Of a DNA stretch of 64,000 bases, positions 1 to 64,000 are shown piece by piece. Numbering within the stretch: position 1 is the stretch's first letter; the number at the start of each line of letters is the position of its first letter. Origin of the DNA: Sphingobium sp. SYK-6 (lineage in GTDB: Bacteria > Pseudomonadota > Alphaproteobacteria > Sphingomonadales > Sphingomonadaceae); assembly GCF_000283515.1 (NCBI RefSeq), contig NC_015976.1, positions 1,364,001 to 1,428,000 on the forward strand, read 5' to 3'. The notes beneath the pieces are model-generated. The model saw nothing but the letters and a program-made list of their open reading frames with translations. It did not search any database and was not told where the DNA came from. The position numbers and the translations under genes are program-made.

Positions 1-993
1 ACGCGGGAAAACGCGGCGGGTGTTGCCCTCAAAGATGGCGTGGCGTTCCTGGTCGGAGATGTCGAGCGCATCGATATAGCGCTTCGTATCGTCGAAATAA
101 TGGCCGGTGGTCGGGTCGATCCCGCGCACGGCACCGACCATCTCGCTGCCGAACAGGATGTTCTTGTTGTCGATCACGTCGGCCAGCAGGTTGATGCCCG
201 GCTGGTGGTAGACGCAGGTATCGAAGAACACGTTGTTCATGAGCAGTGTGTCGAGGCTCGGCTGCTTGAGCATGTCAGCCAGGCCCCGGAAGCGGCCCCA
301 GTGATACGGCACCGCGCCGCCGCCATGCGGGATGATGAAGCGCAGCGTCGGGAAATCCGCGAAGAGATTGCCCTGCAGCAACTGCATGAAGGCGATGGTG
401 TCGGCCGCCAGATAATAAGCGCCGGTGGCATGCATCGCCGGATTGCAGCTGCCCGAGACGTGGATCATCGCCGGCACGTCCAGCTCGACCATCTTCTCGT
501 AGAAGGGATACCAGAACCTGTCGGTGAGTGGTGGATGCTTGAAATGGCCGCCGCCCGGATCGGGATTGAGATTGCAGCCGATGAAGCCCAGCTCGTTCAC
601 GCAGCGCTCCAGCTCCGCGATGGAGCTGGTCATGTCCGCTTCGGGCGACTGGGGCAGCATGCACACGCCCGCGAACGTCTCTGGGAAGAGGTCCACCACG
701 CGGGCGATGAGATTGTTGCACGCCTGCGCCCACGGGACCGCGACCGACTGATCGCCCACATGCGGGGCCATGGCCGAGGCGCGGGGGCTGAAAATCGTCA
801 TGTCCGCGCCGCGCTCCTTAATGAGGCGCAGCTGATTGGCCTCGATCGTCTCGCGGATCTCGTCGTCCGAAATCTCGGGATAAGGCGGGGCGGGCTGGCC
901 GGCCTTGAAGGCGGCCTTCTGCTGCTCGCGCCATTCGTCATGCGCCTTGGGCAGCACCGTGTAATGGCCATGGCAGTCGATGATCATCATCAT
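1..993 (-). CDS. ligJ: 4-oxalomesaconate hydratase, LigJ (3' end cut by window)
   Basis: LigJ hydrates 4-oxalomesaconate to 4-carboxy-4-hydroxy-2-oxoadipate, the step before the LigK aldolase in PCA 4,5-cleavage. The protein starts MMMIIDCHGHY and carries the amidohydrolase-2 HGH metal motif, then FSPRAS, NLNPDPGGGH, IPHGGGAVPYHWGRFRG and FEGNTRRVFPR, all typical of LigJ. About 331 codons are present; LigJ proteins have about 340, so only the last few residues are missing at the left edge. The ATG at 993 is preceded by GAGAGG at a good distance. It lies 98 bp downstream of a dehydrogenase gene on the same strand. In SYK-6 ligJ leads ligABC, so those genes are expected beyond position 1. Confident. 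Confidence 0.92.
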   Translation of the reverse strand, partial: MMMIIDCHGHYTVLPKAHDEWREQQKAAFKAGQPAPPYPEISDDEIRETIEANQLRLIKERGADMTIFSPRASAMAPHVGDQSVAVPWAQACNNLIARVVDLFPETFAGVCMLPQSPEADMTSSIAELERCVNELGFIGCNLNPDPGGGHFKHPPLTDRFWYPFYEKMVELDVPAMIHVSGSCNPAMHATGAYYLAADTIAFMQLLQGNLFADFPTLRFIIPHGGGAVPYHWGRFRGLADMLKQPSLDTLLMNNVFFDTCVYHQPGINLLADVIDNKNILFGSEMVGAVRGIDPTTGHYFDDTKRYIDALDISDQERHAIFEGNTRRVFPR

Positions 994-1091
994 TCGGTTA
1001 CCTCTCGTGATCGTCTCTGTATTTCTTCATTGTCGGTCTTCACTTCATCGCTCCGGCCGGACCCGGCGTGAGGAAAGGGCTGCTTAGTCCC

Positions 1092-1985
1092 TCATGCGGC
1101 GCTCCTGCCGGCCGGGGTCGACGCCCGTTCGGGATGCCGCTCGTCCAGCAAGGCCAGCTTGGCCTCCAGATCCTGCGGCATGTCCGCCCCGGCAAGCAAG
1201 GTGCCCATCGCCCGCTGGCGCGCCACCGTGCCGCGCGTCATCAGCGGATCGATGCCCAGCTCCGAGAGCGTCGCCACGACTTCTTCCATCTCGGCGGCAC
1301 GACGCGTGCCATGTGCCAGCATGCGATCGAGATTATAGTCCGCCTTCTGCGGCCAGTCACCGCCGAGCGAACGCAGCACCCCGTCCGTCACGCCCGCCGC
1401 GCGGGCCGCGAGCAGCATCTCGGCGGTGAGCGCCTCGATGCCCTTGACCATCACCGAGCGCACCATCTTGGTGGCGCTGGCCGCGCCGATGGAGGCGCCG
1501 CAAGGCTGCACTTTCGAGAATCCGATGCTGCGCAGCATGGCTGCACCATCCTCGCCATGCGGGCCGCTCACCAGCAGGGGCGCCGTCAGCGCGGCGGGCT
1601 GCACGGGGGACATGACCGCGACATCCACATAGCGCCCGCCGGCCGCTTCCAGCACGGCGGCATTGCGCGTCTTGGTGCCCGGGGACACTGAATTGAGATC
1701 GCAGAACAGCGCGCCCGGCGGGATGTCCTGCGCTGCCGCCTGCGCGGCCGGGGCGGCCTGATCGGCGGTGACGAGGCTGAGCACGATGTCGGCGCCATCG
1801 AGTGCCTGCGCCAGAGTCTCGCAGCCGATGACGCCGTGCGCGGCATAAGCGGCGCGCATGGCAGGCGCCGTTGCGGGATCGAGCGTCTTGATGTCGAACA
1901 CGCGCACAGTCGCGCGCCATTCGCCGGCGGCGGCAAAGGTTCTCCCGGCTTCGCCAAAGCCGATCAGGGCAATCCTCGGACTCAT
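1092..1985 (-). CDS. NAD(P)-binding dehydrogenase of the 3-hydroxyisobutyrate dehydrogenase/DUF1932 type
   Basis: 297 aa. The N-terminus is a Rossmann fold (ALIGFGEAGRTFA, GxGxxG-like) as in 6-phosphogluconate/3-hydroxyisobutyrate dehydrogenases, with LCDLNSVSPG-like and SATKMVRSVMVKGIEAL segments; the C-terminal half matches the DUF1932 helical domain. The exact substrate is unknown. It sits between ligR and ligJ on the same strand as both, so it is probably co-transcribed with ligJ and may act on a PCA-pathway keto or hydroxy acid; this is inference from position. It is distinct from LigC, the known 4-carboxy-2-hydroxymuconate semialdehyde dehydrogenase. The start ATG at 1985 has a strong AAGGAGG just upstream. 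Confidence 0.85.
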   Translation of the reverse strand: MSPRIALIGFGEAGRTFAAAGEWRATVRVFDIKTLDPATAPAMRAAYAAHGVIGCETLAQALDGADIVLSLVTADQAAPAAQAAAQDIPPGALFCDLNSVSPGTKTRNAAVLEAAGGRYVDVAVMSPVQPAALTAPLLVSGPHGEDGAAMLRSIGFSKVQPCGASIGAASATKMVRSVMVKGIEALTAEMLLAARAAGVTDGVLRSLGGDWPQKADYNLDRMLAHGTRRAAEMEEVVATLSELGIDPLMTRGTVARQRAMGTLLAGADMPQDLEAKLALLDERHPERASTPAGRSAA

Positions 1986-2046
1986 GCATCCTCCTTGCAG
2001 GCTCGCGCGCGCGAGCGCAAATTTGAACGCGCCGGTGGCTATAAGG

Positions 2047-3228
2047 TCAGGCGAATGGTTCGGCTGCAGCCCTGTCCAGCTGCGCGATGAAATCGGCCTG
2101 CGCGGGCGAGGGGCGCCACTGGGCGCGCGTGGTGATGCCGATGGTGCGATCGAACTGGCCGGGCGGCTCGCCGAGCGAGATGAGCCAGCCCGCCTGCCGC
2201 TCCACCGAGACCTGGTCCGGCGCGAGCAGCGTGAGGAAATCGGTCTGCATCAGGATCTCGCGGATCATCATCACCGAGCCGCACTCGATCGGCACGATCG
2301 GCGGATCGAGCCCGGCGGACCGGAACATGGCCTCGAATCCCGTGCGCAGCGGCGCGCCCGAGGAAGGCACGATCCAGGGATAGCGGGCGAGCGCGGCCAG
2401 TGGCGGGAGCGTCGGCGCGTCCGTATCCCCGGCCAGCGCGGCGATGGGATGGCCGGCGCGGGCCAGCGCGATCACGCCGGCATGGAACAGCGGGCGCTGC
2501 ACCAGATCGGGCCCCGGCGGCGGCTCGCGCAGCGCGCCGATCATGAAATCGAGGCTCCCGTCGCGCAGCGGCTCGGTGAGTTCGCCATGCGAGCCTTCCA
2601 CGATGACGATCTCGACGTCCGGATGCGCGGCATGGAAGCGCGCCAGCGCCATGGGCAGCACCCGTGCGCGGGAGAGCGGCATGGCGCCGATGGTGAGACG
2701 CGCCACGCCCGGCCGGTTCTCGCCCAGCGCTTCGCTCAGCCCCGCTTCCAGCTCGCTGCGGGCGAGGCGGAAGGCGCGGGCCGTGCGCCGGCCCGGATCG
2801 GTGAGCGCAATGCCGCGCCCCCGCCGCTCGACCAGCGGGCGGCGCAGGATGAGCGCAAGATCGCCGAGCGCGCGGTGCAGCGTGGGCTGGGAAAGGCCAG
2901 TGCGCGCGGCCGCCGCGGCATAGCTGCCGGCATCGGCGACCGCGAGGAACGCGCGCATCTGGGCCGTGGTGACGCGGTGCGAGCCGATCAACGCCAGCGC
3001 CCGCTCGATCCGCGCCGCCAGCGCGCGGGCGGGGGGCAGGGGCGTCATGCCATCGGTGCGCCGCTCGAAGAGCTGAAGCTCCAGCAGGGACTCCACCCGC
3101 GCGATCGCCTGAGTGACGGCGGGCTGGGTCAGGTGGACCGTGCTGGCGGCGGCGGAGACGCTGCCCCGGCTCACGACGGCCGCGACCGCCGCGAGGTGGC
3201 GCAGATTGAAGGACCAGGGCGTCAGCAT
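2047..3228 (-). CDS. ligR: LysR-type regulator of the PCA 4,5-cleavage genes, LigR-like, with two N-terminal HTH regions
   Basis: 393 aa, about 90 longer than a usual LysR regulator. The extra length is a duplicated DNA-binding region: residues ~7-75 (FNLRHLAAVAAVVSRGSVSA..., LTQPAVTQAIARVE) and ~86-150 (MRAFLAVADAGSYAAAAARTG, LSQPTLHRALGDL) both read as LysR winged-helix domains. The remainder is a periplasmic-binding-like effector domain. It is divergent from ligK and separated from it by a repeat-rich operator region, the classical LysR layout. In SYK-6 LigR is the LysR activator of the ligK and ligJ operons; assignment here rests on position and family. The start at 3228 has no strong ribosome site, so it is less certain than the rest. 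Confidence 0.85.
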   Translation of the reverse strand: MLTPWSFNLRHLAAVAAVVSRGSVSAAASTVHLTQPAVTQAIARVESLLELQLFERRTDGMTPLPPARALAARIERALALIGSHRVTTAQMRAFLAVADAGSYAAAAARTGLSQPTLHRALGDLALILRRPLVERRGRGIALTDPGRRTARAFRLARSELEAGLSEALGENRPGVARLTIGAMPLSRARVLPMALARFHAAHPDVEIVIVEGSHGELTEPLRDGSLDFMIGALREPPPGPDLVQRPLFHAGVIALARAGHPIAALAGDTDAPTLPPLAALARYPWIVPSSGAPLRTGFEAMFRSAGLDPPIVPIECGSVMMIREILMQTDFLTLLAPDQVSVERQAGWLISLGEPPGQFDRTIGITTRAQWRPSPAQADFIAQLDRAAAEPFA

Positions 3229-3284
3229 CAGGGCGGACTTAGCAGCAGCTTATGGTCCGCGCAAAGTTCGCGCTTGCCTGACGC

Positions 3285-3360
3285 GCGCATGGGGGTGGAT
3301 GGCGTGTACGATGTCGCTATTCGCGCATGCGGGTGGATGGTGTCCGCCGTGTCACTATTA
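3285..3360. repeat. Tandem 38-bp duplication in the ligR-ligK spacer
   Basis: Two directly abutting 38-bp units, 3285-3322 and 3323-3360. Both begin GCGCATG, continue with GGGTGGATGG after one variable base, and end with GTC.CTATT plus one base. About nine positions differ. The second unit ends inside the 15-bp dyad at 3352-3366. It may supply extra contact sites for the double-HTH regulator encoded next door; that is inference. Confidence 0.75.
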
Positions 3361-3391
3361 TAGTGATAACGGTCATCAATAGTGACGATGA
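3352..3391. promoter_or_regulatory. Probable LigR operator: two dyads upstream of ligK
   Basis: A perfect dyad TCACTA-TTA-TAGTGA lies at 3352-3366. A second dyad, GTCA-N7-TGAC, lies at 3372-3386, nested in TCATC-N9-GATGA at 3373-3391. The dyad centres are 20 bp apart, about two helical turns, on one DNA face. TAGTGA occurs in both. The right edge is 28 bp from the ligK ATG. A LysR regulator transcribed divergently normally binds such a region; binding here is inferred. Confidence 0.6.
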
Positions 3392-3400
3392 TCAATCTGA

Positions 3401-5153
<1,753 letters not shown>

Positions 5154-5259
5154 ACGGACGGGATGGCCGGATAAGGAACGGCCGGGGCCGGGCCGCCGCG
5201 ACGCGGGGCATCGGGCCGGGCAGGGAATAAGGCGCCGCCGAAGCGGACGACATTTTTAG

Positions 5260-6156
<897 letters not shown>

Positions 6157-6221
6157 TCTGAGTCATAGTCATCGCTTGGGGAAGGAGGCAGAAAGAGGGC
6201 CACAACAGACTGGAGAGAGCG

Positions 6222-7697
6222 ATGTCATTTCCCGCGACCCCGGACTATACCGGCCTCAACAAGCCGGTAGGCCAGGAAGTCTCGATCAAGGGCCTGAAGG
6301 CGAGCGAGGGCACGATTCCCGCAGATGTGCGCGGCGCATTCTTCCGGGCCGTGCCCGATCCGCAGTTCCCGCCTTTCTTCCATCCGGACACCGCACTTTC
6401 CGACGACGGCATGATCAGCCGGGTGCTCTTCAACGCGGACGGCACCGTGGACTATGACATCCGCTATGTGCAGACGCCGCGCTGGAAAGCGGAGCGCGCC
6501 GCGGGCAAGCGCCTGTTCGGGCGCTATCGCAATCCCTACACCAATGACCCTTCCGCTTTCGACCTCGAGGGCACCGTCTCCAACACGACGCCGGTCTGGC
6601 ATGCCGGCAAGCTCATCATGACCAAGGAGGATGGCCCGGGCCATCAGGTCGATCCGCATACGCTGGAGACCATCGGCGCCTATGATTTCGGCGGCGTCCT
6701 GCGATCGAAGACGATGACGGCGCATGTCCGCGTCGATCCCGAAACGAAGGAGATGTTCGTCTATGGCTATGAGGCGGACGGGCTCTGCTCGAAGACCATG
6801 GCCTACTGGTGGACGGACCGGGACGGCAAGCTGGTGAAGGAGCAATGGTTCGAGGCGCCGTTCTGCAGCCTCGTCCACGACTTCGTCATTACCGAAAATT
6901 ACGCGATCTTCCCGCTGCAGCCCACCACGGCCGACCTGGAGCGTGTGAAGGGCAAAGGCGCCCACTGGGTGCACCAGCAGGACCTCGACTATCATGTCGG
7001 CATCATGCCCCGCTATGGCGACGTCTCACAGATCCGCTGGTTCAAGGGCCCCAAGGGCATGTCCAGCTTCCACATGATGAATGCCTTCGAGACCGACGAC
7101 GGCAAGGTCCACATGGACCATCATGTCACGGACACGATCGCTTTCCCCCACATTCAGGCGGACAGCGGCATCAATGTCCCGCCCCAGATGCTGGGCGGCG
7201 GCTTCCAGCGCTGGATCATGGACATGAAGGGCGACGGCGAGAGCGTGGCAGTGACGCCGCTCGGCCCTCCGGGAGACATGCCGCGCATCGCCGATGCCGA
7301 TCAGGGCCGGCCCTACCGGCGCGGCTGGTATTGCAGCATGAATCCCCAGCCCATGGGGCCGCCGGTGATGGGCGGCGTGGTCGGCGTCATGTTCTCGGCC
7401 CTGCTGCGCAAGGATTTCGAGACGGGCGAGATCGTCGGCTACAACCTGCCGCCGGCGCACGGCATGAGCGAGACCGTCCACGTTCCCGCCAGCGAACCCG
7501 GCCATGAGGGCTGGCTGATCGCGGTGGTCGATCACCAGCTCGGGCCGGACACATTCGAGCATGCGCTGTGGATCTGGAATGCGGGCGATCTGCCCGCCGG
7601 GCCGGTCGCCAAGGTGCCCGTGCCCACGCGCATGCGGCCGCAGGTCCATGGCTGGTGGGTGCCGATGGCAGATTACGAGGCGGCGCGGGCGGCCTAG
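6222..7697 (+). CDS. lsdA: Lignostilbene alpha,beta-dioxygenase family protein (lsdA position)
   Basis: 491 aa, carotenoid cleavage oxygenase family; these enzymes split the interphenyl double bond of lignin-derived stilbenes to two aldehydes. The four iron-binding histidines are H168 (TAHVRVDP), H219 (LVHDFVITENY), H284 (SFHMMNAFE) and H476 (QVHGWWVPM). The tyrosine and lysine that hold the 4-hydroxyl in the NOV1 structure (Y101, K134) correspond to Y102 and K135. The NOV1 Phe59 position is Leu here, which may change substrate fit. It is last in ligK-ligU-ligI-lsdA, 65 bp after ligI, with GGAGAG ahead of the ATG. A REP-type hairpin follows. Confidence 0.92.
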   Translation: MSFPATPDYTGLNKPVGQEVSIKGLKASEGTIPADVRGAFFRAVPDPQFPPFFHPDTALSDDGMISRVLFNADGTVDYDIRYVQTPRWKAERAAGKRLFGRYRNPYTNDPSAFDLEGTVSNTTPVWHAGKLIMTKEDGPGHQVDPHTLETIGAYDFGGVLRSKTMTAHVRVDPETKEMFVYGYEADGLCSKTMAYWWTDRDGKLVKEQWFEAPFCSLVHDFVITENYAIFPLQPTTADLERVKGKGAHWVHQQDLDYHVGIMPRYGDVSQIRWFKGPKGMSSFHMMNAFETDDGKVHMDHHVTDTIAFPHIQADSGINVPPQMLGGGFQRWIMDMKGDGESVAVTPLGPPGDMPRIADADQGRPYRRGWYCSMNPQPMGPPVMGGVVGVMFSALLRKDFETGEIVGYNLPPAHGMSETVHVPASEPGHEGWLIAVVDHQLGPDTFEHALWIWNAGDLPAGPVAKVPVPTRMRPQVHGWWVPMADYEAARAA

Positions 7698-7754
7698 GCA
7701 GCAAATTCGCGGATTCTGAGAGAGCCAAAAGCGAGCTTTTCAGCCATTTCTGTT

Positions 7755-7783
7755 CGTCATCCCGGATCGAGTCCGGGATGACG
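7755..7783. repeat. REP-type palindrome after lsdA
   Basis: Perfect 12-bp arms, CGTCATCCCGGA and TCCGGGATGACG, around a 5-bp loop. This is a common extragenic palindrome form in alphaproteobacteria. It lies 58 bp beyond the lsdA stop and may end or stabilise the operon mRNA. Confidence 0.8.
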
Positions 7784-7912
7784 TCGTGAATGACGAGAGA
7801 TGGTGCGCCGCCATGGCCTCGGAATTCGTCCACGCTCCCTAGGACAATGTCGATCAGCCCTGAGGGGCCCGGAGGGGGCGCGGCTTGCCACCCGGCGGGG
7901 CGGCGGGCGCGC

Positions 7913-8248
7913 TTACCAGCTCGCGCCGTCGATGAAACGGCGCGGCAGGCTTTTCCAGAGCGCGGGCTCGAACAGCCTGAGATTGATGCCCATCCGGTCA
8001 TAGGCCGGATCGTGCGCGCTCCAGTGCGTGACGACGCCGCAGGTGCCGCAATGCCACAAGGTCAGGGTCGCGTCGCCCTGCACATAGCCCACGCCGGTGC
8101 CGGTGACCTCCACCTCGCCGGGCGAGCGGTACGTCCACAGGGCGCCGGTCCGCCGGCAGATCGAGCAATTGCATTCGCCGGCATCGACGGGATCGCCGTC
8201 CATCGCCACCCGGACCGCCCCGCAATGGCAGCTGCCTTCATGCTTCAT
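7913..8248 (-). CDS. GFA/CENP-V family zinc-binding protein
   Basis: 111 aa. It has the cysteine pattern of the glutathione-dependent formaldehyde-activating (GFA) fold: CHCGAVRV near the N-terminus, CNCSICRRTGALW at ~27-39 and CGTCGVVTHW at ~67-76. These cysteines bind structural and catalytic zinc. Many family members are unassigned hydrolase- or lyase-like proteins, so a role in formaldehyde handling is only a family label, although O-demethylation elsewhere in the window makes C1 stress plausible. Convergent with lsdA and apparently a single-gene unit. Confidence 0.85.
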   Translation of the reverse strand: MKHEGSCHCGAVRVAMDGDPVDAGECNCSICRRTGALWTYRSPGEVEVTGTGVGYVQGDATLTLWHCGTCGVVTHWSAHDPAYDRMGINLRLFEPALWKSLPRRFIDGASW

Positions 8249-8391
8249 GGCCGTCTCTCCCGCTTCGACAGGGCAAGCGCCTGTCGAGGATCGATCCTAC
8301 CATGGCTGGCGCGGAACGACAGCGGCCATCGCAGCCGCCATCGTTCCTGCCGCATGAGGCCGCGTCGGAGGCCGCGCGCTGCCTCGCGCGC

Positions 8392-9135
8392 TCAAAGCGC
8401 GGAGATGGCCTTCACCGTCTCGTCGAAACGGCCCTCGCGCTCGGCGTAGCGCAGGAACTTCACGGTCTCGACCAGGATTTCCGGCGGGGTCGGCGCGGTC
8501 TGGAAGAGCGCCATGACTTCCGCGACATAATCCTCCAGCGGCATGTAGTTCTCGCGGGTGGACTGGCCGGGCGTCAGCTCCGTGCGCACGGCGGGCGGGG
8601 CGATCTCGATCACTTCGATGGTGCCGGCAAGCTGCGCGCGCAGTGAAACCGTCCAGCTGTGCAGCGCCGCCTTGCTCGCGCTGTAGCTGGGCGTGCCGAT
8701 CAGCGGCACGAAGGCGAGGCCGCTGGTGGTGTTGATGATCGCCGCGTCCGGCTGCGCCGAGAGATGCGTCACCAGCGCATCGGTCAAGCGGACTGGCGCG
8801 AGCAGATTGGTGGTGATGGTCCGCTCGGCAATACTGGTGTCGCCTTTGCGGGTCAGGTCCTCGCGCTGCATGATGCCGGCATTGTTGAACAGGATGTTCA
8901 GGGCCGGGAAGCGGGCGATGGCTTCTTCCGCCAGCGCCGCGATGCTTGCCGGATCGCTCGCGTCGAAGGTGAGGGCATGCATGCCGTCGCGCCCCGCGAT
9001 GGTCTCCTCGAGCGTGGCGGCGGTGCGCCCGGCGACGATGACGGTGTTGCTAAGATCATGGAAGCGCTGGGCAAGCGCGCGGCCGATGCCCGAGCCGCCG
9101 CCGGTGACGAGCATCGTGTTGCCGGTGGTTTTCAT
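8392..9135 (-). CDS. Short-chain dehydrogenase/reductase, DltE-like
   Basis: 247 aa classical SDR: cofactor motif TGGGSGIGRAL at ~11-21, NNAG, and the catalytic Ser/Tyr/Lys set with SYSASKAAL. The sequence resembles the DltE subgroup (oxidoreductases with a C-terminal AEREGRFDETV region). The natural substrate is unknown. It is divergent from an HxlR-type regulator with a 123-bp spacer full of inverted and direct repeats, so it is very probably the target of that regulator and induced by an electrophile or aldehyde; this is inferred from HxlR family habits. Confidence 0.88.
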   Translation of the reverse strand: MKTTGNTMLVTGGGSGIGRALAQRFHDLSNTVIVAGRTAATLEETIAGRDGMHALTFDASDPASIAALAEEAIARFPALNILFNNAGIMQREDLTRKGDTSIAERTITTNLLAPVRLTDALVTHLSAQPDAAIINTTSGLAFVPLIGTPSYSASKAALHSWTVSLRAQLAGTIEVIEIAPPAVRTELTPGQSTRENYMPLEDYVAEVMALFQTAPTPPEILVETVKFLRYAEREGRFDETVKAISAL

Positions 9136-9176
9136 GGGAAGTCTCCTCTTTGCCAGTGGACGACGCCCTATCTATG

Positions 9177-9258
9177 CCGATACTCTCGAATCGAAAGAAG
9201 GCACCGAAAAGATTTATACTTACTCGAAAGAGAGTATTGGCCAGAAAGAGAGTATCGG
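9177..9258. promoter_or_regulatory. HxlR-type operator array between the SDR and its regulator
   Basis: CCGATACTCTC at 9177-9187 is a perfect inverted copy of GAGAGTATCGG at 9248-9258. A third copy, GAAAGAGAGTATTGG at 9226-9240, repeats directly as GAAAGAGAGTATCGG at 9244-9258 with one mismatch and an 18-bp period. The last copy touches the regulator ATG, which points to autoregulation. Function is inferred from layout. Confidence 0.65.
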
Positions 9259-9666
9259 ATGACAGCGAGCTCCGGAAGCGCAAGCCCGGCGCGTTACGAC
9301 GAGATCGACCCCCGCGTGGAAGCGCTGGTGCAGGACCTGATCGCGCAAGTGGCGGACAAGTGGACCATGATCCTCATCGAGGTTCTGCACGACCATGGCG
9401 AGCAGCGCTTCACCCGCATCGCGCAGAAAGTGCCGGACATCAGCCAGAAGATGCTGACCCAGACGCTGCGCCGGATGGAGCGCAACGGGCTCGTGTGCCG
9501 CACCGTGCATCCGGTCGTGCCGCCGCGCGTGGACTATCGGCTGACGGCGCTGGGCGAGAGCCTGGGCGAGGCCTTCTGCGGCGTGTGGGAATGGGCGCAG
9601 GCGCATCTCGACACGGTGGAGGCCGCGCGGCAGGGCTTTGACGGGCGCAAGGCGGAGGGCGTCTGA
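9259..9666 (+). CDS. HxlR-family transcriptional regulator
   Basis: 135 aa, single winged-helix HxlR domain: VADKWTMILIEVLHDHGEQRFTRIAQKVPDISQKMLTQTLRRMERNGLVCRTVHPVVPPRVDYRLTALGESL. No cysteine sits at the usual N-terminal redox position of YodB/QorR types (the only Cys are ~75 and later), so it may sense a ligand rather than thiol oxidation. It faces the SDR gene across the repeat array at 9177-9258. Start ATG at 9259 immediately follows one operator copy, so binding would block its own ribosome site or promoter. Confidence 0.9.
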   Translation: MTASSGSASPARYDEIDPRVEALVQDLIAQVADKWTMILIEVLHDHGEQRFTRIAQKVPDISQKMLTQTLRRMERNGLVCRTVHPVVPPRVDYRLTALGESLGEAFCGVWEWAQAHLDTVEAARQGFDGRKAEGV

Positions 9667-9755
9667 GCGGGCCGGGCGTGACGGGGCAGGGCATGACGAC
9701 GCCGCGCGGGCATGACCCCCTTGCGGGCGCTCTCCCGCATCGTCAAAGAAGGGCC

Positions 9756-11621
9756 ATGCGTATCCTGCTTCCGGCCCTCGTCGGCCTTGCCCTGCTGTCT
9801 CCCCTCCATGCCCGGACCGCCGCGGTCTCGCCCATCCTGACCACGCCCGACGCGGTGGACAGCGAGACCTATGCGCAGCCGCGCATCGCACGCGTGACGC
9901 ATGTCGCGCTCGATCTCGATGCCGATTTCGAGGCGCGGGTGATGCGCGGATCGGCCCGGCTGGACATTCTCGCCGCGCCGGGCGCGCGGGAGATCGTGCT
10001 GGATGACAAAGGCCTCGCGATTGAGCGGATCACTGACGACAAGGGCAGGGCGTTGCGCTGGACCGTCGGCGCCAGCGAGGAGAACAAGGGCGCGCCGCTG
10101 ACCGTGCAGATCGGCGCCGCCCGGCAGATCACGATCCATTACAGCTCCCGGCCCGATGCGAGCGCGCTCGGCTGGCTGCCGCCGGCGCTCACTGCCGGCA
10201 AGCGCAAGCCCTTCCTCTTCAGCCAGGGGCAGGCGATCGAGAATCGCAGCTGGATCCCGACGCAGGACAGCCCCGGCATCCGCCAGACCTGGGAAGCGAG
10301 CATCACGGTGCCGGACGATCTGGTCGCGGTGATGAGCGGCGAGCGGCTCACGCCCCAGGGCGAGCCGGCCGGAGCAGGGCGCAAGCGCTATCGCTTCCGC
10401 ATGGCGCATCCCGTGCCGCCTTATCTCATCGCGCTGGCGGTGGGCGACCTCGCGTTCCAGCCGCTCGGCCCGCGCAGTGGCGTCTATGCCGAGCCGGTCA
10501 CGCTGGCGAAGGTCGCGCCCGAGCTGGACGACACCGAGCGGATGATCGACGCGGCGGAATCGCTCTACGGCGCCTATCGCTGGGGCCGCTACGACATGCT
10601 CGTGCTGCCGCCCTCCTTCCCTTATGGCGGGATGGAGAACCCGACGCTCACGTTCCTCACGCCGACGATCTTCACCGGCGACAAGGCCAATGTCGACGTC
10701 GTGGCGCACGAGCTGGCGCATAGCTGGTCCGGCAATCTCGTCACCAACGCGACCTGGCCGGACGGCTGGCTGAACGAGGGCTTCACCACCTATTTCGAGA
10801 ATCGCATCGACGAGATCGTCTACGGCAAGGAACGCGCGGCCGTGCTGGCCGACATCTCGTGGGACGATCTCCAGCGCGACCTGCGCGGCAGCAAGCCCGC
10901 CGCGACGAAGCTCTATGTGGGGCCCGGGGAGGAAGCGGGCGAACTGGCCTACAACAAGGGCGCCATCTTCCTGCGCACCATCGAGAAGACCGTGGGGCGG
11001 AAGCGCTGGGACGCCTATCTGCGCGCCTATTTCGACCGTCATGCCTTCCAGCCGCAGACCACGGCCGGCTGGCTCGCTGACCTGCGCGCGAACCTCATCA
11101 AGGGCGATGCGGCGCTCGAAGCGAAGCTGCAGCTCGACCGCTGGGCCTATGAGGCCGGCCTGCCGGACAATGCCGTCCATGTGCGCTCGGCCACGCTGGC
11201 GCAGGTGGATGCCGCGATCGAGCAGGTGAAGGCAGGCGGCCCGGTGGCGTCCCTTCCCTTCGCGGGCTGGGGCACGCAGGAATGGCAACGCTTCCTCAAC
11301 GGCCTGCCGCGCACGCTGCCTGCCGCGCGCCTCGCCGAGCTGGACGGCGCGATGAAGCTCGGCACCTCGCCCAACGCCTATGTGCGCTCGGCCTGGCTGA
11401 CGCTGGCGATCGGCAATCGCTACGAGCCCGCGCTCGCCTCCGCCGAGGAATTCCTGCCGCGCGTCGGGCGGCTGCTGCTCATCCGCCCCGTCTACCGCGC
11501 GCTGGCGGCGCAGGGCGACTGGGGCATGCCCGTCGCGCGCCGCATCTTCGCACAGGCGCAAGGCGACTATCACCCGATCACGGCAGCCGTGGTGGAGAGG
11601 ATCCTTGAGCCGGCGGGGTAG
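9756..11621 (+). CDS. Exported M1-family zinc aminopeptidase (leukotriene A4 hydrolase-like)
   Basis: 621 aa. The start at 9756 gives a signal peptide (MRILLPALVGLALLSPLHARTAA), so it acts in the periplasm or outside. The substrate-anchoring motif appears as GGMENPTLTFL, and the zinc site as VAHELAHSWSGN followed by NEGFTTYFE (HExxH-18-E). The length and C-terminal helical region fit the leukotriene A4 hydrolase/cold-active aminopeptidase branch rather than PepN. AAAGAAGGG precedes the ATG. It is 89 bp after the HxlR gene but shows no functional link to the lignin genes. A longer in-frame reading from 9678 would hide the signal peptide and is not favoured. Confidence 0.92.
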   Translation: MRILLPALVGLALLSPLHARTAAVSPILTTPDAVDSETYAQPRIARVTHVALDLDADFEARVMRGSARLDILAAPGAREIVLDDKGLAIERITDDKGRALRWTVGASEENKGAPLTVQIGAARQITIHYSSRPDASALGWLPPALTAGKRKPFLFSQGQAIENRSWIPTQDSPGIRQTWEASITVPDDLVAVMSGERLTPQGEPAGAGRKRYRFRMAHPVPPYLIALAVGDLAFQPLGPRSGVYAEPVTLAKVAPELDDTERMIDAAESLYGAYRWGRYDMLVLPPSFPYGGMENPTLTFLTPTIFTGDKANVDVVAHELAHSWSGNLVTNATWPDGWLNEGFTTYFENRIDEIVYGKERAAVLADISWDDLQRDLRGSKPAATKLYVGPGEEAGELAYNKGAIFLRTIEKTVGRKRWDAYLRAYFDRHAFQPQTTAGWLADLRANLIKGDAALEAKLQLDRWAYEAGLPDNAVHVRSATLAQVDAAIEQVKAGGPVASLPFAGWGTQEWQRFLNGLPRTLPAARLAELDGAMKLGTSPNAYVRSAWLTLAIGNRYEPALASAEEFLPRVGRLLLIRPVYRALAAQGDWGMPVARRIFAQAQGDYHPITAAVVERILEPAG

Positions 11622-11719
11622 GGTGGATCGATATCCAGCGCTGGCGGCCTGCCAAGGGCGGTTCCGGGCTTCCGGTGGAAGATCTTGCCTTCAGCCCTGG
11701 TTTTGCGCTGCGCGGGTGA

Positions 11720-11747
11720 CTGGATTCCCGTGTGCACGGGAATGACG
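11720..11747. repeat. REP-type palindrome, single copy
   Basis: An imperfect hairpin with CTGGATTCCCG on the left and CGGGAATGACG on the right. It is a variant of the two-copy repeat at 27270-27357. It lies in the 218-bp convergent spacer between the M1 peptidase and the DUF5694 gene and could serve as a two-way transcript end. Confidence 0.75.
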
Positions 11748-11839
11748 AGGGAGGGGGAGGGCAGGTCTGCTGCCCCCCTACGGTCAGTCCGCGGGCTGGC
11801 TGTTCGGGCCAGCCAATTGCCCGCCTCTCCTTTCACCGC

Positions 11840-12928
11840 CTACTTTAGAACCGGCGCGATATCGACCAGCTTCACATCGCGCATCTGATGAAGATAGGCT
11901 TCGTAATAACCTTTGTGCGACGCGCCGACGATCGCCAGCATCCTTGTGCCTGCCCGCCGTCCGAGTACTTCCCTGATGTTCGCGACCATCCGCAGGTTGC
12001 GGGTTTCCCAATAGGCGACGTAGCGCCTGCCATATCCTTGCGGAGAGGGGTCGGCCAGCGCTGGTCCCCAGTCTGACTTGTAGGCCTCGATGGCGTAGGA
12101 TGGATCGTTGAAGGCGCGATAGAGATTGAGAAGGCCATCGGATGAGGTGATGGTGCTTGCAAGAGCGTCGCTTTGGGCCTTGCGCGCTTTCGATGCGTCA
12201 TTGTCCCAGGCGCGCGACAGAGCCTTGCCAAAAGCTTCCTCGTCCTGCAGCGCGCCCATATAGGTCGATTGATCGTCCACGCTCCACACACGCTCCAGTC
12301 CGGCACGCGCCGCGACACGCGCAGCGATCAGATCGGTTTCGTTCACCCGCTGAGCGCGTGCCTTCAGCAGATCGACAAGCTCGGATGTCAAAATGCCGTC
12401 CGCGATGCGCTGGCTGTCGGGCAGGCGCAGCCATTGCACCAGGGCCGATGCAGGCTCTCCCGCTGCCAGGAAGGTCGCGGCCAGTGTGCGACGCATCGCA
12501 GGAGCCGGGTTGTCAGGCCAGTCCGCCAGCATGGCTTCCGCCTTCGCATTGGCCGTCGGGACATCGAGGCCAGTGGCTAGCGCGGCACGGGACGGGTCGA
12601 AGCAATAGGATCGATAAGCGTCCTCATAGCGCGCCGGTTGCCGCCGCATCATATCGCAAAGAAGCCCGGAATTATCCTCCGTCGCGACCGCTGTGGGCTG
12701 CCATGCGACAAGGCGGGACAGGAGCGGCTCGACCATCTCGGGACGAAGACGATCACGCCATTGCGAAAGATGCGGACTGGCGAGAACCATGACCTGGTTC
12801 GGCTCGCCCACCGGCCGATCATCCATCGCGTCCGGACGAAAGGCGGGTGAATAGTCCTGTGCAGACACAGCTGCTCCACCCATCAGGGCCACAACCGCAA
12901 TCATGGAAAGCGACGCCAATGACCTCAT
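11840..12928 (-). CDS. Exported DUF5694 (TraB-like) protein
   Basis: 362 aa starting at 12928, where GGGGGAGA stands just upstream; this start exposes a signal peptide (MRSLASLSMIAVVALMGGAAVSA-QD). The mature part begins with VMVLASPHLSQW, resembling the N-terminal strand-His motif of the TraB/DUF5694 group, and ends with GTRMLAIVGASHKGYYEAYL, the usual C-terminal GxxH block. No function is established for this family in bacteria. Codon use is less GC-rich than its neighbours, and the gene separates the aminopeptidase from the SDR without an obvious operon, so it may be a later insertion. Confidence 0.75.
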   Translation of the reverse strand: MRSLASLSMIAVVALMGGAAVSAQDYSPAFRPDAMDDRPVGEPNQVMVLASPHLSQWRDRLRPEMVEPLLSRLVAWQPTAVATEDNSGLLCDMMRRQPARYEDAYRSYCFDPSRAALATGLDVPTANAKAEAMLADWPDNPAPAMRRTLAATFLAAGEPASALVQWLRLPDSQRIADGILTSELVDLLKARAQRVNETDLIAARVAARAGLERVWSVDDQSTYMGALQDEEAFGKALSRAWDNDASKARKAQSDALASTITSSDGLLNLYRAFNDPSYAIEAYKSDWGPALADPSPQGYGRRYVAYWETRNLRMVANIREVLGRRAGTRMLAIVGASHKGYYEAYLHQMRDVKLVDIAPVLK

Positions 12929-13046
12929 AAGATCTCCCCCATCATGCAAGACTTCCGCCAGGAAATGCCGCCGACTTGCGAACGCGTTATTGAACGCGCG
13001 AGGATTTCCCGCAATGGCAGGATCGCTTCCGGCCCATGATCCCAAG

Positions 13047-13961
13047 TCAAGTCAGATCGGCGAGGTCGATGCGGGCGCCGGCGAGGGCGGCCTTGTTGGC
13101 GGCGCGGCGTTTGCGTTCGATTTCCAGCCGCTCGGGCGGGGCTTCTTCGTCCGGGAGGGCGGCGAGGCTGGTTTCGTAGATGTCCTCGAAATCCTCGGCG
13201 AATTCCGGGTGGGTGAAGATGAGGCCGCGATTCTCGCTCATGCCGCGCAGGATCTTCTCGCCGGCTTCCAGCGGGTCCATGCCGTTGGAGAAGGCGGACG
13301 CGAAGTGGCGCAGCTCGGCTTCGTCCACCGGCGCGAAGCCGCTCTCGCCGAGGCGGGCGGGGCGCTTGAGCGCGCTCAGCCCGGCATCGGTCGCCACCAG
13401 AGCGGGGCACACCAGCGAGACGCCGATGCCGTGCGGCGCCAGATTGTAGCGCAGCGACTCGGTGAGGCCGCGCACGGCGAACTTGGATGCGGTGTAGATG
13501 CCGGCCTGCGGGCCCGAGAGATAAGCGGCCATCGAGGCGACGTTCACGACATGCCCGCCTTCGCCGGTCGCCTTGATCTTCGGCAGGAACGCCACCAGCC
13601 CGTTCGCCACGCCGCCGAAATTGACGCCCATGATCCAGTCATAATCGGCGTGGCTGGCTTCATCCGTGGGGCCGAACACGGAGACGCCGGCATTGTTGAC
13701 CAGCACATGGCATTTGCCGAAATGATCGATGACTTTATCTGCAGCATCAGCGAATGCGGGGCGATCCGTGACATCGAGCCTGATCCACAGCGGCGCCTCG
13801 CGCCCGCGCTGCGCGAACCAGGCGTCGCAGCGGGCGCGCTGCGCCTCGTTCCGGTAGGAAAGGGCCAGGCGCATCCCGGCATCGCTGAAGGCCCGGGCAA
13901 TGCCGAAGCCGATGCCTGTCCCCGCGCCGGTGATGAAGGCGACCTTGCCGGTCCAGTCCAT
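13047..13961 (-). CDS. SDR-family dehydrogenase resembling LigD-type C-alpha dehydrogenases
   Basis: 304 aa. Classical SDR with TGAGTGIGFG at ~11-20, NNAGVSVFGP, and YTASKFAVRGL as the catalytic Tyr-x-x-x-Lys region. It has a ~60-residue C-terminal extension after residue 240. The stretch DWIMGVNFGGVANGLVAFLPK followed by GHVVNVASMAA closely follows the pattern I know from LigD/LigL/LigN/LigO, the beta-aryl ether C-alpha alcohol dehydrogenases of SYK-6. That suggests oxidation of a bulky aryl alcohol, but the family also contains many general SDRs. It is divergent from the SnoaL-type gene at 14032, so they may share a promoter region of 70 bp. Confidence 0.85.
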   Translation of the reverse strand: MDWTGKVAFITGAGTGIGFGIARAFSDAGMRLALSYRNEAQRARCDAWFAQRGREAPLWIRLDVTDRPAFADAADKVIDHFGKCHVLVNNAGVSVFGPTDEASHADYDWIMGVNFGGVANGLVAFLPKIKATGEGGHVVNVASMAAYLSGPQAGIYTASKFAVRGLTESLRYNLAPHGIGVSLVCPALVATDAGLSALKRPARLGESGFAPVDEAELRHFASAFSNGMDPLEAGEKILRGMSENRGLIFTHPEFAEDFEDIYETSLAALPDEEAPPERLEIERKRRAANKAALAGARIDLADLT

Positions 13962-14031
13962 GGCGTTTCCTCTCGATTCATTGGCTTTGCTTTGTTAGCC
14001 ATCCTTGCAGACAAGGAGAGAGGAGTCGATA

Positions 14032-14760
14032 ATGGCTGATGTGGAAACGCGTTTGGCTGAGCTGGAAAAGAAGGTTCAGCAACTCGAGGACGTGAACGCG
14101 ATCAGGCGGCTCCAATGGGCTTATGGATATTATATAGATTATAACAGGCCGGAAGAAGTCGCCGGGCTTTTCGCGAAGGACGGCGTCGTCGTCTTTCTTT
14201 CCGGTGAATATGTCGGTTACGAAGGCGTGATGCGTCTTTACGGCACATGGTTCCAGAATCGCTTCACCGGCGGACGACGCGGGCCTGTCCATGGCCTGCT
14301 TCTCGATCATTTCCAGCTTCAGGACATCATCACCGTCGCCGAGGACGGGCAGACCGCCAAGGGTCGGTTCCGCGGCATCCTCGCGGGTGGCTGGCATGAC
14401 GAGGTGCTGCACGAGAAGCCGGACGAGGTCCCGCAGCAATTCTGGGAATCCGGGCTCTACGAGAATGACTATGTCAAGGAAGACGGCGTCTGGAAGATCA
14501 AGCGGCTCGATTACATGATGCAGTGGCAGGGCGATTATGAGACCGGCTGGGCGCACACGGTCGCGCATCTCCAGCCGGCGCTGGTCTGCTATCCGGAGAA
14601 TCCGGACGGCCCGGATCGCATCCTGCCCCAGAAGGACGTGCGCCAGACCTGGCCGCACCGCTACGAAGTGCCCATGAGTTTCGCGCATCCGGTGCTGGGC
14701 AAGGCCTTCATGGTCGAGAATTTCACGCCGATGATGATGAAGAAGGAGAAGCCCGCATGA
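14032..14760 (+). CDS. NTF2/SnoaL-fold protein, cytoplasmic; possible lignin-dimer lyase or decarboxylase
   Basis: 242 aa, no signal peptide. Begins with a heptad-like ADVETRLAELEKKVQQLEDVNAIRRLQWAYGYYIDY, the common N-terminus of SnoaL_4 proteins, then FAKDGVVVFLSGEYVGYEGV and a long C-terminal part containing KRLDYMMQWQGDYETGWAH. Enzymes with this fold include dehydratases, cyclases and decarboxylases. I recall two novel decarboxylases (PhcF, PhcG) acting on the beta-5 dimer acid in SYK-6 and a comparable type of protein; whether this is one of them cannot be settled here. AAGGAGAGAGGAG lies before the ATG. Its stop overlaps the next start (ATGA). Confidence 0.7.
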   Translation: MADVETRLAELEKKVQQLEDVNAIRRLQWAYGYYIDYNRPEEVAGLFAKDGVVVFLSGEYVGYEGVMRLYGTWFQNRFTGGRRGPVHGLLLDHFQLQDIITVAEDGQTAKGRFRGILAGGWHDEVLHEKPDEVPQQFWESGLYENDYVKEDGVWKIKRLDYMMQWQGDYETGWAHTVAHLQPALVCYPENPDGPDRILPQKDVRQTWPHRYEVPMSFAHPVLGKAFMVENFTPMMMKKEKPA

Positions 14761-15224
14761 GCCGCGCATCCCTGGGCACGCGCGTCATGGCCCTCGCGCT
14801 GGGGCTGGCCGGCATCGCCGCGCCCGCGCAGGCGGCGGAGGGACAGTGCGATCTCACCGCCCGGCAAGTGGTCGATCGCTTCATTCCGCTGTTCTACGAG
14901 CAGAAGGACGTGCGCACCGCGTTCATGACCTGGGTGGCGGAAGATTATATCCAGCACAATCCCGTGGCGAAGGACGGGCGGGACAATGGCATCGCGGCGC
15001 TGGAGCCGTTCTTCCGCTCGATGCCCGAGCTGCGTTACACCGTGGCGCGCGTGATTGCGGAAGGCGATCTCGTCGTCGTCCACAACAAGCTCCAGATGAA
15101 TGCGCAGGATCGCGGCTCGGCGGTGGTGGACATCTTCCGGGTCGAGAATTGCAAGATCGTCGAGCATTGGGATGTGATCCAGCCGATCCCCGAGAAATCG
15201 GCCAATCCCCATCCGATGTTCTGA
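14757..15224 (+). CDS. Exported SnoaL-like protein, first of a tandem pair
   Basis: 155 aa with a signal peptide (residues 1-~26, ending APAQAA). The mature domain has CDLTARQVVDRF, FMTWVAEDYIQHNPVAKDGRD and VDIFRVENCKIVEHWDVIQPIPEKSANPHPMF. This is the predicted SnoaL-like aldol-condensation-type family (small alpha+beta barrel). Two cysteines (in GQCDL and ENCKI) could form a periplasmic disulfide. It starts inside the stop of the upstream SnoaL gene and is translationally coupled. Its closest relative in the window is the next gene. Function is unknown. Confidence 0.8.
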   Translation: MSRASLGTRVMALALGLAGIAAPAQAAEGQCDLTARQVVDRFIPLFYEQKDVRTAFMTWVAEDYIQHNPVAKDGRDNGIAALEPFFRSMPELRYTVARVIAEGDLVVVHNKLQMNAQDRGSAVVDIFRVENCKIVEHWDVIQPIPEKSANPHPMF

Positions 15225-15291
15225 ACGCGGGCGTCGGGGCCTCTTGCCGGGCGCCCGGAGTGCGACGGTGCGGCTAAGGGGAGGAGAGGAC

Positions 15292-15750
15292 ATGAAGGCA
15301 AGGATGTTCATGGTCGCCATGCTGGCGATGTCGGCCGCTGCGGCGCCCGCTCGCGCCGCCGAGCCGGACAGTTGCGGGAAGACGGCGGTGGAGATCGTCA
15401 GCGATTTCAGCCGGCTGTTCTTCGTCGAGAAGAACTGGCGCGAGGCGTTCATGACCTGGGTGGCCGAGGATTATATCCAGCATAATCCCTATGCGCAGGA
15501 CGGGCGGGCCGCTGCGCTGCGCCATCTCGGCCCGATCTTCGATGCCAATCCGCAGCTCAAGGTGGATATCAAGCGCATCTTCGGGGACGAGACGCATGTC
15601 GCGGTCCATTATCATTCGGTGATGACACCGGGCACGCGCGGTTTCGCGGCGGTGGACATGTTCCGGGTGAAGGACTGCAAGATCGTGGAGCATTGGGACG
15701 TGATCCAGCCGATGCCGGAGACATCGGCCAATCCGCATCCGATGTTCTGA
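15292..15750 (+). CDS. Exported SnoaL-like protein, second of a tandem pair
   Basis: 152 aa. Signal peptide MKARMFMVAMLAMSAAAAPARAA, then a domain nearly parallel to the previous gene: FMTWVAEDYIQHNPYAQDGRA, VDMFRVKDCKIVEHWDVIQPMPETSANPHPMF. The last 30 residues differ from its neighbour at only a few places, so this is a recent tandem duplication. The cysteine pair is conserved. GGGGAGGAG precedes the ATG. The 67-bp gap from the first copy suggests one transcript. Two exported enzymes of this fold beside cytoplasmic aromatic genes hint at periplasmic processing of a lignin fragment, which is inference. Confidence 0.8.
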   Translation: MKARMFMVAMLAMSAAAAPARAAEPDSCGKTAVEIVSDFSRLFFVEKNWREAFMTWVAEDYIQHNPYAQDGRAAALRHLGPIFDANPQLKVDIKRIFGDETHVAVHYHSVMTPGTRGFAAVDMFRVKDCKIVEHWDVIQPMPETSANPHPMF

Positions 15751-15890
15751 GCCCCGGCCGCCATGCCCGCGCCGGCGACGGGTTGATTTTGTCCGCTGAT
15801 CCGTGCAGCCCCTGATGCCAGGACAAGACGGGCCGGAGATCAGCGCGCCGGCACAAGGCCGCCCTTCCTCAAGCTAGAGCAGAAGACCCC

Positions 15891-16763
15891 ATGCCCATCG
15901 ACCCCAGCAAAGTGAAAGCCATCGACGTCCACGTCCATGCGGAAGTCTCGTGCCACGACCCCGAGGACCCGGTGATGGCGCAGTTCTTCGATGCCGCGTC
16001 CGCCTATTTCAAGGCGCCGCGCGAACGGCCGAAGATCCCCGAGATCATCGATTTCTACCGGCAGCGCGAGATCGCCTTCTGCCTGTTCACGGTGGATTGC
16101 GAAAGCGCGGTCGGCGCCAAGCGGGTTTCCAACTACGAGATTGCCGAGCTGGCGGCCGAGCATGACGACATCGTCATCCCCTTCGCCTCGATCGACCCGC
16201 ACAAGGGGAAGATGGGCGCTCGCGAGGCGCGCGACCTGATCGAAAATTATGGGGTGAAGGGCTTCAAGTTCCACCATCTCATCCAGGGCATCCACCCCTC
16301 CGACCGGACCGGCTACCCGATCTACGAAGTGATCGCGCACTACAAGCTGCCGGCGATCTTCCACACCGGCCATTCGGGCATGGGCACGGGCATGCGCGGG
16401 GGCGGGGGCATCCGCCTCAAATATGGCCAGCCGATGCTGGTGGACGATGCGGCGTCCGATTTCCCGGACATGAAGTTCATCCTCGCGCACCCCAGCTGGC
16501 CCTGGACGGACGAAAGCCTCTCCATGGCGCTGCACAAGGACAATGTGTTCATCGACCTGTCCGGCTGGAGCCCGAAATATTTTCCGCCGCAGATCATCCG
16601 CTATGCCAACACGCAGCTGAAGCACAAGATGATGTTCGGCAGCGATTTCCCGCTCATCACGCCGGGAAAATGGATCGCCGCCGCGCAGGAAGTCGGCTTC
16701 AAGGAGGATGTGCTGCCGCTCATCCTGAAGGACAATGCCGTGCGCGTGCTGGGGCTGGGCTGA
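15891..16763 (+). CDS. Amidohydrolase-2 family metal-dependent hydrolase or decarboxylase
   Basis: 290 aa TIM-barrel amidohydrolase. Metal-site candidates are H14 and H16 in AIDVHVHAE, the GVKGFKFHHLIQGIHPSD strand, FHTGHSGMGTGMRGGGG, ILAHPSWPWTDES and MFGSDFPLITPGKW (Asp). It resembles proteins labelled 4-hydroxyphenyl-beta-ketoacyl-CoA hydrolase (CouO-like enzymes of coenzyme-A-linked side-chain shortening) as well as LigW/LigJ-type enzymes, and the sequence alone does not choose. It heads a rightward run with an SDR 84 bp downstream. It lacks the tyrosine-arginine arrangement of LigW near the N-terminus. Confidence 0.85.
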   Translation: MPIDPSKVKAIDVHVHAEVSCHDPEDPVMAQFFDAASAYFKAPRERPKIPEIIDFYRQREIAFCLFTVDCESAVGAKRVSNYEIAELAAEHDDIVIPFASIDPHKGKMGAREARDLIENYGVKGFKFHHLIQGIHPSDRTGYPIYEVIAHYKLPAIFHTGHSGMGTGMRGGGGIRLKYGQPMLVDDAASDFPDMKFILAHPSWPWTDESLSMALHKDNVFIDLSGWSPKYFPPQIIRYANTQLKHKMMFGSDFPLITPGKWIAAAQEVGFKEDVLPLILKDNAVRVLGLG

Positions 16764-16847
16764 GGGGGCCGGCACCCGGACATCGATGACGAAAAGGCGC
16801 GGGCGGGGGCTGCCTTCAATCGCGCCGGACAAAAGGAGAGGAGCAGC

Positions 16848-17597
16848 ATGAGCGATCTGGCCGGACGGCACATCATCGTCACCGGGGCATCGAGCGGCAT
16901 CGGTCTCGCCACGGCGCGGATGCTGGCCGCGCGCGGAGCGAAAGTCTCGATGATCGCGCGGCGGATCGATGCGCTGACGGCGCAGGCGGGCGAGATCGGC
17001 ACCGGCGCTGCCGCCTTCGCCGCCGATGTGGGCGACAAGGCGGCACTGGACGCCGCGCTGCAGGCCGCGGCGGACCGTTTCGGCCCCGCCTATGGCCTGT
17101 TCGCCAATGCCGGCTTGGCAGGCAATTTCGCGCCCGCGCTCGATTATCCGGGCGAGCTGTTCGAGGATGTGCTGCGCGTCAATCTCACCAGCGTCTTCTG
17201 GGCGATGCAGGCCGTGCTGCCCGCGATGATCGCGGCGGGGGAAGGCAGCATCCTCGTGACAGGTTCGATGGCGAGCAAGCGAGGCATGGCGATGAACCCC
17301 GCTTATGTCGCGTCCAAGCATGGCGTGCTGGGCCTCTCGCGGGCGATCGCGGTGGAAATGGCGCCGCATGGCGTGCGGTGCAATTGCGTGATCCCGGGCT
17401 TCATCGATACTCCCGCCTTCGACCTCATCCCGCCCGATCAGGCGGCGCGGATCAACCAGCGCGTGCCCCAGCGCCGCATGGGCTCGGCGGACGAACTGGC
17501 CGAAGTGGCCTGCTTCCTGCTCTCGCCCGCCGCGAGCCATGTGACCGCGCAGGGCTGGGCCGTGGACGGCGGCGTGCTGGAGACACTGGAGGTCTGA
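16848..17597 (+). CDS. Short-chain dehydrogenase/reductase
   Basis: 249 aa classical SDR: TGASSGIGLATARML near the N-terminus, FANAG in place of the usual NNAG, catalytic region GSMASKRGMAMNPAYVASKHG with Ser, Tyr and Lys, and a C-terminal GWAVDGG block typical of FabG-like enzymes. AAAGGAGAGGAG lies just before the ATG. With the preceding amidohydrolase it looks like a two-gene catabolic unit controlled by the IclR regulator that follows; the substrate is unknown. Confidence 0.9.
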   Translation: MSDLAGRHIIVTGASSGIGLATARMLAARGAKVSMIARRIDALTAQAGEIGTGAAAFAADVGDKAALDAALQAAADRFGPAYGLFANAGLAGNFAPALDYPGELFEDVLRVNLTSVFWAMQAVLPAMIAAGEGSILVTGSMASKRGMAMNPAYVASKHGVLGLSRAIAVEMAPHGVRCNCVIPGFIDTPAFDLIPPDQAARINQRVPQRRMGSADELAEVACFLLSPAASHVTAQGWAVDGGVLETLEV

Positions 17598-17822
17598 TGC
17601 GGGGCAAAGCGGGGCGCCTTGCACGGCTGATTCGCGAGGCCGGCGGCGATGCCGGTGAGGCAGCGGGACTTGCTCTGCGGCGCAACCGGACGTCCGCGCA
17701 CTGGCAGGGGGAAATGCGCGCAAAAGCCGCAGAAAATCATGCTGTTCCGGGCTTCCTTCTTGGTGGGCCGGAGGGGCTGTGTTATTTCGCGCAGTGAAAG
17801 AACAAGCGAGGAGGAGAGGCGC

Positions 17823-18632
17823 TTGATCGAACGGAAAGTGAAGACCGTACGCGCGCTGGAGCGCGGCTTGCAGGTCCTGTCGGAAATCGACCGGCGCAAA
17901 GGCGCCAATCTTCACGAACTTCATCTGGCGCTCGGCCTGCCCAAGGCGACATTGCTGCGCATGGTGGTCACGCTGGGCAAGCATGGCCATATCTGGCAGC
18001 GCCTCGCCGATGGCGCCTTCCTGCCAAGCGCGCGCCTGCGGCCACCGTCGGCGGATATCTCCGCCGAGGAAGTGGCCGAGGTCTCATCTGGTCATCTGGC
18101 CCGCCTGTCCGATCAGGTGGCATGGCCTTCCGCCGTGGCGGTGCCGCGCGCCGACCATGTCGAGATCGTGGAGACGAACAGCCCGCTCATCCGGCTCGAT
18201 GCCATCATGCTGGGCCCGGTGGGGGTGCGCCTTTCCTATCTGCACACGGCGACGGGGCGGGCTTATCTTGGCGCCTGCCAGCCGGACGAGCGCGCGGCGA
18301 TCGTCCGCCGGCTGCGCCCGGCGGAAGGCGACAGCGCGGGAGAACGGCTGCTGGACGACATGCTCGCCGGCATCCGCGACCGTGGCTATGCGCTGCGCGA
18401 GCCGTTTCATCCCTGGCCGGACCGGGACTGGCAGGCAGTGCGGCAGGACGGGCGGCGCTCCATGGCGGTGCCGGTCATTCTCGGCGCCTTCCCGGTCGCG
18501 TCGATCAACATCACCTGGCTGCAGCGCCGCAGCGACACGGCGACGGTCGTGCAGCGCCATCTCGGCGCGCTGCGCCGCGCGGCGGAAGGCATCGCGACGG
18601 ACCTGGCGGCGGCGCGCGGCGTCGTAGCCTGA
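17823..18632 (+). CDS. IclR-family transcriptional regulator (TTG start)
   Basis: 269 aa. N-terminal winged helix: VRALERGLQVLSEIDRRKGANLHELHLALGLPKATLLRMVVTLGKHGHI; C-terminal effector domain ending in ASINITWLQRR. The normal IclR length and the GAGGAGAGG six bases upstream point to TTG at 17823, not to the ATG at 17649 which would add 58 unmatched residues. The HTH is closest in style to MhpR-type regulators of aromatic catabolism. It sits between an amidohydrolase-SDR pair and an alcohol dehydrogenase-hydrolase-VOC run, all on the same strand, so it probably controls one or both. Confidence 0.87.
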   Translation: MIERKVKTVRALERGLQVLSEIDRRKGANLHELHLALGLPKATLLRMVVTLGKHGHIWQRLADGAFLPSARLRPPSADISAEEVAEVSSGHLARLSDQVAWPSAVAVPRADHVEIVETNSPLIRLDAIMLGPVGVRLSYLHTATGRAYLGACQPDERAAIVRRLRPAEGDSAGERLLDDMLAGIRDRGYALREPFHPWPDRDWQAVRQDGRRSMAVPVILGAFPVASINITWLQRRSDTATVVQRHLGALRRAAEGIATDLAAARGVVA

Positions 18633-18855
18633 CCGGGCCTTCGGGGCGGCGAGGCGGTATCGACTCTGAAAGGCATTGCATGCGGTGAAAACGCTGCGCT
18701 TGCCGGAGCTCGCGCGAGGCGGCTAGAGCCGTTCGGAAGAGGCGCCGGCGAGGGATGCCTCAAGGGTTTTGAACGGCCGCTCCCGGGTCGGTCCGGCTGA
18801 ACAGCCCAGCGACCGTCCAGAGCCGGCCAGGCGAATGAGCACAGGAGACAAGCGG

Positions 18856-19869
18856 ATGCGTGCATGGCAACTGGCGGCGGGCGCCACCTCGATCGATGAT
18901 CTGAGCCTGATCGAGATGCCCGATCCGGTGCCCGGCCCCGGCGAGGTCGCGATCCGCGTCCACGCATGCTCCCTCAATTATCGCGATCAGGCGATCGTGC
19001 GCGGCCAGTATATGGGCGGGCCGGTGCCATCGCCCATCGTGCCGCTGTCGGACGGGGCCGGCGAGGTCGTCGCGGTCGGCCCCGGCGTCTCGCGTTTCCG
19101 GACCGGCGATCGGGTGGCCGGCACGTTTTTCCAGGACTGGGTCGACGGACCGCCCAATCCCCACACCGGCCCCGCGAACGGCGCGGCAGGCGGGCGGGGC
19201 ATGCTTGCGGAAACCGTGCTACTGCCCGAGCAGGGCGTCGTCTCCATCGCCGCATCGCTGAGCTACGCGGAAGCCGCGACGCTCCCCTGCGCGGGCGTGA
19301 CGGCCTGGAACGCGCTGTTCGAGGGTCCGCGACCGGTCCGCCCGGGTGATCGCGTGCTGCTGCTCGGCACCGGCGGCGTCTCCATGATCGCGCTGCTGCT
19401 GGCCAAGGCGGCGGGTTGCGAGGTCATCGTCACATCCTCGAGCGATGCCAAGCTCGAACGGGCGAAGGCACTCGGCGCCGACCATGGCGTCAATTACAAG
19501 GCGATCGAGGACTGGGGGCGCCATGTCGGCACGACGCTGGGCGGCGTGGACAAGGTGGTCGAGGTCGGCGGGGCCGGCACGCTGCACCAGAGCTTCGCCG
19601 CGCTGCGCCACAATGCCGAGGTGGCGCTGATCGGCGTGCTCAATCCCGTCGGCGGGCCCAATCCGGCCGCGCTCATGATGACCGGCAGCATCCTGCGCGG
19701 CATCTTCGTGGGCTCGCGACGCATGGCCGAGCGGCTGGCCGGGGCCGTGGACGCCAATGGCATCAAGCCCGTCATCGGCGCGACCTTCAGCTTCGAAGAC
19801 GCGAAGGCGGCTTATGCCTATGTCGAATCCCCGGACCTGTTCGGCAAGGCGGTGATCGCATTCTCCTGA
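18856..19869 (+). CDS. Zinc-type medium-chain alcohol dehydrogenase/quinone reductase family protein
   Basis: 337 aa MDR protein: GroES-like N-terminus (SLNYRDQAIVRGQY, PLSDGAGEVVAVGPGVSRFRTGDRV), GVTAWNALF, and nucleotide motif LLLGTGGVSMIALLLAKAAG. The usual catalytic cysteine near residue 40 is replaced (HACSLNYRDQ places Cys before NYRD as in quinone oxidoreductases), and no structural-zinc four-Cys loop is present, so this is the zinc-poor enoyl/quinone reductase branch. AGGAGA stands before the ATG at 18856; the in-frame ATG at 18835 is a less likely start. First of three closely spaced genes with the hydrolase and VOC protein. Confidence 0.87.
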   Translation: MRAWQLAAGATSIDDLSLIEMPDPVPGPGEVAIRVHACSLNYRDQAIVRGQYMGGPVPSPIVPLSDGAGEVVAVGPGVSRFRTGDRVAGTFFQDWVDGPPNPHTGPANGAAGGRGMLAETVLLPEQGVVSIAASLSYAEAATLPCAGVTAWNALFEGPRPVRPGDRVLLLGTGGVSMIALLLAKAAGCEVIVTSSSDAKLERAKALGADHGVNYKAIEDWGRHVGTTLGGVDKVVEVGGAGTLHQSFAALRHNAEVALIGVLNPVGGPNPAALMMTGSILRGIFVGSRRMAERLAGAVDANGIKPVIGATFSFEDAKAAYAYVESPDLFGKAVIAFS

Positions 19870-19884
19870 CCCCGGCAGGCCGGC

Positions 19885-20616
19885 ATGGCGAGCTTTCTGA
19901 TGATCCATGGCGCCTGGCATGGCGGCTGGTGCTTCGAGCGCCTGCGCAGGCCGCTGGAAGCGCGGGGCCATGCCATGGCGGCGCCGGACCTGCCCGGCAT
20001 GGGCGGGGACGCGCGGGCCCTGGCGGCGGCGACGCTCGACCGCTGGGCGGACTTCGCCATCGCGCAGGCAGACACCTTGCCGGGGCCGGTGATCCTGTGC
20101 GGGCACAGCCGGGGCGGGCTCGTCGTCAGCCGTGCCGCCGAGCGCGCGCCCGAGGCATTCGCGGCGCTTGTCTATGTCGCGGCGCTGCTGTGCGAGGATG
20201 GCCGCAGCCTCTACGACATGATGGGCGAGCCGCAGCATGGCGGCTTTTCCGATGGGCTCTCGCCGGTCGCGGACGGGCTGGGCGTGGCGCTCTCCGCGCA
20301 GGCGGCGATCCCGCTTTTCTACAGCCACTGCGAGCCGCAGGTGCAGGCCGTGAGCGCCGCGCGGCTCGTGGCGGAACCGGTGCGTCCGCTCGGCACGCCG
20401 GTCCGCGTCACGCCGGAGCGCTTCGGCCGCGTGCCGCGCCATTATGTGGAATGCATCCATGACAGGGTCCTGCCGCTGGCGACACAGCGCGCCATGACGG
20501 CGGCCCTTCCCTGCGCGAGCGTGACCACGCTCGACAGCGATCACAGCCCGTTCCTGTGCGTACCCGACGCACTGGCGGGCGCCCTGACAACGATAGCGGA
20601 GAGGACGCAGGCATGA
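19885..20616 (+). CDS. Alpha/beta-hydrolase fold esterase
   Basis: 243 aa. Begins FLMIHGAWHGGWCFERL, the oxyanion HG motif of the MenH/hydroxynitrile lyase/plant methylesterase branch. Nucleophile serine is in CGHSRGGLV, and the catalytic His is in LDSDHSPFLCVPDAL. It starts 15 bp after the dehydrogenase stop and its own stop overlaps the VOC gene start (ATGA), so the three genes form one transcript. A methyl- or acyl-ester of an aromatic acid is a plausible substrate; this is inference from context. Confidence 0.88.
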   Translation: MASFLMIHGAWHGGWCFERLRRPLEARGHAMAAPDLPGMGGDARALAAATLDRWADFAIAQADTLPGPVILCGHSRGGLVVSRAAERAPEAFAALVYVAALLCEDGRSLYDMMGEPQHGGFSDGLSPVADGLGVALSAQAAIPLFYSHCEPQVQAVSAARLVAEPVRPLGTPVRVTPERFGRVPRHYVECIHDRVLPLATQRAMTAALPCASVTTLDSDHSPFLCVPDALAGALTTIAERTQA

Positions 20617-21161
20617 ACAGGACAATGGGTTTCGGCGGGCAGGTCGGCACGGTCTGCCAGATGGCCTATGTCGTGAAGGACATGGACGAAGCGATCGACT
20701 GGTGGATCAGCAAGCTGGGCATCGGCCCGTGGTTCTTCCTCCCGCGCTTCGGCGGGGAAGGGCATGTGTTCCGGGGCGCGCCTTGCACCAGCGACGTCGC
20801 CATCGCGATGAGCTTCGCGGGATCGATGAACATCGAGCTGCTGCAGCCGCTCGACGACAATCCCTCGGTCTACAAGGAGACGATCGACCGGGTGGGCTAT
20901 GGCTTTCATCATTTCGGCCTCGCCATCGACGGCGACGAGATCGAGGCGGAAGTCGAGCGCCGCATCGCGCGGGGCGAAGTGCTCGCGCATCGCGCGCCGG
21001 TGCCCACCGGCGGGTCGGTCGCCTATTTCGAAGGCGGGCCGGGCGCGCCGGGCTTCGTCGAGCTGATCCCCGCGACCCCCGGCATGGACGAGGGCTTCAC
21101 GCGCTTCTGGGAGCAGACGCGGGGCTGGGATGGCAAGGATCCGTTGCGCTCCTTCCTCTGA
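20613..21161 (+). CDS. VOC-superfamily (glyoxalase/extradiol dioxygenase fold) protein
   Basis: 182 aa. Paired beta-alpha-beta units: QMAYVVKDMDEAIDWWISKLGIGPWFFL at the start and GYGFHHFGLAIDGDEIEAEVERRI with a conserved His in FHHFG, then FEGGPGAPGFVELIP with the matching Glu. These His/Glu positions are the metal ligands of glyoxalase-type enzymes. The family holds dioxygenases, epimerases and binding proteins; no choice is possible. It overlaps the upstream hydrolase stop by four bases. It precedes the ligM promoter region by 298 bp. Confidence 0.85.
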   Translation: MNRTMGFGGQVGTVCQMAYVVKDMDEAIDWWISKLGIGPWFFLPRFGGEGHVFRGAPCTSDVAIAMSFAGSMNIELLQPLDDNPSVYKETIDRVGYGFHHFGLAIDGDEIEAEVERRIARGEVLAHRAPVPTGGSVAYFEGGPGAPGFVELIPATPGMDEGFTRFWEQTRGWDGKDPLRSFL

Positions 21162-21340
21162 TTTTGCTGCGCAGCAACATGGCGCCGCAGGACGTCGGAG
21201 GTGACCCGCGTGCCGAGATTTCTAGGGCCGTTTCCGCCTGGTCTGAAATGGGCCTCACAACCCTTCGCGGGTGCAGCAAGAATGGCGGAAATGCGCTGGA
21301 TACAGCCAGTGACACAAGTTTGGACAGATGCGCCGGGGGC

Positions 21341-21381
21341 ACGAAATTTTCGTTTGTGTAACATACAAAAATTCGTATGTT
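21341..21381. promoter_or_regulatory. Probable DesR operator upstream of ligM
   Basis: Two dyads lie here: ACGAAA-T-TTTCGT at 21341-21353 and AACATAC-N8-GTATGTT at 21360-21381. A 21-bp segment at 21348-21368 (TTTCGT..G.GTA.CATACAA) matches the minus-strand reading of 39017-39037 upstream of the second lignostilbene dioxygenase at 17 of 21 positions. This region is AT-rich against its surroundings and sits about 80 bp before ligM, right for a MarR operator. In SYK-6 ligM-metF-ligH is known to be DesR-controlled; binding at this exact spot is inferred. Confidence 0.65.
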
Positions 21382-21456
21382 TCCGGGCGTCCATCGATTC
21401 GACCGATTGCGTCGAACGCCGACCCGTACCTCGCGATGATCAAGGAGAGGACTTAG

Positions 21457-22875
<1,419 letters not shown>

Positions 22876-22887
22876 CCTTTGGGCATC

Positions 22888-22919
22888 GGGCGGCCATCTC
22901 CCACGGGGGACGGTCGCCC
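22888..22919 (+). other. Stem-loop after the ligM stop
   Basis: GGGCGGCC at 22888-22895 pairs with GGTCGCCC at 22912-22919 (one G-U pair), loop 16. It begins 12 bases after the ligM stop in the long ligM-metF spacer and has no U-run, so it may protect the ligM message or partly attenuate transcription. Confidence 0.45.
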
Positions 22920-23102
22920 GGCGCCACCCATGACGATTGCTCTGCGAAGGGCGCCGTTCGTCCCGAGGAGCCGCCGCGTCCGTCGGCACGGCGAATCGAG
23001 GGCGATGCTGACGACCGGCCCCGCCTGGCGCCGGCATGCAGCGCCACCCGGCCGGGACCGCCGAACGACCGGCTCCCGCGGCTCTCGCGCAATCGAACCT
23101 GA

Positions 23103-23999
<897 letters not shown>

Positions 24000-24035
24000 G
24001 CGCCCTGCCGACCGAACAGGACTTACGGCGCATCG

Positions 24036-24056
24036 GCCCGGGCGACCTGCCCGGGC
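24036..24056 (+). other. Perfect stem-loop in the metF-ligH spacer
   Basis: GCCCGGGC, five bases, GCCCGGGC. It lies 37 bases after the metF stop and 28 bases before the ligH ATG. It lacks a U-run, so simple termination is unlikely; together with the stem after ligM it could set relative mRNA levels within the operon. Confidence 0.5.
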
Positions 24057-24084
24057 TCGCCACGAGAAAGGACGAGGAGGACAC

Positions 24085-25761
24085 ATGGCACAAGGCTCCG
24101 ATATCGAGATCGCCCGCGAAGCGAAGATGCAGAATATCGCGGAGGTCGGCGCGAAAGTCGGCATCCCGCAGGACGCGCTGCTGAACTACGGCCCCTACAA
24201 GGCCAAGCTGAGCTGGGACTTCATCAACAGCGTTCAGGGCAACCAGGACGGCAAGCTGATCCTCGTCACCGCGATCAACCCGACGCCGGCCGGCGAAGGC
24301 AAGACCACGACCACCGTGGGCCTGGCCGACGGCCTCAACCGCATCGGCAAGAAGACCGTGGCGGCGCTGCGCGAGCCTTCGCTCGGCCCCTGTTTCGGCG
24401 TGAAGGGCGGCGCGGCCGGCGGCGGCTATGCGCAGGTCGTGCCGATGGAGGACATCAACCTTCACTTCACCGGTGACTTCCATGCCATCACCTCGGCGAA
24501 CAACCTGCTCGCCGCGCTGATCGACAACCACATCTACTGGGGCAACAAGCTCGGCCTCGATCCGCGCCGCATCGCATGGCGCCGCGTGCTCGACATGAAC
24601 GACCGGGCGCTGCGCTCGATCGTCAATTCGCTGGGCGGCGTCTCGAATGGCTATCCGCGCGAGGACGGCTTCGACATCACCGTGGCTTCGGAAGTCATGG
24701 CGATCCTGTGCCTTTCCTCGGACCTCAAGGACCTCGAGCGGCGCCTCGGCAACATCCACGCCGGCTACACGCGCGAGCGCAAGGCCGTGCTGGCCAGCGA
24801 GCTGAATGCCTCGGGCGCCATGACCGTGCTGCTCAAGGACGCGCTGCAGCCGAACATGGTGCAGACGCTGGAGAATAATCCGGTGCTCATCCATGGCGGC
24901 CCGTTCGCGAACATCGCGCATGGCTGCAACTCGGTGCTCGCCACCAAGACCGCGCTCAAGATCGCCGATTATGTGGTGACGGAAGCCGGCTTCGGTGCCG
25001 ACCTGGGTGCGGAGAAGTTCTTCGACATCAAATGCCGCAAGGCGGGCCTCAAGCCCTCGGCCGCAGTGATCGTGGCGACGATCCGCGCGCTCAAGATGCA
25101 TGGCGGCGTCGACAAGGCCGATCTCGGCACGGCGAACCCGGAGGCGGTCCGCAAGGGCGGCGTCAATCTCGCTCGCCACATCGAGAATGTCCGCCAGTTC
25201 GGCGTGCCGGTGGTGGTCGCGATCAACCAGTTCATCACGGACACCGACGAGGAAATGGCCATGGTGAAGGAAATCGCCGAGGCCGCGGGCGCCGAGGCGG
25301 TACTGTGCAGCCACTGGGCCAACGGCTCGGCCGGCACCGAGGAACTGGCGCGCAAGGTCGTCGCGCTCGCCGAGAGCGGTTCGTCCAACTTCGCGCCGCT
25401 CTATGAAGACAGCATGCCGCTGTTCGAGAAGATCGACACGATCGCCAAGCGCATCTACCGCGCGACCGAGGCGACGGCGGACAGCAGCGTGCGCAACAAG
25501 CTCAAGGGCTGGGAAGCGGACGGCTTCGGCCATCTGCCGGTCTGCATGGCCAAGACGCAGTACAGCTTCTCGACCGACCCGGCGCTGCGCGGCGCCCCGA
25601 CCGACCATGTCGTGCCCGTGCGCGACGTGATCCTCTCGGCCGGCGCGGAGTTCATCGTGGCGGTCTGCGGCGACATCATGCGCATGCCCGGCCTGCCCAA
25701 GGTCCCCTCGGCAGACTTCATCAAGCTCGACGAGCAGGGCCAGATCCAGGGCCTGTTCTGA
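24085..25761 (+). CDS. ligH: Formate-tetrahydrofolate ligase, LigH
   Basis: 558 aa. Interconverts 10-formyl-THF with formate and THF at the cost or gain of ATP; in aromatic demethylation it releases formate, regenerating THF for LigM. The P-loop [18 protein letters not shown] is clear, along with [48 protein letters not shown] and [25 protein letters not shown]. Third gene of ligM-metF-ligH. A strong hairpin terminator follows at 25818. The formate it makes is the substrate of the fds operon at 41865-47530. Confidence 0.97.
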
Positions 25762-25817
25762 GCCCCGGCCATGCCGTGCGCGTCATGACCGGGTCATGAC
25801 CGCGTGAAGACATCGGG

Positions 25818-25851
25818 AAGGCCCGCCGCGCAGATGTGTGGCGGGCCTTTC
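25818..25851 (+). terminator. Rho-independent-like terminator after ligH
   Basis: Perfect 10-bp arms AAGGCCCGCC (25818-25827) and GGCGGGCCTT (25840-25849), a 12-base loop, then a short T stretch (TTTC). It lies 56 bases beyond the ligH stop and probably ends ligM-metF-ligH. Confidence 0.75.
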
Positions 25852-25908
25852 GCTATGGCGGCTCGGCGCCCGCTTGCGATGCCGGGACCCGCGTGCGACG
25901 CTGGCGCC

Positions 25909-26676
25909 ATGACGGGCGCGGGGAGAGCAGAAGCGGAAGGCGCAGCGGAGCAGCCGCTTGCCGGTGGGCGGGCGACGCGCGGCGTGGTGCGTGTCGGCGA
26001 CACTGTCCGCCGCCCGCCGCGCGACAATGCCGCCTTTGCGCGTGCATTGCTGCGCCATCTGGAGAGGGCGGCCCCCGGCCTCGCGCCGGCCTTTCTCGGC
26101 CAGGATGCGCAGGGGCGGGACATGCTCGGATGGATCGCGGGCGACGTCGAGCCATCGCTGCGGGATTATGGCGACGCGGCTGTCATCGCGGCGGCGCGAT
26201 TGCTGCGCCGGCTGCACGATGCCACGCGTGGCACGGCATTGGCGGGGGAGAGCGAGGTCGCCTGCCATTTCGATTGCGGGCCCTATAATGCCATCTTTCG
26301 CGACGGCCTGCCGGTGGCCTGGATCGATTTCGACATGGCCGCGCCCGGCCGGGCGATCGACGACCTGGCCTATCTGGTCTGGATGTGGTCGATCTCGTCA
26401 CAAGCGAACCGCGCGCCGCTCGCCGCGCAATGCCGGCAGGCGGCTCTGGCTGCCCGCCATTATGGGGTCGCGCCGGCCGAGCGGGCCGGGCTGGTGGCGG
26501 CCATCATCGGACGGATCGACGGCAATATCCGTTATTGGGAAGCCGCCCTGCGCGATCTGCGGCGCGTCGCGGTGAGCGAGGAGAAGGCGCGTGCCATGCT
26601 GCGCTGGTCCCACGAGGAGCGCGCGCATATGCTGCGCCACAAGGCGGCCTTTGCTGCGGCTCTCGATGCTGGCTGA
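25909..26676 (+). CDS. Aminoglycoside phosphotransferase (APH) family kinase-like protein
   Basis: 255 aa. The catalytic loop reads HFDCGPYNAIF (HxDxxxxN) at ~133-141, followed by AWIDFDMAAPGRAIDDLAYLVW, the Mg-binding D and linker of APH/choline-kinase-like proteins. The N-terminal ATP lobe is short and poorly conserved, as in small phosphotransferases. True substrates are unknown; antibiotic resistance should not be assumed. The ATG at 25909 has no convincing ribosome site, and it follows the ligH terminator, so expression is presumably separate from the C1 operon. Confidence 0.75.
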   Translation: MTGAGRAEAEGAAEQPLAGGRATRGVVRVGDTVRRPPRDNAAFARALLRHLERAAPGLAPAFLGQDAQGRDMLGWIAGDVEPSLRDYGDAAVIAAARLLRRLHDATRGTALAGESEVACHFDCGPYNAIFRDGLPVAWIDFDMAAPGRAIDDLAYLVWMWSISSQANRAPLAAQCRQAALAARHYGVAPAERAGLVAAIIGRIDGNIRYWEAALRDLRRVAVSEEKARAMLRWSHEERAHMLRHKAAFAAALDAG

Positions 26677-26889
26677 GGGGCGGGGGAGTGGCTTGCCGTC
26701 ACCCTCGGCTTTGCGCAGATGGAGCGGAGATACCCACGGCAGGGGGATGCCCAAGCGGCGTGGACAGAGTCCAGGCCTTTGCGGAACGGCGGTTATCCCG
26801 CTTTTGCTCCAGAAGAAGCCTGACCCGATACGACTTCTGTTGCGGACGTGCCGTCCCTCATTATGGAATAATTCCGGGGTAGGGGTTCC

Positions 26890-27036
26890 ATGATCGATTG
26901 GATTCTTTCTGGCTTTGGCGCGTGGCTCGGAAACCGCTGGTTCGGGGCGTGGTTCAAGCGTCATCCAATCGTTGGAAATCTTTTCTTTATTGTCGGGACA
27001 ATTGCAGCGATCATTGTTCTTCTGGCCATCGAGTGA
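26890..27036 (+). CDS. Candidate 48-aa single-pass membrane protein
   Basis: Reads MIDWILSGFGAWLGNRWF then GAWFKRHPIVG and a hydrophobic end, NLFFIVGTIAAIIVLLAI (residues 30-47), finishing in Glu before TGA. The layout, an aromatic amphipathic N-terminus, a basic turn (KRHP) and one membrane helix, looks designed rather than random. GGGGTAGGGG upstream is a weak ribosome site. GC content is lower than in neighbours. No function or homologue is known to me; it may be chance. Confidence 0.4.
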   Translation: MIDWILSGFGAWLGNRWFGAWFKRHPIVGNLFFIVGTIAAIIVLLAIE

Positions 27037-27269
27037 TCGTCCGCTTTCCATCACCTTTACGCCATAGCTCCTGCAAGCCCTCTGTCCTAAAAGCTGACAT
27101 TCGCAGTTTTATGCGACATCTTCGGTGTTACAACCGGAACCGCTCGCTCCGCATTCGGCTATGAAAGATCGATAACAAGGCGATGGCGAACGGCAGAAAA
27201 TCAGGTGCGAGGCCTCAAGAGCGGCCTTTCCGGACAGACGCCAATGGAGACGTCATCTTCCCCTTAAAT

Positions 27270-27357
27270 CGTCATTCCCGCGCACGCGGGAATCCAGCTG
27301 AGACATCGCGTACGAGCGCCGGGGTGTCACTGGATTCCCGCGTGCGCGGGAATGACG
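27270..27357. repeat. Inverted pair of REP sequences (BIME-like)
   Basis: 27270-27297 and 27330-27357 are perfect 28-bp inverted copies of each other, and each is itself a small hairpin (CCCGCGCACGCGGG core in the first). The 32-bp centre is not repeated. This is the paired form typical of REP elements mobilised by RAYT transposases; no such transposase is seen in the window. Confidence 0.88.
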
Positions 27358-27506
27358 AAAAGTGGAAATGTCCGCTTGCCACAACCAATCGGCCATCCAC
27401 CGACCTTGATGGGTTCCTTTAAAGCGGACCTTCGCCCGGCCGACGTCTGGCCACGCCGCCGGGTCATTTGAGGCGCACCTTCCCCGCCGCACGGCGAAGC
27501 GCCGCT

Positions 27507-28025
27507 TCAGGGGAGGCGGGCCGCGCGGGCCGGGTTTTCCGGGCCTGCGCCGCGATCGGGGAGCTGCTCGTTGAAGATCTTGCGGCTGACGAACTTCCAT
27601 GCGCCGTCGACCTTGCGCATGGAGTCCTCGTAATGGCCGTAGCTGCCGATGGCGGGGCTGTGGCCGGGGCCATTATTGGCCACCTCGAACCAGTAGATGA
27701 CGCCCTTCGCGGTGTCGCCATGCACATAAATCGCCTGATTGGTGATGAAGTGGCGCAGCACGACGGGTTTGCCCGAGCCGTCGTCGCCATAATATTGCTT
27801 GATGGCTTCCTTGTAGATGCCGATCTCGCGGTAGATCGCCTCGGGGCCGACGGCTGTGCCCCGCGCCCATTCGAGCCGGCCTTCGGGCGCGAACAGGGCC
27901 GCGTAGGATTCCGCATCGCCCCAGTCGAGCGCCATCAGATACTCCGCCTCGAGCTGCATGATCGCCGCGCGATCGGCGGCATAGGCATCGCCCGCATCCT
28001 GTTGCTGGCCGGTTCCGGTGATCAT
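27507..28025 (-). CDS. SnoaL/NTF2-like domain protein
   Basis: 172 aa from ATG at 28025, where GGGGAGG stands nine bases upstream; a longer reading to 28211 adds unrelated sequence. Marks: DAYAADRAAIMQLEAEYLMALDWGDAESYAALFAPEGRLEWARG and HYEDSMRKVDGAWKFVSRKIF, the normal SnoaL_4 pattern. Unlike the two exported paralogues at 14757 and 15292, it has no signal peptide. It is divergent from the transporter at 28231, sharing a 205-bp promoter region. Enzymatic role unknown; ring-hydroxylating-dioxygenase beta-like or lyase-like activities are both possible for this fold. Confidence 0.82.
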   Translation of the reverse strand: MITGTGQQQDAGDAYAADRAAIMQLEAEYLMALDWGDAESYAALFAPEGRLEWARGTAVGPEAIYREIGIYKEAIKQYYGDDGSGKPVVLRHFITNQAIYVHGDTAKGVIYWFEVANNGPGHSPAIGSYGHYEDSMRKVDGAWKFVSRKIFNEQLPDRGAGPENPARAARLP

Positions 28026-28230
28026 TCGCTGGGCCTCCCCTGTTGTCGATGCGTGCCGCCAGATGAAATGACCGGGCTTTGCGCGCGCCTTACACCATGC
28101 CCGTAAAGCACAGAAAACCGGCACCTGCAAAGTGCTGGACAAAATCAACGCGACGTTGGAAACCACGGGGGCGGACGGCACCGGGGGAGAAGACCCGGCG
28201 ACTGTCCGCATTCTGGGAAGAGGAGATCAT

Positions 28231-29664
28231 ATGGCAATTGCACCCGTCACGGGGCAGGGGGCGCCGAAGGAAGGTACGCAAGCGCATAGCTGGCCGTCCG
28301 CGCCAGCCGCTTATTATGGCCTCACGGTCATCATCATCGCGACATTCCTGAGTTTCTTCGACAGCACGGTGTTCGGCATGCTGGCCGAGCGCATCAAGAT
28401 CGACTTCGGCCTGTCCGATACGCAGCTCGGCATCCTGGGCGGGCCCGCCAGCATCATCTTCTACGTCTTCGTCGGCATTCCGCTGGCGCGCCTCGTCGAT
28501 CTCTATCCCCGCCGGATCATCCTCGCGATCAGTGCCGCGGTGACGGGCGGCGTGACGATGCTGAGCGGCCTTGCGCAGAATTTCGGCCAGTTCATCGCGG
28601 CGCGCATGCTGCTCGGCGCGGGCGGATCGGCCCATGCGCCCGGCTCCTATTCCCTCATCGTCGACATGTTCCGGCCCAAGCGCATCCCCATTTCCTTCGC
28701 CCTGCTGCAGCTCGGCTTCATCGGCGGGACCACGCTCGGCGTGTTCTTCGGCGGCATGATGATCGCGGCGACATCGCACTGGGAACCGAGCCAGGTGATG
28801 GGCCTGCGCATCTTCGGCTGGCAGTGGATCCTCATCGGCCTTGGCCTGCTGTCCTTTCCGGCAGCGCTGCTCTTCCTGTTCATCAAGGAACCCGGCCGTC
28901 GCCTCGCGCCGGTCGAGGCGGTGGTGGTGCCGGAAGCGGTGCCGCTGGGCCGCAAGGTGCTCACCTTCATGGGCTTCGATGCGCTCAAGGGCATCCGCGC
29001 CAAGGGCGTGGTCTATTATCCGCTGTTCTTCGCGCTCGCGCTCAGCGCGACGGAAAGCCAGGGCATCGGCTTCTGGCGCGTGCCTTTCCTGGTGCGCACC
29101 TACGGGCTGGACGAGGCGCGGATCGGGCAGGTGCTTGCGCCCATGCTGCTGGTCGCGCAGCTCGTGGGGCTCGTGCTGGGCGGCGTCATGGTCTCCTGGT
29201 TCGCGCGCCGGCACAAGGACGCCAATGTCCGCACGGCGGCCATCTGCTTCACGGCGGTGACGGTCTGCACGCTCGCCGCGCCGCTGATGCCGAGCGGCGA
29301 GCTGGCCATGGGCGCCATGGCGATCGCCACCATGTTCGGCCTGGCCGGCGCGCCGGCGCAGAACGCGGCGATCCAGCGGGTCGCACCGCAGGCGATGCGC
29401 GGGCAGGTGACGGCCTTCTATCTGTTCATGTTCACCTTCTTCGGTGCGATGGGCAGCTTCGTCATCGGCGCGGTCGCGCAATATGTCGTGGGGGATGAAG
29501 CGCGGCTCTGGCAGGCCATCTTCATCACCGCGCTGGTGCTGCTCCCGCTCGCCACGATCAGCATGTGGCGCGCCTGCAAGCCCTATCGCGCGGAGATCGA
29601 GCGACTGGAGGCAGCCGAGGCGGCAATTGCCGCGCAAACCGCGGAAACAGCCAAGGGGAGTTGA
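28231..29664 (+). CDS. Major facilitator (spinster-like) transporter
   Basis: 477 aa with about 12 membrane segments. The first helix region is YYGLTVIIIATFLSFFDSTVFGMLAERIKIDFGLSDTQLGILGGPASIIFYVFVGIPLARLVDLYPRR, the spinster-type MFS signature with a conserved Asp and Arg. A central loop separates two six-helix halves. GGAAGAGGAG precedes the ATG at 28231. It is 120 bp ahead of an aldehyde dehydrogenase that is followed by a LigW-like decarboxylase and another spinster transporter, so it probably carries the aromatic substrate of that set. Confidence 0.9.
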   Translation: MAIAPVTGQGAPKEGTQAHSWPSAPAAYYGLTVIIIATFLSFFDSTVFGMLAERIKIDFGLSDTQLGILGGPASIIFYVFVGIPLARLVDLYPRRIILAISAAVTGGVTMLSGLAQNFGQFIAARMLLGAGGSAHAPGSYSLIVDMFRPKRIPISFALLQLGFIGGTTLGVFFGGMMIAATSHWEPSQVMGLRIFGWQWILIGLGLLSFPAALLFLFIKEPGRRLAPVEAVVVPEAVPLGRKVLTFMGFDALKGIRAKGVVYYPLFFALALSATESQGIGFWRVPFLVRTYGLDEARIGQVLAPMLLVAQLVGLVLGGVMVSWFARRHKDANVRTAAICFTAVTVCTLAAPLMPSGELAMGAMAIATMFGLAGAPAQNAAIQRVAPQAMRGQVTAFYLFMFTFFGAMGSFVIGAVAQYVVGDEARLWQAIFITALVLLPLATISMWRACKPYRAEIERLEAAEAAIAAQTAETAKGS

Positions 29665-29784
29665 CGACTCACCATCTCTTCCCGAAAGGATCATACATGC
29701 CCTCGGGCATGTCCGGCTCCCGGAGGCCGCGGCGCGTGCTGCGGCCTCCTCGCGGAGCACGCTGAGTTCTGGAAGAGGATTGCC

Positions 29785-31215
29785 ATGACCGCCTATCCGT
29801 CCCTTCACATGATTATCGACGGTGAGGCCGTCACTGGCGGCGACCGCCGCACGCAGACCATCGTCAACCCCGCCACGGGCGAGACGCTGGGCGAATTGCC
29901 GCTCGCCGACACTGCCGATCTCGACCGGGCGCTCGAAACGGCGCAGCGCGGCTTCCAGCGCTGGCGCAACAGCACGCCGCAGGAGCGGGCCGCCGTCCTC
30001 TCCGGCGCGGCGCGGCTGCTCATGGAGCGGCAGGAGACGCTGGCGCGCATCGCCACCATGGAGCAGGGCAAGACGCTGGCGGAATCCCGCATCGAAGTGA
30101 TGATGGTCGCCGGCCTGTTCAATTTCTACGCGGGCGAGGTGTTCCGCCTTTATGGGCGCGCGCTCGTGCGTCCGGCCGGCACCCGCTCGACCGTCACTTA
30201 TGAGCCCGTCGGTCCCGTCGCGGCCTTTTCCCCCTGGAACTTCCCGCTCGGCAATCCGGGCCGCAAGCTCGGCGCCCCGATCGCGGCGGGCTGCTCGGTC
30301 ATCATGAAGTCGGCCGAAGAAACGCCCGCGTCCGCGCTTGGCGTGCTTCAGTGCCTGCTGGATGCGGGCCTGCCCAGCGACGTGGCGCAGGCCGTGTTCG
30401 GCGTCCCGGACGAAGTGTCGCGCTATCTGCTGGCCTCGCCCGTCATCCGCAAGCTCAGCTTCACCGGATCGACGGTGGTCGGCAAGCATCTCGCGAAGCT
30501 CGCCGCCGACGACCTCAAGCGCACGACGATGGAGCTTGGCGGCCACGGCCCAGTGCTCGTCTTCAACGATGTCGACGTCGACCGCGTCCTCGAGGTGATG
30601 GTCGGGCACAAATATCGCAATGCCGGGCAGGTCTGCGTCTCCCCCACGCGCTTCATCGTGCAGGAGGATGTCTACGAGACTTTCCGCGACGGCTTTGCCG
30701 AGCGCGCGAAGGCACTGCGGGTCGGCAACGGCCTCGAGGACGGCATCCAGATGGGCCCGATGGCCAATGCCCGCCGTCCGGACGCGATGGAACGCCTGAT
30801 CGGCAGCGCCGTCGATGCCGGGGCGACGCTCAATGCCGGTGGCGAGCGAATCGGCAACCAGGGCTTCTTCTACGCGCCGTCCGTGCTGAGCGACGTTCCG
30901 CTGGACGCCGAGATCATGAACGAGGAGCCGTTCGGCCCCGTCGCGCTCATCAATCCCTACCGTACGGCGGACGAGATGATCGCGGAAGCCAATCGCCTGC
31001 CTTACGGTCTCGCCGCCTATAGCTGGACCAACGACGTGAAGATGCAGCGCCGCATCGCCCGCGAGGTCGAAACCGGCATGCTCGGCATCAACAGCGTTGC
31101 CATCGGCGGCGCGGATTCGCCCTTCGGCGGTGTCAAATGGTCGGGTCACGGCCATGAGGACGGCCCGGAAGGCGTGCAGGCCTGCCTCGTCACCAAGGCG
31201 GTGCACGAGGGCTAA
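29785..31215 (+). CDS. NAD(P)-dependent aldehyde dehydrogenase, probable FerD (5-formylferulate dehydrogenase) orthologue
   Basis: 476 aa ALDH fold. Catalytic general base in TMELGGHGPVLVF (Glu), nucleophile in GQVCVSPTRFIV (Cys), and cofactor GSTVVGKHL/FTGS region. By family it belongs with succinate-semialdehyde/aromatic ALDHs. By my memory of the SYK-6 locus order it occupies the place of SLG_12800, reported as FerD, which oxidises 5-formylferulate from cleavage of a beta-5 dimer. Its neighbour, a LigW-like decarboxylase, fits the same route. Substrate is inferred, family is certain. Confidence 0.85.
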   Translation: MTAYPSLHMIIDGEAVTGGDRRTQTIVNPATGETLGELPLADTADLDRALETAQRGFQRWRNSTPQERAAVLSGAARLLMERQETLARIATMEQGKTLAESRIEVMMVAGLFNFYAGEVFRLYGRALVRPAGTRSTVTYEPVGPVAAFSPWNFPLGNPGRKLGAPIAAGCSVIMKSAEETPASALGVLQCLLDAGLPSDVAQAVFGVPDEVSRYLLASPVIRKLSFTGSTVVGKHLAKLAADDLKRTTMELGGHGPVLVFNDVDVDRVLEVMVGHKYRNAGQVCVSPTRFIVQEDVYETFRDGFAERAKALRVGNGLEDGIQMGPMANARRPDAMERLIGSAVDAGATLNAGGERIGNQGFFYAPSVLSDVPLDAEIMNEEPFGPVALINPYRTADEMIAEANRLPYGLAAYSWTNDVKMQRRIAREVETGMLGINSVAIGGADSPFGGVKWSGHGHEDGPEGVQACLVTKAVHEG

Positions 31216-31332
31216 GGCCCGGCTTTCCATTCAGGAAACGCTGCCCGGGCCGGAGAGGCCAGGCCGCCTTGCAGGGGCAGGGCCGGCTCTGCCCGGGCAG
31301 ACCAGTGAACTCAGGGGTTGCAGGAGAAAGAC

Positions 31333-32385
31333 ATGACCCACGCACTCAACACCGGTGGCGACCGGGGATATCTCAGGATCGCCACGGAGGAAGCCTTCGC
31401 CACGCCCGCGCAGCTCGACGCTTATCTCAAGCTCGTGCGCGAGGGACGGGCCGACAAGGCGACGACGTCGCTCTGGGGCTTTTACGGCACGTCGCCTTCG
31501 GAGCGCTCGCAGTGGATCCGCGACCGGCTCGTCGATCTCGACGACCTGCGCCTGCAGGCCATGGACGAGACCGGCATCGACGTCGCGATCCTCTCCATGA
31601 CCTCGCCCGGCGGCCAGGTCTTTGAGGCGGACGAGGCCAAGGCGCTGGTAAGCGAAGCCAATGACGTGCTCAAGGCTGCGTGCGAGCGCTACCCCACGCG
31701 CTACTACGGCATGATCTCGATCGTCCCGCAGGACCCGGCATGGTCCGTGGCGGAAATCCGTCGCGGCAAGGAGGAGCTGGGCTTCCGGGGCGTGATGGTC
31801 AACAGCCACACCAAGGGCCAGTATCTGGACGAGCCGCAGTTCGACCCCATTCTGCGCGCCTGCGCCGAACAGGACCTGCCGCTCTACATCCACCCGCAGT
31901 CCCCGCCGGACGGCATGATCGCCGGCATGGTGGAAGCCGGGCTCGATGGCGCCATCTTCGGCTTCGGCGTGGAAACGGGCTATCATCTGCTGCGCCTGCT
32001 CACCACCGGCGTGTTCGACCGCTATCCGAACCTTCAGGTGGTCGTCGGCCATGGCGGCGAGGCCATCCCGAACTGGCTGTTCCGCGTGGACTACATGCAC
32101 AAGGCTGGCGTGCGCTCGCAGCGCTACGAGCGCCTGAAGCCCCTGCAGCACGACATGTTCCACTACATGCGCAACAATGTGCTGGTGACCACCAGCGGCA
32201 TGGCCAGCGAGCCCACCATCAAGCTGTGCATGGAACAGCTCGGCGAGGACCGGGTGATGTATGCCATGGACTATCCCTATGAATATGTGGCGGACGAGGT
32301 GCGCGTGCACGACAACCTCGCCATCCCCTTCGCCCAGAAGAAGAAGCTGATGCAGACCAACGCCGAGCGAGTGTTCAAACTGTGA
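31333..32385 (+). CDS. 5-carboxyvanillate decarboxylase-like amidohydrolase, LigW family
   Basis: 350 aa. LigW removes CO2 from 5-carboxyvanillate, giving vanillate for LigM. Of the LigW active-site residues, E19, Y51 and R58 occur at the same numbers, and the metal ligands H188, H241 and D314 correspond to H187 (YIHPQS), H240 (VVGHGGEA) and D313 (AMDYPYEY). That identical pattern supports decarboxylation rather than hydrolysis. The sequence is closest to LigW/LigW2 of SYK-6 in my reading, but substrate detail is inference. AGGAGA lies six bases before ATG 31333. It overlaps the following transporter by four bases. Confidence 0.9.
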   Translation: MTHALNTGGDRGYLRIATEEAFATPAQLDAYLKLVREGRADKATTSLWGFYGTSPSERSQWIRDRLVDLDDLRLQAMDETGIDVAILSMTSPGGQVFEADEAKALVSEANDVLKAACERYPTRYYGMISIVPQDPAWSVAEIRRGKEELGFRGVMVNSHTKGQYLDEPQFDPILRACAEQDLPLYIHPQSPPDGMIAGMVEAGLDGAIFGFGVETGYHLLRLLTTGVFDRYPNLQVVVGHGGEAIPNWLFRVDYMHKAGVRSQRYERLKPLQHDMFHYMRNNVLVTTSGMASEPTIKLCMEQLGEDRVMYAMDYPYEYVADEVRVHDNLAIPFAQKKKLMQTNAERVFKL

Positions 32386-33998
32386 GCGACGCGCCCGCGG
32401 CGGCCCGGGTAACCGGGACGGCCTGGTATGCGCTGGCGCTGGTCGGCCTGACCAACGCCCTGTCGCTCCTGGATCGCAATATCCTTGCGATCCTGGCGCC
32501 GCGCATCAAGGCGGACCTGGCGATCGGCGACGCGGAGATGGGACTGCTTTACGGCACCGTCTTCGCGTTGTTCTACGCCTTGTTCTCACTGCCGCTCGGG
32601 CGCCTCGCGGACGGCTGGATCCGCACGCGGATCCTAGCCGTCGCCATTGCCTTCTGGTCCGTGGCGAGCGGCATGGCCGCCTTCGCCAACGGCTTTGCCA
32701 TGCTGGCGATTTCCCGCCTCGGGGTCGGCATCGGCGAAGGGGCGACGGCGCCGGCCGGCACCTCGCTGCTGTTCGACTATTTCCCGCCGCGCCGGCGCGG
32801 CCTCGTCATGGGCGTCATCGCCTCGGCCATCGCGGTCGGCCTCGGCCTGTCCAATGTGCTGGGCGGCGTGGCGGCCGAATGGTGGGACAATCGCTATGCC
32901 GGCGGCGCCGCGCCGCTCGGCTTCTCCGGCTGGCAGTTCGCCTTCATGGTTGCGGCGGTGCCCGGCCTGATCCTCGCGATCCTGCTCTGGGGTCTGCGGG
33001 AGCCGCAGCGCGGCACCATGGACGGCATCGTCTCGCGGCCTGATCCGGCGCCGTTCCGGGCAAGCTTCGCGCTGCTCGGATCGGTGACGCCGGGGCCGCA
33101 TCTTCTTGCCCTCGGCACGCGCCGCGCCCCGGCCCGCCACTGGTCGGCAAACCTCGTCTTCATTCTCGGCGTCATCCTGCTCATGACGCTGATCGTGCAG
33201 GTGACCTCGGCCTTTTCGCCGCGCCCCTCGCTCAACTTCGGCGGTGCGGCGATCAATCCCCATGTCCTCCAGTGGGGCGTGATGGGCTTCGGCATGATCG
33301 TGATCTTCAATCTGCTGCAGGGCTTCGCGCTGGTCGATCCGCCAACCTACAAGCTCACCGTGGGATCGCCCTCGCTGCTCATCGCCATCGCGGTCGGCAC
33401 GATGCAGACGATCATCAATTACGGCGTGATGGGCTTCACGCCGACCTTCATCATGCAGACCTACGGCACGTCGCCGGCCGAGACCGGCGTCACCTTCGGC
33501 ATGCTCTCGCTGGTCGTGGGTATCGTTGGCCCCATGCTGGCGGGTCCGCTGGCCGACTGGTTCGACAAGTCGATGCCTGCCACCGGGCGAGTCTATCTGA
33601 CGCTGTTCGCGCTCGGCGTCTCGCCGCTTGTGGGCATCTGGACCTATCATGCAGCCGACACCACCGGCTTCTATACCCGCTTCGTGCTCTACAGCGTGAT
33701 CCTCACCTGCTGGATGCCGCCGCTCTATTCATTGCTCTACGGCCTTGTCCTGCCCCGCATGCGCGGCATCACGGCGAGCACCTATCTCATCATCTCGACC
33801 ATCTTCGGCCTCGGCATGGGGCCCTATCTGGTGGGCATGGTGTCCGATGCCACGGGCGGCGACCTGCGCACCGCGATCCTCAGCGTGAACTGGGTCGCGA
33901 TCCCCATCGTCATCCTGCTGCTGGTGCTGGTGTTCCGGATCCGCAAGGACGAGGGGCTGAAGCTCGAGCGGGCGCGGGCGGGCGGCGAACCCGTCTGA
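32382..33998 (+). CDS. Spinster-like major facilitator transporter (GTG start)
   Basis: 538 aa. First helix: YALALVGLTNALSLLDRNILAILAPRIKADLAIGDAEMGLLYGTVFALFYALFSLPLGRLADGW, the spinster motif set; a long soluble loop at ~210-270 and 12 membrane segments. It starts at GTG overlapping the decarboxylase stop (GTGAGC), so the two are coupled in translation. It probably imports or exports the acid used or made by the decarboxylase. A second spinster transporter lies four genes upstream, so the cluster has two carriers of one type. Confidence 0.9.
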   Translation: MSDAPAAARVTGTAWYALALVGLTNALSLLDRNILAILAPRIKADLAIGDAEMGLLYGTVFALFYALFSLPLGRLADGWIRTRILAVAIAFWSVASGMAAFANGFAMLAISRLGVGIGEGATAPAGTSLLFDYFPPRRRGLVMGVIASAIAVGLGLSNVLGGVAAEWWDNRYAGGAAPLGFSGWQFAFMVAAVPGLILAILLWGLREPQRGTMDGIVSRPDPAPFRASFALLGSVTPGPHLLALGTRRAPARHWSANLVFILGVILLMTLIVQVTSAFSPRPSLNFGGAAINPHVLQWGVMGFGMIVIFNLLQGFALVDPPTYKLTVGSPSLLIAIAVGTMQTIINYGVMGFTPTFIMQTYGTSPAETGVTFGMLSLVVGIVGPMLAGPLADWFDKSMPATGRVYLTLFALGVSPLVGIWTYHAADTTGFYTRFVLYSVILTCWMPPLYSLLYGLVLPRMRGITASTYLIISTIFGLGMGPYLVGMVSDATGGDLRTAILSVNWVAIPIVILLLVLVFRIRKDEGLKLERARAGGEPV

Positions 33999-34126
33999 CC
34001 CGGCCCGGCCGGCCTGCGCGATCCTCTGGTTGACTTTGTTCGAAAAAGACCGCCTTGTAGCGGCCGATGGAGTCAATGCAGCGCACAGCCAAATCGTGCG
34101 CGCGGGGTGAGAGGAAAGACAGGCCA

Positions 34127-35785
34127 ATGGTTGATGTCAGAACGGTCGACTATGTGATTGTCGGGGCCGGAAGCGCGGGCTGCGTGCTCGCCAACCGGCT
34201 CTCGGCGGATCGGCACACCGAAGTGGTGGTGCTGGAGGCGGGCGGCGACGATCGTCCCACGCGCGAGCTGAGCCAGTTCCGCTCCAACCTGATGATCCAC
34301 ATCCCGATCGGCTTCGGCAAGACACTCAACGATCCCAAGGTCAACTGGCTCTACGAAACCGAAGTGGACGAGGGCTCGGGCGGTCGTCCGCACAAATGGC
34401 CCAAGGGCAAGGTGCTGGGCGGCTCCTCCTCGCTGAACGGCCTGCTCTACGTGCGCGGCCAGTCCGCCGACTATGACGGCTGGCGCCAGATGGGCAATGA
34501 AGGCTGGGCCTGGGATGATGTGCTGCCCTATTTCAAGAAGAGCGAAGATCAGCAGCGCGGCGCCATCGAGGGGCACGGCACCGGCGGCGGCCTCTCCGTC
34601 TCCGATTTCCCCGAGCAGCACCCGGTCAGCAAGGCGCTGATCGATGCCTGCGTCCAGGCGGGCTATGGCTACAAGGACGACCTCAACGACGGCGACCAGG
34701 AAGGCACGAGCTGGTTCCAGATGACGGCCCGCAACGGCCGGCGCTGCTCGGCGGCGGTGGGCTTCCTCCATCCGGTGATGGATCGCCCGAACCTGACGGT
34801 CGAGCTGCGCGCCATGACCACGCGCATCCTGTTCGAGGGCAAGCGTGCCGTGGGCATCGAGTTCCGCCAGCATGATCGCATGCGCCGGGTGATGGTCCGG
34901 CGGGAAGTGATCCTCGCAGCAGGTGCGGTGGAAAGCCCCAAGCTGCTCGAGATCTCGGGCGTGGGGCAGGGGGCGCTCGTCCAGTCGCTGGGCGTGCCGC
35001 TCGTCCATGAGCTGCCGGGCGTCGGCGAGAACCTGCAGGACCATTACATGATCGGTTGCCAGGCGCGGCTCAAGCCGGGCACGCCGTCGGTCAACTCCAT
35101 GGCGAGCGGCCTGCCGCTGGTCGGCCAGATCTTCAAATATGGCTTCACGCGCAAGGGGCTGCTGTCCTACGCCGTGGCCCATGGCTGCACGTTCCTGCGC
35201 TCGCGCGAGGGGCTGGAGACGCCGGACATCCAGATCCACACCATGGCGGCCTCCATGGACCTCGAAGTGCTCAACGCGAAGCAGCAGCTCGCGCTGGAGA
35301 AGGAGCCGGGGCTCGCGTCCAACCCCTGCCAGCTTCGCCCGGAATCGCGCGGCTCGATCCATGCCCGCACGCCCGACGGCCTGGACGCGCCGAAGATCAC
35401 GCCCAATTATCTTGCCGACCCGATCGACCAGCAGATGGCGGTGACGCAGCTCAAGATCATCCGACACATCTGGCAGCAGCCGGCGATCAACAAATATCTG
35501 GCCGGGCCCGATCCCTTCGGCGAGACGGACGACCAGATGTTCCATTATGCGCAGGTCGCGGGCGGCACGCTCTATCATGCCGTGGGCACGTGCCGCATGG
35601 GCTCTGACCCCAAGGCGGTGGTGGATGCGCGCCTGCGCGTCCACGGCATCGAAGGCCTGCGCGTCATTGATGCCTCGGTCATGCCGAAGATCGTCTCCGG
35701 CAATACCAATGCCGCCTCGATCATGATCGGGGAGAAGGGATCGGAGATGATCCTGCAGGACGCGAAGGAACTGGCGCCCGCCTGA
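34127..35785 (+). CDS. GMC-family FAD-dependent alcohol oxidoreductase
   Basis: 552 aa. FAD-binding YVIVGAGSAGCVLANRLS, GMC signature 1 around GKVLGGSSSLNGLLYVRGQ, signature 2 near AAGAVESPKLLEISGVG, and C-terminal HAVGTCRMG and NTNAASIMIGE with the catalytic His and Asn. GMC enzymes in sphingomonads (choline dehydrogenase-like) oxidise aromatic alcohols; PhcC and PhcD of SYK-6 are examples on a beta-5 dimer. This one may act on a related alcohol. No signal peptide, so cytoplasmic or membrane-associated. It lies 128 bp beyond the transporter with GAGAGGAAAG before the ATG. Confidence 0.9.
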   Translation: MVDVRTVDYVIVGAGSAGCVLANRLSADRHTEVVVLEAGGDDRPTRELSQFRSNLMIHIPIGFGKTLNDPKVNWLYETEVDEGSGGRPHKWPKGKVLGGSSSLNGLLYVRGQSADYDGWRQMGNEGWAWDDVLPYFKKSEDQQRGAIEGHGTGGGLSVSDFPEQHPVSKALIDACVQAGYGYKDDLNDGDQEGTSWFQMTARNGRRCSAAVGFLHPVMDRPNLTVELRAMTTRILFEGKRAVGIEFRQHDRMRRVMVRREVILAAGAVESPKLLEISGVGQGALVQSLGVPLVHELPGVGENLQDHYMIGCQARLKPGTPSVNSMASGLPLVGQIFKYGFTRKGLLSYAVAHGCTFLRSREGLETPDIQIHTMAASMDLEVLNAKQQLALEKEPGLASNPCQLRPESRGSIHARTPDGLDAPKITPNYLADPIDQQMAVTQLKIIRHIWQQPAINKYLAGPDPFGETDDQMFHYAQVAGGTLYHAVGTCRMGSDPKAVVDARLRVHGIEGLRVIDASVMPKIVSGNTNAASIMIGEKGSEMILQDAKELAPA

Positions 35786-35842
35786 CCGGAGCGGCGCGGG
35801 TGCATGCCGCCCGCGCTCCTGCCCCGCCTGTGCGTGCCGAAC

Positions 35843-36856
35843 TCAGGCCGGCGCGGTCGTCTGCCCCGCCTCGACCGCGCGGAAGGCGTCGGCGATGAGC
35901 GCCACGGACTTCAGCCGGGCATCGGGATCGAAAGCCGGGCTGTGGACGATCACTTCGTCCACCTGCGTGCGCGCGATGAAGCGGGCGAGACCCCGCGCGA
36001 CATCCTCCACCGACCCGAAGGCGCTGCATTGCAGGACATGGCCCAGCATCGCGCTCGCCGAGGGCGGCAGGCTGGCGACATAATTCTCGACCGGCGGTGG
36101 CAGCTTGCCCGGTCGACCGGTGCGCAGCGCCACGAAATTCTGCATCATCGAACTGGCGATATATTCGGCTTCGGCCGTGGTGTCGGCGGCGACGGCGCTC
36201 AGCGCCGCGGCGGCATAAGGCTCGCGCAGCCGGGCGGAAGGGCGGAAGTCCCGCCGATAGATCATCAGCGCTTCATCGAGCTGGTCGGGCGCGAAATGGG
36301 ACGCGAAGGCATAAGGCATGCCGAGCGCGGCGGCGAGTTGCGCGCCGAACAGGCTGGAGCCGAGAATCCACATCTCGATGTCCGCGCCGCGCCCCGGCAC
36401 CGCCAGGACGCCAAGATCCGGGTCGCCGGTGAAGTGCGCGCGCAGCTCCACGACATTGCGGGGAAATTTCTCCGCCTCGGTCATGAAGTCGCGCCGCAGC
36501 GCGCGAGCGACGCGGCTGTCCGCGCCGGGCGCGCGGCCAAGGCCGAGATCCACCCGGCCCGGAAAGAGCGCGTCGAGCGTGCCGAACTGCTCGGCAATGA
36601 CGAGCGGGGAATGATTGGGCAGCATGATGCCGCCCGAGCCGATGCGCATGCGGCTGGTCGCGCGGCCGGCCTCGGCAATGATGAGCGAGGTGGCGGCGGC
36701 GGCCACGCCTTCCATCCCGTGATGCTCGGCGATCCAGTAGCGATGATAGCCATGCGCCTCGGCATGGGCGGCGAGCGGGCCGACGCGGCGGATGGCATCG
36801 GCACTGGTTTCGCCCTCGACGACATTGACGAGGTCCAGGAAGGAAAGCTTGGTCAT
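35843..36856 (-). CDS. Luciferase-like flavin-dependent monooxygenase (LLM class)
   Basis: 337 aa, TIM-barrel bacterial-luciferase fold: [30 protein letters not shown] near 38-67, [40 protein letters not shown], and [29 protein letters not shown]. These are the YhbW/LLM marks, using FMNH2. It has no known substrate. It faces left, at the end of a run with DUF3237 and a lignostilbene dioxygenase (gap 109 bp to the former), so it may act on an aldehyde or phenol made by the dioxygenase. Confidence 0.86.
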
Positions 36857-36965
36857 TGGAGGAAGATGGGCGCTTCGGTAGCGCTTTGCAACGGGCTGGG
36901 CGTCGTGACGGGCAGCGTGCGGGATTGCGCGTATGTGATGCCCTCCGGACGGGCGCCCGGCGTCC

Positions 36966-37442
36966 TCAGGTCACGCGCCACACCCACAGCTTGATGCCCG
37001 CCTTGTAGCGCGCGCCGGAGCACAGGAAGATGCTGCGGTTCATCCAGTCATATTTGCCGATCGGTGCGATGAACTCGGGCACGGTGCGGAAATAATAGTC
37101 CGCCGGGTCGACGTCCTCACCGGCGCCCAGCCGCGCCATCACCTCGGGCGGGCCATGGCGCAGGCCACGATTGCGGATCTGGATGACGACGTCGTCATCG
37201 GTGTGGAGCGCGTAGATCGCGTCCGCCACCGTCACGCCGTCGCCGCGGGTGAGCTGCCAGTCCGACGCCCCGCCGACCAGCCGGCCACGGATCAGCGGTC
37301 CTTCCACGCGCCCCCCGGCGCGGATGGGGATGATCCGCCGCGTGCCATCGACGGTCTCGCCGATGGGAATGGGCGGATCGAGATCGCCCTCGGCCTCATA
37401 GACGAACTCGAGGCCGGGAATCACGGCGCCGGCTGGAATCAT
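36966..37442 (-). CDS. DUF3237-domain protein
   Basis: 158 aa, entirely a DUF3237 domain: [64 protein letters not shown], then [20 protein letters not shown] and [30 protein letters not shown]. The fold is a beta-barrel of unknown activity, widespread in sphingomonad and actinobacterial aromatic and terpenoid regions. It follows a lignostilbene dioxygenase by 82 bp, separated by a strong stem-loop at 37470-37498, so it is probably co-transcribed but at a different level. Confidence 0.86.
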
Positions 37443-37469
37443 GGCTTCTCTCCCTTGATCGACGATATG

Positions 37470-37498
37470 GCCGCGCGGACGTCAGGCGCCCGCGCGGC
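37470..37498 (-). other. Stem-loop between lsd and DUF3237 genes
   Basis: GCCGCGCGG at 37470-37478 pairs perfectly with CCGCGCGGC at 37490-37498, loop 11. It stands in the leftward transcript about 26 bases after the dioxygenase stop and lacks a U-run, so partial termination or RNA-end protection is likely. Confidence 0.55.
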
Positions 37499-37524
37499 GG
37501 TTGTTCGGTTTCGATGCCCGGATC

Positions 37525-38994
37525 TCAGGCGGCGAGGCCGATCTCCTCGGCATTGGCCCAGTTGCCGTGCAGACCGAAGCGCAGCGCGAAGGGCAGGTGA
37601 ACCGTCGCGACCGGGCCTTTCTCGATGTCCAGTGCCTCGAAGATCAGCAGGTCGCTCTTGTGGTCGGCCAGGCGATTGCAGACCTGTACGATCCAGCCAT
37701 CGCCTTCCGGCGCATCCTTGCTGCGCGGGATGAAGGCGGGCTCCTGCAGCGAGGAAGTGGGGCCGCACCACCAATGCTGCTCGGCGCCGGTCTGGTGATC
37801 CTTGAGGAACAGGCAGTTCATCAGGAAGCCGCCCGCGCTGCCGCCCTTGAGTTCCACCGGGCGCTTCATGTCCATTTCCAGCATCCAGCCGTAGCGATAA
37901 GGCAGGCCGGTCATGCGATCATCGATGCGCGGGAACTCGCCCGCCGTCTCGGTGAGGCGCGTGACGCTGTCGAACTCGTCGCTGTTGGATGCCATGTCCA
38001 CCGTCCAGCGGGTGAGCCGGCTCATTGCCTGCTGCGGATTGAACGGCGCGCCGTGGACGTCCGGGAAGAAGGGGAACATGTTGTTCTCCGCCTCGGGCAC
38101 GTCGACATGGACTTTCGTGCCTTCCTGGAAGGCATTCATCACATGGCTGGCGAAGCAGTTCTCCCGCTTGAACCAGCGGATGTCCTCCTGCTTGAGGTCC
38201 GCGCGGCGCGGAATGATGCCGAGATAGACCGGCAGGGTGGTGTCGAAGCCGAAGTGCGGCAGGCCCTTCTCCAGCCGGTCCCAGCTGCCGATGCTCGGCA
38301 CGATGTGCAGGACCAGATAGTCCTTCGTCACGCCGAAATCATGCATCATGCAGTAATAGGGGACCTTGAACCACGCCTCGTAGATCAGCTCGCCGTCCGG
38401 GGAGATTTCATAGAGGCACACATCGTCCGTGCACAGGCCGCTGGCCGCATAACCGATGGCGACCATGTTGCCGGTGAGCGGATCGACCTTGGGATGGGCT
38501 GTGAAGGTCTGGCCGGTCATCTTGCCGCCGAACTTCTCGAAGCCGAAAGTCTCCATCGTCGCCGGGTCCATGGTCAGCGAGGGGCTGTCCTCCTTCATCG
38601 CCCAGAGCTTGCCGGCGAAGACGAAGGCATTGGTGTTCGCGGTGGAGCGATACTCGCCCTTGACGGACTCGTCATCGGTCAGCGGATTGCGATAGGAGCC
38701 GAACAGGGCCTTGCCGGCGGCGTTCTCCAGCTTCCACTTGTTCGTCTTCGCCCAGCGCTGCTTGATGTCGCACTGTCCATCGTGGATGTGGAAGCGCGTG
38801 ATCATGCCGTCGCCGTTGAAGCTGATGTCGTCGCCCAGCCGCGGCGGGAATTGCGGGTCCGGCTGGACACGGAAGAAGGCGCCGTTCAGCTCCGGCGGGA
38901 TCGTGCCCTCATGCACCAGGTTCGGAATGTCGCACTCGATGCGCGAAGGGGCGTTGAAGCCGGTGAAGGCAGGGGTGTCGGGAAAATGTGCCAT
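37525..38994 (-). CDS. Lignostilbene alpha,beta-dioxygenase (NOV1-like)
   Basis: 489 aa from ATG 38994, with GAGAGGAG before it. All known NOV1 residues fall at the same numbers: F59, Y101, K134 in the substrate pocket and iron-binding H167 (TFTAHPKV), H218 (CMMHDFGV), H284 (FASHVMNAFQ) and H476 (FGLHGNW). It therefore cleaves 4-hydroxystilbenes to aromatic aldehydes such as vanillin, using Fe(II) and O2. It differs from LsdA at 6222 by retaining Phe59. It heads a leftward run with DUF3237 and a flavin enzyme, and divides a promoter with the desR-like regulator. Confidence 0.95.
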   Translation of the reverse strand: MAHFPDTPAFTGFNAPSRIECDIPNLVHEGTIPPELNGAFFRVQPDPQFPPRLGDDISFNGDGMITRFHIHDGQCDIKQRWAKTNKWKLENAAGKALFGSYRNPLTDDESVKGEYRSTANTNAFVFAGKLWAMKEDSPSLTMDPATMETFGFEKFGGKMTGQTFTAHPKVDPLTGNMVAIGYAASGLCTDDVCLYEISPDGELIYEAWFKVPYYCMMHDFGVTKDYLVLHIVPSIGSWDRLEKGLPHFGFDTTLPVYLGIIPRRADLKQEDIRWFKRENCFASHVMNAFQEGTKVHVDVPEAENNMFPFFPDVHGAPFNPQQAMSRLTRWTVDMASNSDEFDSVTRLTETAGEFPRIDDRMTGLPYRYGWMLEMDMKRPVELKGGSAGGFLMNCLFLKDHQTGAEQHWWCGPTSSLQEPAFIPRSKDAPEGDGWIVQVCNRLADHKSDLLIFEALDIEKGPVATVHLPFALRFGLHGNWANAEEIGLAA

Positions 38995-39016
38995 GGCTTG
39001 CTCCTCTCGCAAGTAA

Positions 39017-39050
39017 TTGTATGCTACGCTTACGAAATCGACAAATTTCG
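39017..39050. promoter_or_regulatory. Probable DesR-type operator between lsd and desR
   Basis: The 21-bp element 39017-39037, read on the minus strand, gives TTTCGT..G.GTA.CATACAA, matching the ligM upstream element at 17 of 21 positions. A dyad CGAAAT-N6-ATTTCG overlaps it at 39033-39050. It lies 22 bp before the dioxygenase ATG and about 40 bp before the regulator start, in position to control both. Confidence 0.6.
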
Positions 39051-39079
39051 GCTTCGGGTCAAGGAGGCTGCGGCGAGTC

Positions 39080-39613
39080 TTGGGGGAAAGAGAGTTGGAA
39101 GCAAGAGATAGACAGCATCTGGTTCAGGCCGCCGGCCTTGAATGCGCGGACGACGCGCAAGCTCGTCCCGCGCGCGCCGCGACGATCGAGGACCAGGGCG
39201 TCGGCGCGATCGACGACATCATCGGCTTCCATATCCGCCTCGCGCACGGCGCGACCTACCGTCACTTCACGGAAACCTTCAGCGAGCTGGGCCTCACCCA
39301 GAAGATGGTGTCGGTCCTCTGGCTGATCGACGATCATCCGCACATCGCCCAGGCCGACATCGGGCGGCGCCTGCAGATGGACCGCGCGACGACCATGGCG
39401 ATCGTGAATCGGCTGGAAGCGCGGGGCCTGCTGGTGCGCGGCGCATCGACGCTCGACCGGCGCCGGCAGACGCTGACGCTGACCGATGACGGGCACGCGG
39501 CGCTCCTCGAGGCGCGCCGCTGCATCGACGCGCACGAATATTGGCTGAAATCCCGCTTCACCAAGCGCGAAGCAACGTTGCTCATTGAGCTGTTGCGCCG
39601 TATCCACGAATAG
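39080..39613 (+). CDS. desR: MarR-family regulator, probable DesR (TTG start)
   Basis: About 177 aa. MarR winged helix: FSELGLTQKMVSVLWLIDDHPHIAQADIGRRLQMDRATTMAIVNRLEARGLLVRGASTLDRRRQTLTLTDDG, with the DxRR wing. In SYK-6 DesR (SLG_12870) represses ligM-metF-ligH and other vanillate/syringate genes, with vanillate and syringate as inducers; the place here, before pcaK, is the same. No ATG is available at the domain edge: TTG at 39080 (with AAGGAGG 12 bases upstream) or TTG at 39095 are the options. An operator-like element lies just before it. Confidence 0.82.
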   Translation: MGERELEARDRQHLVQAAGLECADDAQARPARAATIEDQGVGAIDDIIGFHIRLAHGATYRHFTETFSELGLTQKMVSVLWLIDDHPHIAQADIGRRLQMDRATTMAIVNRLEARGLLVRGASTLDRRRQTLTLTDDGHAALLEARRCIDAHEYWLKSRFTKREATLLIELLRRIHE

Positions 39614-39672
39614 ATTCGGGGCGTTGGTTGCCCGGAAACGAGGCAGCGCACTCGGGGAGGGGATGAAGGGGT

Positions 39673-41019
39673 ATGTCCGCAACGGATCCACGTGAGATCA
39701 TCAACGATTCGCCCATGTCGGTCCGGCAATGGATCGTCGTGGTGCTGATGATCTTGCTCAACGCGCTGGACGGCTTCGACGTCCTGTCGAGCGCGTTCGC
39801 GGCACCCGGCATCTCGCAGGAATGGGGCATTCCCCGCTCTGAACTGGGCGTCGTGCTTTCCGCCGAGCTGGTCGGCATGGGCTTCGGCTCGGTGCTGCTG
39901 GGCGGGCTGGCCGACAAGGCGGGCCGCAAGCTGGCCATGCTGCTTTGCCTCTTCGTCATGGCCATCGGCATGTACATGGCCCATGCGGCGGGCGATGTGT
40001 GGACCCTGACGGTCTGGCGCTTCATCACCGGCCTCGGCATCGGTGGCATGCTGGCCGCGACCAACGCGGTCGTCGCCGAATCGACCAGCAAGGCATCGCG
40101 CAGCGTGGCGATGGCGCTCTACGTCATCGGCTATCCGCTCGGCGGCGTGATCGGCGGCTTCGCGGCGCAGAGCTGGCTGCTGGTCGATTATGACTGGCGC
40201 GCGGTCTTCATGTTCGGCGCGGTGGTCACGGCCGTGATGATCCCGCTCGTCTTCCTGCTGGTGCCCGAGACGCCGGCCTTCTACGCGGCCCGCAGGCCGG
40301 AAGGCGCGGTCGAGAAGATCAATCGCTCGCTGCGCACGCTGCGCCAGCGCACCATCGAGGCATTGCCGCCGCTGAAGCTCGAAGGCCCGCAGCCCAAGGT
40401 GACGGACATCCTGTCCCGTCCCGGCCTGCGCTCGGTGACCTGGCTGCTTGCGTTCGGCTACATGTTCCACACGCTGACTTTCTATTACGTCCTGAAGTTC
40501 GCCGTGCAGATCGTCGCGGACTCCGGCTTCACGCAGGCGCAGGCCGCCAGCACGCTCACCTGGGCGAATGTCGGCGGTGCCATCGGGGGCGCGCTGTTCG
40601 GCTTCCTGCTCAAGAAGTGGGACATCAAGGGCCCGACCATCGCGATGCTGCTGCTGGGCGTCTGCGCGGTCGCCTGGTTCGGCAGCGGGCATGGCGATCT
40701 TGCCGCGTGGCGCTTTGCCGGCTTCCTGTCGATGTTCTTCCTCAATGCCGCGATCGTGGGTTATTACGCCGCCTTCGCGCGCGGCTTCCCCGCTTATGCG
40801 CGCGCGACGGGCACCGGCTTCGTGCTGGGCATCGGCCGGGCGGGCGCGGCGGGATCGCCGATTATCGCCGGCTTCCTGTTCGATGCGCTGGGCAAGGAGC
40901 AATTGCTGACAGTGTCGGTCATCATGAGCCTGGGTTCGGTCATGGCCGTGTTCATGCTGCTGTTCCTGCCGATGCGGGATGGCGACGCGGCGGCGGCTGT
41001 TACGGCTGCCGGCAAGTAA
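39673..41019 (+). CDS. pcaK: Aromatic acid:H+ symporter, PcaK-like (protocatechuate uptake)
   Basis: 448 aa, MFS of the AAHS family: LLNALDGFDVLSSAFAAPGI (DGFD motif), GFGSVLLGGLADKAGRK between helices 2 and 3, and 12 predicted membrane segments. In SYK-6 the PCA transporter PcaK is encoded by the gene next to desR, matching here. It starts 60 bp after the regulator and is convergent with fdhD. It would supply PCA directly to the ligAB-ligC-ligI-ligJ-ligU-ligK pathway. Confidence 0.86.
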   Translation: MSATDPREIINDSPMSVRQWIVVVLMILLNALDGFDVLSSAFAAPGISQEWGIPRSELGVVLSAELVGMGFGSVLLGGLADKAGRKLAMLLCLFVMAIGMYMAHAAGDVWTLTVWRFITGLGIGGMLAATNAVVAESTSKASRSVAMALYVIGYPLGGVIGGFAAQSWLLVDYDWRAVFMFGAVVTAVMIPLVFLLVPETPAFYAARRPEGAVEKINRSLRTLRQRTIEALPPLKLEGPQPKVTDILSRPGLRSVTWLLAFGYMFHTLTFYYVLKFAVQIVADSGFTQAQAASTLTWANVGGAIGGALFGFLLKKWDIKGPTIAMLLLGVCAVAWFGSGHGDLAAWRFAGFLSMFFLNAAIVGYYAAFARGFPAYARATGTGFVLGIGRAGAAGSPIIAGFLFDALGKEQLLTVSVIMSLGSVMAVFMLLFLPMRDGDAAAAVTAAGK

Positions 41020-41101
41020 CACGCCTGTCCGGCGCTGCCGGTCGTCGGAGGTTCTTCGGGCGGCTGCAGTGCCGGGGGCGTCGTCCCGGATGGAATGGCG
41101 A

Positions 41102-41899
41102 TCAGTGCCCTGCGGTGACGCGCAGCACTTCGTCCGGCCGGGCCAGCGCATAGAGGCTGAGGCCCGCCGCCTGCGCCCGCGCCGCCGCCATGCTGGTCGG
41201 CACGGAAATGGTGACGAGCATGGTCGCGCCGGCGCGCACGCTTTTCTCGACGATCTCGTAACTGCACCGCGCGGTGGAGAGGATGAAGCCCTCCGCCATC
41301 GGCTGGCCTGCGCGCGCCATGGCGCCGACCAGCTTGTCCAGCGCATTGTGCCGCCCGACATCCTCGCGCACCGCCACGATCGCGCCGTCCGGCGCCACGA
41401 AGGCAGCGGCATGCATGCCGCCCGTCGCGCGGTTGCCGGGCTGATGGTCGCGAAGCGCCTCCAGCGCGCGGAAGATGGCGGCCGGGGCGATCGGCGCGTG
41501 CGGCGGCACGGGGGGCAGGGGCTTGGCGATCGCTTCCAGATTGTCGATGCCGCACAGGCCGCAGCTTGATTCGGCGACGCGCGAGCGCACGCGGGCCTGC
41601 AGCGTCTCCAGAGCCAGCGAAGTGATGGTGGCGCGCGCGATCCAGCCCTTGTCCGTCTCGGCAAGGTCGATGCCGGTGACGTCTGTGGCGGTGGGCGCCA
41701 GCCCTTCGGTCAGTGCGAAGCCGGTGACGAAATCCTCCAGATCGCTGGGACTCGCCATCATCACGGCATAGGAAAGGCCGTTATATTCGAGCGCGACCGG
41801 AATCTCCGGCGCGAACGGCCGTTTGACGTGGCGGCTGGACCCGTCCGGCCGAAGGGCGACGAGGTCAGCCGGCGTCGTTATAGCCAGGATCGTTCTCAT
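41102..41899 (-). CDS. fdhD: Formate dehydrogenase accessory sulfurtransferase, FdhD
   Basis: 265 aa. FdhD carries sulfur from a cysteine desulfurase to the molybdenum cofactor of formate dehydrogenase. The active-site loop is SSCGLCGIDN (CxxC), and VREDVGRHNALDKLVGA and STARCSYEIVEKSVRAGATMLV are family signatures. It overlaps the end of fdsD by 35 bases, so the start may lie slightly downstream. Last gene of the leftward fds operon; convergent with pcaK. Confidence 0.93.
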   Translation of the reverse strand: MRTILAITTPADLVALRPDGSSRHVKRPFAPEIPVALEYNGLSYAVMMASPSDLEDFVTGFALTEGLAPTATDVTGIDLAETDKGWIARATITSLALETLQARVRSRVAESSCGLCGIDNLEAIAKPLPPVPPHAPIAPAAIFRALEALRDHQPGNRATGGMHAAAFVAPDGAIVAVREDVGRHNALDKLVGAMARAGQPMAEGFILSTARCSYEIVEKSVRAGATMLVTISVPTSMAAARAQAAGLSLYALARPDEVLRVTAGH

Positions 41900-42140
41900 C
41901 CGCGCTCGCGAATTCGGTGGCCCGCGTCATGTGCGGCACCGGCCCGTCCACCATGGCGATGGCGCGCGCGGCGAGCGGCGACAGGTCGGCCGGGTCGACA
42001 GCCTTGATGCCCGCGAGCATCCGCGGGTCCCAATACATCTTGATATGATCGGCAGTGGCCATGGCCGCCTGATCGTGGCCCAACGCTTCAAAGTTCCGCG
42101 CGATCTGGTTCGCCATGTAGATGAGGCGGCTGGGTTCCAT
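41865..42140 (-). CDS. fdsD: NAD-dependent formate dehydrogenase delta subunit, FdsD
   Basis: 91 aa: RLIYMANQIARNFEALGHDQAAMATADHIKMYWDPRM, the FdsD pattern. It is a small subunit needed for stable, active FdsABG. Six bases separate it from fdsA, and fdhD begins inside its 3' end, so it is tightly coupled in the operon. No catalytic residues are expected. Confidence 0.92.
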   Translation of the reverse strand: MEPSRLIYMANQIARNFEALGHDQAAMATADHIKMYWDPRMLAGIKAVDPADLSPLAARAIAMVDGPVPHMTRATEFASADENDPGYNDAG

Positions 42141-42146
42141 CTCGCC

Positions 42147-45002
42147 TTACTCCGCTGCTTCAGCCGTGAGGCTGGCCACGATCCGCCGTGAGCGCTCGGA
42201 CCAGCTGTTGTAATCCTCCTGCCAGTCGGTCGGGCCATTGGACGGCGTGATCTGCACGGCCGTCACCTTGTATTCGGGGCAGTTGGTGGCCCAGTCCGAA
42301 TATTCGGTGGTGACGACATTGGCTTGCGTCGCGGGGTGGTGGAAGGTGGTGTAAACCACGCCTGGCGCAACGCGCTCCGTGATCGTCGCCCGCAGCGTCG
42401 TCTCGCCGGTGCGGCTGGAGAGCTTCACCCAGTCGCCATCCTTGAGGCCGCGATTCTCGGCATCGGTCGGGTGGATTTCCAGCAGATCCTCGGGGTGCCA
42501 GGCCGTGTTGCCGGTGCGCCGGGTCTGCGCGCCGACATTATACTGGCTGAGGATGCGCCCGGTGGTGAGCAGCAGCGGGAAGCGCGGGCCGGTCTTCTCG
42601 TCGGTCGGCACATAATCGGTGACGACGAACTTGCCCTTGCCGCGCACGAAGCCATCGACGTGCATGATCGGCGAGCCTTCATGCGTGTCGTCCTTGACCG
42701 GCCATTGCAGCGATCCCTCGCGCTCCAGACGCGCCCAGGAAACACCCGCGAAGGACGGGGTAAGACGCGCGATCTCGGCGAGGATCTCGCTAGGATGGGT
42801 GTAGGTCCAGCCCAGATCGAGCGCATTGGCGAGCAACTGCGTGACTTCCCAGTCGGCATAGCCGTTGGCGGGTTCCATCACCTTGCGGACCGGCTGAATG
42901 CGCCGCTCGGCATTGGTGAAGGTGCCGTCCTTCTCGAGGAAGGTGGAGCCGGGCAGGAAGATGTGCGCGTAGTTCGCCGTTTCGTTCAGGAAGAGGTCCT
43001 GAACGATGACGCATTCCATGGCCTTGAGGCCAGCCGCGACGTGCACGGTGTTGGGGTCGGACTGGAGAATATCCTCGCCCTGAATGTAAATCGCGCGGAA
43101 CGAGCCATCGAGTGCGGCATCCAGCATGTTGGGGATGCGCAGGCCCGGCTCGGAATCGAGCGTGACGCCCCAATCCGCTTCGAAAAGCTTGCGCGTCTCT
43201 TCATCGCTGATGTGGCGATAGCCCGAGAGCTCGTGCGGGAAGCTGCCCATGTCGCAGGCGCCCTGCACATTGTTCTGGCCGCGCAGCGGGTTCACACCCA
43301 CGCCGCGGCGGCCGATATTGCCGGTCACCATGGCGAGGTTGGCAATCGCCATCACGGTCGAGCTGCCCTGGCTGTGCTCCGTGACGCCAAGGCCATAATA
43401 GATGGCGCCATTGCCGCCGGTCGCGAACAGGCGAGCCGCGCCGCGCAGTTCCTCGGCGGGCACGCGGGTGACCGGCTCCAGAACCTCGGGGCTGTTGCGC
43501 TCCTGCGAAACAAAGGCCGCCCAGTCCTGATACTCGTCCCAGTCGCAGCGCTCGCGGATGAACGCTTCGTCGGCCAGGCCTTCGGTCACGATCACATGCG
43601 CCATGGCGGTGAGCACGGCGACGTTGGTGCCGGGCTGCAGCGCGAGATGGTGCTGCGCCTCGATATGTGGCGACTTGACCATGTCGGTGCGGCGGGGATC
43701 GATAACGATCAGCCTGGCGCCCTGACGCAGCCGGCGCTTCATGCGGCTCGCGAACACCGGGTGGCCGTCCGTCGGGTTGGCACCGATGATCAGGATCACG
43801 TCGCTGTCCATCACGCTGTCGAAATCCTGCGTGCCGGCGGACGTGCCGAAGGTGGTCTTCAGGCCATAACCGGTCGGCGAGTGGCAGACGCGCGCGCAGG
43901 TATCCACATTGTTCGCGCCGAAGCCGGCACGGATCAGCTTCTGGACGAGGAACGTCTCCTCATTGGTGCAGCGCGAGGAAGTGATGCCGCCCAGCGCGCG
44001 GGCGCCATGCTCGGCCTTGATGCGCTTGAGCTCGGACGCGGCATAGCTGATCGCTTCTTCCCAGCTCACCACTTGCCAGGGATCGTCCACGGACTTGCGG
44101 ATCATCGGCTCGGTGATGCGGTCCTGATGGTTGGCATAGCCCCAGGCGAAGCGGCCCTTGACGCAGCTGTGGCCGCGATTGGCCTTGCCGTCCTTCCAGG
44201 GAACCATGCGCACGAGCTGTTCGCCGCGCATCTCGGCGCGGAACGTGCAGCCCACGCCGCAATAAGCGCAGGTGGTGACGACGGCGCGCTCGGGCTTGCC
44301 GATCTCGCGCATCGTCTTTTCCTGCAGCGTGCCGGTGGGGCAGGCCTGCACGCAGGCGCCGCAGGAGACGCACTCGGAGGAGAGGAAATCGTCGCTGGCA
44401 ACGCCGGCGGACACCATGGAGCCGAAGCCCCGGCCCTCGATGGTCAGGGCGAACGTGCCCTGCACCTCGTCACAGGCGCGCACGCAGCGCGAGCAGACGA
44501 TGCACTTGGACGGATCGAAATCGAAATAGGGATTGGACTCGTCGGTCGCGAGACCGAGATGGCTGTCGCCCTCATAGCCGTACCGCACGTCGCGCAGGCC
44601 CACGGCGGCGGCATTGTCCTGCAGCTCGCAATCGCCATTGTCCGAGCAGGTGAGGCAATCGAGCGGGTGATCGGAGATGTAGAGCTCCATCACGCCCTTG
44701 CGCAGCTTCTGCAGGCGTGGAGTCTGCGTGTGGACGTTCATCCCTTCCATGGCGGGCGTGGTGCAGCTTGCCGGGGTGCCGCGCATGCCGTCCACTTCCA
44801 CCAGGCACAGGCGGCAGGAGCCGAAGCTCTTCACATTGTCCGTGGCGCACAGCTTGGGGATGGAGCCGCCGCATTCGGCGGCCGCGCGCATCACGCTCGT
44901 GCCCTCGGGCACGGTGACCGAGCGCCCGTCAATGGTCAGGGTGACCAGCTTCTCCGATGTGGAGGCGGGAGTTCCGAAGTCGGCTTGCGGTTCATAGCCC
45001 AT
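42147..45002 (-). CDS. fdsA: Formate dehydrogenase alpha subunit, molybdenum catalytic chain, FdsA
   Basis: 951 aa. Oxidises formate to CO2 at a bis-MGD molybdenum. N-terminal 2Fe-2S (CGGSIPKLC, CRLCLVEV), the DCLTCSDNGDCELQ block, two 4Fe-4S clusters (CIVCSRCVRAC; CVSCGACVQAC), a further cluster CAYCGVGC, then the molybdopterin domain. The Mo ligand is Cys373 followed by His374 (DTCARVCHSP), so it is a cysteine rather than selenocysteine enzyme. Most likely start is ATG 45002 (GAGAGAG nine bases upstream), not the TTG three codons earlier. It removes the formate made by LigH, yielding NADH through FdsB. Confidence 0.97.
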   Translation of the reverse strand: MGYEPQADFGTPASTSEKLVTLTIDGRSVTVPEGTSVMRAAAECGGSIPKLCATDNVKSFGSCRLCLVEVDGMRGTPASCTTPAMEGMNVHTQTPRLQKLRKGVMELYISDHPLDCLTCSDNGDCELQDNAAAVGLRDVRYGYEGDSHLGLATDESNPYFDFDPSKCIVCSRCVRACDEVQGTFALTIEGRGFGSMVSAGVASDDFLSSECVSCGACVQACPTGTLQEKTMREIGKPERAVVTTCAYCGVGCTFRAEMRGEQLVRMVPWKDGKANRGHSCVKGRFAWGYANHQDRITEPMIRKSVDDPWQVVSWEEAISYAASELKRIKAEHGARALGGITSSRCTNEETFLVQKLIRAGFGANNVDTCARVCHSPTGYGLKTTFGTSAGTQDFDSVMDSDVILIIGANPTDGHPVFASRMKRRLRQGARLIVIDPRRTDMVKSPHIEAQHHLALQPGTNVAVLTAMAHVIVTEGLADEAFIRERCDWDEYQDWAAFVSQERNSPEVLEPVTRVPAEELRGAARLFATGGNGAIYYGLGVTEHSQGSSTVMAIANLAMVTGNIGRRGVGVNPLRGQNNVQGACDMGSFPHELSGYRHISDEETRKLFEADWGVTLDSEPGLRIPNMLDAALDGSFRAIYIQGEDILQSDPNTVHVAAGLKAMECVIVQDLFLNETANYAHIFLPGSTFLEKDGTFTNAERRIQPVRKVMEPANGYADWEVTQLLANALDLGWTYTHPSEILAEIARLTPSFAGVSWARLEREGSLQWPVKDDTHEGSPIMHVDGFVRGKGKFVVTDYVPTDEKTGPRFPLLLTTGRILSQYNVGAQTRRTGNTAWHPEDLLEIHPTDAENRGLKDGDWVKLSSRTGETTLRATITERVAPGVVYTTFHHPATQANVVTTEYSDWATNCPEYKVTAVQITPSNGPTDWQEDYNSWSERSRRIVASLTAEAAE

Positions 45003-45558
45003 GGCGTTCAACTCTCTCGAGGTCAGCAGCGGTGTTTATGTTAACAGGTTCGCGCGCCAGTTGCACGGCACGCGCTCCAATGCGGGATGCGAAGGCCTTC
45101 ATGGAATGGGTTCCGTTCCCGTCCAGTATCGCGAGCGCGTCGGCGGCCGCCGCGGCTGGCCAGAGGCCGATGACCGGCAGGCTCTCCACATAAGCTGGGT
45201 AAGGGAACAGGCGCTTCAAGAGGTCTTGCGGCAAGTCGATGGCATCGCACGGCACGCTCAGCACGGCCGGCAAGCCACGCGCCTGCGCTTCGAGCAGCGC
45301 GGCGGCCAGGCCACCGAGCGGGCCCATGCCGGCGGCGGGCTGGTCCGGAACGGCGGACGCCCCGTCATGCGTGCGGCCGCAGACGATGACCTGTCCGCAA
45401 TGAGCGGCCAGATTGTCCAGGGCATGATCGATGAGCGGGCGGCCCTGAAAGCGGGCGAGCGCCTTGTCGCTGCCGAAGCGCGTCGACCTGCCGCCAGCGA
45501 TCACGGCGCCGAGCACGGCGCTGCGATCGATACCGAGCAGGCCGGCGCAGCAGCTCAT
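44992..45558 (-). CDS. mobA: Molybdenum cofactor guanylyltransferase, MobA
   Basis: 188 aa. Adds GMP to molybdopterin to make the guanine dinucleotide cofactor needed by FdsA. N-terminal GAVIAGGRSTRFGSDKALARFQG is the nucleotidyltransferase signature; VPCDAIDLP and NINTAADLERVE follow. It begins four bases inside fdsB and ends ten bases inside fdsA, so ribosomes probably pass straight from fdsB to mobA to fdsA. In the usual fds operons fdsA follows fdsB directly; the insertion gives cofactor synthesis in step with the apoenzyme. Confidence 0.92.
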   Translation of the reverse strand: MSCCAGLLGIDRSAVLGAVIAGGRSTRFGSDKALARFQGRPLIDHALDNLAAHCGQVIVCGRTHDGASAVPDQPAAGMGPLGGLAAALLEAQARGLPAVLSVPCDAIDLPQDLLKRLFPYPAYVESLPVIGLWPAAAAADALAILDGNGTHSMKAFASRIGARAVQLAREPVNINTAADLERVERHGL

Positions 45559-47096
45559 TCGGCCGCTTCCGCCATGCGGGTCACGCCGAAATCCTCCGGC
45601 CAGTGACGCAGTGCGCTCAGCACCGGATAAGGCGTGAAGCCGCCGAGCGCGCAGAGCGAGCCGAACTTCATCGTCTCGCACAGATCCTCGAGCAGCGTGA
45701 TCTCGTCTTCCAGCGCGCGGGCGCCGCGCGGCGCATTGTGCATCTGGGGGAGAGCCTCCACCGTATCGCGTCCGCGCGGCGCACGGGCGAGGATGCGGTC
45801 GATCAGTTCCTTGCCGCGCGTCGAGCCGATGCGGCAGGGCGTGCACTTGCCGCAGCTTTCCACCGCGCAGAATGCCATGGCGAAGCGGGCCATTCCGGCC
45901 AGATCGGCGGTATCGTCGAACACGCAGATGCCGCCATGGCCGATCAGCGCGTCGACAGCGGCATAAGCTTCATAATCGAAGGGAATGTCGAACTGGTCGG
46001 GGTGGATATAGGCGCCGAGCGGGCCGCCGACCTGCACCGCCTTCACCGGGCGTCCGCTGGCCGTGCCGCCGCCGATCTCGTTGACGAGCGTGCCGAGCGA
46101 GATGCCGAAGGCCGTCTCGAACAGGCCGCCATGCTTCACATTGCCCGCGAGCTGGATCGGCATGGTCCCGCGCGAGCGGCCGAGCCCGTAATCGGCATAG
46201 AATGTCGCGCCATCCGCCAGGATGTGCGTCACCGCGCAGAGCGACAGGAGATTGTTGACCACGGTGGGCTTGCCGAACAGGCCCTCCAGCGCGGGCAGCG
46301 GCGGCTTGGCGCGCACTTCGCCGCGCTTGCCTTCCAGGCTGTTGAGCAGCGAGGTTTCCTCGCCGCAGACATAGGCGCCGGCGCCCTCGCGCACTTCCAG
46401 ATGGAACGGCGCGATGATGTGGGCGCTCTTGTGGATCGCCTGCTCAAGCTTGGCGATGGCGTGCGGATATTCGGAGCGGACGTAGATATAGCCCTTGCTC
46501 GCGCCCACCGCGAAGCCGGCGATCGCCATGCCCTCGATGAGCTGGTAGGGGTCGCCCTCCATGATCATGCGATCGGCGAATGTCGCGCTGTCGCCTTCGT
46601 CGGCATTGCAGACGATATATTTCTGATCCGCCCTGGCAGCGGCGACGGTGCGCCACTTGATGCCGGTGGGGAAGCCCGCGCCGCCGCGACCGCGCAGGCC
46701 GGACGCCACCACTTCCTCGATCGTCGCTTCCGGGCCCAGCTCGCGTGCGCGGCCCAGCCCCTTCCAGCCATCGGTCGCCTCATAGTCATCGAGGCTGAGC
46801 GGGCGCGTCTTGCCGGCGCGTGCGAAGGTCAGGCGCTGCTGCGCGACAATGAAGGGATGCGCCGCGACCGGCCCGACGCAGAGCGCGTCCGCGCCGCCAT
46901 CAAGGATGGCCTGCACGTCGGCCGGCGTCACGGGGCCGAAGCCGACGCCATTCACTTCCACCAGCGGTTCCAGCCAGTGCATGCCCCAGCTCGACACGCG
47001 CTCCACGGCGGCGCCGGCTTTCTCGAACGCAGCGGCGACGTCGTCCGCGCCGCAGGCAATCGCCAGCGCGTCATCGGAAATGCGCACCGTCGTCAT
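45555..47096 (-). CDS. fdsB: Formate dehydrogenase beta subunit, NADH/FMN chain, FdsB
   Basis: 513 aa, NuoF-like. N-terminal thioredoxin-like region, then FMN/NAD site GLRGRGGAGFPTGIKW, the CNADEGDSATFADRMIMEGDPYQLIEG block, GAYVCGEETSLLNSLEGKRGE, and the 4Fe-4S motif ESCGKCTPCRIGSTRG. It passes electrons from FdsA clusters to NAD+. The ATG at 47096 overlaps the fdsG stop, and its own stop overlaps mobA. Same leftward operon as fdsG and fdsA. Confidence 0.95.
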   Translation of the reverse strand: MTTVRISDDALAIACGADDVAAAFEKAGAAVERVSSWGMHWLEPLVEVNGVGFGPVTPADVQAILDGGADALCVGPVAAHPFIVAQQRLTFARAGKTRPLSLDDYEATDGWKGLGRARELGPEATIEEVVASGLRGRGGAGFPTGIKWRTVAAARADQKYIVCNADEGDSATFADRMIMEGDPYQLIEGMAIAGFAVGASKGYIYVRSEYPHAIAKLEQAIHKSAHIIAPFHLEVREGAGAYVCGEETSLLNSLEGKRGEVRAKPPLPALEGLFGKPTVVNNLLSLCAVTHILADGATFYADYGLGRSRGTMPIQLAGNVKHGGLFETAFGISLGTLVNEIGGGTASGRPVKAVQVGGPLGAYIHPDQFDIPFDYEAYAAVDALIGHGGICVFDDTADLAGMARFAMAFCAVESCGKCTPCRIGSTRGKELIDRILARAPRGRDTVEALPQMHNAPRGARALEDEITLLEDLCETMKFGSLCALGGFTPYPVLSALRHWPEDFGVTRMAEAAE

Positions 47097-47530
47097 CACG
47101 CCATCTCCCCGATCAGGGCCGTCAGCTTCGCGCTGTCCAGCCGGGCATGGACGGTCTTGCCGACCATCGCATTGGGGCCGACAGTGCACAGGCCGAGGCA
47201 GTAAACGGTCTCAACCGCCACGCGATCGCCCGCTGCAGCCTCCGCCGCGCCTACGAGCGTCTCGACGCCGCGCGACTTGCAGGCTTCCGCCCGGCAGAGC
47301 TTGAGTACCGGCTTGCCTGCCGGCTCGCTGCGGAAATCATGATAGAAGCTCACCACGCCATGCACTTCGGCGCGGCTGAGATTCAGCGCGCCGGCGATCC
47401 GCCGCTTGGCTTCCTCGCTGACATGACCGAACTCGGCCTGGATGTCGTGCAGGATGGGAAGGAGAGGGCCTTCGCGGCTGCTATGGCTCGCAATGATCTC
47501 GTCCAGCCGGTCGGCCTTGCCGTCATTCAC
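47096..47530 (-). CDS. fdsG: Formate dehydrogenase gamma subunit, 2Fe-2S chain, FdsG
   Basis: 144 aa, NuoE-like. Four Fe-S cysteines: CRAEACKSRG (two) and YCLGLCTVGPN (two). LLPILHDIQAEFGHVSEEA is the family N-terminus. First gene of fdsG-fdsB-mobA-fdsA-fdsD-fdhD. An AT-rich region with a possible DesR-related element lies 25-45 bases upstream of its ATG. Confidence 0.95.
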   Translation of the reverse strand: MNDGKADRLDEIIASHSSREGPLLPILHDIQAEFGHVSEEAKRRIAGALNLSRAEVHGVVSFYHDFRSEPAGKPVLKLCRAEACKSRGVETLVGAAEAAAGDRVAVETVYCLGLCTVGPNAMVGKTVHARLDSAKLTALIGEMA

Positions 47531-47554
47531 GCGCGCATCTCCCAGACTTTCTCT

Positions 47555-47575
47555 CGTAAAATTCGTTTGTCTTAC
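47555..47575. promoter_or_regulatory. Possible DesR-related element upstream of fdsG
   Basis: ATTCGTTTGT at 47561-47570 repeats the TTCGTTTGT core of the ligM operator region (21349-21357) exactly, within an AT-rich stretch between fdsG and the Hpt gene. Over 21 bp the match to ligM is 14 positions. Formate is a product of the DesR-controlled C1 route, so shared control would make sense, but the match is weaker than the ligM/lsd pair. Confidence 0.35.
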
Positions 47576-47672
47576 TGCCTATTTTTTGCGCCGCTGGCAA
47601 GGGCAAAGCGCAGCATCGCGCCGGGATGTTGCTGCGCGAAACGCTGCGGAATCGGGGCGGCGGAAGGCGTGC

Positions 47673-48137
47673 TCAGCCGGTGCGGCGGCCGAAGGTGCGC
47701 GGGGCGGTGCCGAAGGTTACGGGCCGCGTTCCGGCCGCGCCGGGCATAGGGGGGCGCGGGGTGCCCGAGGGCGGGGCTGCGGACTCGAGAAGCGCCAGCG
47801 TCTCGTTGAAGCAGCCGCGCAGCATGGCGACTTCGCCGCCCACTTCGCTCGGCGCGAGGCGCTGCTCGACGCAACGACGGGCCGTCTGCTCGATCGATTC
47901 GGCGATGCCGCCCAGGCGTCGCGCGCCGAACTGGAGCGATTCGCCCTTGAGCGTGTGCGCCGGAATGACCATCGCGGCGGCGTTACCCTGCGTGAAAGCC
48001 TCCTCGATGGCGCGGATGGACCGCGCGCCATCCTCGCGGAAATAGCCCAGGATGCGCGCCATGCCCGCACCCATGACGGCACGCGCCTGCGCCAGCTCGG
48101 ACTGGTCTACCAGTGGTGTCTCATAATGAAAGGACAT
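47673..48137 (-). CDS. Hpt-domain phosphotransfer protein
   Basis: 154 aa from ATG 48137. The Hpt motif is VIPAHTLKGESLQFGARRL, with the phosphorylatable His inside AHTLKGES. Helices before and after complete the four-helix bundle; the C-terminal 35 residues are low-complexity (proline and glycine rich). No kinase or receiver gene is next to it, so the relay partner is encoded elsewhere. A cell-cycle or ChpT-like role is possible but not shown. Confidence 0.85.
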   Translation of the reverse strand: MSFHYETPLVDQSELAQARAVMGAGMARILGYFREDGARSIRAIEEAFTQGNAAAMVIPAHTLKGESLQFGARRLGGIAESIEQTARRCVEQRLAPSEVGGEVAMLRGCFNETLALLESAAPPSGTPRPPMPGAAGTRPVTFGTAPRTFGRRTG

Positions 48138-48218
48138 GGCCTGCATCCTATCCCAAGGCATCCCGGAGGGGGCTTCATTATGGCCATGGTGGAGTAAAGG
48201 GCGGCTTAACGCTGCCGG

Positions 48219-48476
48219 TCAGGTGCGCGGACGGCCGATCCGGAACTCGGCGTGGCCCGGCAATTCGCGGACCTCGAGGCTCCAGCCATGGGCCTGCGCC
48301 AGCGCGGGCACGTCGATCAGCGCCACCGGATCATCGGCGAGCAGCAGGATCGCTTCGTGCTGGCGCATCTCACGCGCGGCGCGCAGCACCGGCCAGGGGC
48401 ATTTGAGGCCGCGCGTGTCGATCCGGGCGGGGTCGGCGACCTCGTCGGCCTCCGGCTCAGTTCTTCTTGTTGTCAA
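48219..48476 (-). CDS. TusA-like sulfurtransferase (probable TTG start inside der)
   Basis: 85 aa. [19 protein letters not shown] carries the CPxP cysteine of the TusA family, which relays persulfide sulfur for tRNA thiolation, Moco or other acceptors. There is no ATG before the domain; the in-frame TTG at 48476 lies 20 bases inside the 3' end of der, giving a start coupled to der. A relation to FdhD/Moco sulfur supply is tempting, but adjacency to der suggests a general role. Confidence 0.82.
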
Positions 48477-49833
48477 AGGGATTGCGCGCGCTGCGCAGGT
48501 TGAGGCGGATGGGAACGCCCGAGAAGTCCAGCTCCCGCCGGATGCCATTGACGAGATAGCGCCGGTAGCTTTCCGGCAGCTCATCGAGCCGGGTGCCGAA
48601 CAGCACGAACGTGGGCGGGCGGATGCGGGCCTGCGTGATGTAGCGCAGCTTGATGCGCCGGCCGCCCGGCGCAGGCGGTGGATTGGCTTCCAGCGCAGAG
48701 TCGAACCAGCGGTTGAGCAGGCTGGTCGGCACGCGCTGCGACCAGCGGCTGCGCGTGTCGAACGCCGCGCCGAGCAGGTCATCGAGGCCCTTTCCGGTCG
48801 CGCCGGACACGGTGAGCAGCGGCACCCCGCGTACCTGCGCAAGCCCTTCATCCAGCGCCTTGCGCACGCCCTGGTAGAGCGAGGAGCCGTTCTCGGCGAC
48901 GTCCCATTTGTTGAGCGCGATGACGAGCGCGCGGCCTTCGCTCAGCACCTTGTCGGCGATCTTGAGATCCTGCGCTTCCAGCCCCTTGGTGGCATCGAGC
49001 AGCAGCACCACGACTTCCGCGAAGTCCACGGCGCGCAGGGCATCGGAGACGGAAAGCTTTTCCAGCTTGTCCTGCACCTTGGCGCGCTTGCGCATGCCGG
49101 CGGTGTCGATCAGCCGCACCGGCCGCACGCGACCGTCCGGCGCATGCCATGTCCAGTCGACGGCAATGCTGTCCCGCGTGATGCCCGCTTCCGGGCCAGT
49201 GATCAGCCGGTCCTCGCCCAGGATGCGATTGATGAGCGTGGACTTGCCCGCATTGGGACGGCCGACGATGGCGAGCTGGAGCGGCGCATTCTCGTCGGCT
49301 TCCTCGTCGTCGCCTGCCTCGTCCGCCTCGTCCTCGTCCCGCTCGACATGGGGGCGAATGGCTTCGAACAGGTCCGCGAGGCCAAGCCCATGCTCGGCGG
49401 AGAAGGCGATCGGTTCGCCAAAGCCAAGCGCATAGGCTTCCATCAGCCCGGCGTCGGCAGCGGAGCCTTCCGCCTTGTTGGCCATCAGGACGACGGGCGT
49501 GTCACCGGCGCGCAGCCAGCGGGCGATATGCTCGTCGAGCGGCGCGACGCCCGCGCGCGCGTCGATCATCAGCAGGGCGACGGAGGCCCCGCGCACCGCC
49601 ATTTCCGTCTGCGCCCGCATGCGGCCCGGCAAGGTCTGCGGATCGTCCTCCTCGAAGCCGGCCGTGTCGACGATGCGGAACTTCAGGCCCAGCAGCTCGG
49701 CATCGCCTTCCCGCCGGTCGCGCGTCACGCCCGGCTGATCGTCGACAAGCGCGATCCTCTTGCCGACAAGGCGGTTGAACAGGGTCGACTTGCCGACATT
49801 CGGCCGGCCGACAATGGCGACGACGGGGAGCAT
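48457..49833 (-). CDS. der: Ribosome assembly GTPase Der (EngA)
   Basis: 458 aa with two tandem G domains: [19 protein letters not shown] and IVDTAGFEE in the first, [33 protein letters not shown] and NKWD in the second, then a KH-like C-terminal domain. An acidic stretch ([17 protein letters not shown]) links the G domains. The start at 49833 gives the standard [12 protein letters not shown] beginning. It acts in 50S maturation. The bamB and YfgM-like genes lie just upstream, as in many Proteobacteria. Confidence 0.97.
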
Positions 49834-50042
49834 GGGGCAGTGTCCTGACAGAGGGTTCATCGATTGCGCCTGCATCGGCAGGAGCCCGGGCCGGCGAAGA
49901 TCGCCGCAGTCATCCCGGGTTCCCGCGCCTGCAGGAACGATTGCTGGTTACATGGCGTCGCCGCCGACCTCAAGTGCCGGCCGCCCCGCGCCTGCCGGAG
50001 CCGCTTGCCTTGCCCGCCTTCCGGACGGCGCGGCCCGGGCGC

Positions 50043-51377
50043 TCAGCGATAGGCGAGGATACGGCCGTCGTCGGCCAGCAGATAGAGCATGTTGCCCGCC
50101 ACGACCGGCGAAAGCGAGACGCCCCGATTGAGATCCTGCTCGGACAGGATGGCGCCCGTCGTCGGATTGGCAAAGACGAGCGCGCCTTCCGTCGACACCA
50201 GGATCAGCTTGTTGCCGGCCACGACCGGACCGCGCCAGCGGATCGGGCCCTGCTTCTTCTTCGGCTTGCGCCAGGCCGGGAGATCGCTGATCCAGCGCAC
50301 CTTGCCGGTGGAGCGGGTGATGCAGAAAAGCTTGGCCTTGTCGGTGACCACGAACACCCATTCGCCCACCACCAGCGGCGTCGACACGCCACCGATATTG
50401 AGCTCCCACAGGCGCTGGCCGCTGACCAGCTCATAGGACGCCATGCGGCCACCTTCGCCGATCGCGAAGACGCGGCCCCGGTCGATCACCGGGTCGGCAT
50501 CGATGTCGGTAAGCGTGGAAACGGAGGTCGAGATGCTGGTCTTGCTCAGCGCATCGCCCCAGAGTGCCCGGCCATTCTCGTAGCGATAGGCGGTCAGCTC
50601 GCCCGAGCTGTAACCCGCGATCACCGAGCCCTGGCCGGCGGCGGGGGCCGCCACGCCGAACACGCCCGTCGATTCGAGCGTGCCGGAATCGGACCAGATG
50701 ACAGCGCCATCGGTTTCGTTGAGCGCGAAGAGCTGGTTGTCCTGGCTCATCACATAGACATTGCCGTTGGAAAGCGTCGGTGATCCGCGCAGGGGGCCGC
50801 CGGGCCGGACCTTCCAGGCGATCGTGCCGTCGGCCGCATTGAGGGCGGCCACGTCGCCGATGCCGGTCGTGGCATACACACGTTCGCCATCGACGCTGAC
50901 GCCGCCGCCGAACTGGACGCTGCCGCGATCATCCTTGGCGCGGACGCTGGATGTCCACAGGCGGGCGCCGGTCTGGGCATCGAAGGCGTAGACCACGGCC
51001 TCGGTATCGATCACGTACAGCTTCCCCTCCGCGATCACGGGCGGGGAGGCGAGGCGGGCGCGATTGCTGCCGCCGGTGATCGACGCGGTCCAGACCTGCT
51101 GCGTCCCTTCCCCAAGCGCCACATGGCCGATGGCCTTGGAGGCGGTGCCGCCGGATTGCGGCCAATCCGCGTTGGGGGCGGGGGGTGGCAGGGTAACCTC
51201 CAGCGCGGCCACGCTTTCATCGGGGTTCACCACTTCGGTGCCGCTCAGGATGGAGGTGCGCTCGCCGTGGACGGGCGTCTTGGGGCCGCTCTTGCGCCCC
51301 CCGCAGCCGGTCAGCACCAAAGCGACAGGCAGGACCATCAGGGCGGCACGAAAGCTCATGCGACGATTCATCATCAT
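50043..51377 (-). CDS. bamB: Outer-membrane assembly lipoprotein BamB
   Basis: 444 aa. Signal peptide with lipobox LVLTGC (modified Cys near residue 25), then a beta-propeller of PQQ-type repeats (VYAFDAQTGARLWTS, LNAADGTIAWKV, LNETDGAVIWSD, LVSGQRLWELN, CITRSTGKVRWIS). It assists BamA in folding outer-membrane proteins. Three ATG codons run together at the start (51377, 51374, 51371) and another is at 51359; the exact one is uncertain. Twelve bases follow the YfgM-like stop. Confidence 0.93.
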   Translation of the reverse strand: MMMNRRMSFRAALMVLPVALVLTGCGGRKSGPKTPVHGERTSILSGTEVVNPDESVAALEVTLPPPAPNADWPQSGGTASKAIGHVALGEGTQQVWTASITGGSNRARLASPPVIAEGKLYVIDTEAVVYAFDAQTGARLWTSSVRAKDDRGSVQFGGGVSVDGERVYATTGIGDVAALNAADGTIAWKVRPGGPLRGSPTLSNGNVYVMSQDNQLFALNETDGAVIWSDSGTLESTGVFGVAAPAAGQGSVIAGYSSGELTAYRYENGRALWGDALSKTSISTSVSTLTDIDADPVIDRGRVFAIGEGGRMASYELVSGQRLWELNIGGVSTPLVVGEWVFVVTDKAKLFCITRSTGKVRWISDLPAWRKPKKKQGPIRWRGPVVAGNKLILVSTEGALVFANPTTGAILSEQDLNRGVSLSPVVAGNMLYLLADDGRILAYR

Positions 51378-51388
51378 ATTCTTGTCTT

Positions 51389-52090
51389 TCAGCGGGCCGG
51401 GGTGCCGGGTTGCGCGGCGGCGGGCGTGGCCGCCGAGCCGAGCATGCTTGCCATCTGTCCTGCCCGGAGCCTGATCGACTCCGGAACGCTCTGGTCGCCG
51501 GCGAGGCTGGCAAAGAGAGAACCGGCCTGCTGGCGGCGGCCGGCCTTGAGATGCGCGATCGCGGTCAATTCGCCCGCGCTGCCGAAAAAGGCGCTGTCGG
51601 GCGTGCTGAGCCTGCTGAGCGCGGCGATCACGTCATCGGGCTTGGCCTTGTCGAACTGCAGGGCCGTCTTGCGCAGCAGCGCGGCATCCTTGAGCGGCTG
51701 CAGCGCCTCGGGATCCTTGAGGACCTCGTCATAAGTGGCGATGGCGGCAGCATCATCCTCGCGTCCGGCGGCGAGGGCTGCCTTCACGAGCTGCGCTTCC
51801 GTCTTGTAGATGGCGCCGCCTTCGGTCACGAGCGGGTCGTAGATCTTCTGGTCGAGCGAGCCGCCCTGCGCAGCCTTGAGGAGATTGCCGAACGCGACGC
51901 TGTTCGCCTCGGCGACCTGGGTCCTGTGGTGCTGCCAATAGAGCCAGCCACCGAATGCCGAGAGGCCGAGCACCACCGCGACCCCAATGGCGATGCCATA
52001 ACGTTGCCAGAACGACTCGAGATCATCCTTGCGGACGGCATCGTCCACTTCGCGAAGCAGGGCATCTGTCTGATATGGCGTCAGGGCCAA
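51389..52090 (-). CDS. YfgM-like tetratricopeptide membrane protein
   Basis: 233 aa. N-terminal cytoplasmic region (LLREVDDAVRKDDLESFWQRYG), one membrane helix IAIGVAVVLGLSAFGGWLYW, and a periplasmic TPR-like part. YfgM-type proteins accompany the Sec translocon and periplasmic chaperones. The order YfgM-BamB-Der on one strand is the widespread arrangement, supporting the call. The C-terminal tail is Ala/Pro rich. Confidence 0.9.
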   Translation of the reverse strand: MALTPYQTDALLREVDDAVRKDDLESFWQRYGIAIGVAVVLGLSAFGGWLYWQHHRTQVAEANSVAFGNLLKAAQGGSLDQKIYDPLVTEGGAIYKTEAQLVKAALAAGREDDAAAIATYDEVLKDPEALQPLKDAALLRKTALQFDKAKPDDVIAALSRLSTPDSAFFGSAGELTAIAHLKAGRRQQAGSLFASLAGDQSVPESIRLRAGQMASMLGSAATPAAAQPGTPAR

Positions 52091-52167
52091 ATCTGGTCTC
52101 CGGTGGATTGAACAGGTTGGGGGAGTTTGCGGCGGCGGACCTTAGCCGTGGCTGAACCTCAAGCAAA

Positions 52168-53040
52168 TCACTTTTTGGCGCGGTAGAGCTGGTCCTCGTC
52201 CGGGAAGGTCCGCGTGCGGACCTCCGCGGCGTAAGTCGCGGCCGCTTCGCCGATCGTGGCGGCGATGTCCGCATAGCGTTTCACGAAGCGCGGCGTGCGC
52301 TCGAACAGGCCCAGCAGATCCTCGGTGACCAGCACTTGCCCATCGCACAGGGGCGAGGCGCCGATACCGATGGTGGGGCAGGGGACGGCCGCAGTGATGG
52401 CGGCGGCGAGCGGCTCGATCACCCCCTCGATCACCATCGCGAAACAGCCGGCCTGCGCCACGGCCTTCGCGTCCGCCATGATCTTGCCCGCTTCGGCCGC
52501 GTCGCGCCCGCGCGGGCCATAGCCGCCCAGCACATTGACCGCCTGCGGGGTGAGGCCGACATGCGCGCAGACCGGGATGCCGCGCGCGACGAGGAAGGCG
52601 ATCGTCTCGGCCATGGCTGCGCCGCCTTCGAGCTTCACGCCCGCCGCGCCGGTCTCCTTGAGCAGGCGCGCGGCGCTTTCGAAGGCTTGCGCGGGCGATG
52701 CTTCATAACTGCCGAACGGCATGTCGATGATGACGACGCTGTGATAGCTGCCGCGCACCACGGCTGCGCCATGGGCGGCCATCAGGTCCAGCGTCACGGG
52801 CACGCTGGAGGGCAGGCCATAAATGACCTGGCCAAGCGAATCCCCGACCAGCAGCATGTCGCAATGCGGATCAAGCAGCTGCGCCTGCCGCGCGGTGTAG
52901 GCCGTGAGCACGACGAGCGGCTCGGCCGTCTCGCCGTCCGCCTTGCGGGCCCGCAGCGCGGGAATGGTGAGGCGCTTCATCGGCGCGGGCGTCGGGTTGG
53001 CCCGGCTCGTCGATGTGTCGAGCGTGAAGGTGGTGGACAT
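52168..53040 (-). CDS. panB: 3-methyl-2-oxobutanoate hydroxymethyltransferase, PanB
   Basis: 290 aa; first committed step of pantothenate synthesis, using 5,10-methylene-THF. Marks: [67 protein letters not shown] and [15 protein letters not shown]. About 20 residues stand before the common start of the family ([17 protein letters not shown]), so an ATG at 52980 is an alternative. Because LigM and MetF also feed the methylene-THF pool, growth on vanillate would supply this enzyme's cofactor. Confidence 0.95.
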
Positions 53041-53100
53041 GAGCGCGCTTTAGCTCATGCATCCCGCGCGGAACAGCCCCTGCCGGGAAGGGACTAACAT

Positions 53101-53119
53101 GCCCGGTCCGGGACCGGGC
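53101..53119 (-). terminator. Hairpin after fliA
   Basis: A near-perfect palindrome, GCCCGGTCC-G-GGACCGGGC, seven bases past the fliA stop in the leftward direction and 60 bases upstream of panB. It has no U-run; it may be a weak terminator separating the flagellar unit from panB. Confidence 0.55.
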
Positions 53120-53125
53120 AGCGCC

Positions 53126-53854
53126 TCAGGCCCACTCCGCGAGCCGGGTGCGCAGCTTGTCCAGCGCGGCCTTCTTGATCTGGCACACGCGCGCCGCGCC
53201 GATGTCCAGCGTCAGGCCGATTTCCTCGAGATTCAGTTCCTCGACGAAATAGAGCTGCAGGACCATGGCTTCCCGTTGCGGAAGGTCCGCGATGCAGGCA
53301 GCGATGGCTTTCTTGAGCGACTCGCGCTCCAGCATCTCGTCGGCCCGCTCGGCGACATCCGCGAACCACATCGACTGGTCCGAATAGACCTCGTCCATGC
53401 TCTGATGCTGTGCCATATCGGTGCCGTCCGCGAATTCGCGCCAGGCGGCGGGATCAAGGCCGAGATGCGCGGCGATCTCGGCATCGCTTGCCGCGCGGCC
53501 GGTCCGGTGCTCGATGCTGCGCCGGGCTTCCTGCAAGGTCTTCCGCCGCGCCATGGCGGAGCGACAAAGCGTCGCATGCCGGCGCAGATGATCGATCATC
53601 GCGCCGCGCACGCGCATCTGGGCGTAGGTCGCGAAGCCGTGGCCGCGATCCTCGAAGCTGTTGGCCGCTTCCACCAGGGCGACCATGCCGATCTGCAGGA
53701 GATCCTCGATATCGATCGCCGAGGAGACCCGGCCATGGACATGCCAGGCGATCTTGCGCACCAGCGGCATATATTGCCGGGCGAGCTGGTCGGGCGTGGA
53801 ACTTGTCCTGCGCCCATATGTGTAGCCGGCGACCTCGAGCTTTGCGCTTTGCAT
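53126..53854 (-). CDS. fliA: Flagellar sigma factor FliA (sigma-28)
   Basis: 242 aa sigma-70-type factor lacking region 1. Region 2: YMPLVRKIAWHVHGRVSSAIDIEDLLQIGMVALVEAANSFEDRGHGFATYAQMRVRGAMIDHLRR; region 4: LPQREAMVLQLYFVEELNLEEIGLTLDIGAARVCQIKKAALDKLR. It directs late flagellar genes and is held by FlgM at 57461. A 141-bp gap separates it from flhA. Confidence 0.95.
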   Translation of the reverse strand: MQSAKLEVAGYTYGRRTSSTPDQLARQYMPLVRKIAWHVHGRVSSAIDIEDLLQIGMVALVEAANSFEDRGHGFATYAQMRVRGAMIDHLRRHATLCRSAMARRKTLQEARRSIEHRTGRAASDAEIAAHLGLDPAAWREFADGTDMAQHQSMDEVYSDQSMWFADVAERADEMLERESLKKAIAACIADLPQREAMVLQLYFVEELNLEEIGLTLDIGAARVCQIKKAALDKLRTRLAEWA

Positions 53855-53995
53855 AAGAGTGGCTTAGTCCAAAAGGCTTAACTTAGATTTTCCGACGCGT
53901 TTGCGGTGCGTTAAACTTCATTTTTGTGCGCAGCATGGCGGTGCAGCATCGTTGCTGGTCGCTGGGGCTTGTGACCGCCATCGTCAGGGCGCTCC

Positions 53996-56101
53996 TCATG
54001 CCGCCTGAAGCCTTTCCACGCGGTTGATGCGGCTCTCGCTCCCGACCACGGCGACGACCTCCACCGGCTTGCCGTCCGGGATTTCGAGGAAGGACAGCAC
54101 CGGCGTCTCGGGCAAATGCGGCTTGAACAGGCGGGCGAGCGCGCGCCGCGCCACGGGGGATGTCACGATGGCGAAATTGCGGGCCTGCGCGAGCAGCGGT
54201 TGCGCGGCCTCGCCGACCTGCTCGATGAGGCGCTGGGCCAGCGCGGGTTCGATCGGGTGCTGGGCGTCGCCAGCGACTCGCATCGCCTGCGCCAGCAGCC
54301 CTTCCAGCTCGCCATCGAGCGTGACGACCGGCAGCGGCATCTTCACGGGCACGATGGTCTGGATGATGAGCGAACCGATTTTCTGGCGCACGGCCTCGGC
54401 CAGCGCCTCGGTGCCCATGTCCGGCCGCGCGACCACGATCATGGCCTCGGCGATGCGGCGGAAATCCTTGAGCGGCACGCCCTCGGACAACAAGGCGCGG
54501 CAAAGCGCGGTGATCTGGGCAAGGCTCAGCGGATTGGGAGACAGGCCATCGGCGAGCTGCGGGGCGACCTCCTTGAGCGTGTCGAGCAGCTTGCGCGCTT
54601 CGTCCATCCCGAACAGCTCGGCGGCATTGTGCGCGACGAGGTGATTGAGATGCGTGGCGACGACCGTGGAGGGATCGACCACCGTATAGCCGGCGATCAC
54701 GGCCTCGCTGCGGCGATCGGGCGTGATCCATACCGCGTCGAGGCCGAAGGTCGGATCCCGGGCGGCGCGTCCGTCAACGGTCTGCGTCAGGTCGCCGCTG
54801 TCCAGCGCGAGCAGGTCGTCCGGCCAGATCTCGTCCTCGCCGACCACCACGCCGGCAACCGTGATGCGATACTGGTTGGGGCCGAGCGCGAGATTGTCCT
54901 TCACCCGGATCATGGGGATGACGAAGCCGAGTTCCCGCGAGAGCTGGCGCCTTATGCCGGTGATCCGGCCCATGAGGGGCGCTTCCTTGCGCTCGTCGAC
55001 AAGGGAAATGAGGCCATAGCCGATCTCCAGGCCGAGGACCGCGCCGTCGGACACGTCGGTCCATTCGATATGCGCGGGATTTTCGGGGATCGGCTCTTCC
55101 GCCGGCGTCTCGGGCGCGGCGCTGGCGGCCTTGCGCAGGCGCCATGTGACGAACCATGCAAGGGCGGCCGCGGGCAGGATGATGAAATGCGGCATCCCCG
55201 GCAGCACGCCAAGGAAGGTGAGGATCGCGGCGACCGGGAGCCAGGCCTTGCCGACGCCGAACTGCGCCGAGATCTGGCCGGAAAGATCATGATCGGACGT
55301 GACGCGCGTGACGATCGCCGCGGCCGCGATGGAGAGAAGCAGGGCAGGCACCTGCGCGACCAGCGCATCGCCGATGGCGAGCAGGACATAGGTCTGCGCC
55401 GCTTCGCCAAAGCCCAGATCATGGCTCACCACGCCGAGGATGATGCCGCCCACGATGTTGATGACGAGAATGAGGATGCCGGCGACGGCGTCGCCCTTCA
55501 CGAACTTGGAGGCACCGTCCATGGAGCCGTAGAAGTCCGCTTCCGTCGCGACGTCCTGACGGCGCCGCTTGGCTTCCTCGGGCGTGAGCAGGCCGGCGTT
55601 GAGATCGGCATCGATGGCCATCTGCTTGCCGGGCAGCGCGTCCAGCGTGAAGCGGGCCGACACTTCCGAGACGCGCCCGGCGCCCTTGGTGATGACCACC
55701 AGGTTGATGATCATGAGGATGGCGAAGACGAAGATGCCGACGACATAGTCGCCGCCGATGAGGAAGTTGCCGAACGCCTCGATCACATGGCCGGCCGCGT
55801 CCGATCCGGTGTGGCCGTTCACCAGCACGACGCGGGTGGACGCGACGTTGAGCGCGAGCCGCAGCAGGGTCGCGAACAGCAGCACGGTCGGGAAGCTGGA
55901 GAAATCGAGCGGCTTGGCGGCGTTGAGCGCGATCATCAGCACGACGAGGCTGATCATGATGTTCGCGATGAAGCCCATGTCCAGCATGATCGCCGGCACC
56001 GGCACGACCATGAACATGACGAGGAGCAGGATGGCGAAGGGCAGGACCGCGCCTTTCGCGGCATTGCTCCAGATGCGGCCATTGACGTCGCTGCGTGTCA
56101 T
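53996..56101 (-). CDS. flhA: Flagellar export apparatus protein FlhA
   Basis: 701 aa. Eight N-terminal membrane helices (PFAILLLVMFMVVPVPAIMLDMGFIANIMISLVVLMIALNAAKPLDFSSFPTVLLFATLLRLALNVASTRVVL in the start region), the FHIPEP-type cytoplasmic linker (KQMAIDADLNAGLLTPEEAKRRR), and a C-terminal domain (EDEIWPDDLLALDSG, GYTVVDPSTVVATHLNHLV). It lies nine bases downstream of the lytic transglycosylase gene and belongs to the operon from the sigma-54 promoter at 57014. Confidence 0.96.
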   Translation of the reverse strand: MTRSDVNGRIWSNAAKGAVLPFAILLLVMFMVVPVPAIMLDMGFIANIMISLVVLMIALNAAKPLDFSSFPTVLLFATLLRLALNVASTRVVLVNGHTGSDAAGHVIEAFGNFLIGGDYVVGIFVFAILMIINLVVITKGAGRVSEVSARFTLDALPGKQMAIDADLNAGLLTPEEAKRRRQDVATEADFYGSMDGASKFVKGDAVAGILILVINIVGGIILGVVSHDLGFGEAAQTYVLLAIGDALVAQVPALLLSIAAAAIVTRVTSDHDLSGQISAQFGVGKAWLPVAAILTFLGVLPGMPHFIILPAAALAWFVTWRLRKAASAAPETPAEEPIPENPAHIEWTDVSDGAVLGLEIGYGLISLVDERKEAPLMGRITGIRRQLSRELGFVIPMIRVKDNLALGPNQYRITVAGVVVGEDEIWPDDLLALDSGDLTQTVDGRAARDPTFGLDAVWITPDRRSEAVIAGYTVVDPSTVVATHLNHLVAHNAAELFGMDEARKLLDTLKEVAPQLADGLSPNPLSLAQITALCRALLSEGVPLKDFRRIAEAMIVVARPDMGTEALAEAVRQKIGSLIIQTIVPVKMPLPVVTLDGELEGLLAQAMRVAGDAQHPIEPALAQRLIEQVGEAAQPLLAQARNFAIVTSPVARRALARLFKPHLPETPVLSFLEIPDGKPVEVVAVVGSESRINRVERLQAA

Positions 56102-56110
56102 GGTGCGGGA

Positions 56111-56974
56111 TTACCTTCCGAAGGTGGCGAGCATGAGATAGGCGAGCCGCGCGGTTTCGGCGCGCGGGGCGGAAGCGGGATAGGGCTGGGCTTCGGCGAG
56201 CTTCTGCTGGCTCGCGAGCTGATCCTGCCCGGAAAGATTTTCGCGCGCGATGCGGACATAATCGGACGGCTGGACGGTCCGCGCGTTGGCGGGAAGGCCG
56301 CCGTCGACCGCGCCGGCGTTCTGCATGCCGTTCATCTGCGCGCCGGCCTGGAGTTTGCGGGCGAAATTGTCGCGGATGTCGGCAAGGCTGCGCGCATTGC
56401 CCTGCCGGTCGTAGAAGATGGCGCTGTTGGCGCGCGCGGCGGCGGGAAACAGGCTGGCGCCGCTCGCATCGGGTGACTGGGCCATGGTCGTCAGGAATTT
56501 CGCGGCGCCTCCGGCACCCAGGAAATGGGCGAGATAGAGATCCACCGAGTCCGCCGGGCGACCTATGCGCGCTTCCAGATAATCACGATTGTCGGACGCG
56601 AGCTCCGCCGCCATGACCGACGCCGTTTCGGGATGATTGCGCAGATCGAGGATCTGCTGGCGCACGGCCGGATCGGCAACGAAGTAGCGGCCGCTTCCGG
56701 TGCGCTGGATGGCCTCGGATGCCCAGCCCATGCCATGCTTGGCGCCATGATCGTTGACGATGGCGAGCCAGCTCTGATCGATGAACTGGTAAAGGCCGGT
56801 GGCGCTCGACGTGCGCGCCCGCGCCGAGGGATCGAGGCTGCTCTCGACCTGTGCCTGGCCCAGAAGATAATTGAAATCGACGCCGGTCCGCCGGCTCGCC
56901 GAGGCGATGGCCTGCGTCACCCGGCCCGGCTGGCCCGACGTTTCCTTGATGTTCAGTCCGTTGAACAAGGACAT
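56111..56974 (-). CDS. Lytic transglycosylase, flagellar rod-associated (SLT domain)
   Basis: 287 aa. N-terminal SLT domain with catalytic Glu in AQVESSLDPSARARTSSATGLYQFIDQSWL, and a C-terminal helical part that ends ARLAYLMLATFGR. No signal peptide, consistent with export by the flagellar system and local wall opening for the rod, since FlgJ muramidase is absent nearby. First gene after a sigma-54 promoter; flhA follows at nine bases. Start 56974 has no strong ribosome site but agrees with the 28-base leader from that promoter. Confidence 0.85.
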   Translation of the reverse strand: MSLFNGLNIKETSGQPGRVTQAIASASRRTGVDFNYLLGQAQVESSLDPSARARTSSATGLYQFIDQSWLAIVNDHGAKHGMGWASEAIQRTGSGRYFVADPAVRQQILDLRNHPETASVMAAELASDNRDYLEARIGRPADSVDLYLAHFLGAGGAAKFLTTMAQSPDASGASLFPAAARANSAIFYDRQGNARSLADIRDNFARKLQAGAQMNGMQNAGAVDGGLPANARTVQPSDYVRIARENLSGQDQLASQQKLAEAQPYPASAPRAETARLAYLMLATFGR

Positions 56975-57013
56975 GGTGTGCGTTCGATCCCGCGTTGATA
57001 CGGGTATCAAAAA

Positions 57014-57028
57014 GCAAAAACCATGCCA
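57014..57028 (-). promoter_or_regulatory. Sigma-54 promoter of the transglycosylase-flhA unit
   Basis: On the minus strand the sequence reads TGGCATGGTTTTTGC, which fits the -24/-12 consensus TGGCACG-N4-TTGC with GG and GC exactly ten bases apart. Transcription would begin near 57002, 28 bases before ATG 56974. Confidence 0.75.
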
Positions 57029-57146
57029 GTTTCAGTGATTTGGGCCGGGCCAGATAAGGCGCGTGTCGGGAGATGGCGCGCGCAGAGCTGCCGCTCAGGA
57101 CCGCGCGGAGCCGGCGGGCGTCAAAAAATGGGGAGGGGAAGGGAAA

Positions 57147-57449
57147 TCAGCGCCGATAGAGAGGCTGCGGCGCATCCGGCGTGCGGGCGGCGGCGGCGGC
57201 ATGCGCCTGGCCAGCCATGTCGCCCAGCAGGAGGGCAAGGCCGCGCGAAGCGTCGAGCTCGGTCATCAGTTCGGCGATTTTCGCCTTGATCTGCGGTTCG
57301 CTCCGCCAGGCGCCATTGGCCTGGACCGCCTCGATGGAGGACCGGAAGCCGTCCAGCCCCTTCTCGATGTCGCCGAGGTCGGCGCGCTGCATGGCATCGC
57401 GCAATTGCGACGCTGCAACGGACAGATCATCGATGAGGGCAAGCGACAT
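57147..57449 (-). CDS. Small helical flagellar protein, FlgN-like chaperone candidate
   Basis: 100 aa, almost all helical: LIDDLSVAASQLRDAMQRADLGDIEKGLDGFRSSIEAVQ and EPQIKAKIAELMTELDASRGLALLLGDM. It directly follows flgM (11 bases), the position of flgN in many flagellar operons; FlgN is the chaperone for hook-associated proteins FlgK/FlgL. Sequence identity with FlgN cannot be judged by eye, so the name rests on position, size and helical content. Confidence 0.6.
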   Translation of the reverse strand: MSLALIDDLSVAASQLRDAMQRADLGDIEKGLDGFRSSIEAVQANGAWRSEPQIKAKIAELMTELDASRGLALLLGDMAGQAHAAAAARTPDAPQPLYRR

Positions 57450-57460
57450 GAGTACGTCTT

Positions 57461-57745
57461 TCAGTGCTGGCGAAGGGGAAGGTCGAGATCCAGCATCTTC
57501 TCGGCGATCTTGCCGGGATCGACGGGATAATTGCCGGATGCAATGGCCTGCTTGATGCTGGCGATGCGCGCGCTGTCGATGGGGGCGCCTTGCCCAGCCA
57601 TGCGCGAGGCCGGCGTGGACGCCGGGGCAGGGCTCTCGGCATCGTTCTCGGCGACGACCCTGGATGCTGACCGCGACGACGCGGTCTCGCGCAGCCGGGC
57701 TGCCTCGACTGCGGCGTTCATGAACTGGCCAACAGGCTTGATCAT
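57461..57745 (-). CDS. flgM: Anti-sigma-28 factor FlgM
   Basis: 94 aa. C-terminal FlgM domain: IDSARIASIKQAIASGNYPVDPGKIAEKMLDLDLPL, which binds FliA. The N-terminal ~55 residues are unstructured and polar, allowing secretion through the flagellar channel to release sigma-28. Located between flgA and the FlgN-like gene. Confidence 0.93.
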   Translation of the reverse strand: MIKPVGQFMNAAVEAARLRETASSRSASRVVAENDAESPAPASTPASRMAGQGAPIDSARIASIKQAIASGNYPVDPGKIAEKMLDLDLPLRQH

Positions 57746-57797
57746 CGTTTCATCCTTTCTGTCCGACCCTTCTATATACGGATCGGTTCACGAAAGT

Positions 57798-58355
57798 TTA
57801 AATCCCCGGAATGCGAACGATGCCGAGCGCTTCCACGCGCGCCATCACCGGCATGGCCTTGGGGTCCTGCCGCACGCGGATGAGCGCGCCGACGGCACCA
57901 TCCTCATCGGCGATCACCAGCCGCGAAACCGAGAAAAAGTCATTGCCGGCAACCAGTTGCACCGGATCGCCCTTCTTGACGACGATCGCCGGGCTGCTGT
58001 GAGCGGCGACCGGAGCGACGGGAGCCGCCACAGTGTTGCTCACTGCCGCGAGCGGCACGCGAAGGCGCCAGCCGGCACTGGGGCAGGAGACGATGGCGGC
58101 GCTCATCCGCGTTTCCTCGACAAGAGGCGTCTGCGGGCAGGGCGCAAGGCGCAAGCGGCGATCGATGGGCGCGATCGGCCCGCCGGGCTCGCCCAGCGCG
58201 GCCCCAACGCTCATCGCAACCAGCGTGTCGAGCCGGTCCAGATTCTCGAAAGTGGCGGCTCTTGCAGGCGAGACAAGGCCGATGAGCAGCAGGCCGATCA
58301 GGGTCGTCATCACGGCGGAAACGGCACGGATGGGCGGCGCAATGCGATCAGTCAT
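57798..58355 (-). CDS. flgA: Flagellar P-ring assembly protein FlgA
   Basis: 185 aa from ATG 58355 (CGGAG before it). A membrane/signal segment at ~15-35 ends SPARAA, then the FlgA domain (RLRLAPCPQTPLVEE, GWRLRVPLAA) and SAF-type C-terminus with AGNDFFSVSRLVIADEDGAVGALIRVRQDPKAMPVMARVEALGIVRIPG. Periplasmic chaperone for FlgI. It lies between motB and flgM on the leftward strand rather than beside flgBC as often seen. Confidence 0.88.
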   Translation of the reverse strand: MTDRIAPPIRAVSAVMTTLIGLLLIGLVSPARAATFENLDRLDTLVAMSVGAALGEPGGPIAPIDRRLRLAPCPQTPLVEETRMSAAIVSCPSAGWRLRVPLAAVSNTVAAPVAPVAAHSSPAIVVKKGDPVQLVAGNDFFSVSRLVIADEDGAVGALIRVRQDPKAMPVMARVEALGIVRIPGI

Positions 58356-58412
58356 GGCAATCGGCTCCGAAGATGTTCGGGCGTATCGCAGCAAGGACCG
58401 TGCCAGAGGCGC

Positions 58413-58907
58413 TCACTCGGCGGCTGGCGGCTTCTCGACGAGGCGGATGACCTGCCGCCCCGAAGCGGAGGCATCCGCTTCCTCTGCCAGCCCGGCGACG
58501 CGCAGCCGCTCCGGAGGAATGCCCGCCGCCACCAGCGCGCGCGCGACCGCGCCAAGCCGCGCGGCGGCGAGATCCCATTCGTCGAAGCGATGTTCGCCGC
58601 GTTCAAGGCCAATTGACTGAATACGCACGATATTCCCTGAGGCGCGCAAGGGGGCTGCGGCGCGGGCAAGTGCGGCGTGCCCGGCTTCGCTGAGCAGCGC
58701 TTCGCCCGGCTGGAAGAGCGCGGCCGCGGGGAGATCGATCTTCCGGGGTGCTTCGAGCGCGCCGAAATAGCTGCCGATGCCGGCCAGCGCCTGATCGCGC
58801 GCCGACTGATTGGCCTGCAGCAGCACGAAGAAACCGAGCAGCAGGAGGCAGAGATCCGCGAAACTGACCGCCCACCGGCCGCGCCGCATGCCGGCACTGG
58901 CGCGCAT
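58413..58907 (-). CDS. motB: Compact MotB-like stator protein with OmpA domain
   Basis: 164 aa. The single membrane helix WAVSFADLCLLLLGFFVLLQA holds Asp18 (FAD), the proton-carrying position of MotB. A short linker leads to an OmpA-like peptidoglycan-binding part with AAARLGAVARALVAAGIPPERLRVAGLAEEA. About half the length of E. coli MotB (308 aa): the periplasmic linker is nearly absent. ATG 58907 overlaps the motA stop by one base. Confidence 0.85.
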   Translation of the reverse strand: MRASAGMRRGRWAVSFADLCLLLLGFFVLLQANQSARDQALAGIGSYFGALEAPRKIDLPAAALFQPGEALLSEAGHAALARAAAPLRASGNIVRIQSIGLERGEHRFDEWDLAAARLGAVARALVAAGIPPERLRVAGLAEEADASASGRQVIRLVEKPPAAE

Positions 58908-59572
58908 CAGGCCGCCTCGCGCGCGGTTTTGCGCAGCATGCCGGGCTCGCGGCTCGCAATCGCTTCCAGCCGCCGGGCGAAGGCGCGTTGCCAGGCCAGC
59001 TCCCGCGCGGAAAGATCGGCGAGGCGGTTCGCGATGGGGCCTGCCACGGCATTGGCGAGGACCATGCCGTGCAGCGTCGTCATGAGGGCCAGCGCCATGG
59101 CCGGCCCGATCGTCGAAGGGTCGCGCATGCTCGCGAACATGCCGACCAGACCGATGATCGTGCCCGCCATGCCCATGGCCGGCGCGGCGTCGGCAATCGC
59201 GTTCCAGAAGCCGACCACGCTCGCGTGGCGATCGCGCCGGTCCTCGAGGACCTGATCGATCCGCAACGAGAAATGCTCGACATCGGGGGCGTTGGCGAGG
59301 CTGGTGAGCGCGCCGGCGATGAAGGGATGGCCTGCCCGGATGCGATCCGTGCGCATAAGCCCTCTGAGCTCGGCGACGGCTTCCACCTTGAACAGCAGCG
59401 CCCGCGCGGCGTCCCGCTCGTCATCCGGGCGCGCCATGAGCAGCGGCCCGAGCGCGCGAAGGGATCGCGCCGCCGTGACAGGGCCGAACTGGCCAAGCGC
59501 GATGAGGGCAGTGCCGAGCGATACCAGCAGGATGGGGAGCGGGGCGAAGAGCTGACCCAGAATATCCCACAT
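58907..59572 (-). CDS. motA: Compact MotA-like stator protein
   Basis: 221 aa, MotA/TolQ/ExbB fold with membrane segments at ~3-22 (WDILGQLFAPLPILLVSLGTALIALG), ~133-150 (GMAGTIIGLVGMFASM) and ~160-185 (ALALMTTLHGMVLANAVAGPI). Shorter than classical MotA (~290 aa), with a small cytoplasmic loop (VEAVAELRGLMRTDRIRAGHPF). Start taken at ATG 59572 because a 233-residue extension upstream does not resemble any MotA. The gene pair with motB and its place beside flgBC make it the flagellar stator. Confidence 0.85.
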   Translation of the reverse strand: MWDILGQLFAPLPILLVSLGTALIALGQFGPVTAARSLRALGPLLMARPDDERDAARALLFKVEAVAELRGLMRTDRIRAGHPFIAGALTSLANAPDVEHFSLRIDQVLEDRRDRHASVVGFWNAIADAAPAMGMAGTIIGLVGMFASMRDPSTIGPAMALALMTTLHGMVLANAVAGPIANRLADLSARELAWQRAFARRLEAIASREPGMLRKTAREAA

Positions 59573-59719
59573 CGCCGCGCCGACCCCGAATGTTTGACCG
59601 GAGACGGGCGGCAAAGAAATGCCGCCGACCGGCAAAAACTTGCCGGCCACGCCGTCCCTGCGCCGGAAAGGCGCGGAATTCCTTGCTCTCACGTCCCTGC
59701 CGGACCGGCAGCGCGCATG

Positions 59720-59736
59720 TTGGCACGGCCTTTGCA
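59720..59736 (+). promoter_or_regulatory. Sigma-54 promoter of the flgB operon
   Basis: TTGGCACGGCCTTTGCA fits the sigma-54 consensus nearly perfectly: GG at 59722-59723 and GC at 59734-59735, ten bases between. Start of transcription near 59747, about 87 bases before flgB. It controls flgBCDEFG and probably flgH onward. Confidence 0.85.
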
Positions 59737-59833
59737 GATATTCCCTGTGGACAGGGGTGATGTCTCGCAACCGGACCGGCTCTTGCGGTGAGAACGACCC
59801 CGACGAAGCGTTATTTAGGGAAGGCACGAAAAA

Positions 59834-60190
59834 ATGTCGCTGGAAGACAGTTTGTTCGGCGTCCATGGCAAGGCCCTCGCGCTGCGATCGCAGCGGCTGG
59901 AGCTCATTGCCTCGAATATCGCCAATGCATCGACGCCCGGCTACAAGGCACGGGACATCGATTTCGACAAGGCGCTCGCCGCCGCGACCAGCCAGCAGGG
60001 CAGTGTCGCCGGGGCGCTCGAAACCGCGATGGGCTATCGCACGCCGCTCCAGCCGAGCAGCGACGGCAACACCGTCGAGATGTCGACCGAGCAGACCCTG
60101 TTTGCCGAGAATGCGGTCAAGTACCGCACGACGCTCTCCTTCCTGGAAGGGCGCCTCAACACCATCACGCGCGCGCTGCGGGGAGAATGA
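59834..60190 (+). CDS. flgB: Flagellar rod protein FlgB
   Basis: 118 aa. FlgB is a proximal-rod subunit. It starts LEDSLFGVHGKALALRSQRLELIASNIANASTPGYKARDIDFDKAL, the rod/hook N-terminal helix and SNIANASTPGYK motif; ends with the C-terminal helix VKYRTTLSFLEGRLNTITRALRGE. First gene of the rightward rod-hook operon; its stop overlaps the flgC region (ATGA). Confidence 0.95.
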   Translation: MSLEDSLFGVHGKALALRSQRLELIASNIANASTPGYKARDIDFDKALAAATSQQGSVAGALETAMGYRTPLQPSSDGNTVEMSTEQTLFAENAVKYRTTLSFLEGRLNTITRALRGE

Positions 60191-60192
60191 GC

Positions 60193-60597
60193 ATGGAAAA
60201 GCCCATGAACATCTTCGACATCGCCGGCCGCGCCATGTCGGCCCAGCTCGTCCGGCTGAACGCCACCGCATCGAACCTCGCCAACGCGGGATCGGTCTCG
60301 GGCAACGAGAACCAGGCCTATCGCGCGATCCGCCCCGTCTTCTCGACCATCGTGGAGAAGCCCGGCGTCGCGACGGTCAAGGTCGACAAGGTGGTGACCT
60401 CCGACACGCCCGCCACGCGGCGCCACGACCCCGGTCATCCGCTCGCGGACGCCAATGGCGATGTCTGGGAAGCCGGCGTCGACAGCAGCGCGGAGCTTGT
60501 CGAAATGGTCGAGAGCGCGCGCATGTACCAGAATAATGTGCAGGTCATCCAGACCGCCAAGTCCCTCCTCCTCGAAACGATCAGGCTCGGCAAATGA
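60193..60597 (+). CDS. flgC: Flagellar rod protein FlgC
   Basis: 134 aa rod subunit: MNIFDIAGRAMSAQLVRLNATASNLANAGSVSGNENQAYRAIRPVF and C-terminal LVEMVESARMYQNNVQVIQTAKSLLLETIRLGK. The ATG at 60193 has GGGGAG nine bases upstream; the ATG at 60187, overlapping the flgB stop, has it too close, though coupling makes it possible. The stop overlaps flgD start (ATGA). Confidence 0.94.
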   Translation: MEKPMNIFDIAGRAMSAQLVRLNATASNLANAGSVSGNENQAYRAIRPVFSTIVEKPGVATVKVDKVVTSDTPATRRHDPGHPLADANGDVWEAGVDSSAELVEMVESARMYQNNVQVIQTAKSLLLETIRLGK

Positions 60598-61277
60598 CGA
60601 CAACCACCGCATCCCAGACGTCCAGCCCCTGGACGGTCGATCCGACGACGTCTTTCACCAACCAGAACCTGGCGGAGACGAAGAAGGCGTCGAACCAGAC
60701 GATCGACATGAGCGGCTTCCTGACGCTGCTGACGGCGCAGATGCAGTTCCAGGACCCTTTCGAGCCGACGGACAACAGCCAGATGGTCGCCCAGATGGCC
60801 CAGTTCTCATCGCTCTCGGCGCAGGCGGAATCCAACAGCCTGCTCGGGAACATCGCGGACTCCGTCTCCGGCGCGCGTCTTTCCGATGCCGCGAGCTGGA
60901 TCGGCAAATCGATGCTGGTGAAAAGCAACATCGCAACGCCCGATCGCACCGGCGCCTATGCCGGCGAGATCACGCTCGGCGCGGCAGCGGACGGCGTCGC
61001 CGTCGATCTCGTGAACGCCAGCGGCCAGGTCGTGAAGACGCTGGAATTCGGCGCTCTCGGGGCCGGCGCGAGCTCCTTCTACTGGGACGGGAGGGACGAC
61101 GCCGGCAATTTCATCGGTGGCGAGGCGCTTCAGGTGAAGGTGCGCGGCGCGAACCCGACGCAGGTCGCCACCTGGGCCAGCATCGCGGCCGTCCAGTCCC
61201 CCGCGAGCGGCACGGGCTCCCAGCTCATCACCCCGCTCGGCAATTTCTCGCCGACCGACGCAATCCGTCTCGGCTGA
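60594..61277 (+). CDS. flgD: Hook-capping protein FlgD
   Basis: 227 aa. N-terminal capping region FLTLLTAQMQFQDPFEPTDNSQMVAQMAQFSSLSAQAESNSLL is the FlgD motif; C-terminal immunoglobulin/FlgD_ig part includes SFYWDGRDDAGNFIGGEALQVKV. It scaffolds hook growth. Overlaps flgC by four bases. Confidence 0.94.
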   Translation: MTTTTASQTSSPWTVDPTTSFTNQNLAETKKASNQTIDMSGFLTLLTAQMQFQDPFEPTDNSQMVAQMAQFSSLSAQAESNSLLGNIADSVSGARLSDAASWIGKSMLVKSNIATPDRTGAYAGEITLGAAADGVAVDLVNASGQVVKTLEFGALGAGASSFYWDGRDDAGNFIGGEALQVKVRGANPTQVATWASIAAVQSPASGTGSQLITPLGNFSPTDAIRLG

Positions 61278-61307
61278 CATCAGGAACCATCAGAGGAGTC
61301 TGCAACC

Positions 61308-62132
61308 ATGTCCTTCTACATTTCCCTCACCGGTCTCAAGGGCGCCCAGACCGACCTGTCGGTGGTCGCCAACAATGTGGCGAACGTCTCGTCGATCGCG
61401 TTCAAGAAGAGCAAGGCCGCATTCGGCGACATCTTCGCCTCCAGCGGCGGGCCGCTCGGCGGCAACGGCGTGCGCCTCATCGACGTCAACCAGCAGTTCA
61501 CGCAGGGCACGCTCGAAACGACCGACAAGACGCTCGATCTCGCCATCACCGGCGAGGGCTTCTTCACCGTGAAAGGCCTCGGCACCAACGGCTCCGTCAG
61601 CTACACGCGCAACGGCTCCTTCAGCGTGGACAAGAACCGCAACGTGGTGGACACGACCGGCTCGCGCCTGCAGGTGCTGCCGACCGATCCGACGGGCGAC
61701 GGCACGCCGACGAGCACGGATGCCGCGGGGCTCATCGACCTCGTCATCCCGACCGTCCATCCCGACGATGCGACCATCCAGCTTTCGAGCATTTCGATCG
61801 ACGAGACCGGGCTGGTCTCGGCGACCTTCGCGGACGGATCGGTCCGCAATCTCGGCGTGGTGGCAATGGCGAGCTTCCCGAGCCAGGACGCGCTGCGCCA
61901 GGAAGGCGATGCCCACTGGTCCGCGACCGGCGCGAGCGGCGAAGCGGTCTACGGCGCGGGCAACAACGGTCTCTTCGGAGCCGTGCGGTCCGGCACGCTG
62001 GAGCGCTCCAACGTGGACATCACCGAAGAGCTGGTCGCGCTCATTTCCGCCCAGCGCAATTTCCAGGCGAACTCGAAGGCGATCGAAACTGCGAACAACA
62101 TGACGCAGACGATCATCGCCCTGCGCGCCTGA
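61308..62132 (+). CDS. flgE: Flagellar hook protein FlgE, unusually short
   Basis: 274 aa. Order (after flgD, before flgF) and termini identify it: N-terminus MSFYISLTGLKGAQTDLSVVANNVANVSSIAFKKSKAAFGD, C-terminus LERSNVDITEELVALISAQRNFQANSKAIETANNMTQTII. FlgE proteins usually exceed 400 aa; here only the D0/D1 core and a small insertion remain, similar in length to FlgF/FlgG. Either the hook is minimal or outer domains have been lost. No frameshift is apparent: the reading frame is continuous and both ends fit. Confidence 0.88.
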   Translation: MSFYISLTGLKGAQTDLSVVANNVANVSSIAFKKSKAAFGDIFASSGGPLGGNGVRLIDVNQQFTQGTLETTDKTLDLAITGEGFFTVKGLGTNGSVSYTRNGSFSVDKNRNVVDTTGSRLQVLPTDPTGDGTPTSTDAAGLIDLVIPTVHPDDATIQLSSISIDETGLVSATFADGSVRNLGVVAMASFPSQDALRQEGDAHWSATGASGEAVYGAGNNGLFGAVRSGTLERSNVDITEELVALISAQRNFQANSKAIETANNMTQTIIALRA

Positions 62133-62160
62133 CGCCGAAGGCCGATCGGAGCTCTAGTCC

Positions 62161-62904
62161 ATGGATCGTCTCATCAATGTGGCCCGCACGGCGATGCGCG
62201 GCTCGATGGCCCGGCAGACGGCGATTGCGAACAATCTCGCAAACGCCAACACCACGGGCTTTCGCGCCGAGATCGCCAACGCCTCCACGCGGTGGATCGG
62301 CGGCGGCACCTTCCAGAGCCGCGCCGAGCAGGTGGGGCAGGTCATCGCCGCGGACCTGAAACCGGGGACCGTCGTCCAGACCGGCAATCCGCTGGACATC
62401 GCGGTCGACGGCGAAGGCTTGATCGCCGTCCAGGCGAGCGACGGTTCGGAAGGCTATACGCGGCGGGGCGACCTCAAGCTCAACGAAAGCGGCCTTCTCA
62501 CCACCGGGGACGGCCATCCCGTCATCGGTGGCGCGGGGCCGATCACCCTGCCGCCGGCCGACAGCATCAAGATCGCGCAGGATGGCGGCGTATGGATCGT
62601 GCCCCAGGGCGGGCAGATCGACCAGCCCCAGCTCGTCGACACGATCAAGATCGCCAATGCCAATGGCTCCGTCATCGCCAAGGGCACGGACAATCTGTTC
62701 CGCGAAGTGAATGGCGGCGCGCTGCCCGAAGATCCGGCGGCCTCCGTCACCTCGGGAGCGCTGGAGGGCTCCAATGTCGATGCGACGCTGGCGCTCGTGC
62801 AGATGATCGAGGCCAGCCGCGCCTGGGAAACCCAGATCAAGATGATCGATACCGCCAAGGACATCGACAATGGCGGCTCCAGCCTGATGCGGCTCGACGC
62901 GTAA
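62161..62904 (+). CDS. flgF: Flagellar rod protein FlgF
   Basis: 247 aa. N-terminus MDRLINVARTAMRGSMARQTAIANNLANANTTGFRAEI, middle YTRRGDLKLNESGLLTTGDGHPVIG, C-terminus LEGSNVDATLALVQMIEASRAWETQIKMIDTAKDID. Proximal rod subunit. It begins 28 bases after flgE in the same operon. Confidence 0.94.
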   Translation: MDRLINVARTAMRGSMARQTAIANNLANANTTGFRAEIANASTRWIGGGTFQSRAEQVGQVIAADLKPGTVVQTGNPLDIAVDGEGLIAVQASDGSEGYTRRGDLKLNESGLLTTGDGHPVIGGAGPITLPPADSIKIAQDGGVWIVPQGGQIDQPQLVDTIKIANANGSVIAKGTDNLFREVNGGALPEDPAASVTSGALEGSNVDATLALVQMIEASRAWETQIKMIDTAKDIDNGGSSLMRLDA

Positions 62905-62926
62905 TCAACGGAAGAGGACCAGACTC

Positions 62927-63715
62927 ATGACCACCAGCGCCCTTCATGTGGCCCGGACCGGGCTTGATGCCCAGGACGTCAAGATGCGGGTCATCGCCAA
63001 CAATCTGGCGAATGTGAACACCGTGGGCTTCAAGCGCGACCGCGCGAATTTCGAAGCGCTGGCCTATCAGCAGGTCATCGCGGCGGGCAGCCAGGCCGAC
63101 AGCCAGAACAAGCTCGCCATCGGCCTCAATCTCGGCACCGGCGTGCAGCTCACCGGTACGGAGCGGATCGATACGCAGGGCACGCTGAACACGACGGACA
63201 ACTCGCTCGATCTCGCGATCGAGGGTAACGGCTTCTTCCAGGTGCAGCGGACGGACGGCACGATCGCCTATACCCGCGCAGGCAACTTCAAGACCAATGC
63301 GGAAGGCATCCTCGTGACGCCGGGCGGGCTGCCGCTCATCCCGCAGATCCAGCTCCCCGAGGGCGTTTCCTCCATCACGATCGGCAATGACGGCACGGTC
63401 TCGGCGACGGTGGACGGCCAGACCGAGCCGACCCAGCTCGGCCAGATCGAGACGGCGCGGTTCGTCAATCCCGCCGGCCTGCAGGCGGTCGGCAGCAACC
63501 TGCTGATCGAGACGGCCGCATCCGGCGCGCCGCAGACGGGCGCCGCCGGTCTCGAGGGACGCGGCACCATCCGGCAGGGCGCGCTCGAGCAATCGAACGT
63601 CAACACCGTGGAGGAGCTGGTCGACATGATCGAGACGCAGCGCGCCTACGAGATCGCCTCGAAGATGATCAAGGCGACCGACGAAATGCTCCAGTACGTC
63701 AACCAGCAGCTCTGA
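62927..63715 (+). CDS. flgG: Distal rod protein FlgG
   Basis: 262 aa, the normal FlgG length. N-terminus LHVARTGLDAQDVKMRVIANNLANVNTVGFKRDRANFEALAYQQ, YTRAGNFKTNAEGILVTPGGLPL, C-terminus LEQSNVNTVEELVDMIETQRAYEIASKMIKATDEMLQYVNQQL. GGAAGAGGA precedes the ATG. flgH follows after two bases. Confidence 0.96.
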   Translation: MTTSALHVARTGLDAQDVKMRVIANNLANVNTVGFKRDRANFEALAYQQVIAAGSQADSQNKLAIGLNLGTGVQLTGTERIDTQGTLNTTDNSLDLAIEGNGFFQVQRTDGTIAYTRAGNFKTNAEGILVTPGGLPLIPQIQLPEGVSSITIGNDGTVSATVDGQTEPTQLGQIETARFVNPAGLQAVGSNLLIETAASGAPQTGAAGLEGRGTIRQGALEQSNVNTVEELVDMIETQRAYEIASKMIKATDEMLQYVNQQL

Positions 63716-63717
63716 TC

Positions 63718-64000
63718 ATGAAGCCTCATCTCATCGCAGCGTCCGCCATCGCGGCCATCGCCTTCGCCGCGCCGGCATCGGCGGGCCTGTTCGGCAAGAA
63801 GGCCGACCCGATGGCCGATCCCGCCTTCCAGGCGACGCTGGCCCCGGCGGAAATGACCGCGCCGGAGCGACCAAACGGCGCCATCTTCCAGGCCAGCGCA
63901 GGCTATTCACCGCTCGTCAACGGCGCGCGCGCCGCGAATGTGGGCGACATCATCACCATCCTGCTCGTGGAGCGCACCCAGGCGAGCAAGAGCAACAGCG
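63718..64000 (+). CDS. flgH: L-ring protein FlgH (5' part only), lacking a lipobox
   Basis: The first 94 residues before the window ends. MKPHLIAASAIAAIAFAAPASAGLFGKKADP is a signal peptide with an Ala-x-Ala site, and no cysteine appears where FlgH normally has its lipid-attached LxxC. NVGDIITILLVERTQASKSNS is the FlgH-specific core, supporting the call. It lies two bases after flgG. Whether a lipid anchor is truly absent needs the complete sequence and its relatives. Confidence 0.88.
   Translation, partial: MKPHLIAASAIAAIAFAAPASAGLFGKKADPMADPAFQATLAPAEMTAPERPNGAIFQASAGYSPLVNGARAANVGDIITILLVERTQASKSNS

Follow-up and report, generated by a model that had tools for sequence, protein, structure and literature searches.

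DesR of Sphingobium sp. SYK-6 is a MarR-type repressor for which three operators have been described: IR-M at ligM, IR-B at desB and IR-R at SLG_12860/desR (PMC6888825). Gel shifts showed that DesR binds IR-M and IR-R, with residual binding to probes in which one half was altered; ligM, desB and desR are repressed by it, and for the regions of all three genes DesR binding is described, with release from DNA by vanillate or syringate (PMC6888825). In that strain ligM, metF and ligH form an operon with metF as the second gene, and the regulon, as given in the accessible parts of the report, consists of ligM-metF-ligH, desB and desR, without lsdD, fds, frmA or fghA (PMC6888825). A related regulator, Saro_0803 of Novosphingobium aromaticivorans, belongs to the same NCBIfam family as DesR and its neighbour Saro_0802 is NOV1/LsdD; however, its reported effector is resveratrol, its inverted repeat is GCAATA/TATTGC, and the accessible text mentions no ligM or one-carbon target (PMC10046596). 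In lignin-dimer catabolism of N. aromaticivorans, formaldehyde from stilbene formation goes to FdhA, a glutathione-dependent dehydrogenase, and formylglutathione hydrolase followed by formate dehydrogenase are proposed as the next steps; in contrast with the SYK-6 work, DesR has no occurrence in the accessible text of that paper, which names no regulator for these genes (PMC11323797). In the open-access literature, as far as it was available to us, we found no report of fds or lsdD under DesR control, or of DesR binding at fdsG.

The window, which is the whole stretch of 64,000 nucleotides (64 kb) of the SYK-6 genome analyzed here, contains the ligM operon, the divergent lsdD and desR genes, and the fds genes for formate dehydrogenase (Table 1). 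The MarR gene was identified as desR because the published operators, their distances and the identity of SLG_12860 with lsdD all fit, and its start was placed at the TTG codon because this gives the published IR-R distance. The fdsB name comes from gene order and the two Pfam domains, no NCBIfam model scoring above its cut-off. The MFS transporter gene adjoins desR in many relatives too. A Saro_0803-type protein distinct from DesR was considered for the MarR gene and rejected, as IR-R, by both its location and its sequence, and the order of the genes agree with desR. A second lsd paralogue is found in the window at 6228-7661.

Table 1. Genes and putative regulatory sites in the 64-kb window of Sphingobium sp. 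SYK-6. Positions count from the first base of the window.
Feature	Position	Strand	Details
DesR operator upstream of ligM	21348..21368	+	core IR-M GTTTGTGTAACATAC at 21352-21366; exact against published IR-M
ligM, vanillate/3-O-methylgallate O-demethylase	21460..22875	+	NF047885, 921 bits (cut-off 580)
metF, methylenetetrahydrofolate reductase	23133..23999	+	PF02219
ligH, formate-tetrahydrofolate ligase	24085..25761	+	NF010030, 920 bits (cut-off 652)
lsdD, lignostilbene dioxygenase	37525..38994	-	ATG at 38994; NF053778, 871 bits (cut-off 800); SLG_12860
DesR operator between lsdD and desR	39017..39037	-	exact against published IR-R
IR-R core GTATGCTACGCTTAC	39019-39033	+	76 to 62 nt before the desR start
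desR, MarR-type repressor	39095..39613	+	TTG start, 172 aa; PF12802; NF053777, 236.6 bits (cut-off 200)
MFS transporter adjoining desR	39673..41019	+	PF07690
fdhD, formate dehydrogenase accessory protein	41102..41899	-	PF02634
fdsA, formate dehydrogenase alpha subunit	42147..45011	-	TIGR01591, 924 bits (cut-off 666)
fdsB, formate dehydrogenase beta subunit (NuoF-like)	45555..47189	-	PF01512 and PF10589
fdsG, formate dehydrogenase gamma subunit	47096..47530	-	PF01257; NF004638, 172.7 bits, below cut-off 198
Conserved fdsG-promoter block with DesR-like half-site	47559..47589	-	21-mer at 47562-47582

An earlier note on this DNA had pointed to a motif, TTTCGT..G.GTA.CATACAA, upstream of ligM and reversed between lsdD and desR, and both positions and the identity of 17 of 21 bases between the copies were confirmed. 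When up to three mismatches were allowed, these were the only two matches in the window, and two matches were obtained in none of 100 shuffles. The genome-wide motif search suggested in the same note was run over the whole 4.35 Mb with the 20-mer TTTCGTNNGNGTNNCATACA, which showed three perfect matches: the ligM site, the lsdD/desR site and C1:342100-342119. There was no match at one or two mismatches and there were 19 at three; the reversed control gave 15 in all. The pattern was taken from these sites, therefore the perfect matches arise partly by construction, but the empty one- and two-mismatch classes do not. The third match covers IR-B, of which an exact copy (GTTTGTGTCACATAC) lies outside the window at C1:342101-342115, and the three published operators were found letter for letter, with the same genes as described (PMC6888825).

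The distances published for IR-M and IR-R, measured from the start codons and, for IR-M, from the start site of ligM, also agree in the genome. The published ligM start site corresponds to C21392, 68 nt ahead of the ATG, and IR-M spans -40 to -26 relative to it. The lsdD ATG is about 25 bp from IR-R. The motif shared by ligM and lsdD/desR is the published DesR operator and the pair is already known biology; the DesR-like MarR regulator that the earlier note proposed for these sites is desR itself, as published for ligM and desR (PMC6888825). A consensus match alone does not name the binding protein, and in principle the motif could belong to a different MarR-type regulator with desR as a bystander. 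This is extremely improbable, since DesR was identified for these exact sequences by gel shifts and by mutant data (PMC6888825) and the DesR-type site and desR co-occur across genomes. Through the lsdD/desR site DesR would also repress lsdD. Stilbene cleavage in vanillate-grown cells is said, at second hand, to depend on lsdD. In the ligM promoter, an extra TTCGTATGT half-site at 21372-21380 forms with the right half of IR-M a perfect ACATAC-N8-GTATGT repeat (21361-21380), lying 12 to 31 bp ahead of the start site mapped for ligM.

Conservation of the operator was analyzed in 298 genomes of the family, divided by the presence (42) or absence (256) of a DesR homologue at an E value of 1e-25 or lower. 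The lsdD-desR gap of the relatives shows a recurrent site of the form ATTGTATGCTNCACTAACAAT. A symmetric 21-bp matrix was built from 16 distinct training sites from 25 lsdD-desR loci, all outside the own genus, a set which includes one spurious site (L091, -1.3 bits, on a stretch cut short) and one weak site (L081). With this matrix IR-M, IR-R and IR-B score 28.6, 27.2 and 20.8 bits, respectively. In the 400 bp upstream of ligM, a site of at least 24.4 bits was present in all 30 loci scanned (28 outside the own genus and two within it), LigM being matched at E 1e-100 in 39 genomes altogether; as controls, none of 90 coding windows reached 17 bits, and of 1200 shuffles two did so. At E 1e-180, a ligM orthologue was found in 38 of the 42 desR-bearing genomes versus one of the 256 desR-lacking genomes. 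The LigM genomes number 38 at this threshold and 39 at E 1e-100 because the match in G185 is a fragment at a contig end. The lone desR-lacking genome with ligM (G034) has no DesR-type site on its 4.8-kb contig (best 0.4 bits). Furthermore, among 80 named loci, some of them from the same genomes, all 50 in which lsdD and desR are divergent carry the site between the two genes, and all nine with enough sequence upstream of ligM carry it no more than 250 bp from that gene; N. aromaticivorans DSM 12444 is not part of this set. As judged by sequence comparison, the longer 20-bp site and its family-wide conservation are new relative to Araki et al. 2019.

The relation of DesR to Saro_0803 was studied at the level of protein family and putative ligand pocket. 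Nine of the ten homologues scanned score above the cut-off of 200 of NF053777, the family of Saro_0803, and the tenth is a distant second copy. Mutation of F30, F43, F47 and W61 of Saro_0803 cut resveratrol binding (PMC10046596). These four ligand residues correspond to F45, F58, F62 and W76 of DesR, which are invariant in 21 of 21 aligned homologues; the residues were paired by sequence pattern, with the same offset of 15 throughout, Saro_0803 itself being outside the alignment. Neither half of the GCAATA/TATTGC repeat was found in 38995-39095. Because the pocket residues are invariant and full release of DesR in vitro needed up to 50 mM vanillate (PMC6888825), these comparisons suggest that stilbenes could be a tighter DesR ligand than vanillate. 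The family assignment, the matching residues and the high vanillate concentration would also agree with DesR being primarily a stilbene sensor of lsdD, as reported for Saro_0803, and vanillate a weak secondary signal. We consider this possible, although rather doubtful: vanillate and syringate induce ligM, desB and desR in vivo and do so in the desA ligM mutant as well (PMC6888825), the site upstream of ligM is conserved as well as that of lsdD, and a DesR-type site lies upstream of a vanA-like Rieske oxygenase gene (PF19112) beside desR in L272:4839-5933 and L194:1892-2978, the first of them in a genome (G057) with no LigM match at E 1e-100.

The earlier note had also placed a core of the motif before fdsG. 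The sequence ATTCGTTTGT does occur there, at 47561-47570, and nowhere else in the window (at least one occurrence was obtained in 5 of 100 shuffles). However, it is not the core of the other two sites: the ligM promoter carries TTTCGTTTGT, identical at 9 of 10 positions. A common core of fdsG and ligM was thus rejected, as ATTCGTTTGT is absent from both the ligM and the lsdD sites. The sequence common to the ligM and fdsG promoters is TTCGTWTGT, with three occurrences on both strands of the window (21349, 21372 and 47562). As a full DesR operator, the fdsG site TTCGTTTGTCTTACTGCCTAT falls well short, with 10.7 bits versus 28.6 for IR-M and 27.2 for IR-R, and its halves are unequal, one good (9.3 bits) and one poor (0.6 bits).

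It has slightly better than an even chance that in SYK-6 this half-site is due to coincidence or to the core promoter, and that DesR targets only ligM-metF-ligH, desB, desR and probably lsdD. Besides the poor second half, the half-site score was also reached by 417 of 5000 promoter shuffles and at 13 places in the window, and is not significant alone. The site has three mismatches to the symmetric consensus, and with up to three mismatches allowed the genome holds no more matches than the control (53 and 53 per strand). In addition, fds is convergent with desR in SYK-6, so that there would be no read-through from desR into fds. On the other side, the fdsG block remains recognizable in six of seven close genomes including SYK-6 (5.6 to 12.7 bits) despite diverged flanks, the 31 bp around the site are identical in G076, and strong sites are found at the same place in other genera. 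The seventh close genome (L288) shows a decayed block (-4.0 bits). Among the close genomes, some blocks show TTCGTTTGTGTTAC, nearer to IR-M, and others TTCGTATGT; this A/T interchange between TTCGTTTGT and TTCGTATGT is the same swap as in true DesR half-sites. Conservation of the block may, alternatively, be caused by the fdsG core promoter. From these sequence features we give DesR control of fds in SYK-6 about one chance in three.

The formaldehyde and formate genes of the relatives show a stronger association with DesR. fdsB was found in 41 of the 42 desR-bearing genomes; among the 256 desR-lacking ones, 59 carry it at E 1e-150. In 26 of the 42, desR, the MFS gene, frmA, fghA and fds are consecutive on one strand, with fdsG undetected in G065 and fdsA off the stretch in G270; lsdD is divergent beside desR in 25 of these 26 and missing in G213. 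In L241, frmA and fghA correspond to TIGR02818 and TIGR02821, respectively. As the layout is colinear in these 26 genomes, transcription from the desR promoter could extend into the one-carbon genes, and one of the 26 (L262) has an additional site of 31.3 bits directly before frmA. The other desR-bearing genomes comprise seven with fds apart and a site, four apart and without a site, two with convergent fds and a weak site, and three that were left out of the count (G193 is divided among contigs, the contig of G135 is of insufficient length, and G057 lacks fds).

Of the 13 genomes in which fds is separate from desR or reversed, seven have a site of at least 17 bits before frmA or fdsG: G235 (28.5 bits), G111 (29.4 and 28.2), G050 (24.5), G185 (21.9), G228 (24.1), G296 (27.5) and G265 (17.7). 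The sequence upstream of fdsG was scanned first in 30 of the 41 genomes, and the cases apart from desR were then added separately. No 17-bit site was found in G002, G195, G075 and G025, the best near the genes being 8.6 bits in G002 and 12.4 in G195; further sequence scanned in G195 gave no site (best 3.5 bits), and the result for G025 covers only about 1.4 kb upstream of fdsG. The remaining two, SYK-6 and G076, have the weak fdsG site. In the 59 desR-lacking loci no 17-bit site was found in up to 5 kb upstream of fdsB, 276 kb in total (best 15.0 bits), nine of these stretches being shorter than the 5.2 kb sought owing to contig ends and four of the nine under 1.1 kb. The difference between 7 of 13 and 0 of 59 loci gives a Fisher p of about 1e-6, which overstates the evidence because genomes of one family are not independent. 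Only four of 25 fds loci from named genomes show at least 17 bits (L291, 17.2; L295, 28.2; L301, 28.2; L308, 26.5); one of the 25 is the G075 genome, and another, the eighth close genome L306, has no fdsG on its stretch. In addition, three genomes that belong to a single genus have a DesR-type site between fdsB and mobA/fdsA (L238:1803, L239:1843 and L281:1035).

The proposal of the earlier note that formate disposal belongs to the regulon was therefore borne out in part: in many relatives a DesR-type site precedes the formaldehyde and formate oxidation genes or belongs to what looks like one operon with them, versus none of the 59 desR-lacking loci, but the SYK-6 fdsG site reaches only 10.7 bits. 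Judged from the genomes, there is good support for placing formate disposal in the DesR regulon of relatives; in SYK-6 it is a candidate member. As far as the accessible open-access literature shows, the formaldehyde/formate extension of the regulon is new.

Taken together, it is very probable that the motif is the DesR operator at ligM and at lsdD/desR, likely controlling lsdD too at the latter, and we predict the weak fdsG copy to be a degenerate DesR site belonging to a formaldehyde/formate branch which has strong DesR-type sites in related bacteria. Since the same type of site precedes the formaldehyde and formate genes of relatives, one repressor likely coordinates lignin breakdown and one-carbon disposal. 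Methoxyl groups removed by LigM would pass to folate and then to formate, and lignostilbene formation would release formaldehyde; we therefore propose that the disposal enzymes are induced by the same signal. In relatives with desR, MFS, frmA, fghA and fds on one strand, control of the one-carbon genes would be exerted by read-through from the desR promoter, and where fds lies apart, through its own DesR site. In SYK-6, fds would be under weak DesR control at most. This predicts that the vanillate regulator of one strain and the resveratrol regulator of another are a single type of protein sharing one operator type and a wider regulon, including toxic one-carbon waste, and names promoters in relatives for direct test. 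It would be relevant to the engineering of sphingomonads on methoxylated lignin, whose breakdown gives formaldehyde and formate.

A broader reading has, in our view, a little under an even chance: DesR and Saro_0803 would be one ancestral MarR repressor, with a single invariant aromatic pocket sensing both lignostilbenes and vanillate, which across the Sphingomonadaceae jointly induces stilbene cleavage, O-demethylation, one-carbon steps on folate (purU, metF) and formaldehyde/formate oxidation. The SYK-6 lineage, with its fds genes oriented towards desR, would retain only a worn DesR site at the fdsG promoter. If this reading is true, lignin methoxyl carbon would be burned as fast as it is released.

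Further candidate targets were found with the same matrix. In L177:1038-2887, purU, which codes for formyl-THF deformylase, and a metF-like gene are divergent and have a DesR-type site between them; in L255 one such site lies between purU and ligM. In SYK-6, an aldehyde dehydrogenase-like gene (C1:1303679-1305103) has a site of 16.7 bits (C1:1305123-1305143) some 20 bp upstream, and the scores at its homologues are 13.0 and -4.6 bits in two close cases and -2.8 in a third, distant one; another of 15.8 bits (C1:4067457) is near a phosphomannomutase-like gene. Both genes were named by reading the proteins and not by family search, and from their sequence the two sites are weak leads to additional SYK-6 DesR targets. 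In N. aromaticivorans, a deletion primer near Saro_1233/4 (ligAB2) contains a 17.6-bit stretch that may span the primer junction (PMC8091115). SYK-6 desA is controlled by a regulator other than DesR (PMC6888825). Finally, strong DesR-type sites are observed in L135:4314-5784 and L165:4476-5930 upstream of a gene whose product shares about 50% identity with LigM and which may be desA.
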